Shown here piece after piece: positions 1 to 26,533 of a stretch of DNA of 26,533 nucleotides. The stretch is from a virus. The notes under the pieces were generated by a model. It was not told the DNA's origin. It searched no databases and worked only from the letters and a program-made list of their open reading frames with translations. The position numbers and the translations under genes were made by a program. The stretch lies in IMG/VR virus record IMGVR_UViG_3300042888_000896, positions 1 to 26,533 of that record, one strand, 5' to 3'. The number at the start of each line of letters is the position of its first letter. Position 1 is the stretch's first letter.

Positions 1-43
1 GAAAAAATTTGAGCAGTTTTAGATCTTGCTCAGGATTTTATTT

Positions 44-238
44 TTATTTTAACGTTGAGAGAAATTCTTCCGAATCCATGCAAGCGTCAAAAAATCTTTG
101 CTCATCAAATCTAGGATTATCAGAAGCGAACCACTCACTGAATTCAAAAATTAAATCTTCAAAATCATGTGAGTCAATTCTATCTGCAAATTTATTTAGA
201 ATGTTTGCAGTTTCTACATAGTCTTTACGAGTCATCAT
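44..238 (-). CDS. Small conserved phage protein, 64 aa, unknown function
   Basis: Acidic 64-aa protein. Its central part (TRKDYVETANIL) and its end (NPRFDEQRFFDAC) fit a pattern I recall from small phage proteins, 'TRKDY...NPxFDxxRFxxAC', which have no assigned role; this is memory, not a search. The start codon overlaps the stop of the upstream gene (TAATG), which suggests translational coupling. A second ATG follows immediately (238 or 235), so the true start could be either. It is the last visible gene of the leftward cluster that starts at 664. No membrane segment or catalytic motif is visible. Confidence 0.75.
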   Translation of the reverse strand: MMTRKDYVETANILNKFADRIDSHDFEDLIFEFSEWFASDNPRFDEQRFFDACMDSEEFLSTLK

Positions 239-447
239 TAGTCGGCCACCTTTAGAATTGCGTAGGACCCGCCTGCATTGATTTCATCTAGTGCTGGCTG
301 AATGCGTGGTGCAAGTAATTCTTTTAGCATTGACTCAAGCATTATTGTACGCATTGATTCCTCAAGGTTTACTAATTGCATTCCTACTGGATGAGTCTCG
401 TCTACTACTGTGACGAAGTGAAGTGAGTGTTTAATTTCTACTGTCAT
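238..447 (-). CDS. Hypothetical protein, 69 aa
   Basis: Begins MTVEIKHSLHFVTVVDETHP. The open frame runs further upstream to 591, but that part overlaps the neighbouring 65-aa gene and reads as low-quality protein, so the ATG at 447 is preferred. A weak AGGA lies about 13 bases upstream. The middle is predicted helical (LEESMRTIMLESMLKELLAPRIQPALDEI) and the end is small and hydrophobic. No family recognised. It sits between the 65-aa and 64-aa genes of one leftward transcript and overlaps the latter by TAATG. Confidence 0.65.
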   Translation of the reverse strand: MTVEIKHSLHFVTVVDETHPVGMQLVNLEESMRTIMLESMLKELLAPRIQPALDEINAGGSYAILKVAD

Positions 448-466
448 TTTTTTAGTTTTCCTATTC

Positions 467-664
467 TTAGTTTGAGTTTGTAAGTGTACGAGTGCCACGA
501 ATTGTGCCACTAATTCCAAGAGAGTCGCAAGCGACTTTAACAGATACGCCAACAGGTAATTGTGTTGGGTATTGTGATACGAATTGAGCAACCTGACCTC
601 GTGATGAGAAGTTGATTTTTTTGGTAGAACCTGAAAAGGTTTCTAGTGTTACAGTGTAAGTCAT
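467..664 (-). CDS. Hypothetical protein, 65 aa, first gene of leftward cluster
   Basis: A small, Thr/Ser-rich, beta-prone basic protein (MTYTVTLETFSGSTKKINF...) with no recognised family. The AAAGGAAG upstream of the ATG is a good SD. Two candidate promoters feed it: the AATTTGTCAG element with a -10-like TAGGAT at 698-723 (predicted start about 691, leader about 27 nt), and a strong TTGACT-17-TGCTATACT promoter at 817-845. Two 69/64-aa genes follow it on the same strand. Confidence 0.65.
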   Translation of the reverse strand: MTYTVTLETFSGSTKKINFSSRGQVAQFVSQYPTQLPVGVSVKVACDSLGISGTIRGTRTLTNSN

Positions 665-697
665 TTATAGACTTCCTTTCGTTTAATTGATAAGACT

Positions 698-723
698 ATC
701 CTATCATGGACCACTGACAAATT
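698..723 (-). promoter_or_regulatory. AATTTGTCAG element + extended -10 (copy A)
   Basis: On the minus strand AATTTGTCAG (714-723) is followed, 11 bases after its TTGTCA core, by TGA-TAGGAT (698-706). Two further copies with the same geometry are at 1984-2009 (minus) and 2404-2429 (plus), each ahead of a cluster of small genes. The 11-bp spacing is too short for a normal -35/-10 pair, so the TTGTCA part may be an operator or activator site rather than a -35 box. Confidence 0.5.
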
Positions 724-736
724 GGGGCACTTATTC

Positions 737-780
737 GCTAGGCTCACTGTGATACTCGTCACATTTATTTGCTAGGCTCA
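737..780. repeat. Direct repeat GCTAGGCTCA x2
   Basis: GCTAGGCTCA occurs at 737-746 and again at 771-780, a 34-bp offset or about three helical turns, with similar flanks on both sides (TTC/TTT before, CTG/TTG after). Between them lies GTGA-N6-TCAC (748-761), an inverted repeat. The pair sits between two stacked leftward promoters, so it may be a regulator binding site; this is inference. Confidence 0.4.
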
Positions 781-785
781 TTGCC

Positions 786-845
786 TTGTCTGTCCTTATT
801 TAATTGTTATACTAGAAGTATAGCAAGAAAATGTCAAAAAGTCAA
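786..845. promoter_or_regulatory. Overlapping divergent promoters around a -10 palindrome
   Basis: Minus strand: TTGACT (840-845), 17-bp spacer, TGC-TATACT (817-825), predicted start near 810, reading into the 65-aa gene at 664. Plus strand: TTGTCT (786-791), 16-bp spacer, TGT-TATACT (805-813), predicted start near 820. The two -10 boxes form a palindrome (TATACT-AGA-AGTATA). The minus promoter shares TTGACTTTTTGACATTT with the plus-strand promoter at 2164-2192. No convincing gene lies downstream of the plus promoter, so it may make a non-coding or regulatory transcript, or be inactive. Confidence 0.6.
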
Positions 846-1026
846 ATCCTGTCTCGGCGTGTCGTGTGTTAGTTACATCACATCTATCCTGTGGATAAGC
901 CTGTGGATAACTTTTGTCGAAAATTTTTCAGGGGATCATCCTGAAAAACTTATTATTGCTTATGCTCCGTTATGTAACCAAACTACAATTGCAAACGAAG
1001 TCATTGCGATTAGAATAACTAACAAT
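846..1026. other. Gene-free control region with two DnaA-box sequences
   Basis: With the promoters above, this belongs to a gene-free stretch at 665-1026. It contains CGGCGTGTCGT (855-865) and ACATCACATC, both also present at 2100-2165. It also holds a tandem 12-bp repeat CCTGTGGATAA(G/C) at 888-911 containing two perfect DnaA-box sequences (TTATCCACA on the minus strand, at 890-898 and 902-910), and a terminator-like hairpin. One open frame (769-1050, plus) crosses it, but it lacks an SD and looks like chance. This could be a replication origin or a DnaA-responsive control region. Confidence 0.5.
924..948. terminator. Terminator-like hairpin after the leftward small-gene operon
   Basis: A perfect 9-bp inverted repeat, TTTTTCAGG (924-932) and CCTGAAAAA (940-948), with a 7-nt loop. 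On the minus strand the stem is followed by TTTT. It lies about 80 bp beyond the last gene of the operon that starts at 1927, a fitting place for transcription to end. Its A/T arms also make it possible in the other direction. Confidence 0.5.
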
Positions 1027-1116
1027 TTATTTCTCCTCAATTTCATTTAACAATTCCCAAAGTATTGGTTCTAATTCTTTAGAAACTAAATCTAATTTTT
1101 CCTGAAGTGTTTTCAT
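1027..1116 (-). CDS. Tiny protein, 29 aa, last gene of operon
   Basis: Encodes a 29-residue acidic helical peptide (MKTLQEKLDLVSKELEPILW...). The start overlaps the stop of the 49-aa gene by ATGA, the same coupling used elsewhere in this operon, which is the main reason to accept so short a gene. No family recognised. It could form a short coiled coil (leucines spaced in heptads), but this is too short to be sure. Confidence 0.5.
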   Translation of the reverse strand: MKTLQEKLDLVSKELEPILWELLNEIEEK

Positions 1117-1262
1117 TGTGTAGCCTCCTCTACTAGAAATGCGTCAAACTTAGAAAGTTCACTTTCGCTAAGTGGCATTAGTGATTTATTAAGTGCGAAT
1201 ACTGCTCGCATTTCGTCCTCTGCTTCTACCGCATAAGAGATAAGTACATTGTATTTAGTCAT
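1113..1262 (-). CDS. Hypothetical protein, 49 aa
   Basis: Begins MTKYNVLISYAVEAEDEMRA and ends in an acidic tail. The pattern of a short beta strand followed by 'A.EAEDE..A' resembles that of the 45-aa protein encoded just upstream (FELFVDVEADDFESALSWL), so the two may be distant paralogues with the same small alpha/beta fold. A GAGG 8-9 bases before the ATG is a weak SD, and the gene starts 3 bases after the preceding stop. No known function. Confidence 0.6.
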   Translation of the reverse strand: MTKYNVLISYAVEAEDEMRAVFALNKSLMPLSESELSKFDAFLVEEATQ

Positions 1263-1265
1263 TAG

Positions 1266-1403
1266 TTAAGCCTCAATTTCTCTATAGTCAATAACATGAA
1301 AGTCTAACTGTCTCTCTAGTGGCATAGCCTTTAGCCATGATAGAGCAGACTCAAAATCATCTGCCTCTACATCAACGAATAACTCAAAATTAAAAATAGG
1401 CAT
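1266..1403 (-). CDS. Hypothetical protein, 45 aa
   Basis: Sequence begins MPIFNFELFVDVEADDFESA and is acidic, with a beta strand followed by a helix. AGGAG lies about 10 bases before the ATG, and the gene starts 4 bases after the stop of the 54-aa gene. The strand-helix pattern is like that of the adjacent 49-aa protein. No family recognised. Confidence 0.6.
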   Translation of the reverse strand: MPIFNFELFVDVEADDFESALSWLKAMPLERQLDFHVIDYREIEA

Positions 1404-1407
1404 TTAG

Positions 1408-1572
1408 TTATTCTCCTTTCTTGTATAGAAAATCCCAAGCCTTACGGCATAACACAATTGATTTGCAATTGTCACAACAGATAACCCCATGAGGGTTAAG
1501 GTCTAGGTCATACACATCTACGCTTGCAGATGTTGCCCCACATACTGAGGCGAGATTTACATAGGTACTCAT
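1408..1572 (-). CDS. Small Cys-rich protein, 54 aa
   Basis: Starts MSTYVNLASVCGATSASVDV and carries C11, a CCDNC motif at 31-35 (C31, C32, C35) and C41. The layout could bind zinc or mimic a rubredoxin-like knuckle, but the spacing does not match a family I can name. The start overlaps the preceding stop (ATGA). It follows two other genes with paired cysteines, so this operon is enriched in small putative metal-binding proteins. Confidence 0.65.
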   Translation of the reverse strand: MSTYVNLASVCGATSASVDVYDLDLNPHGVICCDNCKSIVLCRKAWDFLYKKGE

Positions 1573-1751
1573 TTCTTGAGTCCTTCCTTTCCATAGGTAT
1601 TGATAAAATCGGGGAGAGCCATAACGCCCTTGTAGTCCTTACACGCTGGGCAAAATCTATTCCACCCGTCAAATAGTGTAATGCAGAAAGCGCAAATGTT
1701 ATCCATAGCGCATAGACCTTGCTCGTCTATAAATTGCATAGTGTCAATCAC
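1569..1751 (-). CDS. Small zinc-ribbon-like protein, about 60 aa
   Basis: Contains ICAFC and FCPAC separated by about 11 residues, a CxxC...CxxC zinc-ribbon arrangement. The GTG at 1751 overlaps the upstream stop (GTGA) and fits the coupling seen in this operon. An ATG four codons further in (1739) is the alternative start. The C-terminal part (DFINTYGKEGLKK) is basic. Zinc binding is inference from the cysteines; the target is unknown. Confidence 0.65.
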   Translation of the reverse strand: MIDTMQFIDEQGLCAMDNICAFCITLFDGWNRFCPACKDYKGVMALPDFINTYGKEGLKK

Positions 1752-1927
1752 TTAGACACCTTCCAATCTGTCCACATAGGTAGACGCTCAGGGTCGGTAT
1801 CATCATACCAACGCTCAATGTTCTGCTCACAATCTGTGCAGAAAGTAAATTGGTCATCACCAATTTCTGAGATAGCGGAATACTGAGGATTATGCTCAGT
1901 GCATTTTGTTATTTCTAATGTAGTCAT
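1748..1927 (-). CDS. Small Cys-containing protein, 59 aa, first gene of operon
   Basis: Begins MTTLEITKCTEHNPQYSAIS. C9, H12 and the later FCTDCEQNIERW (C30, C33) give a CxxH...CxxC set suited to binding one zinc ion. Its end is rich in Trp and acidic residues (WYDDTDPERLPMWTDW). AAAGGTGG is a clear SD. The AATTTGTCAG/TGCTACAAT promoter at 1984-2009 gives a leader of about 50 nt. It heads a six-gene leftward operon of very small genes. Confidence 0.7.
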   Translation of the reverse strand: MTTLEITKCTEHNPQYSAISEIGDDQFTFCTDCEQNIERWYDDTDPERLPMWTDWKVSK

Positions 1928-1983
1928 TTATGACCACCTTTCTTTAGCGGATTTCTTTACCGCTTGTTTTTCTTTATACTGTA

Positions 1984-2009
1984 ATTGTAGCAGGGGGGTC
2001 TGACAAATT
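1984..2009 (-). promoter_or_regulatory. AATTTGTCAG element + extended -10 (copy B)
   Basis: Minus strand: AATTTGTCAG (2000-2009), then exactly 11 bp after its TTGTCA core comes TGC-TACAAT (1984-1992). Predicted start is about 1977, 50 nt before the first ATG of the leftward operon at 1927. The spacing equals that of the copies at 698-723 and 2404-2429. A second TTTGTC lies a little further upstream. Confidence 0.6.
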
Positions 2010-2163
2010 GGAGGGGACAAATGGTATCAATTCGGACATTGTGACTCACCTCACATGAGATGTAGGTCACATAGGTTATCCACACATGAATGGTCAGACC
2101 TGTGGATAACTTTTTTTCGATCCCCTTGTGACGGACATCACATCCAGAACACGGCGTGTCGTC

Positions 2164-2192
2164 TTGACTTTTTGACATTTCTCTGTTATACT
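2164..2192 (+). promoter_or_regulatory. Strong sigma70-type promoter, extended -10
   Basis: TTGACT (2164-2169), a 17-bp spacer and TGT-TATACT (2184-2192); a TTGACA lies at 2172-2177 within the spacer. The sequence TTGACTTTTTGACATTT is repeated in the minus-strand promoter at 817-845. Predicted start is near 2199, 43 nt before the 38-aa gene at 2242. Confidence 0.75.
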
Positions 2193-2241
2193 TGCAGTAT
2201 TAGATAGTTAAAATCTAACTACTAAACGAAAGGTCACTAAC

Positions 2242-2358
2242 ATGAACCCATTTACAGCCCTTATTGACTGGTTAGACGAGAACGCAGACTATGCCCCTAT
2301 CGGAGCCTTTATAGGCTTAGGCATAGCAATAGCCCTAGCCTTTGCCTTTGGAGCGTGA
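2242..2358 (+). CDS. Small membrane protein, 38 aa
   Basis: Encodes a 38-residue peptide with an acidic N-terminal third (LIDWLDENADYAP) and a single hydrophobic Gly/Ala-rich helix from about residue 19 to the end (IGAFIGLGIAIALAFAFGA). It probably inserts in the membrane with the N-terminus outside the lipid. GAAAGGT 10 bases upstream is the SD. It is directly behind the strongest promoter in this part of the window, so expression is likely high. Role unknown; superinfection exclusion or membrane modulation are guesses. Confidence 0.65.
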   Translation: MNPFTALIDWLDENADYAPIGAFIGLGIAIALAFAFGA

Positions 2359-2403
2359 CCTAAATCACAAAAATAGTTTTGCGACACGCCCGAAAAACAG
2401 GCT

Positions 2404-2429
2404 AATTTGTCAGTCCCCTATGATAGACT
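2404..2429 (+). promoter_or_regulatory. AATTTGTCAG element + extended -10 (copy C)
   Basis: AATTTGTCAG (2404-2413) with TGA-TAGACT (2421-2429) 11 bp beyond the TTGTCA core. Predicted start is near 2436, ahead of the 57-aa gene at 2464. Just upstream (2380-2392) is GCGACACGCC, the reverse complement of the GGCGTGTCG motif found near the other early promoters. A TATAAA follows 22 bp after TTGTCA, as in copy B. Confidence 0.55.
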
Positions 2430-2463
2430 TCCAGTATAAAGATTAACAAGAAAGGTGTTCCCA

Positions 2464-2637
2464 ATGAATACACTAGATAGAATAAGAGCAGAGCAACAGG
2501 CTCGCTACGCAATAGAGCATGAGAAGGCTATGGAAAAGTCTCCATGGATTAGAGAAAGCGTTAATGCATACCGCAACGCTACACCAGAGCAAATCGCTAT
2601 GGTTGAGGCTATCGTTGCTAAGAGAGCAGGTAAATAA
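2464..2637 (+). CDS. Hypothetical helical protein, 57 aa
   Basis: Highly charged, helix-rich protein (MNTLDRIRAEQQARYAIEHE...) with a C-terminal helix (TPEQIAMVEAIVAKRAGK). The ATG at 2464 is preferred over one three codons upstream because AAGAAAGGTG lies at a suitable distance. It is followed without a gap by the 54-aa gene. Small all-helical phage proteins of this type often bind host proteins or DNA, but nothing here shows which. Confidence 0.7.
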   Translation: MNTLDRIRAEQQARYAIEHEKAMEKSPWIRESVNAYRNATPEQIAMVEAIVAKRAGK

Positions 2638-2802
2638 ATGAAAACTAATTTTGAGATTACGCAAGAGATTAACACTCTTGCTAAGAAGCACTATCAAGAC
2701 ATGGACTTAGCGTTTGTGTGGGGTTGTGCTCAAGCGTTACTATCAACAAGTCAATTAGACATTATTCTAGGAATACTAAAAGATAAAGAGGTTAGCGAAT
2801 GA
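2638..2802 (+). CDS. Hypothetical protein, 54 aa
   Basis: Starts MKTNFEITQEINTLAKKHYQ, then DMDLAFVWGCAQALLSTSQL and a helical end. The ATG directly follows the upstream stop (TAAATG), and AGCAGG is a weak SD, so it is probably coupled to the 57-aa gene. It overlaps the next gene by ATGA. It may pack as a small helical bundle. No known family. Confidence 0.65.
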   Translation: MKTNFEITQEINTLAKKHYQDMDLAFVWGCAQALLSTSQLDIILGILKDKEVSE

Positions 2803-2897
2803 GCGCAATGTACGCACACACCTGTGAAAGTTGCGGGGATACAGGTATCATCATTTTTGATAAAAACGAGACCCGCATAGACCCTTGCAAGTGTTAG
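2799..2897 (+). CDS. Tiny zinc-knuckle-like protein, 32 aa
   Basis: A 32-aa peptide with CESCGDTG near the start and DPCKC at the end, giving CxxC...CxC. The 'CxxCGDTG' turn resembles the knuckle of DnaJ-type and other Zn-ribbon proteins. ATGA overlap with the upstream stop supports translation. It closes the rightward small-gene cluster; the repeats at 2906-2943 follow directly. Confidence 0.55.
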   Translation: MSAMYAHTCESCGDTGIIIFDKNETRIDPCKC

Positions 2898-2905
2898 AAT
2901 AAATC

Positions 2906-2943
2906 GGTGGCACTAGTGCTAAAAAAAATAGGTGGCACTAGTG
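2906..2943. repeat. Direct repeat GGTGGCACTAGTG x2, each with a palindrome
   Basis: The 13-mer GGTGGCACTAGTG is present at 2906-2918 and 2931-2943, a 25-bp offset, separated by an A-tract (AAAAAAAA). Each contains the perfect 8-bp palindrome CACTAGTG. Between a gene end and the promoter at 3091 this could be a paired operator, or protein-binding sites phased by an A-tract. Confidence 0.5.
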
Positions 2944-3090
2944 TCAAGATCTTTGCACGCACCACAGTAGTGTGCTCACTAATTAAATTGTTTTTATTTC
3001 ACAAATGTATGTATCATACACTTATACAAAATATTCAGATTTTAGGTAAAACCCAATTTTTATAATTTTTCAGATTTTGACGGGATAGGG

Positions 3091-3096
3091 TATAAT
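3091..3096 (+). promoter_or_regulatory. TATAAT box giving a leaderless transcript
   Basis: TATAAT is separated from the ATG at 3103 by exactly six bases, so the expected start of transcription is the A of the ATG. There is no SD before this gene. No convincing -35 is present, and the base before the box is G without TGn. Confidence 0.55.
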
Positions 3097-3102
3097 AATT
3101 CT

Positions 3103-3243
3103 ATGGCTATACTAGATAACGTAGACAACGATACATATCCATTATTTGAGACAGAATCATCTTCTCTGGCTATAAAGGTTTTTTCAGAAATATGTTGCAA
3201 TGGATGTTCTTGCAAATCTGAATCAGATCACAAACCAGAATAA
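3103..3243 (+). CDS. Small Cys-rich protein, 46 aa
   Basis: Encodes MAILDNVDNDTYPLFETESS... with a C-terminal cysteine cluster CCNGCSC (residues 33-39). The cluster might bind zinc or an Fe-S centre. No SD precedes it; the TATAAT at 3091-3096 would make the mRNA begin at the start codon. It converges with the leftward gene ending at 3298. No family recognised. Confidence 0.55.
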   Translation: MAILDNVDNDTYPLFETESSSLAIKVFSEICCNGCSCKSESDHKPE

Positions 3244-3244
3244 A

Positions 3245-3299
3245 AGGTTTTATACTATAACTTTTTGTTATGTATAAAGTTCAACGGTATATAAAACCT
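3245..3299. terminator. Inverted repeat between convergent genes
   Basis: A perfect 10-bp inverted repeat, AGGTTTTATA (3245-3254) and TATAAAACCT (3290-3299), encloses an inner hairpin (TATAAC-TTTTT-GTTATG with flanking pairs). It fills the gap between two convergent genes and overlaps the stop codon of the leftward one. A two-way terminator is the simplest reading, though the stem is AT-rich. Confidence 0.45.
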
Positions 3300-3495
3300 A
3301 CCATTTTCCCACTGGGCATTTAGCATTAGCAAGCATTGACTTAGCAGCCATAAAACAACCACACTTCTTGCATGTTTGGGTCATAGGTCTAAAGAAATCA
3401 CAGCCTTTACATATTTCTAATCTATGTGCTGCTACTTCTTCTGGAGATCTAGGGGAACCATTAAATAAGTCCCAAGGCTTAACGTCATCTGACAT
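3298..3495 (-). CDS. Cys-rich putative zinc-binding phage protein, 65 aa
   Basis: Carries a pattern familiar in phage proteins: CKGCDFFRPMTQTCKKCGCFM (C29, C32, C42, C45, C47) and a C-terminal KCPVGKW (C60). This 'CxxC...CxxCGC...CPxGKW' signature probably binds zinc. Its function is not established, although it is often found among structural or metabolic phage genes. The start MSDDVKPW at 3495 is chosen because AGGGATA precedes it; a longer frame (to 3555) would overlap the upstream gene further. It overlaps the family P gene by 11 bp and is the last gene of a leftward operon. Confidence 0.75.
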   Translation of the reverse strand: MSDDVKPWDLFNGSPRSPEEVAAHRLEICKGCDFFRPMTQTCKKCGCFMAAKSMLANAKCPVGKW

Positions 3496-4198
3496 TATTA
3501 TCCCTATCTCTCTGCATTGCCCTATAAGCGCCACTGCCAATAAATTTTCCTGCAATTTTTAAATCATCCACCCTAAAAAGTTTTTTATCTTTTTCTGTTT
3601 GTCCTCGTACAGAAAAATTAAGTCTTTTTCTTTTAAATGGAATGTAAACGGCTAGAGGCTCACCACGATTAATGGTGATTAGTTCATTATCTCCATGATA
3701 TAAAATTTGCTGGTTTGCTTCATGGATTGTATCTGTATCGATAATCCCTGGAAACACACTCCACTTTTGATTAAAATTATAAAACATAGGTAACTGTAAT
3801 ACAGACCATCCAGGAGGGGTTATTATTCTCCAAGGGCTATTTGCTTTAAATACAAAGTTTCCTTGTACCCCGTTAAAATATGGAGATACATAGTCTATAA
3901 GTTGACTGTTTTGATGAAAAGTCATATCAAGACCAGGAATGCTTGATTCTTGTCCCCAATGGTCTAGTTCTTTATTATATATAATCCTTGTATCTACCCA
4001 CATAGGAACAACATATCCTTGTGAAAAAAAATCTGGGAAAGATGGACATTTTTTAACAGTGTTTGGATCTTTTGATGGTATGTTTTTAAACCATTCAGGC
4101 ATATAAAACTTTGCAGGTTTCGGCCTACATTCTTCTATATTCTCTAGCCCATCTATTGTACTAACAAACTGTATTATGTCTTTTTTATTGTCAAACAT
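3485..4198 (-). CDS. Phage protein of unknown function, family P copy 1 (237 aa)
   Basis: One of three paralogues in the window (others at 9169-9870 and 9870-10565). Shared landmarks in order: MPEWFKNIP near residue 30; a middle segment SPWRIITPPGWSVLQLPMFY; PGIIDTDTIHEANQQ; and an end with GEPLAVYIPFKRKRLNF. The overall pattern recalls DUF6065-like hypothetical proteins (a compact, beta-rich fold with a 'G.I.TD' and 'P....PF' motif), but I cannot confirm the family. Starts two bases after the stop of the 65-aa gene. Followed by a Cys-rich protein, as is the second locus. Confidence 0.8.
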   Translation of the reverse strand: MFDNKKDIIQFVSTIDGLENIEECRPKPAKFYMPEWFKNIPSKDPNTVKKCPSFPDFFSQGYVVPMWVDTRIIYNKELDHWGQESSIPGLDMTFHQNSQLIDYVSPYFNGVQGNFVFKANSPWRIITPPGWSVLQLPMFYNFNQKWSVFPGIIDTDTIHEANQQILYHGDNELITINRGEPLAVYIPFKRKRLNFSVRGQTEKDKKLFRVDDLKIAGKFIGSGAYRAMQRDRDNNVR

Positions 4199-4200
4199 AA

Positions 4201-4398
4201 CTACATCTCGTAAGCACTATATATTAAATCAGCAATGTTCTTAGAATCAACTAAAAGTTTCTTTCTAGATAGAATGATGTTGGCATATTTTTCTTCTTCA
4301 TCTAATTCTAGTGTTTCTAAGGTTTTTTGCAAATCATCTAATAGATATTCTCGAATTTTTTCAACTAGTGATTCTTTGTTTTCAATTAAAATTTCCAT
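4201..4398 (-). CDS. Hypothetical helical protein, 65 aa, leaderless
   Basis: Begins MEILIENKESLVEKIREYLL and is almost entirely helical and acidic (LDDLQKTLETLELDEEEKYANIILSRKKL). The ATG at 4398 is chosen because TGC-TATAAT (4405-4413, minus) ends exactly six bases before it, so transcription should start on the ATG; an upstream ATG at 4434 would place the promoter inside the gene. No SD is present. First gene of the leftward operon that continues into family P copy 1 and the Cys-rich protein. Confidence 0.65.
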   Translation of the reverse strand: MEILIENKESLVEKIREYLLDDLQKTLETLELDEEEKYANIILSRKKLLVDSKNIADLIYSAYEM

Positions 4399-4404
4399 AA
4401 TACG

Positions 4405-4434
4405 ATTATAGCAGATATGGGAGAATATAGCCAA
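4405..4434 (-). promoter_or_regulatory. Extended -10 promoter, leaderless, leftward operon
   Basis: Minus strand: a weak -35 TTGGCT (4429-4434), 18-bp spacer, TGC-TATAAT (4405-4413), six bases, then the ATG at 4398. It diverges from the promoter at 4542, and the 15-bp palindrome AGGCATTGTATGCCT lies between them (4449-4463). Confidence 0.65.
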
Positions 4435-4448
4435 TGTTTGACACTGTT

Positions 4449-4463
4449 AGGCATTGTATGCCT
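4449..4463. promoter_or_regulatory. Operator-like palindrome
   Basis: AGGCAT-TGT-ATGCCT is a perfect dyad with 6-bp arms in the 158-bp gap between divergent transcripts (4399-4556). Close by are TTGTCAGG (4468-4475) and TATACT (4486-4491), which may be a weak relative of the AATTTGTCAG promoter family with 12-bp spacing. Binding by a dimeric repressor is inference. Confidence 0.4.
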
Positions 4464-4541
4464 TATGTTGTCAGGGGGAGGTTTGTATACTCTATTTTCG
4501 GCTTAACTCGTATCCCGCCGAATTTTAAAATAAATATAATG

Positions 4542-4547
4542 TATAAT
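4542..4547 (+). promoter_or_regulatory. TATAAT box just upstream of the holin-like gene
   Basis: TATAAT with nine bases to the ATG at 4557; the expected start is about 4554, so the leader would be around 3 nt. A second TATAAT sits at 4535-4540. TAAGG lies 6 bases before the ATG and could act as a weak SD if transcription began further upstream. Confidence 0.5.
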
Positions 4548-4556
4548 AAGGTTATC

Positions 4557-4844
4557 ATGACCACCACCGATTGGGCTCAATTCATTCTTTCTTTGCTTTC
4601 AATTGGAGCAATCGTAGTTAGTTCAATTCGCTGGTATATAAAGGTTCAAGTTAAGCCTATCGCCGAAGCCGTAGAGGATATCAGAAAAGAAACTAAGACA
4701 AACGGCGGAACCTCAATGCGTGATGAAATTAAGTATATTAAACTTGAACAAGAAAATGCTAGAGATAAAAGAAAAGCAACTAGTGATAAACTTGATCATA
4801 TGTACGATATTCTTTTAGAGTATGTTTCTAAGAATTCTAAATAA
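4557..4844 (+). CDS. Holin-like / DUF2746-like membrane protein, 95 aa
   Basis: One N-terminal transmembrane helix (about residues 7-28, WAQFILSLLSIGAIVVSSIRW) is followed by a charged coiled-coil region. A conserved-looking NGGTSMRDEIKYIKLEQE segment resembles actinophage DUF2746-type proteins, which are often near lysis genes and suspected to be holin-like. The start MTTTDW at 4557 is preferred to the upstream ATG at 4434 because the 41 extra residues are not protein-like and the TATAAT box lies inside that stretch. The lysozyme-like gene is about 6 kb away and on the other strand, so a lysis role is plausible, not shown. Confidence 0.7.
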   Translation: MTTTDWAQFILSLLSIGAIVVSSIRWYIKVQVKPIAEAVEDIRKETKTNGGTSMRDEIKYIKLEQENARDKRKATSDKLDHMYDILLEYVSKNSK

Positions 4845-5030
4845 CTACTATATATAATATATAAACTATCTTTTAAAAACTTAACTATAGTATATTCTTT
4901 CTTATATATATTTAAGTATACACCAAAAGTTTTTAGTTTTAGCCATTAATACCCTGGCCAATTATAACTTTTTATAACAATCTATTATATAACATTTTGT
5001 TATAGATTTATATATACTGGTATAAATTAA

Positions 5031-5039
5031 TGTTATAAT
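5031..5039 (+). promoter_or_regulatory. Extended -10 promoter ahead of 5' hairpin
   Basis: TGT-TATAAT; expected transcription start is near 5046, immediately before the stem that begins at 5047. The transcript would thus open with the hairpin and continue into the gene at 5122, giving that gene a second, leadered mRNA. Confidence 0.5.
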
Positions 5040-5046
5040 GTGAGGG

Positions 5047-5094
5047 CTGGCACTCTAAGTTCTACCCCCACCCCACTGCGCTTAGAGTGTCCAG
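5047..5094 (+). ncRNA. Putative structured RNA or operator: 13-bp stem, C-rich loop
   Basis: CTGG-CACTCTAAG (5047-5059) pairs with CTTAGAGTG-T-CCAG (5081-5094): 13 pairs with one bulged base and a 21-nt pyrimidine-rich loop containing CCCCC and CCCC. No U-tract follows, so it is not a normal terminator. It may be a 5'-leader structure, a small RNA, or a protein-binding dyad in DNA: the right arm lies where the -35 of the 5108 promoter should be. Confidence 0.45.
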
Positions 5095-5104
5095 TTATGA
5101 ATTA

Positions 5105-5113
5105 TGGTATAAT
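5105..5113 (+). promoter_or_regulatory. Extended -10 promoter, near-leaderless
   Basis: TGG-TATAAT with eight bases to the ATG at 5122. The expected start is around 5119-5122, so the leader is 0-3 nt. There is no SD before the gene. The usual -35 position is occupied by the right arm of the dyad at 5081-5094. Confidence 0.65.
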
Positions 5114-5121
5114 CTAATATT

Positions 5122-5538
5122 ATGTGCTCTCCTTCAATTGAAAAACTTGGTGCTTCACCAGCCAACATCCAATGGACAGTAGTCCGTGGAGACACAGCAA
5201 CGCTTAAAATAGAATTTTTAGAAGATGACGAAGTAACAAAATATGATACTGGTAGTTGGACATTCTTGGCAACAGCCTATGATCCAGCATCAGACACTCT
5301 GGATACATTGACTGTAGAATCCTATGAGGACGGTATTGTTTATATTATTGCAAAACCAAATACCACAAAGAACTGGGGTATAACAAAGTATAAGCCAGTG
5401 GTTGCAGAGTTAAGATTTGACCTACAAGCCACAATTCCTGGAGATGGAGTATCTGGTGGTGGTGGAGATGAAATTACTAAATGGACTCCAGTTGTTGGAA
5501 CAATCTGTGTTCTTGGAGATGTTAGCGGTACTCTATGA
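5122..5538 (+). CDS. Beta-sandwich tail/baseplate-type protein, 138 aa (VxxGD family, copy 1)
   Basis: After about 18 residues comes IQWTVVRGDTATLKIEFLED, a motif shared with the proteins at 6387 (YRGDTYQFVIRP) and 12373 (NWTVVIGDSASFRIYVED). All three then alternate strands and end in a 'V-G-I-LGDVSG' or 'ITVTDDVTG'-like strand, consistent with a small Ig-like or BppU-N-like beta domain used in tail or baseplate adhesins. A Gly-rich linker (SGGGGDE) lies before the last strands. No SD; the gene depends on the near-leaderless promoter. Its stop overlaps the ATG of a 26-codon frame (ATGA). Confidence 0.75.
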   Translation: MCSPSIEKLGASPANIQWTVVRGDTATLKIEFLEDDEVTKYDTGSWTFLATAYDPASDTLDTLTVESYEDGIVYIIAKPNTTKNWGITKYKPVVAELRFDLQATIPGDGVSGGGGDEITKWTPVVGTICVLGDVSGTL

Positions 5539-5615
5539 TAGTTAAAGTAACCTCACAACCAATTAACCTTCCAACAACAGTCAAAGTTGGAACAAAGACC
5601 TATAAAGTAAAGTAG
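5535..5615 (+). CDS. Possible micro-protein, 26 aa
   Basis: A 26-codon frame (MIVKVTSQPINLPTTVKVGT...) begins inside the stop of the previous gene (ATGA) and ends in TAG immediately before the next gene; that TAG is part of the -10-like box TAGAAT. It is basic and beta-prone with no aromatic core. The coupled start and the fact that it fills an otherwise empty 80-bp gap argue for it; the length argues for caution. Confidence 0.45.
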   Translation: MIVKVTSQPINLPTTVKVGTKTYKVK

Positions 5616-5618
5616 AAT
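5613..5618 (+). promoter_or_regulatory. -10-like TAGAAT, leaderless position
   Basis: TAGAAT (one mismatch to TATAAT) ends six bases before the ATG at 5625, the same geometry as at 3091, 12361, 13179 and 4405 (minus). No TGn extension and no SD. Weaker than the others by sequence; supported mainly by spacing. Confidence 0.4.
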
Positions 5619-5624
5619 AGTTTC

Positions 5625-6362
5625 ATGGCAACTAGCATGGAACCCCCTCAGCCTTTAAAGAAAAAAAATTATTTAGATGTAGTAAAATCTTCAACACCTC
5701 AAGAATTAGATAAACAATATATTGCAGTTCCTGGTCTTCAAGGCGAAACTGGATTACAAGGCCCTAAAGGAGATAAGGGTGACAAGGGTGATCTAGGACC
5801 GCAAGGACCTAAAGGTGATCAAGGTAGGCCAGGACCGCAAGGAGAGCGTGGAGAGCCTGGTAAGGGCGGAGAAGGCTATGACTCACCTTCTGGACAGTAT
5901 CCAGGTTGGGCATATTATAAAAATGGCTCAGATAAAATAACAATTTTAGGACCACAAAGAGGAGAAGATGGATGGGTGTCTATTAATTTTTATCCAAACC
6001 TTGAGTTATCAAACCAAGACTATATTATGAAAAATAGCAATGAACTCTGGTTATCAGATACCAACATGTTTAATTTTAAAGGATTAAAACTAGGGGCTAA
6101 GGTTGATATAAGATATGATTTTACAATAACCACTGAGTCAAACTATACAGAGTTATGGATTAGAACATTTAATGAAAAATATTCAAACTCTCCTACCTCA
6201 TATGTAGCAAACCTTAAGTATCAATATTCTTATGATATGTCATTTTTTCAAACGGTATATATTGATGATCAAAGAATTAAAGGGTATGGGGCAAGACCTC
6301 AAGCAAGAACTGACTCAGAGAGCAGTTTATTCCTAAAAGGTATCTATCTATCAGTTTGTTAA
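5625..6362 (+). CDS. Collagen-like tail fibre / adhesin, 245 aa
   Basis: A short basic/proline N-terminus is followed by 16 uninterrupted Gly-X-Y triplets at residues 37-84, rich in GPK, GDK, GPQ and GER. This is the pattern of phage collagen-like stalks, which trimerise. The remaining 160 residues are an aromatic, beta-rich C-terminal head (YPGWAYYKNGSDKITILGPQ at the start), probably the receptor-facing domain. No SD is present. It lies in the adhesin region between two VxxGD-family genes. Confidence 0.85.
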   Translation: MATSMEPPQPLKKKNYLDVVKSSTPQELDKQYIAVPGLQGETGLQGPKGDKGDKGDLGPQGPKGDQGRPGPQGERGEPGKGGEGYDSPSGQYPGWAYYKNGSDKITILGPQRGEDGWVSINFYPNLELSNQDYIMKNSNELWLSDTNMFNFKGLKLGAKVDIRYDFTITTESNYTELWIRTFNEKYSNSPTSYVANLKYQYSYDMSFFQTVYIDDQRIKGYGARPQARTDSESSLFLKGIYLSVC

Positions 6363-6382
6363 TGGTATAATAAAGTAGGAGG
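6363..6382 (+). promoter_or_regulatory. Extended -10 with minimal SD-only leader
   Basis: TGG-TATAAT (6363-6371), predicted start near 6377-6378, then AGGAGGA (6377-6383) and the ATG at 6387. The transcript would start with the SD itself, a leader of only 9-10 nt. Confidence 0.65.
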
Positions 6383-6386
6383 AATA

Positions 6387-6740
6387 ATGGCATTTCCAGG
6401 CACATATAATTTTAGTTATTACCGTGGTGACACTTATCAATTTGTAATCCGTCCAAAAAATGCAAATGGATCAATCTTTACTCTTGATGACTACGACGGC
6501 GGAGCATTATTTACAATAGCAAACAGACGTGGCAGTACAGGAACTCAGATTACAGCAACTGCTGTGGTTGATACAAATAACCACTTAGTTACATGCACAA
6601 TTACTCCAACACAAGGAAGAGAACTTTCTTCTGGTACAACCTATGTTTATGACGTTCAGATTGAAAATGGTGCAGGAACAGTATTTACTCTCCTTACTGG
6701 ATCTATAACAGTAACAGATGACGTAACTGGAGCAGTTTAA
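6387..6740 (+). CDS. Beta-sandwich tail/baseplate-type protein, 117 aa (VxxGD family, copy 2)
   Basis: Contains YYRGDTYQFVIRPKNANG near the N-terminus, the signature shared with the proteins at 5122 and 12373, then alternating strands, a VTCTITPTQGRELSSGTTYV segment and an end ITVTDDVTGAV. This resembles the N-terminal domains of BppU-type baseplate proteins; similarity is by eye. A strong GGAGGA SD precedes the ATG. Its stop overlaps the next start (TAATG). Confidence 0.75.
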   Translation: MAFPGTYNFSYYRGDTYQFVIRPKNANGSIFTLDDYDGGALFTIANRRGSTGTQITATAVVDTNNHLVTCTITPTQGRELSSGTTYVYDVQIENGAGTVFTLLTGSITVTDDVTGAV

Positions 6741-7303
6741 TGCCAGATGTAGTTTTATCAAATGATGACTTAACTGTTTTGGCTGGTCCTTCAACAGTTG
6801 AACTGCTTGTTGATATTGGTCCTGCTGGAACACGTGGAAGTAAATTTTTTGCAGGTGTTGGAAATCCAAATTCAGATAATACATTAAGCCCAATATTAAA
6901 TGACATGTATATTAATTCAGCACCAGGACCAGACTATGGATATTTATATCAGTATGTTTCAGAGCCTGGTGGAGATTTATGGATTGAGGTTTTAAGAGTA
7001 AGTCCTGTTATTTATTCTAAGTTGCACATAACAACTTTTGCTTCAGGAACAAGCGCTTATGCAGGAAGTGGATCAATTGTAATTCCAATAACAGATATAT
7101 CTAGCGCAGAAGGTCTTATTGCAGAAAACTTTAGCGTTCAATACTCTATTCAAAATTCTAATCCTCTTGCCTCTTCTTTGTCTTCCGTTGAAATTTCTGG
7201 AACAGACTTAGTAATTAATCTGGAGGCTTCAGAGTTTGATGGTACATGGTCTGCTTTTGATGCAGAGGTATCTGTTCATATATTTATATCGGTTGTGATA
7301 TAA
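6740..7303 (+). CDS. Putative tail fibre-associated protein, 187 aa
   Basis: Near the N-terminus it has a GPAGTRGSKFFAGVGNP segment, a type of short Gly-rich linker seen at the front of phage tail-fibre proteins. A Tyr/Gly-rich stretch follows (DMYINSAPGPDYGYLYQYV), then a beta-rich C-terminal half (SGSIVIPITDISSAEGLIAE). It starts in the stop of the previous gene (TAATG), with no other SD, so it is probably co-translated with it. Its last codons carry the promoter of the next gene. Confidence 0.7.
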   Translation: MPDVVLSNDDLTVLAGPSTVELLVDIGPAGTRGSKFFAGVGNPNSDNTLSPILNDMYINSAPGPDYGYLYQYVSEPGGDLWIEVLRVSPVIYSKLHITTFASGTSAYAGSGSIVIPITDISSAEGLIAENFSVQYSIQNSNPLASSLSSVEISGTDLVINLEASEFDGTWSAFDAEVSVHIFISVVI

Positions 7304-7315
7304 TGAATCAGGTGA
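7296..7315 (+). promoter_or_regulatory. Extended -10 overlapping a gene end, short SD leader
   Basis: TGA-TATAAT (7296-7304) overlaps the stop codon of the upstream gene. Predicted start is near 7311; AGGTGA (7310-7315) serves as SD for the ATG at 7322. Confidence 0.6.
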
Positions 7316-7321
7316 AATGAC

Positions 7322-7789
7322 ATGGCAGCAGAATCAATAGGAGCAATATACTCCACAAAAATTCCAGGGTATTCAGACAATGCCGATATTCAGGCTGCAT
7401 TTAAACTTTATCATTATGGTTCCTTGGACTATGATTCAACCAATGAAAACGTTGCAAGCCTAGTAAGTCCATCAATAGCACACACACTAAACAATCTTCA
7501 AAGTCAAATTACCGCTCTAGACCCAGCAGGATCTGTTTCAAAAGGTACTATTGACGCTAAGGGAGATTTGCTAGTTGGATCATCAAATGACAACGTAGAT
7601 AATCTTGCTCTTGGAAGCAATGGATATATTTTAACTGCAGATTCAGCACAAACACTTGGAGTTAAGTGGGCAGCCCCTGCGGTAACAGAAACAAATGCTA
7701 TAACATTTACAAATAAAACTATTTCCTATGATTCAAATACCTTTAATGGTGTTGCTTCTGAGATAATGGTTTTAATGGGGGCTTTGTAA
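7322..7789 (+). CDS. Tail fibre protein, 155 aa
   Basis: N-terminal 70 residues include IQAAFKLYHYGSLDYDS and a helical LNNLQSQITALDP. Then comes the block KGDLLVGSSNDNVDNLALGS...ILTADSAQ...GVKWAAP, which recurs in the 708-aa fibre at 13647, and it ends with a strand and VASEIMVLMGAL. The final MGAL is shared with the fibre at 16288 (IETMQIMGAL), suggesting a common C-terminal element. Phage fibres use the KGDLLVG/ILTAD block as a beta-rich linker module. No chaperone or enzyme motif. Confidence 0.75.
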   Translation: MAAESIGAIYSTKIPGYSDNADIQAAFKLYHYGSLDYDSTNENVASLVSPSIAHTLNNLQSQITALDPAGSVSKGTIDAKGDLLVGSSNDNVDNLALGSNGYILTADSAQTLGVKWAAPAVTETNAITFTNKTISYDSNTFNGVASEIMVLMGAL

Positions 7790-7808
7790 TATATTAAAAA
7801 ATATAGTG

Positions 7809-7838
7809 TATAATATAACCATAACCTACTTAGGAGGT
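7809..7838 (+). promoter_or_regulatory. TATAAT box and strong SD
   Basis: TATAAT (7809-7814) without a TGn extension, predicted start near 7821, and AGGAGGT (7832-7838) eight bases before the ATG at 7847. Confidence 0.5.
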
Positions 7839-7846
7839 AGTAATTA

Positions 7847-8149
7847 ATGGCTACAACAACTAAGGCACTAGCAAGAGCAGCAGCAGCAACTTCTTCTGCA
7901 ACTCTGTATACAGTGCCAGCATCCACTACAGCGGTGGTAACAAATATTGCAGTTACAAATACTGCAGGATCAGCAGGAACATTTTCTTTATTGCTAGATG
8001 ATGTTTCTCTGCACACAACAACTGCTATTGCAGCAAACACCACAGTCTATATTGACCTTAAGCAAACTCTTGCTACAACCAAGACTATTAAAGGTTTTGC
8101 ATCAGCAACAACCATTAACTTTCACATTAGCGGAGTGGAGATAGCATAA
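7847..8149 (+). CDS. Small structural (beta-sandwich) protein, 100 aa
   Basis: Low-complexity Ala/Thr-rich N-terminus followed by strands with TNIAVTNTAGSAGTFSLLLD, AANTTVYIDLKQTLA and a closing HISGVEIA. This pattern fits small phage virion or tail-fibre accessory proteins with an Ig-like/jelly-roll fold, of the type often next to fibres. No transmembrane segment. It has one of the best SD sequences in the window, so it may be highly expressed. The next gene begins one base after its stop. Confidence 0.65.
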   Translation: MATTTKALARAAAATSSATLYTVPASTTAVVTNIAVTNTAGSAGTFSLLLDDVSLHTTTAIAANTTVYIDLKQTLATTKTIKGFASATTINFHISGVEIA

Positions 8150-8150
8150 C

Positions 8151-8636
8151 ATGGGTATCGCAACCTTTCCTGCTGGTTCAGCAGGACTATCAAGTGTAGT
8201 TAAAAGTCTTCAACGTGGTGAAGCAGTTTCTGCTGGCAATATTACAATTTCTTCAGTAGATACTACAAAGACAATTGTTAATTCATTCAGCACTTCTTCT
8301 GCTGGAACAGTAGCAGCAACTGGGACATTAAGTGCAGCCACTGGTTCAGCATCGGCTCAATCTGGTACTAACAGCGCACAAAGTGGATCTGTAACTTTTG
8401 GTGGTGGAACCGCCATGACAACTGGAGGTGGTAGATACCAATTTGCTACCAGTAATGCTCTCAATTTAAACGCACAAAATGTTAGCCTAAACGCACAAAA
8501 CCTAAGTTTAAATACCACAAGCCTTTCTGGTGGAACTAACAATTTAGTTTCTGCAGTTTATGGAGCATATTTAGCAGGAGCAACAACATTAACAGTAACG
8601 GGTCCATGCCGTTACGAAGTTATAGAATACTTTTAA
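8151..8636 (+). CDS. Ala/Ser/Gly-rich fibre-like protein, 161 aa
   Basis: The N-terminus (LQRGEAVSAGNITISSVDTT) matches the style of phage fibre heads. A long middle of Ala-Ser-Gly repeats (TGSASAQSGTNSAQSGS) is followed by three near-repeats of LNLNAQN(V/L)SLN. The repeated short units suggest a beta-helical or triple-stranded fibre segment. It ends with GPCRYEVIEYF. It starts directly after the 100-aa gene, and GGAG about 15 bases upstream is a weak SD. Confidence 0.65.
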   Translation: MGIATFPAGSAGLSSVVKSLQRGEAVSAGNITISSVDTTKTIVNSFSTSSAGTVAATGTLSAATGSASAQSGTNSAQSGSVTFGGGTAMTTGGGRYQFATSNALNLNAQNVSLNAQNLSLNTTSLSGGTNNLVSAVYGAYLAGATTLTVTGPCRYEVIEYF

Positions 8637-8649
8637 AGGGAGAAAATAA

Positions 8650-9090
8650 ATGAAACATTTTGTACAACTAAAAGATGAAGTAGTATTTGCTTTTCACAGT
8701 TCTTCTACAGAGGTTGACATACCAGGGGATAACATCATTCAGGTTGAATCAGATGGAGAAAAGTACATTAATCAAAAGTATGTTAATGGATCTTTTGTTG
8801 ATGCCCCATTAATCAAATATGCAGTTATTGATGAAGATAATGACAATACCGTAATATCAATAGATTCAACAAGATTTTTATCAAATGTTAAAGGTCCTAT
8901 TATAAATAATAATGACGTTAAAGTTTTATGGAAGTGGAACGGCACTGATTTTGTTGCACCGATAACAGTTAGTCCAGCAGAAGTTACAATTATCCCTGTA
9001 GAAATAGAAGAAGAAGATCCATTCTTGCCTATTTCTGAAGAACCAACTCCAACTCCAACTGAAGAACCAACTGAAGAACCAACTTTATAA
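8650..9090 (+). CDS. Putative tail-fibre-associated protein, 146 aa, Pro/Glu/Thr-rich tail
   Basis: Residues 1-110 are mixed alpha/beta (MKHFVQLKDEVVFAFHSSST..., VLWKWNGTDFVAP) and resemble small phage proteins encoded beside fibres. The C-terminus is an acidic low-complexity tail of PTPTEEPTEEPT type, likely disordered or surface-exposed. GGGAG before the ATG is the SD. It ends the first adhesin block; an AT-rich gap with an extended -10 follows. Confidence 0.65.
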   Translation: MKHFVQLKDEVVFAFHSSSTEVDIPGDNIIQVESDGEKYINQKYVNGSFVDAPLIKYAVIDEDNDNTVISIDSTRFLSNVKGPIINNNDVKVLWKWNGTDFVAPITVSPAEVTIIPVEIEEEDPFLPISEEPTPTPTEEPTEEPTL

Positions 9091-9124
9091 TAAATAATAA
9101 ATAATAATATATAATATAGGCATC

Positions 9125-9133
9125 TGGTATACT
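9125..9133 (+). promoter_or_regulatory. Extended -10 promoter
   Basis: TGG-TATACT, predicted start near 9140; leader about 29 nt with AGGGGG as SD before the ATG at 9169. Confidence 0.55.
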
Positions 9134-9168
9134 ATTACTAGGTGCTTATATTGTATATAGGGGGTAAA

Positions 9169-9870
9169 ATGAGTAAAAAAATAATTTTTACTAAAATAGA
9201 ACAAGTTGCAGACGAATATTTTCCTCAGCCAGCATCTCGACTTATTCCAGAATGGTATAAAAAAACAAAATCTTATGTTAATTCTAAAGAGCGCAGTGTA
9301 GAGTTTTCTTTAGAAACTAATCAGTCTATTAAAAAATGCATTCCAGTTTTTGATGTTTTAACTACAGGATATATTATTACAACATATTGTGATCTTTACA
9401 TTAAGAAAAATGATTTAGGAGAAGTGGTTTATTTACCAAGTGGAAATCAATCTGCAATAAGTTTTCACCCAGTAATACAAGCCCCATATCATCCATCTAT
9501 GAATCAGAATCCGTACCCTAAATGGATTAACCCATGGTCTATTAAAACTCCAAAAGGATACTCATCATTATTTATACCCCCAGTTCATGGAGGTAATTCA
9601 TTTTTTAAAATTCTTGAAGGAGTAGTAGATACAGACACATATAATGCTGGAATTAATTTTCCATTTGTTTTAAATGATATAAATTTTGAGGGCTTGATTC
9701 CAGCAGGAACACCAATGGTTCAAGTTATTCCATTTAAAAGAGATAGTTGGAGTATGGGAATGGGAAATGAAAAAGATGTTATTATTGCTAAAAACCATAC
9801 AACAAGATTGCAGTCTGAATTTTTTGATAGGTATAAAAAAATGTTTTGGAATAGAAAGTCTTACCTTTAA
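9169..9870 (+). CDS. Phage protein of unknown function, family P copy 2 (233 aa)
   Basis: Paralogue of the leftward gene at 3485-4198 and of the next gene. Landmarks in order: IPEWYKKTKSYV; KCIPVFDVLTTGYIITTYCD; PWSIKTPKGYSSLFIPPVHG; LEGVVDTDTYNAGINFPFVL; GLIPAGTPMVQVIPFKRDSW; and an aromatic end YKKMFWNRKSYL. The 'KTPKGYS' then 'G.VDTD' then 'P.GTP..Q.IPFKR' order suggests a compact beta barrel like that of DUF6065-type proteins, but no catalytic residue can be named. Start at 9169 is preferred to an upstream ATG at 9142 because of the AGGGGG SD. The stop overlaps the next start (TAATG). Confidence 0.8.
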   Translation: MSKKIIFTKIEQVADEYFPQPASRLIPEWYKKTKSYVNSKERSVEFSLETNQSIKKCIPVFDVLTTGYIITTYCDLYIKKNDLGEVVYLPSGNQSAISFHPVIQAPYHPSMNQNPYPKWINPWSIKTPKGYSSLFIPPVHGGNSFFKILEGVVDTDTYNAGINFPFVLNDINFEGLIPAGTPMVQVIPFKRDSWSMGMGNEKDVIIAKNHTTRLQSEFFDRYKKMFWNRKSYL

Positions 9871-10565
9871 TGAAAAAAAATAATGTTTTAAAATATGCCT
9901 CATCAGATAAGGATATTCCAGGAATTCTTCCAATCAAACTAAACGTTCCAGAATGGTATAAAAATACTCCTGGACTTCAAGAAGTTAATAATAAAAATAT
10001 GAAAAAAATACCAGGCAATTTTACATTTAAGTCATGCTCTCCATTCCTAGATGCTTTGACTTCTGGATATTCAATCCCGCTTCCAATGGATATTGCAATA
10101 GAACAAACAGATCATGGCCCATCAATAACTTGGGGTGATGATTCAAAAATTTTAGATTTAAGAAATCAAGAGGATAATTTATTACTTCCAGTTCCACAAG
10201 GACACTCTGATCTTCATTTTGTATGGAGAGTTCAGCATTTTATTAAAATACCAAAAGGCTACAGTGCTATTTTTACACATCCTTTAAATAGGTTTGATCT
10301 ACCATTTACTACTTTGTCTGGAATAGTGGACGGAGAATTTGCTCTTTATGGAGGAAATGTTCCAGTGTTTTTTAGTTCTTCATTTGAAGGTGTAATTCCA
10401 GAAGGAACTCCAATTATGCAAATAATTCCATTTAAAACAGAAAACTGGGTTAGTGAAAAAGATTTAAATATTATTGAAGAAGGAGAAAGAAATCATAAAA
10501 TTAGTTCAAGAAAAGCCTTTGGATGGTATAAACAAAATATTTGGAAAAAAAAGACATACAATTAA
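9870..10565 (+). CDS. Phage protein of unknown function, family P copy 3 (231 aa)
   Basis: Same landmarks as the preceding gene: VPEWYKNTPGLQ, PFLDALTSGYSIPLPMD, KIPKGYSAIFTHPLNRFDLP, LSGIVDGEFALYGGNVPVFF, GVIPEGTPIMQIIPFKTENW, and an end FGWYKQNIWKKKTYN. The 'VDTD' of the other copies is 'VDGE' here, so that acidic pair is not strictly conserved. Tandem and coupled by TAATG to both neighbours, so the three proteins at 9169-11113 are probably made together. Confidence 0.8.
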   Translation: MKKNNVLKYASSDKDIPGILPIKLNVPEWYKNTPGLQEVNNKNMKKIPGNFTFKSCSPFLDALTSGYSIPLPMDIAIEQTDHGPSITWGDDSKILDLRNQEDNLLLPVPQGHSDLHFVWRVQHFIKIPKGYSAIFTHPLNRFDLPFTTLSGIVDGEFALYGGNVPVFFSSSFEGVIPEGTPIMQIIPFKTENWVSEKDLNIIEEGERNHKISSRKAFGWYKQNIWKKKTYN

Positions 10566-11113
10566 TGAAAAATTTTAATGAGTCAGAAAAGTGGTCTTTA
10601 AAACATATTAAAAAAACTGGTCTTCCAAGGCCATATTGGATTATTAACAAGATATATTTTTTAACAAATGGGAAACGATATTTGTCAAAAAAAATACCAA
10701 TACCCTATCAGTCTACTCCTAGCAAAGATAGCATCATTAGACTCGAAATAGAAAATGAAAAGTATGTTGTGGCAAATGATCTTTGTCCATATTGCGGACT
10801 TTCCATTAATGAAGAAGAAAATTCTATTAGATGGATGATAGAAAAGGAAGAAGACGTAAAAAATAATTTAGAATCTTCTAGAGACCTTGTACCTTCTGAC
10901 TTTAGACCCTTTCATTTAGATTGCATGAAGCAGGCACGAATATTCTGTCCTTTTATGAAAACGCTAAAAGAGTCTGATTTTTATATAGAAAAACAAGAGA
11001 TTAACCTACAACTTGCAAAAAAATATTTTAAAGAATTTTATAAAATAAACTGGGAATCAAAATCTAGAATTCCTGTTAAATATGTAAACAAAAAAAATAA
11101 CCCCCCAAATTAA
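10565..11113 (+). CDS. Cys/His treble-clef-like protein, 182 aa
   Basis: C74 and C77 (DLCPYCG) with H117 and C120 (RPFHLDCMKQARIFC) make a CxxC...HxxC set like a treble-clef zinc site; C128 is an extra. The N-terminal half is basic and beta-rich, the C-terminal half helical and acidic. The start at 10565 is taken because its ATG overlaps the stop of family P copy 3 (TAATG); an upstream ATG at 10541 is inside that gene. It has no recognised family. Together with the family P genes it mirrors the leftward family P plus Cys-rich pair at 3298-4198. Confidence 0.7.
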   Translation: MKNFNESEKWSLKHIKKTGLPRPYWIINKIYFLTNGKRYLSKKIPIPYQSTPSKDSIIRLEIENEKYVVANDLCPYCGLSINEEENSIRWMIEKEEDVKNNLESSRDLVPSDFRPFHLDCMKQARIFCPFMKTLKESDFYIEKQEINLQLAKKYFKEFYKINWESKSRIPVKYVNKKNNPPN

Positions 11114-11137
11114 TAGAAGGTTACTTTTTCTATAAAA

Positions 11138-11683
11138 CTATTTAGGAAACTTACTCATCCACATTCTAGTCTTAGGTGTTATGCCCTTCCAAGAAGACCA
11201 ATCTTCTCCACCCCTAGACATATAGTATGCAATCTCAGCATTTTTTACGGGATTGAATAACTCAGCGTTAGAGTCAAGATCAAACTTATCTCGTCTATCT
11301 GGACCCAATGTGTCAATCATATTAATCTGAAACATCCCATAGGATGAGTCCCCCGTCTTATGGTTTCCGTTAAATGCTAAAGGACGACCATTAGATTCTT
11401 TCTTGGCTATTGCCCAAGCCACTACTAAATCCTTGCCTTCAAATCCCACCAAAGAAAGCAACTTCTTTAATTCAACATCTGTAAGATGTGTCTTGTTTTC
11501 ATAACGTTCTAACATTTTTGCTTTAGAAACAACAAAAGCCACCTTGTGGGTGGCAGCAGGGTTTTCAGCCTGTTTAATTAGTAAGTTGTTTTCCGTACTT
11601 GATGCATTGGCAAAGTTGCTAAAGGGTGCTACAACTCCAACCATTGCTAGGATTCCAATCCAAGCCTTCAAATCTCTTCTCAT
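11138..11683 (-). CDS. Secreted lysozyme/lytic transglycosylase-like protein, 181 aa
   Basis: An N-terminal signal peptide (basic MRRDLK, hydrophobic core IGILAMVGVVAPF, likely cleavage after ANA at about residue 27) precedes a lysozyme-fold domain. KKES (catalytic Glu likely E96) and GDSSYGMFQINM (111-122) are the classic SLT / lysozyme-like pattern, followed by FNPVKNAEIAYYMSRGGEDW with the aromatic GGxDWSSW end. It should cleave murein glycan strands after Sec export, acting as an endolysin or a virion-independent cell-wall enzyme. Strong SD (AGGAGGT) and a complete promoter drive it leftward, against its neighbours. Confidence 0.85.
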   Translation of the reverse strand: MRRDLKAWIGILAMVGVVAPFSNFANASSTENNLLIKQAENPAATHKVAFVVSKAKMLERYENKTHLTDVELKKLLSLVGFEGKDLVVAWAIAKKESNGRPLAFNGNHKTGDSSYGMFQINMIDTLGPDRRDKFDLDSNAELFNPVKNAEIAYYMSRGGEDWSSWKGITPKTRMWMSKFPK

Positions 11684-11708
11684 AATAAAAACCTCCTAGA
11701 GACTAAAA

Positions 11709-11728
11709 ATGCTACTTGTTAGTAGCAT
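11709..11728 (-). promoter_or_regulatory. 5'-terminal mRNA hairpin of the lysozyme-like gene
   Basis: ATGCTAC (11709-11715) and GTAGCAT (11722-11728) form a perfect 7-bp stem with a 6-nt loop, starting at the predicted transcription start (11728). The stem is followed by UUUUU in the minus-strand RNA. It could protect the 5' end or act as an attenuator before the SD. Confidence 0.55.
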
Positions 11729-11734
11729 GTATTA

Positions 11735-11764
11735 ATTATAACATGAAGTTGGCCTCAAAGTCAA
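11735..11764 (-). promoter_or_regulatory. Sigma70-type promoter with -35 and extended -10
   Basis: Minus strand: TTGACT (11759-11764), 18-bp spacer and TGT-TATAAT (11735-11743), predicted start 11728. It is the one promoter in the late half with clear elements at both positions. It drives the lysozyme-like gene. Confidence 0.75.
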
Positions 11765-11810
11765 AATTTTTGTAACATTTTGGTAACTTTTTAATTTCTA
11801 TGCGGGTAAG

Positions 11811-11819
11811 TGGTATAAT
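11811..11819 (+). promoter_or_regulatory. Extended -10 promoter, near-leaderless
   Basis: TGG-TATAAT with ten bases before the ATG at 11830; the leader would be about 3-4 nt. No SD. A possible weak -35 is TTAATT at 11791-11796. Confidence 0.6.
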
Positions 11820-11829
11820 AATAAGTACT

Positions 11830-12357
11830 ATGGCTACTGGTTCAACTAATACTTATGATCTTCCGTACCCCGTTTTAAGCGACCCTGTTAATGTTCATGA
11901 GGACATTCAGTCACTTGCTGAAAGATTAGAAGATGTTTTGTCTAATGTGGGTGTACCGTTTATTTCTTTAGAGGTTAGAAACATATCTGGAGCATCAATT
12001 GCAAAAGGAACTCCAGTATATATTACAGGGTACACAACAAAGCCAACAGTTGAAAAATGTGATTCAGATAATTTATCAACTTTTCCAGTAGTTGGAATAA
12101 CACAGGCAGCAATTTCAAATAATACCAATGGAGTTATTATTGTTTCTGGAGTATTTGAAAACATCAACACATCATCATTTACTGCTGGAGAAATTCTTTA
12201 TGTAGCAAATGGTGGAGGACTTACAGATTCAATTCCTACAGGTGGTTCTGGAGCAGTTGCCGTTGTTGCAAAGTCAAATGCCACAACTGGTGTAATAATT
12301 GTTGGCCAGCCAAAAGGTAACGGAACTTGGGGGGCATTGAAAAATGGACTTGCCTAA
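11830..12357 (+). CDS. Tail fibre-like protein, 175 aa
   Basis: N-terminus MATGSTNTYDLPYPVLSDPV followed by NVHEDIQSLAERLEDVL is a familiar start of phage fibre/appendage proteins, with the short helix giving trimer contacts. The rest is beta-rich: RNISGASIAKGTPVYITGYT, FENINTSSFTAGEILYVANG and a GSGAVAVVAKSNATTGVIIV end, the usual 'GTPVYI...GEILYVA' fibre module. Start at 11830 is used because the near-leaderless -10 lies inside the alternative longer frame (11800). Its stop is overlapped by the promoter of the next gene. Confidence 0.75.
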   Translation: MATGSTNTYDLPYPVLSDPVNVHEDIQSLAERLEDVLSNVGVPFISLEVRNISGASIAKGTPVYITGYTTKPTVEKCDSDNLSTFPVVGITQAAISNNTNGVIIVSGVFENINTSSFTAGEILYVANGGGLTDSIPTGGSGAVAVVAKSNATTGVIIVGQPKGNGTWGALKNGLA

Positions 12358-12366
12358 TGGTATAAT
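12337..12366 (+). promoter_or_regulatory. -35 and extended -10 promoter, exactly leaderless
   Basis: TTGAAA (12337-12342), an 18-bp spacer, TGG-TATAAT (12358-12366), then six bases to the ATG at 12373. The TGG begins immediately after the stop codon of the upstream gene. No SD. Confidence 0.7.
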
Positions 12367-12372
12367 TTAACA

Positions 12373-12825
12373 ATGGCCGTATATAGAAACCCCAATGAGT
12401 CACCACTGGACCCTCAACCAACCCCACCTGCAACATATGACATTGGAAACAAGCCTCCACTTGTTAACTGGACTGTTGTAATTGGAGATAGCGCCTCTTT
12501 TAGAATTTATGTTGAAGATGATTTAGGAAACCCAGTAGACTACGACACTACGTCTGTTGGAGATACCGCTGGATGGGATATTGAGGCAGATTTTAGGCGG
12601 TACTCAGATAATGATGGAGACGATCTTATATTTACAGTATTTCCAACTCAAACAGAGTTTGATCAAGTAGGCGAGTTCACAGTTACAATATCTCCAGCAC
12701 AGTCTAAGCAATTAAGAACGGGCGATGTATTTGATGTTCAACTAAGTGACGTTAGTGCAGACCGTGTTTGGACAGTATGTCAAGGTGAAATGATTATGAT
12801 TGGTGAAGTAACGGATCAGGCATAG
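12373..12825 (+). CDS. Beta-sandwich tail/baseplate-type protein, 150 aa (VxxGD family, copy 3)
   Basis: A proline-rich N-terminal tail (NESPLDPQPTPPATYDI) leads to NWTVVIGDSASFRIYVEDDL, the motif shared with the proteins at 5122 and 6387. The following strands and the end VWTVCQGEMIMIGEVTDQA correspond to those of the 138-aa copy (WTPVVGTICVLGDVSGTL). Probably an adhesin-associated Ig-like/BppU-N-like domain. It is the clearest leaderless gene of the set. The next ATG lies three bases after its stop. Confidence 0.75.
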   Translation: MAVYRNPNESPLDPQPTPPATYDIGNKPPLVNWTVVIGDSASFRIYVEDDLGNPVDYDTTSVGDTAGWDIEADFRRYSDNDGDDLIFTVFPTQTEFDQVGEFTVTISPAQSKQLRTGDVFDVQLSDVSADRVWTVCQGEMIMIGEVTDQA

Positions 12826-12828
12826 TTT

Positions 12829-13170
12829 ATGGCAACAGTAAATATATCCAATATAGAGACAAGCAAAATAGTATCAGATATAAACCATAGTTCAACATTA
12901 GAAAACATATCAAAAGGAACATCTATAGCATCAAATATTGTTTTAGGTGTTTTAATCTCAGCAGCAGCAATATCTCCTATAGTTTCGGTTTTAGATTTAG
13001 CACATACCTCAAATTCAATTGTTGCAACAAACTATCCAGAAGTTGTTACGATTACCCACAATCTTCCATTTAGGATAAGCATAACTAATATTGGGATTGA
13101 AGGATACCGTCAAGATAATCCCCCAGGAATTGGGGTTCAGGTAATTGGTTTCTCTAACTATATACTTTAA
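12829..13170 (+). CDS. Hypothetical protein with central hydrophobic helix, 113 aa
   Basis: Residues about 38-60 (IVLGVLISAAAISPIVSVLD) are hydrophobic enough for a membrane helix or the core of a fibre; the flanks are Ser/Asn-rich. The C-terminal part is beta-prone (LPFRISITNIGIEGYRQDNP). No SD; the ATG is three bases after the upstream stop, so translation is probably coupled. No family recognised. Its last codons lie just before the promoter of the 13191 gene. Confidence 0.6.
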   Translation: MATVNISNIETSKIVSDINHSSTLENISKGTSIASNIVLGVLISAAAISPIVSVLDLAHTSNSIVATNYPEVVTITHNLPFRISITNIGIEGYRQDNPPGIGVQVIGFSNYIL

Positions 13171-13175
13171 CAATA

Positions 13176-13184
13176 TGCTATAAT
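13176..13184 (+). promoter_or_regulatory. Extended -10 promoter, exactly leaderless
   Basis: TGC-TATAAT and then six bases to the ATG at 13191. No SD, and no clear -35 at the usual distance. Confidence 0.65.
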
Positions 13185-13190
13185 CTACAC

Positions 13191-13631
13191 ATGGCGAAAA
13201 TATCATTAGCAAGTGTAAAGGCCCTGTTTCAGACAGGTGATAGACCAACTGAAGCAGACTATGTAGATTTAATTGATACCGCAGCAGCACAGGCAACAGA
13301 TCTAGGTTCTGCTGGTAACAATGAAGTAACAATCACTGGTATTGAGAATAGCACAATCTTTGATAATTTTACTGCCTCAGAATGGAGATCCGTTAAATAC
13401 GTGGTCTCATTAAAGAAGAGCACTGGAGACAAGTTCTTCACAACAGAGTTAACCATAGTTCCTGACGGTACAAATGATAATGTCAGCGAGTATGGAACAG
13501 TAGACAATGATGGGAATATTGGCACCATTAGCGTCTCTAGGGCAGGAGGCACAGTTAACCTAACTGTAGTTCCCGTGGTGGGTCAGACCCCGATTACCTT
13601 ACGCTACATGCGTACTGGTTTGAAGGCTTAA
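13191..13631 (+). CDS. Virion/tail structural protein, 146 aa
   Basis: An N-terminal helix-turn (SLASVKALFQTGDRPTEADY) resembles the start of fibre proteins. The C-terminal 95 residues (NFTASEWRSVKYVVSLKKST...ELTIVPDGTNDNVSEYGTVD) match in order the end of the 708-aa fibre (NIDAWAVATYSAAKYIIQMK...EMLVAVNGTNDVYVTEYADI), a beta-sandwich domain common in large phage structural proteins. Leaderless; the longest fibre follows 15 bp downstream. Confidence 0.75.
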   Translation: MAKISLASVKALFQTGDRPTEADYVDLIDTAAAQATDLGSAGNNEVTITGIENSTIFDNFTASEWRSVKYVVSLKKSTGDKFFTTELTIVPDGTNDNVSEYGTVDNDGNIGTISVSRAGGTVNLTVVPVVGQTPITLRYMRTGLKA

Positions 13632-13646
13632 CCAAGGAGATAATAA

Positions 13647-15773
13647 ATGGCAACCGTAACAAAAGATTTTAGAGTAAAGGCTGGATTAGTAGTTGAGGGC
13701 GCAACCGCAACCGTTGAAGGTCACGATATTCTTACAAAGAAAATTGCAGATGCAAAAGGTGATTTACTAGTTGGTACTGCAGATAATGCAATATCCCGTG
13801 TTGCCGTTGGAACAAACGGACACGTCCTTACTGCAGACTCTGCTGAAACAAGCGGAGTTAAGTGGGCAGCCCCTGCAGCAGTCGGTGTATTTGATACACA
13901 GATTACATTTGAAGGCGCAACAGCCGATGATTATGAGACAACCCTTACAGTAGTAGATCCAACAGCAGACCGCACAATTACACTTCCTAACGTATCAGGT
14001 ACAGTTGTTACATCTGGTGATACTGGTACAGTTACAGCAACAATGCTTGCTTCAGATTCAGTAACTACCGTAAAAATTACAGACGCTAACGTTACAGCAG
14101 CAAAACTTGCTACAGATTCAGTTGAAACAGCAAAGATTAAGGATGCAAACGTTACAGCAGCAAAGTTGGCTGCAGACTCTGTAGAAACAGCAAAGATTGT
14201 TGATTCAAATGTTACTGCAGCAAAGTTGGCTTCAGACTCAGTTACAACAGTAAAGATTCTAGATGCAAACGTAACAGATGCAAAACTTGCTGCAAACTCA
14301 GTTACAAATGCTAAGATTGCAGATTCAGCAGTAGATACAGCAGAAATTGCAGCAGGTGCAGTAACAGCAGCAAAACTTGCTACAGATGCAGTTGAAACAT
14401 TAAAGATTAAAGATGCAAACGTAACTGCTGCTAAACTTGCTTCAGATTCTGTAGAAACAGCAAAGATTGCAAATAGCGCAGTAACAGAAGGAAAGATTGC
14501 AGACTCTGCAGTAACATCTGCAAAGATTGCAAACGGAACAATTGTTAATGAAGATATTAATGCATCAGCAGCAATTGCTCAGTCTAAGATTGATGGATTG
14601 ACAACAGACCTTGCAGCCAAACTAGCACTTGCTGGCGGAACAATGTCTGGTGCAATTGCAATGGGTACAAACAAGATCACAGGTCTTGGAGATCCAACAT
14701 CTGCACAAGATGCAGCAACTAAGAACTATGTAGATACAACAGTTCAAGGAATTGACTGGAAGGCATCTGTAAAGGCAGCAACAACTGCTGCAGTAACACT
14801 TGCATCTGATCTTGAAAATGGAGACACTCTTGATGGTGTAACTCTTGCTACTGGAGATCGTGTTCTTGTTAAGGATCAGGCAACTGGTTCAGAAAACGGT
14901 ATTTATGTAGTTAAGGCATCTGGTGCTCCAGATCGTTCAACTGATGCAGATACAGGTGCAGAAGTAACTGCAAACTTTGCTGTATTCGTAGAGCAAGGAA
15001 CAGCAAACGCTGACTCAGGATTTACACTAACAAATAACGGTACAGTTACAATTGGTACTACAGCACTTGTCTTCACACAGTTTACTGGTCTTGGACAAAT
15101 TGTTGCGGGTACAGGATTAGACAAGACTGGAAACACTCTTGACATTGATTCAACAGTAGTAACACTAACTGGAACTCAGACTCTTACAAATAAGACACTG
15201 ACATCCCCAACATTAACAACTCCTGATCTTGGAACTCCATCAGCAGGAACACTTACAAATGCAACTGGCCTTCCAGTATCAACTGGTATTTCAGGTCTTG
15301 GAACTGGCGTAGCAACATTCCTTGCTACACCATCTTCTGCAAACCTTGCAGCAGCATTAACTGATGAAGCAGGTTCTGGAACAGTAGCATTTACTACTAG
15401 CCCAACATTTGTTACACCAACTCTTGGTGCAGCAGCAGCCACAAGCATTGCTTTTGGAGATGTTCTAATTGGTTCTAACTTTGGAACTGCTGGAACTTCA
15501 ACAACAAATATTGATGCATGGGCAGTCGCAACATATTCTGCTGCTAAGTACATTATCCAAATGAAAAAGGGTAATGACATTGAAGTAATTGAAATGCTTG
15601 TTGCAGTTAATGGAACAAACGATGTTTACGTAACAGAGTACGCTGATATAATTAGCAACGCACAACTTGGAACAACAGATGCTGTCTATGCAGATGGATT
15701 AGTTGTTCTTCAAGTAACAGCAGCAGCAGCAGATACCTCTGTTAAGATAAGCAAGACCTACATCGAAGCATAA
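13647..15773 (+). CDS. Large tail fibre, 708 aa, with 10/20-residue repeats
   Basis: N-terminus MATVTKDFRVKAGLVVEGAT, shared with the next gene (MATVNKDFKVKHGLNVAEGG). Then the KGDLLVG...ILTAD-type block (33-75) and FEGATADDYETTLTVVDPTA, also in the 16288 fibre. Residues about 128-310 are 10/20-residue repeats of the form TAAKLASDSVETAKIKDANV, a probable triple-helical or beta-helical shaft. A TKNYVD hinge, a 'GDRVLVKDQATGSENGIYVV' domain and TLTNKTLTSPTLTTPDLGTP follow, and the end is the beta-sandwich also found in the 13191 protein. AAGGAG is the SD. Tail fibre is well supported; the receptor is unknown. Confidence 0.9.
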   Translation: MATVTKDFRVKAGLVVEGATATVEGHDILTKKIADAKGDLLVGTADNAISRVAVGTNGHVLTADSAETSGVKWAAPAAVGVFDTQITFEGATADDYETTLTVVDPTADRTITLPNVSGTVVTSGDTGTVTATMLASDSVTTVKITDANVTAAKLATDSVETAKIKDANVTAAKLAADSVETAKIVDSNVTAAKLASDSVTTVKILDANVTDAKLAANSVTNAKIADSAVDTAEIAAGAVTAAKLATDAVETLKIKDANVTAAKLASDSVETAKIANSAVTEGKIADSAVTSAKIANGTIVNEDINASAAIAQSKIDGLTTDLAAKLALAGGTMSGAIAMGTNKITGLGDPTSAQDAATKNYVDTTVQGIDWKASVKAATTAAVTLASDLENGDTLDGVTLATGDRVLVKDQATGSENGIYVVKASGAPDRSTDADTGAEVTANFAVFVEQGTANADSGFTLTNNGTVTIGTTALVFTQFTGLGQIVAGTGLDKTGNTLDIDSTVVTLTGTQTLTNKTLTSPTLTTPDLGTPSAGTLTNATGLPVSTGISGLGTGVATFLATPSSANLAAALTDEAGSGTVAFTTSPTFVTPTLGAAAATSIAFGDVLIGSNFGTAGTSTTNIDAWAVATYSAAKYIIQMKKGNDIEVIEMLVAVNGTNDVYVTEYADIISNAQLGTTDAVYADGLVVLQVTAAAADTSVKISKTYIEA
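14040..14560 (+). repeat. Coding repeats of the fibre shaft (30/60-bp units)
   Basis: About eight units of 60 bp, with some half units, encode xAAKLAxDSVETAKIxDANV-type 20-mers. At the DNA level the recurring words are GCAAAACTTGCT, GATTCAGT and ACAGCAAAGATT. Such a run can change length by recombination. Confidence 0.85.
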
Positions 15774-15792
15774 TTAGGGACGGGAGTCAACT

Positions 15793-16245
15793 ATGGCAAC
15801 AGTAAATAAAGACTTTAAAGTAAAGCATGGGCTTAATGTAGCCGAAGGCGGTACTTTTGGTCAAGCAGTCGTAGTTGGCACCCCAACTGAAAATACACAC
15901 GCAGCAACAAAACTTTATGTAGATAGTTATGAATATCTTATTCCAACTGAAGCAAACGCACCAGCGGGTGCTGTAGATGGTCAACTTTATATTGATACAC
16001 TAGAGAATAGACTTTTATTTTTTTACAATGGTCAGTGGAATACAATGGCATTACTTCAAGATACCCTTGAGATTGCACAGCACATCCACGATACAGCAAT
16101 TGGTGGAACAGGACTCATTGTAAGTACATTTAAAGATGCAGGGTTTTATAACGAGGCTGGCTCTGAAGAAGATGCTGGATTTTACAATACTAACAGTTGG
16201 GCTGCCACATATGATGGCGGAATTGCAACAGAAGTATTTAATTAA
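15793..16245 (+). CDS. Short tail fibre / fibre cap protein, 150 aa
   Basis: Has the same start as the 708-aa fibre (MATVNKDFKVKHGLNVAEGG) and a TENTHAATKLYVDSYEYLIP hinge, both seen in phage fibres. The middle, PAGAVDGQLYIDTLENRLLF-FYNGQW, is a typical 'GxLYIDTxxNRLxxYxGGxW' fibre module. DAGFYN occurs twice near the end. GGGAG before the ATG is the SD. Probably a paralogous shorter fibre or the tip of the long one. Confidence 0.8.
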   Translation: MATVNKDFKVKHGLNVAEGGTFGQAVVVGTPTENTHAATKLYVDSYEYLIPTEANAPAGAVDGQLYIDTLENRLLFFYNGQWNTMALLQDTLEIAQHIHDTAIGGTGLIVSTFKDAGFYNEAGSEEDAGFYNTNSWAATYDGGIATEVFN

Positions 16246-16249
16246 AGCC

Positions 16250-16280
16250 TGATATAATATGACTATACACCTATGGAGGA
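16250..16280 (+). promoter_or_regulatory. Extended -10 with SD leader
   Basis: TGA-TATAAT (16250-16258), predicted start near 16265, leader about 23 nt with GGAGGAG before the ATG at 16288. Confidence 0.6.
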
Positions 16281-16287
16281 GTAAATA

Positions 16288-17229
16288 ATGGCAACGAGAA
16301 TGCAACAGCGTAGAGGTACCGCTTCACAGTGGATATCTTCTAATGCAGGCGACGGTCCAATCCTAAATGCTGGAGAAATCGGTTGGGAGTCAGACACAAA
16401 TAAGTTTAAGATTGGTGATGGCGTATCCTACTGGGCAAACTTAGACTACTTCTCTGACGTTAACTCAACAGTAGTTCCTATCTTTGGAACAAGTATTAGT
16501 TTTGAGGGATCAACTGCAAATGCATATGAAACTACTCTTGCTGTCACAGATCCAACTGCTGATCGTACTATTACATTTCCTGATGCCGAAGGCACAGTTC
16601 AACTTAGAGTTACAGATGTTTCAGATACAGAAATTGGATATCTAAATGGAGTTACCTCTTCTATCCAAACACAGATGGATACAAAGGCTCCACTTGCAGC
16701 ACCAGCATTTACTGGAACCGCTACAGGAGTTAACTTAACACTTTCTGGAGATTTGGTTGTTAATGGTACAACTACAAACATTAACTCAACTAACTTAGTT
16801 ATTGAAGATAAGAACATTGTTCTTGCAGATGTTACAAGTCCAACAGACACAACCGCTGATGGTGGCGGTATCACATTAAAGGGTGCAACAGATAAGACAT
16901 TTAACTGGGTAGACGCTACAGATGCTTGGACTTCATCAGAACATATTAATCTTGCTTCAGGCAAGACACTAAAATACAACGGTACTGATCTAGTTGCTGA
17001 ACAGTCTGGTCACTCAGGTAAGTATCTAACAACAGATGGAACTACAACTTCTTGGGGAACTATAACAGGATACTCAGCACCAACACTTGGTTCAACATCA
17101 ATTGCATCTGGTGCAACAGTTACAACAATTGTTGGACTTACAAAGGTTCGTTCAGACCAGTTTACAACACTTGATGCTGATGGATATGAAGTTGACATTG
17201 AAACAATGCAAATTATGGGTGCACTTTAA
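16288..17229 (+). CDS. Tail fibre with Mtd-N-like N-terminal domain, 313 aa
   Basis: Starts MATRMQQRRGTASQWISSNA and continues LNAGEIGWESDTNKFKIGDG, the signature of the major-tropism-determinant N-terminal domain (Mtd_N), which trimerises and mounts fibres on tails. It then has FEGSTANAYETTLAVTDPTA, a copy of the block in the 708-aa fibre, IGYLNGVTSSIQTQMDTKAP, and 'NGTTTNINSTNLVIEDKNIV', a widespread fibre repeat. The final IETMQIMGAL resembles the end of the 155-aa protein. Despite the Mtd-like head there is no reverse transcriptase or template repeat in the window. Strong GGAGGAG SD. Confidence 0.85.
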   Translation: MATRMQQRRGTASQWISSNAGDGPILNAGEIGWESDTNKFKIGDGVSYWANLDYFSDVNSTVVPIFGTSISFEGSTANAYETTLAVTDPTADRTITFPDAEGTVQLRVTDVSDTEIGYLNGVTSSIQTQMDTKAPLAAPAFTGTATGVNLTLSGDLVVNGTTTNINSTNLVIEDKNIVLADVTSPTDTTADGGGITLKGATDKTFNWVDATDAWTSSEHINLASGKTLKYNGTDLVAEQSGHSGKYLTTDGTTTSWGTITGYSAPTLGSTSIASGATVTTIVGLTKVRSDQFTTLDADGYEVDIETMQIMGAL

Positions 17230-17271
17230 TTAATTAAAAGTACTAAACCTTAACTTTATAGTTAAAGAATT

Positions 17272-17299
17272 AAAACTCCGCATAAAGTGGAGTTTTTTT
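17272..17299 (+). terminator. Rho-independent terminator after the fibre block
   Basis: AAAACTCCGC (17272-17281) pairs with GTGGAGTTTT, a 10-bp stem with one G-T pair and the 5-nt loop ATAAA, followed directly by more T residues. It separates the fibre genes from the RNR gene, so RNR transcription is likely independent of the fibre operon. Confidence 0.85.
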
Positions 17300-17312
17300 C
17301 TTTGTAAATTTG

Positions 17313-17321
17313 TGATATACT
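17313..17321 (+). promoter_or_regulatory. Extended -10 promoter for RNR
   Basis: TGA-TATACT, predicted start near 17328, 52 nt before the ATG at 17380. The position just after the terminator supports it. AAAGG is the SD. Confidence 0.6.
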
Positions 17322-17379
17322 TAAGACCACTTTGGAAAACTCAAAGTACTCATATAAATTTGCTTAGAAAGGTAAATAA

Positions 17380-19410
17380 ATGTCAGAAGTTTTTTCGTTT
17401 CGTCTATCAGAAGATTTTGTAAATAAATATAATAATGTTCCAGCCCCATTTGGATTTTCAGATGCAGGGTCTAACTCATTAGGAGAAATTACATTTATTC
17501 GTACATATTCTCGTGTTAAAGAAGACGGTACAAAAGAACGCTGGCATGAGGTATGTCGCCGTGTAATTGAGGGCATGTATTCAGTTCAAAAAAATCATGC
17601 TAAAGATAATCGCTTACCCTGGAATGATAACAAGGCTCAGAAGTCAGCACAAGAAGCATTCCAGAGAATGTTTGAATTAAAGTGGACACCACCAGGCCGT
17701 GGCCTATGGGCATTTGGAACTCCAATGACTATGGAAAAGCGTAACTCTGCTTCCCTTCAAAACTGTGCAATGGTTTCAACAAGAGATATTGACCGTAATG
17801 ATCCTGGCGCTTTATTTGCTTGGGTAATGGATGCATTAATGCTGGGTATTGGAGTTGGGTTTGATACCCTTGGACAAGAAAAGCAGATGTATATTTATGC
17901 GCCAACAGAGCCAGTATCTATCTATGAAATTCCAGATACTCGTGAAGGTTGGGTTGAGTCAGTTCGTCTTTTAGTCAATTCATTTCTTCGTCAAAACCAA
18001 CCTATTCAAGAGTTTAACTATGACCTCATCCGTCCTCTAGGAGCCCCAATTAAGGGCTTTGGAGGCGTTGCAAGCGGTCCAGCACCACTTATTGATCTCC
18101 ATACACGTATTAGAAATGTAATCGGCTCTAGGGCTGGAGAACTACTAGATAGCCGTGCTATTGTAGACATTGTTAATCTTATTGGTACATGTGTAGTATC
18201 AGGAAATGTTCGTCGTTCTGCTACTCTTGCACTTGGAACACCAGAAGATGATGGTTTCATTAATCTTAAGAATCCAGAAGTATTTCCAGATCGTAACTCA
18301 TATGACCCAGAAAAACCAGGTTGGGCTTGGATGTCAAATAATTCTATTTCAGCAACAGTTGGAACAAAGTATGAAGACTATGTTGATTTAATTGCAGATA
18401 ATGGAGAGCCAGGTTTTATTTGGCTAGATGTTGCTAGAGATTACGGTAGGTTAAAAGATGCACCAGACTATAAGGATTCCCGAATCATGGGATTCAATCC
18501 TTGTGCGGAGCAGCCATTAGAATCTTACGAACTTTGTACACTTGTAGAAGTGCACTTAAATCGTCATGATTCTAAGGAGGACTTCCTCAAGACATTGAAA
18601 TTTGCATATCTTTATGGAAAGACTGTAACATTAATGCCAACACATTGGCAGCAGACAAACGGTATCATGCAACGTAATCGCCGTATTGGAACATCACTTA
18701 CTGGTATTGCTTCTTTTGCTGACAATAGCGGACTTCCAGCATTGCGTGAGTGGATGGATCAAGGGTATGAAAAGATTCGTCATTATGACCACAAGTATTC
18801 TGAGTGGCTATGTGTTCGTGAATCAGTTCGTGTAACTACCGTCAAACCTTCAGGATCTGTGTCACTTCTTTCTGGAGCAACTCCTGGAGTTCACTGGGGT
18901 CCTGGAGGAGAGTTCTATCTTCGTGCTATTCGTTTTGGAAATACAGATCCAATGCTTCATCTTTTCAAAGCAGCGGGGTATAAGATTGAAGATGATGTAG
19001 TATCAGCAAATACCTCAGTAGTATATTTCCCAGTAGCATCAGGACACAAGCGTGCAGAAAAGCAGGTAAGTTTATTTGAGAAAATTGGACTTGCAGCAAC
19101 TGCTCAAAAGTATTGGTCTGACAATGGTGTTTCTGTAACTTTGTCATTTGATAAAGAAGAAGAGACAAAGTTTATTGCTCCAGCACTTAACATGTATGAG
19201 GGTCAACTAAAGGCTGTTTCATTCTTACCAATGGGAAATAAGACATATCCTCAGCAGCCTTATACAGAAATAACAAGAGAACAGTATAACTCCTATGTTG
19301 GAACAATTGGAAAGATTGATTGGTCTGCAATTTATGACGGTAAAGATAACTTAGATGCTGAGTCTGAAAAATACTGTTCAACTGATGCTTGCGAGATTAA
19401 ACTATATTAA
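17380..19410 (+). CDS. nrdJ: Adenosylcobalamin-dependent class II ribonucleotide reductase (monomeric RTPR type)
   Basis: Converts ribonucleotides to deoxyribonucleotides for phage DNA synthesis with a B12-based radical. 676 aa; the Lactobacillus leichmannii enzyme is about 739. Landmarks: NCAMV at C129 (cf. C119), GFNPCAEQPL with the thiyl-radical Cys C375 and Glu E377 (cf. C408/E410), and C386 eleven residues on (cf. C419), together the redox pair and radical site. VRRSATLALG follows a TGTCVVSGN segment, and the C-terminal CSTDAC (C666, C671) is the CxxxxC tail that re-reduces the active site. All are in the expected order, so it should be active if the host supplies cobalamin. It lies between fibre and tail genes, behind its own terminator and promoter. 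Confidence 0.95.
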   Translation: MSEVFSFRLSEDFVNKYNNVPAPFGFSDAGSNSLGEITFIRTYSRVKEDGTKERWHEVCRRVIEGMYSVQKNHAKDNRLPWNDNKAQKSAQEAFQRMFELKWTPPGRGLWAFGTPMTMEKRNSASLQNCAMVSTRDIDRNDPGALFAWVMDALMLGIGVGFDTLGQEKQMYIYAPTEPVSIYEIPDTREGWVESVRLLVNSFLRQNQPIQEFNYDLIRPLGAPIKGFGGVASGPAPLIDLHTRIRNVIGSRAGELLDSRAIVDIVNLIGTCVVSGNVRRSATLALGTPEDDGFINLKNPEVFPDRNSYDPEKPGWAWMSNNSISATVGTKYEDYVDLIADNGEPGFIWLDVARDYGRLKDAPDYKDSRIMGFNPCAEQPLESYELCTLVEVHLNRHDSKEDFLKTLKFAYLYGKTVTLMPTHWQQTNGIMQRNRRIGTSLTGIASFADNSGLPALREWMDQGYEKIRHYDHKYSEWLCVRESVRVTTVKPSGSVSLLSGATPGVHWGPGGEFYLRAIRFGNTDPMLHLFKAAGYKIEDDVVSANTSVVYFPVASGHKRAEKQVSLFEKIGLAATAQKYWSDNGVSVTLSFDKEEETKFIAPALNMYEGQLKAVSFLPMGNKTYPQQPYTEITREQYNSYVGTIGKIDWSAIYDGKDNLDAESEKYCSTDACEIKLY

Positions 19411-19419
19411 GCCGTATCC

Positions 19420-19440
19420 TGCTATAATAAGGGTATAGGA
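19420..19440 (+). promoter_or_regulatory. Extended -10 with short SD leader
   Basis: TGC-TATAAT (19420-19428), predicted start 19435, 11-nt leader containing AGGAG before the ATG at 19446. Confidence 0.65.
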
Positions 19441-19445
19441 GAATA

Positions 19446-22400
19446 ATGTCTAACCCATCTAATTTATATGCAGAAAAGATCTTCAGTGAACACCCGCTGG
19501 CTCTTTGGGCTCTAGACGATAAACTTGACTACATCAGTCTAATATCTGAGGCTCAAAGAAATATTTTGGGATCTTGGGAAGAAACGGGATGTACACTTTC
19601 TTCAGGTACTGGGTTTATAGGTGAGCCATTCCCAGATAGTTATAATACAAAAATCAGTTGTGATATACCTATTGGATCAACCAATGAGGCAATATTAAAA
19701 AGCCCAGAACTTATAAATTTTGATGATCTAAACCAATCACTAGAAACATTTTGTATAGCAACACATTTTTATTCTAATAGCACATATCTTGAGTCTATTA
19801 ATATTGGTTATGAATACACAGATACAACAACATCAAATGTAGTTCAAAAATTAAAAAAGTTTGATACATCACTATTTCAGCAATGGGGTTTTGTATCAGA
19901 AACTTTTGCAATACCAAATGAAAGTACAAATATAAGACTTGTTATTAAAATTGTTACAACTTCTGGTGGAGATAATATTGATGATTATGAATTTTACCTA
20001 AATGGAATATCCTTTGGTCAATGGTCAGAAGAGTTTAACGTTGCTTCTCTTGGAATATCAGCAGAGGCTTTTCCAGAAAATATTGAGTTAACAACTACAA
20101 GTGAGGTAGTTAATGCACCTGCTTATGGAATATCTTCAGACACAGGATATTATTTGGTTAGTAGCAACTCCTTAATTGCAAAAAATACTGGAGTTCCTCT
20201 AGTTTTTGGTGCATCAAATGTTACAAAACTTTTACCAAATGGAAATGATCCTTCTTTTATATTTCCTGGTAAAGGAATGCTTCATGAAAAAGGTAGGTAT
20301 AACGAATATACCGTTGAGTTTTGGACTAGAGTTGATTCTAATGCCTATACACCAAAAAGAATCTTTGGACCTATAGCAAGCCAAGATGGATTATATGTAG
20401 AAGGTGGATTTTTAACATTGTTAATCAATGGTAACTTTAGTTCTCATTTTATTGGTGAATGGTTTAGACCAATGTTAGTTCACTTAAGAGTAATTAAGGA
20501 CAATGCGACTGTTTTAATAAACGGAGAAGAAGTAATCTCATTAAACTTTTTAACAAATTCTATAGTTTTGCCAAACTTAGAGGGAGAAGACTGGCTTGGG
20601 TTTTATGCATATGCAGAAGTTCCCACAGTTGAAATTGATTGTGTGGCTATCTACTCTTATCAAGTTCCTAACATTGTTGCTAAGCGCAGATATGTTTACG
20701 GACAAGGAGTGGGGTCTTCAGAAAATATAGATGCTGCCTATAGTGGAACTACAGCAGTTATTGACTACTCATTTGCAGACTATACAGCAAATTATAATTA
20801 TCCAGATTTTGCTCAATGGCAACAGGGGGCTTTTGATAATTTAAGAACAACCAGTACCTCACTAACCACACCACAATATTCTTTGCCAACAATTTTTACG
20901 GGAACAAAAACAATTCAAGATTTGTATAATGATTCAAAAGACCTATACGATAACATAACAAGTGGATACCTTGGAACGGATAATTATTTTATATGCTTAA
21001 ATCCAGATAACACTTGGGATAGTGAAGGGTCTTATATTAATTTTTCAAACTTTAACATGCTAAGTGATCAGGTTGCAGCATTTTATGGAGTTTTTCAAGT
21101 AAATCAGCAGGGCAGCGGATCAGAAGAAGATGAACAAGTTTTGTTTAAGATATATAGTCAAGAAACCGAAAATTATTTTTTAGTTTCAGTAGATGGGTTA
21201 GAAATTGTATATTCACTATATTATGGAAATTCATTACAAGAGATTTATCGTACAGAATACTTTGCAGTTGAAGAACTTTTTGCTGCAGGAATAGACGTTA
21301 AAAAATTTATAGAGACCTTTGGTGGCAATGTTGCAACATTTTTTGGCAATCAAAATAGTTTAAGTCTTTACGTTGGCGGAGATAACAATGGAGATAAAAC
21401 ATTTAAGGGGTATATTTTTTCAGTTGGATTTTCAACTTCTCTTAATTTAAATAAAATATCACAGTATTTTAATAATTTTGGCATTGCAATTATTGACGAA
21501 TATATAGGTAGTGGAATTGAGTCATCAGAAAATGCTTTAGCGCTTTTATCACATACAGCAAGTTACACTCTACTGCCTACATACGCATACAACAGTTTAT
21601 TCTTAGATATAGGAGTTTCAGGTTACTGGGAAGACTATATGCCATTGACTTATTTTGCTAAGTATGTAAAAAATGATCTTGGCAATTCTTTTTACGATTT
21701 AGATTTTTTACAGTTTAATATTGGCTATCCATCACCATCTAGTCTTTTAGAGTCAGAAACAGTAGGGGCTTGGACATATCAAGACCTACTTAACAAGTAT
21801 TCATTGCCAGCACAACAAACCTATAGTCAGTTAGATAATTCCCTACTTACTGGATACAACAATTATCAAGACATAAAAGAAAATGCATTAAAGTATTATG
21901 AGTACAATACGGATAATGCAGCAGTTCGTAGTTATGTTACTTTCCAGTATATACAAGAGGGTGCAAATAGACCACAAGAAGCATTTACTACGACTGTATC
22001 TGCAAAAGAAAACTCAGTTGTAGATGTTTCTGAATACTCTTCTTGGGCAACAACAAAGTTTGAGGTTGTTGATAATACAATAATCTATCCAAGAAAAGAT
22101 ATTGATTTTAATAGTATTGCTATTGTTTATCATCTTGACTTTAATATAAGGGGAATATTAACAAAACCAATACTTTTAAGAAAGTTAGAAGTGGCTTCTC
22201 AGGCCTTAAATGATAACTCATTTAATCCAATTAAAACAAGATTTGGAACAGAACTGTTTCCATATAAAAGATCTGGAATTTATTTTGATTATAAATCAAA
22301 GAATCCTTTTAGCATTTATAAAGGTAGTACCCCATATTTATACATGAACAGAACATCAGGAATTCAAGTACGTGGAGATTTTGACTCAAACTTTGATCGT

Positions 22401-23087
22401 GGAATTTCTATGCCAATTAACCAGTCACTTTCAGACAACTATAGAGTTAGTGCTCTTCAGTCATGGATTAGGTATGACCAAGAGTCTTTTCCTGGCACAC
22501 CAATAAGTTTGTTTGAGGTTAGACATAAGTCAGACACAATAATTTTTTATGCCGTTGCAAACGACGACTCTGGCAAAAGAGCAAGAATTTATGCTAAAAA
22601 TAAATCAAATAATTTAGACTTTCAGGGATTGTCATACTATGTAAATGGAACTCTTGTCAGAGAACCAGTTTTAACAATAAAAGAATGGGCAATTTTAGGA
22701 ATTAACTTTGGAGAGGCTTTAAGTTTTGATTTATTTAGAGGATCAATTAATTTAAATAGCCCAGCACTATTTAACAACATCTCTTATTACCAGGCAAATA
22801 ATTTGCAGCAAGTGCAGTCAATAATCTCTAGGCCTTGGTTTAAGGTAGAACAAGATGGCCCAACCACCCGCCAGTGGTCTTTTTGGAAAAATAACTTTAC
22901 CTGGGAGGGTGTTCTTGTTATTTCAGCCTCTGCCTTATATGGAGTAAATGCTCAAGATGTGTATAGAAATTATTTAGGAATTAATAAGATTATTATTGAC
23001 GATCAAGAAGGTATGATATTTGATGCTGACAGGCTTAAAGTCTATAATGATATGTCTTGGTCAACATTTGTAGGCACACCAGTGTAA
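19446..23087 (+). CDS. Large minor tail / receptor-binding protein with LamG-like domains, 1213 aa
   Basis: The N-terminal SEHPLALWALDDKLDYISLI matches the 'EHPLALW.LD' start that I recall from large actinophage minor tail proteins. About three concanavalin/LamG-like beta-sandwich stretches are visible: residues roughly 281-372 (NEYTVEFWTRVDS...RVIKDNATVLINGE), 541-665 (YGVFQVNQQ...LYVGGDNNGDKTFKG) and 995-1135 (LQSWIRYDQE...YVNGTLVREP). These are typical glycan-binding folds. The whole chain is rich in Tyr, Asn and Ser, as expected for an extended virion surface protein. No catalytic motif. It has no SD-deficient start; the leader is short with AGGAG. It sits between RNR and the portal. Confidence 0.8.
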   Translation: MSNPSNLYAEKIFSEHPLALWALDDKLDYISLISEAQRNILGSWEETGCTLSSGTGFIGEPFPDSYNTKISCDIPIGSTNEAILKSPELINFDDLNQSLETFCIATHFYSNSTYLESINIGYEYTDTTTSNVVQKLKKFDTSLFQQWGFVSETFAIPNESTNIRLVIKIVTTSGGDNIDDYEFYLNGISFGQWSEEFNVASLGISAEAFPENIELTTTSEVVNAPAYGISSDTGYYLVSSNSLIAKNTGVPLVFGASNVTKLLPNGNDPSFIFPGKGMLHEKGRYNEYTVEFWTRVDSNAYTPKRIFGPIASQDGLYVEGGFLTLLINGNFSSHFIGEWFRPMLVHLRVIKDNATVLINGEEVISLNFLTNSIVLPNLEGEDWLGFYAYAEVPTVEIDCVAIYSYQVPNIVAKRRYVYGQGVGSSENIDAAYSGTTAVIDYSFADYTANYNYPDFAQWQQGAFDNLRTTSTSLTTPQYSLPTIFTGTKTIQDLYNDSKDLYDNITSGYLGTDNYFICLNPDNTWDSEGSYINFSNFNMLSDQVAAFYGVFQVNQQGSGSEEDEQVLFKIYSQETENYFLVSVDGLEIVYSLYYGNSLQEIYRTEYFAVEELFAAGIDVKKFIETFGGNVATFFGNQNSLSLYVGGDNNGDKTFKGYIFSVGFSTSLNLNKISQYFNNFGIAIIDEYIGSGIESSENALALLSHTASYTLLPTYAYNSLFLDIGVSGYWEDYMPLTYFAKYVKNDLGNSFYDLDFLQFNIGYPSPSSLLESETVGAWTYQDLLNKYSLPAQQTYSQLDNSLLTGYNNYQDIKENALKYYEYNTDNAAVRSYVTFQYIQEGANRPQEAFTTTVSAKENSVVDVSEYSSWATTKFEVVDNTIIYPRKDIDFNSIAIVYHLDFNIRGILTKPILLRKLEVASQALNDNSFNPIKTRFGTELFPYKRSGIYFDYKSKNPFSIYKGSTPYLYMNRTSGIQVRGDFDSNFDRGISMPINQSLSDNYRVSALQSWIRYDQESFPGTPISLFEVRHKSDTIIFYAVANDDSGKRARIYAKNKSNNLDFQGLSYYVNGTLVREPVLTIKEWAILGINFGEALSFDLFRGSINLNSPALFNNISYYQANNLQQVQSIISRPWFKVEQDGPTTRQWSFWKNNFTWEGVLVISASALYGVNAQDVYRNYLGINKIIIDDQEGMIFDADRLKVYNDMSWSTFVGTPV

Positions 23088-23089
23088 TC

Positions 23090-23098
23090 TGGTATACT
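23090..23098 (+). promoter_or_regulatory. Extended -10 promoter, near-exactly leaderless
   Basis: TGG-TATACT, then seven bases to the ATG at 23106, which is the chosen start; an earlier ATG at 23100 lies only one base after the box. No SD. Confidence 0.55.
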
Positions 23099-23105
23099 TA
23101 TGGTT

Positions 23106-23504
23106 ATGGATTCTTTAATTAACCCAAAAACTGGCAAGCCAATTGTTGAAAATGTACGACGTAAGGTCATTGATAAGCATTATGACTGGGGTCTATACGT
23201 TTATAAGAAGGCAAACGGAAAATGGTTTACTGATGGAACTGGTTCTGTATTAAACATTCCCTCTCAAAAAGGTGACATATCAAAGATCGCAGAACTTAAA
23301 AGGGCTGCAATATTTAATGGTGACGATGGAGATGGAACAGCACATTTTGTTCCTGGACTAACAAGGGTATCTGAAGAAGAATATTCAGAACAAAAAGATA
23401 GAATGATTCAAGGTTTAATTCCAAATGTTAATGACCTAGGCGCTATCGCCGATGCACAGAAGACATTAAAAACACACGGAAGGGATGCGTACGAAAGTGA
23501 CTGA
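23106..23504 (+). CDS. Hypothetical protein before portal, 132 aa
   Basis: Begins MDSLINPKTGKPIVENVRRK, with HYDWGLYVYKKANGKWFTDG and a helical, charged end (VSEEEYSEQKDRMIQGLIPN). A small alpha/beta protein directly ahead of the portal gene could be a head-associated or terminase-adjacent factor, but no domain is recognised. The start at 23106 rather than 23100 is based on the -10 position. It overlaps the portal start by a few codons. Confidence 0.7.
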   Translation: MDSLINPKTGKPIVENVRRKVIDKHYDWGLYVYKKANGKWFTDGTGSVLNIPSQKGDISKIAELKRAAIFNGDDGDGTAHFVPGLTRVSEEEYSEQKDRMIQGLIPNVNDLGAIADAQKTLKTHGRDAYESD

Positions 23505-25104
23505 TGATGATGATAACTTCCAGTATGTTAGAGCAAGTTTAAATACTCAAGAGCAAGAAGAAAGTAAGTTTAATTTAAGTGACCCATTTAATAAAAACTG
23601 GGAAGAGTTACAGAAATACTCTGGTCTAGATCAAAACTTCCGTCGTCGTGTAGCAAGACAAGTAAGCAAGGCAATAACGCCAAATGAAGCATACCTAGAT
23701 TCTGCAAACGCAACCCCATCTGGAGTAGATGCTGGATCAAAGGCTCTTAATCCTGGAACGGTATACAGAAATGGATACGGTCTATTTGACGTAATCACAC
23801 CACCATACAACATGTATGAACTTGCAAACTTCTATGATACTTCTTTTGCTAACCATGCAGCAATTGATGCAAAGGTAGAAAACATTGTTGGCCTTGGTTA
23901 TCGTTTTGACATTGCAGATAGAACTGCACTTAGACTAGAAATGTCAGAAGATGAATCAGCAACAGATAGAGCAAGAAATAGAATTGAAAGAGCCAAAATT
24001 GAATTACGTGACTGGCTAGAAAACCTTAATGACGATGATAGTTTTACAAAGATAATGGAAAAGGTTTATACAGATGTTGAAGCAACAGGTAATGGTTTTA
24101 TTGAAGTTGGTAGAACTATCAAAGGTGAGATTGGATACATTGGTCACATCCCAGCAACTACTGTTCGTGTCCGTAGACTAAACGATGGATTTCTTCAGAT
24201 TATTGGGCAGGCAGTTGTTTACTTTAGAAATTTTGGTGCAACCAATCCAAACCCAGTAACAGCAGATAGTCGTGCAAATGAGATTATTCACATCAAGTCT
24301 TACTCTCCACTAAACACATACTATGGTATTCCAGATATTGTTTCTGCAATGCCGTCTTTAATTGGAGATCAACTTGCTTCAAGATACAACATTGACTACT
24401 TTGAAAATAAGGCTGTCCCACGATACATTATTACTCTAAAGGGTGCAAAGTTATCTGGAGACGCAGAAGACAAGATGTTTAGATTCCTTCAAACTGGGCT
24501 AAAGTCTCAGTCTCACAGAACTCTATATATCCCACTTCCTGGAGATACAGATCAAAATAAAGTTGAGTTCAAGATGGAGCCAATTGAAAACGGTATCCAA
24601 GATGGATCATTCAAGGAGTATCGTAAGCAAAATCGTGATGATATTTTAATTGCTCATCAAGTACCTATTTCAAAACTCGGTGGATCAGAGTCTGGTCTTG
24701 CAGCAGCACTTTCTCAAGACAGAACGTTTAAAGAGCAAGTTGCTCGTCCTGCACAGCACCATCTTGAAAAGGTTGTCAACAAGATCATTAAGGAAAAGAC
24801 AGATGTTCTTGAACTTAAGTTTAACGAACTAACCCTTACTGATGAAATTGCTCAGTCTCAGATTATTGAAAGATATGTCAAGACTCAAGTAATGACTCCA
24901 AATGAGGCTCGTGAAGCACTTGATTTGCCACAGAGAAAAGATGGAGACACTCCATTTGTTATGACTCCAAGACAGGCAACAGATGCCAGAGCAAACCTTG
25001 CTGGCAATCGTCAGAGAGATGCAGAAAGAACAAATAGCCAATCAGATGGAGCAGCCACAGTTGATGGACGCAATCCACAAGGAGAGGGAAGAGCGTCTCA
25101 GTAA
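23485..25104 (+). CDS. Portal protein, HK97/PBSX-type
   Basis: 539 aa forming the dodecameric ring at the head vertex through which DNA enters and leaves. Visible features: a central segment YELANFYDTSFANHAAIDAK followed by VENIVGLGYRFDI, the usual portal entry region; SRANEIIHIKSYSPLNTYYG; YFENKAVPRYIITLKGAKLS; and DILIAHQVPISKLGGSESGL with a helical QVARPAQHHLEKVVNKI tail that fits the PBSX/phage portal pattern. A Gln/Arg/Asp-rich end follows. Start uncertain: ATG at 23485 has GGAAGGG almost touching it, while GTG at 23497 is better spaced and overlaps the upstream stop. Confidence 0.9.
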   Translation: MRTKVTDDDDNFQYVRASLNTQEQEESKFNLSDPFNKNWEELQKYSGLDQNFRRRVARQVSKAITPNEAYLDSANATPSGVDAGSKALNPGTVYRNGYGLFDVITPPYNMYELANFYDTSFANHAAIDAKVENIVGLGYRFDIADRTALRLEMSEDESATDRARNRIERAKIELRDWLENLNDDDSFTKIMEKVYTDVEATGNGFIEVGRTIKGEIGYIGHIPATTVRVRRLNDGFLQIIGQAVVYFRNFGATNPNPVTADSRANEIIHIKSYSPLNTYYGIPDIVSAMPSLIGDQLASRYNIDYFENKAVPRYIITLKGAKLSGDAEDKMFRFLQTGLKSQSHRTLYIPLPGDTDQNKVEFKMEPIENGIQDGSFKEYRKQNRDDILIAHQVPISKLGGSESGLAAALSQDRTFKEQVARPAQHHLEKVVNKIIKEKTDVLELKFNELTLTDEIAQSQIIERYVKTQVMTPNEAREALDLPQRKDGDTPFVMTPRQATDARANLAGNRQRDAERTNSQSDGAATVDGRNPQGEGRASQ

Positions 25105-25135
25105 TTGAGAAATCTCTTAAAACATTTGGTATAAT
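25105..25135 (+). promoter_or_regulatory. -35 and extended -10, near-leaderless, for the head protease
   Basis: TTGAGA (25105-25110), 19-bp spacer and TGG-TATAAT (25127-25135), ten bases to the ATG at 25146. Expected leader 2-4 nt with no good SD. The box lies right after the portal stop codon. Confidence 0.55.
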
Positions 25136-25145
25136 GGATAACGAT

Positions 25146-26444
25146 ATGTTAATCAATAAAGCACACTGGACAACAGACAAGAATAGCGTCCGTCTGTCAA
25201 TGCCTATTGGCAAAGTAGACGTAGAACGCCGAATGGTCTCTGGCTTTGCAACTCTTGACAATATTGACAAGCAAGATGATATTGTTACAACTGAGGCAAG
25301 CCTTCAGGCATTTAAAAATTTCCGTGGCAATTTAAGAGAAATGCACCAACCTTCAGCGGTAGGAAAGATAGTCTCATTTAAAGAAGATAAGTATTTTGAC
25401 CCTAATTCAAAGAAGTTTTATAGCGGAGTTTATGTATCTGCATACGTCTCAAAGGGTGCACAAGATGCCTGGGAGAAAGTCCTAGATGGCACATATAGTG
25501 GTTTTTCTATTGGTGGAAATATTAAGTCTTGGGATGATGCATATAATGCAGACATGGACAAGGCAATTCGCATCATTAAGGACTATGATCTTTACGAACT
25601 ATCTCTTGTAGATAGCCCAGCAAACCAGTTTGCAAGCATTATTTCTGTTGAAAAAGTTAACGGACATAATGTTATTTCTGGAGCATCAGTAGATGCAGTA
25701 ATTGAAAATGTTTTTTACGATTCTGAAAACGGTATCGTATTAGTATCTGACTCAGAAACAGCAGAAAGCCCAGTCAGTGGTAAGAACATGGAAAACATTG
25801 GTTTTGTAGAAAAAAGTGATGACGAAAAAGCAAACATGATAAAGTTCTTAGTTGATAGTGCTAAAGGCATTAGTACAATTAAGATTACCAAGGAGGTAAA
25901 TAAAATGACAGAAGCAACAGAAGCAGTATTAGATGCTGTAGTTGAAAATGTTGAAATTACTCCAGAGGCACAGCCAGCAGAAGTAGAAACTCCTGCAGTC
26001 GTTGAAGCAGCAGCAACAGATACTGTTGTTGAAAAGTCAGACGATGGTGGTGCAGTTCCTTCTGCTCCAGTAGTAGAAGAAGAGAGCGTTGCTCCAGAAG
26101 TTGAAGCCGAACTTGCTGTAGCAAAGTCAGATGAATCAGTTGCAGATGCAATTGCTGAAATCAAGAACTCTCTTACTAATGCCTTTGGCGATCTCGCTAC
26201 AACCATTAAGTCTCTTAATGAGCAGGTTGCAGCACTTAACAAGTCCGTTGACGATGTGTCTACAGAAGTAACACAGGTCAAGGGTCAGTTCAATGAGTTT
26301 GGAAAGAGAGTAGATGCCGTAGAGCAAGATACCGCTTTCCGCAAGTCTGGCGATCTAGGCGAGATCGTGCAGTTTGAGCCTGTAAAGGTTCAGAAATCCC
26401 TATGGGGCGGACGTTTCCTCAAAAATTCCGACCTATTTAATTAA
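25146..26444 (+). CDS. Prohead protease with C-terminal scaffold domain
   Basis: 432 aa. The first ~170 residues match HK97-type/XkdF-like prohead proteases: 'VSGFATLDNIDKQDDIV', H67 in REMHQPS, S121 in YSGFSIGG and E151 in YELSLVDSPAN give a His/Ser/Glu set in order, like the HK97 gp4 triad. The Glu/Val/Ala-rich remainder ends in a helical coiled coil (VADAIAEIKNSLTNAFGDLA) and a short basic tail, as expected of a scaffold. The ATG at 25146 is preferred over 25134, which lies inside the -10 box. A second start at 25905 would make the scaffold alone. Confidence 0.85.
   Translation: MLINKAHWTTDKNSVRLSMPIGKVDVERRMVSGFATLDNIDKQDDIVTTEASLQAFKNFRGNLREMHQPSAVGKIVSFKEDKYFDPNSKKFYSGVYVSAYVSKGAQDAWEKVLDGTYSGFSIGGNIKSWDDAYNADMDKAIRIIKDYDLYELSLVDSPANQFASIISVEKVNGHNVISGASVDAVIENVFYDSENGIVLVSDSETAESPVSGKNMENIGFVEKSDDEKANMIKFLVDSAKGISTIKITKEVNKMTEATEAVLDAVVENVEITPEAQPAEVETPAVVEAAATDTVVEKSDDGGAVPSAPVVEEESVAPEVEAELAVAKSDESVADAIAEIKNSLTNAFGDLATTIKSLNEQVAALNKSVDDVSTEVTQVKGQFNEFGKRVDAVEQDTAFRKSGDLGEIVQFEPVKVQKSLWGGRFLKNSDLFN
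25890..25907 (+). promoter_or_regulatory. Internal SD and ATG for a separate scaffold protein
   Basis: AAGGAGGT (25890-25897), seven bases, then ATG (25905-25907) in frame with the protease. It is a near-perfect complement to the 3' end of 16S rRNA, so ribosomes should start here. Confidence 0.75.
25905..26444 (+). CDS. Predicted scaffold protein made from an internal start (nested)
   Basis: 179 aa starting MTEATEAVLDAVVENVEITP, in frame with and identical to the C-terminal part of the protease. It is acidic and Val/Ala/Glu-rich, then helical with heptad-like leucines and valines (SLNEQVAALNKSVDDVSTEV), and ends RFLKNSDLFN. This arrangement parallels lambda C/Nu3 and other phages in which protease and scaffold share one frame. 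Made in excess over the protease because of the strong SD, it would assemble the procapsid and be degraded afterwards. The product is inferred from the SD and ATG, not seen. Confidence 0.65.
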   Translation: MTEATEAVLDAVVENVEITPEAQPAEVETPAVVEAAATDTVVEKSDDGGAVPSAPVVEEESVAPEVEAELAVAKSDESVADAIAEIKNSLTNAFGDLATTIKSLNEQVAALNKSVDDVSTEVTQVKGQFNEFGKRVDAVEQDTAFRKSGDLGEIVQFEPVKVQKSLWGGRFLKNSDLFN

Positions 26445-26470
26445 CAATATATTCACTAGGAGGTGAAATA

Positions 26471-26533
26471 ATGTCAGAACAAGATAAAGATATAGCCAAG
26501 AACTATCCAGGTTCAGGTGGCTCAGGAGCAGAA
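26471..26533 (+). CDS. Start of the next head gene (possibly major capsid protein), cut by the window
   Basis: Only 21 codons are visible (MSEQDKDIAKNYPGSGGSGA...). AGGAGGTGA eight bases upstream is among the strongest SD sequences here. The position after protease/scaffold suggests the major capsid protein, but nothing in the visible residues confirms it. Confidence 0.6.
   Translation, partial: MSEQDKDIAKNYPGSGGSGAE

Follow-up and report, generated by a model that had tools for sequence, protein, structure and literature searches.

A composite promoter class of freshwater, presumably actinobacterial, phages with a TGTCAG box in place of the -35 element and an upstream CRP-type palindrome

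The T4 middle promoters replace the -35 element by a MotA box, WWWTGCTTtA, at 12 ± 1 bp from the -10, and half of them carry TGn, according to the portion of the account drawn on here (PMC2988021). The actinobacterial regulators CRP-Mt and GlxR bind a TGTGA-N6-TCACA consensus (PMC5449483). The cluster A mycobacteriophages have operators and stoperators that are asymmetric and direction-dependent sites at early promoters (PMC9283540). In phage T1, cAMP-CRP represses the promoters of pir, dam and recE (PMC6737242).

Here, we analyzed a virus record from IMG/VR in which features of these systems appear together. The window is the whole linear record of 26,533 bases with 36.9% GC. Three sites in it are copies of a composite promoter shared across a large group of tailed phages from freshwater that presumably infect actinobacteria. 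We hold it as nearly certain that such a promoter class exists, and no earlier description of it was found in the literature searched.

The window contains exactly three copies of AATTTGTCAG, two on the minus strand and one on the plus strand (Table 1), where 0.19 are expected, and three copies are reached in none of 100 dinucleotide shuffles. The gapped core TGTCAG-N7-TGNTANNNT also occurs three times, always at the AATTTGTCAG sites, versus 0.03 expected and with 0/100 shuffles reaching three. At every site TTGTCA and the -10 hexamer are 11 bp apart, and downstream is a small ORF preceded by a ribosome-binding site. Hence, the copies, their positions, this spacing and the location upstream of three small-gene operons are all as the original prediction from the window had them.

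Two other assignments fail. TTGTCA is not the -35 of a downstream -10, because no downstream hexamer is conserved across the sites. A supposed weaker relative at 4468-4491 has no support as a member of the family either, as it has no TG, is spaced by 8 bp and not 7, and is found upstream of neither of the two homologous genes compared (in G006 and G008).

Table 1. Predicted promoter features and associated small genes in the window
Feature	Position	Strand	Basis or remark
Site A box AATTTGTCAG (predicted -32 to -23)	714..723	-	Pattern count; conserved 5' of homologues
Site A extended -10, TGATAGGAT	698..706	-	Pattern match and profile of relatives' copies
Site A CRP-type palindrome TGTGATACTCGTCACA, centre -64.5	748..763	.	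Perfect TGTGA-N6-TCACA; distance as in relatives
Site A small gene, 65 aa	467..664	-	Homologues in 75 viral loci
Second promoter of site A gene, sigma70-type TTGACT-17-TATACT	817..845	-	
One-mismatch CRP-type site, centred at -64.5 of the 817-845 promoter	867..882		
Site B box AATTTGTCAG	2000..2009	-	Pattern count; conserved 5' of homologues
Site B extended -10, TGCTACAAT	1984..1992	-	Pattern match
Site B CRP-type palindrome TGTGACTCACCTCACA, centre -70.5 (off-phase class)	2040..2055	.	
Site B small gene, 59 aa, heading a run of small minus-strand genes	1748..1927	-	
CRP-type palindrome TGTGACGGACATCACA, centred at -64.5 of the 2164-2192 promoter	2127..2142	.	
Box-less sigma70-type promoter TTGACT-17-TATACT	2164..2192	+	5' of a 38-aa membrane-type peptide (2242-2358)
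Site C CRP-type palindrome CGTGACCTAAATCACA, one mismatch, centre -74.5	2354..2369	.	Same module at -74.5 in relatives
Site C box AATTTGTCAG	2404..2413	+	Pattern count
Site C extended -10, TGATAGACT	2421..2429	+	Pattern match
Site C small gene, 57 aa	2464..2637	+	

Relatives were collected by searching IMG/VR with the proteins of site A (75 loci) and site B (80 loci), giving 155 loci and 1.63 Mb. The element is kept 5' of many homologues of both genes, and the linkers and leaders drift. Across the 155 loci, TGTCAG lies 7 bp from TGNTANNNT in 454 distinct copies versus 0-3 copies at any other spacing, and most scrambled cores have almost no matches at the same spacing. The consensus is AA(AA/TT)TGTCAG-N7-TGNTANNNT, and a profile of 467 copies reads A-A-(A/T)-(A/T)-TGTCAG-(T/A)-C-rich-TG-N-TA-N-(A/G)-(A/C)-T-(T/A).

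Positions -36 to -33 of this profile favor no base. A -35 is therefore lacking, as was predicted, and the box promoters fall outside the ordinary sigma70 definition of a -35 hexamer 16-18 bp from the -10. Of about 1000 copies, 876 have AA or TT at positions -30/-29. The full AATTTGTCAG, which had been taken as the element, is indeed shared by the three sites but is one common form among the copies in the relatives, where AAAATGTCAG is as common; what is conserved is TGTCAG after AA or TT. A TG-less variant with TANNNT at the same distance adds about 180 further copies.

The copies are placed like promoters of small genes. In 463 of 472 cases, a ribosome-binding site and an ORF come next, and these ORFs belong to about 37 unrelated small-protein families. 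Twelve relatives of 98-119 kb have 4-10 boxes each, nearly all within one small-gene region, and the reversed control pattern is absent from these 12. Another 20 large records have 2-14 boxes each. Even G013, a 109-kb contig whose proteins mostly share 30-55% identity with those of G006, keeps the box and the extended -10, with the C-rich stretch usually lost. Absence from relatives would have told against the original prediction; instead, the element is found in nearly all relatives examined, within the small-gene cluster and at an invariant spacing.

An assumption-free search for hexamers enriched upstream of TGNTANNNT gives the same box. TGTCAG at N7 ranks among the top three in all six box phages and first in four, mostly accompanied by TTGACA/TTTGAC at the normal -35 distance. 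In Streptomyces phage Muntaha (Stanwilliamsviridae) this search returns TTGACA and nothing else, and in the metagenome-assembled Dishui Lake phage DSL-LC01 it returns a different element. The control-region DNA has no useful similarity to that of named phages.

The box might be the operator of a phage repressor on an extended -10 promoter that fires unless the repressor is present. It is asymmetric, always oriented with transcription and overlaps the core promoter, and an extended -10 can suffice for a promoter that has no -35. Being asymmetric and direction-dependent, it is like the cluster A operators, and repressors of L5 type bind as monomers to sites that are asymmetric (PMC9283540). However, stoperator-type sites also occupy short intergenic gaps off promoters, and no such enrichment is seen here. 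TGTCAG totals 935, of which 608 have TANNNT at the fixed distance, and the remaining 327 are at background (permutation median 393). Moreover, an operator could sit anywhere on the core, whereas the single invariant spacing to the -10 and the lost -35 fit a box that helps initiation. We regard a repressor operator as unlikely.

The second component is a CRP-type palindrome. Perfect TGTGA-N6-TCACA occurs three times in the window (748-763, 2040-2055 and 2127-2142), all in these control regions, versus 0.09 expected and with 0/100 shuffles reaching three. The one-mismatch palindrome of site C shares bases with the end of the 38-aa ORF before it. In the relatives, 812 palindromes have N6 versus 0-14 at other half-site spacings. 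About two thirds of the boxes (311/465) have a CRP-type site with at most one mismatch at -50 to -100, as compared with 34/465 in a control stretch, and about one third have none. The original prediction of an operator or activator site built into a promoter family and coordinating three operons was right in kind, the box being a conserved promoter component, but it missed the CRP-type site.

With the -10 hexamer numbered -12 to -7, the palindrome centres fall at -54.5, -64.5, -74.5, -85 and -95.5. One widespread module, that of site B, is an exception at -69.5/-70.5, where the phase is off by half a turn. The vector strength is 0.66-0.69 at a period of about 10-10.5 bp for 22 linker modules (39 in a larger set) and is reached by 0/20,000 random sets, although the modules are mosaic and partly related so that the counts are not fully independent, and at a looser clustering threshold almost all of them merge and the test has no power. 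Judging from the centres, the CRP-type sites would mostly lie on one helix face. Relative to the E. coli CRP series at -61.5/-71.5, the centres here are shifted upstream by about 3 bp.

Box-less TTGAC-17/18-TANANT promoters occur in these phages as well. A CRP-type site of at most one mismatch accompanies 85 of these, in 77 cases centred at exactly -64.5 or -74.5, and both sigma70-type promoters of the window have theirs at -64.5. As the distance from the CRP-type site to the -10 is equal with a -35 or with a box, the geometry appears set by the polymerase, with TGNTANNNT as the -10 and the box replacing the -35. This arrangement is like the class I CRP/GlxR promoters in that the palindrome is upstream of the polymerase site in one-turn steps, except for the -70 module. 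What sets it apart is that a phage genome carries it, that most promoters of a single region have it, and that a box replacing the -35 accompanies it.

The palindromes could instead repress, in which case the small genes would be turned on when host cAMP falls and the box promoter would be constitutive. The T1 promoters are a precedent for such repression and resemble the present ones as phage promoters that would read host CRP. Nonetheless, the sites here lie upstream of the polymerase core footprint and at phased class I positions in both promoter types, and repression by CRP seems improbable to us. The T1 promoters also differ in that no -35-replacing box is described for them (PMC6737242).

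Our best reading, which we consider probable, is that these are composite promoters where host CRP acts in a class-I-like manner on RNA polymerase and a factor reads the box in the -30 region. Its two parts differ in strength. The CRP-type regulation is likely, while an activating factor that replaces the -35 contact is favored by a little over even odds.

In such a promoter, as the sequences show, the extended -10 TGNTANNNT lacks a -35 and has the box AA(AA/TT)TGTCAG at about -32 to -23 and at the invariant distance. A host protein of CRP/GlxR type would bind the palindrome and, in class I geometry, contact the alpha C-terminal domain to recruit the polymerase of the host. A second factor, encoded by the phage or the host, would read the box in a MotA-like manner in place of the contact between sigma region 4 and the -35. 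Each genome would then have about 4-12 small-gene promoters that fire together and answer to both the host cAMP/nutrient state and the box factor. This suggests that the small genes of these viruses are tied to the metabolic state of the cell.

The closest parallel is T4. Like its middle promoters, the phage promoter family here has an A/T-led box of about 10 bp that starts with WWTG in place of the -35, an extended TGn -10 and a near-fixed spacing. Unlike them, it has a TGTCAG core and not TGCTTtA, 10 bp and not 12 ± 1 bp between the box end and the -10 hexamer, and an upstream CRP-type site that has no counterpart in the portion of the T4 middle-promoter account drawn on here (PMC2988021). 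No MotA or AsiA homologue is identified in the present phages. The T4 parallel would therefore be one of resemblance in mechanism, not of membership.

Alternatively, the host RNA polymerase might read the box directly without any separate factor, either by an alternative sigma or as a spacer or shape element (A-tract plus TGTCAG) with helpers of RbpA/CarD type. The AA or TT at -30/-29 suggests shape readout, and the phages encode no convincing sigma, having no sigma region 4 above the cut-off and a sub-threshold HTH match only. However, by established sigma geometry, the 10 bp that separate the box from the -10 hexamer leave too little room for a sigma -35 contact. Also, the composite pattern has only five matches in an 84,980-species host genome collection, all of them on MAG contigs of implausible host groups, so it is not a general host promoter type. 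The one match examined, the cyanobacterial-labelled L283/G013 (contig 31), is phage. We give direct reading by the polymerase little chance and keep to the reading with a separate box factor.

The gene contents bear on the candidate readers. None of the 12 large relatives has a CRP-family HTH gene; thus a phage-encoded CRP is rejected, and the palindrome-binding protein is presumably the CRP of the host, whose cAMP dependence here we infer. For the box, 11/12 and 17/20 box phages carry a WhiB gene, and WhiB as the sole factor is rejected by its absence from G027 (11 boxes), G011, G032 and G035, contigs that may be incomplete. A 52-aa HTH protein is present in 20/20 box phages and absent from the two single-hit records, and it is rejected as the sole factor by a homologue in phage Muntaha, which has no box at all. 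A 46-aa basic ORF common to the box phages was dropped as a candidate: it shares bases with a box, and part of its conservation is therefore that of promoter sequence.

Tentatively, and with somewhat less than an even chance, these phages may be an actinophage lineage with its own sigma appropriation. A WhiB-like or small HTH factor of the phage would take the -35 contact over at the TGTCAG boxes with host CRP as co-activator, and the genes would be gated jointly by infection and cAMP.

The actinobacterial affinity comes from three protein matches. Among 14 control genomes, Corynebacterium alone has WhiB, the ribonucleotide reductase is 61% identical to that of Mycobacterium phage Gaia, and the portal protein is about 45% identical to those of Streptomyces phages. 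The host is presumably actinobacterial, and the freshwater Nanopelagicales are plausible hosts. As to the five matches in the host collection, their contigs (L279-L283) are in MAGs labelled Phycisphaerae, Pseudomonadota, Hungatella, Chitinophagales and cyanobacterium, and probably are mis-binned phage.

The composite promoter would be a regulatory code of abundant uncultured freshwater phages that is statistically very strong and readable from sequence alone. It offers a direct route to listing co-regulated small genes, which are probably for host takeover. It predicts that the infection outcome depends on host CRP/cAMP, and it would make a non-enteric parallel to the T4 sigma appropriation.

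Several other features were seen in the control regions. The CRP-type site, linker and box seem to move as modules between unrelated small genes (e.g. L124-L197 for the site A region and L199-L276 for the site B region). In one such module, GAGCCTAGC(A/G)AATAA repeats flank the site A palindrome. The spacer TTTTGACATTT is common to both sigma70-type promoters of the window (817-845 on the minus and 2164-2192 on the plus strand) and conserved in 39/93 such promoters. Its complement, AAATGTCA, is similar to the box in the opposite orientation.

Phage DSL-LC01 (L284, OQ999401) has 25 copies of CTAAAG-N-TGNTANNNT, mostly as GATTCTAAAG, many of them just 5' of genes. This is another phage-specific promoter-like family without a -35, and the box phages have one copy of it or none.

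Four perfect DnaA boxes, TTATCCACA, form two pairs in the control regions of the window (890-898 and 902-910; 2076-2084 and 2101-2109). The relatives have 303 distinct copies of it versus 3-51 for scrambled 9-mers. A DnaA-dependent origin or DnaA-regulated promoters are possible explanations.

On the structural side, the genes at 3103, 4557, 5122 and 5625 of the window have a TATAAT-like -10 just 6-9 nt before the ATG. In G004, 12/105 ORFs follow such a near-ATG -10, none does at a control offset, and the signal is weaker in G006. This placement suggests that the structural-side genes may be expressed from leaderless mRNAs.
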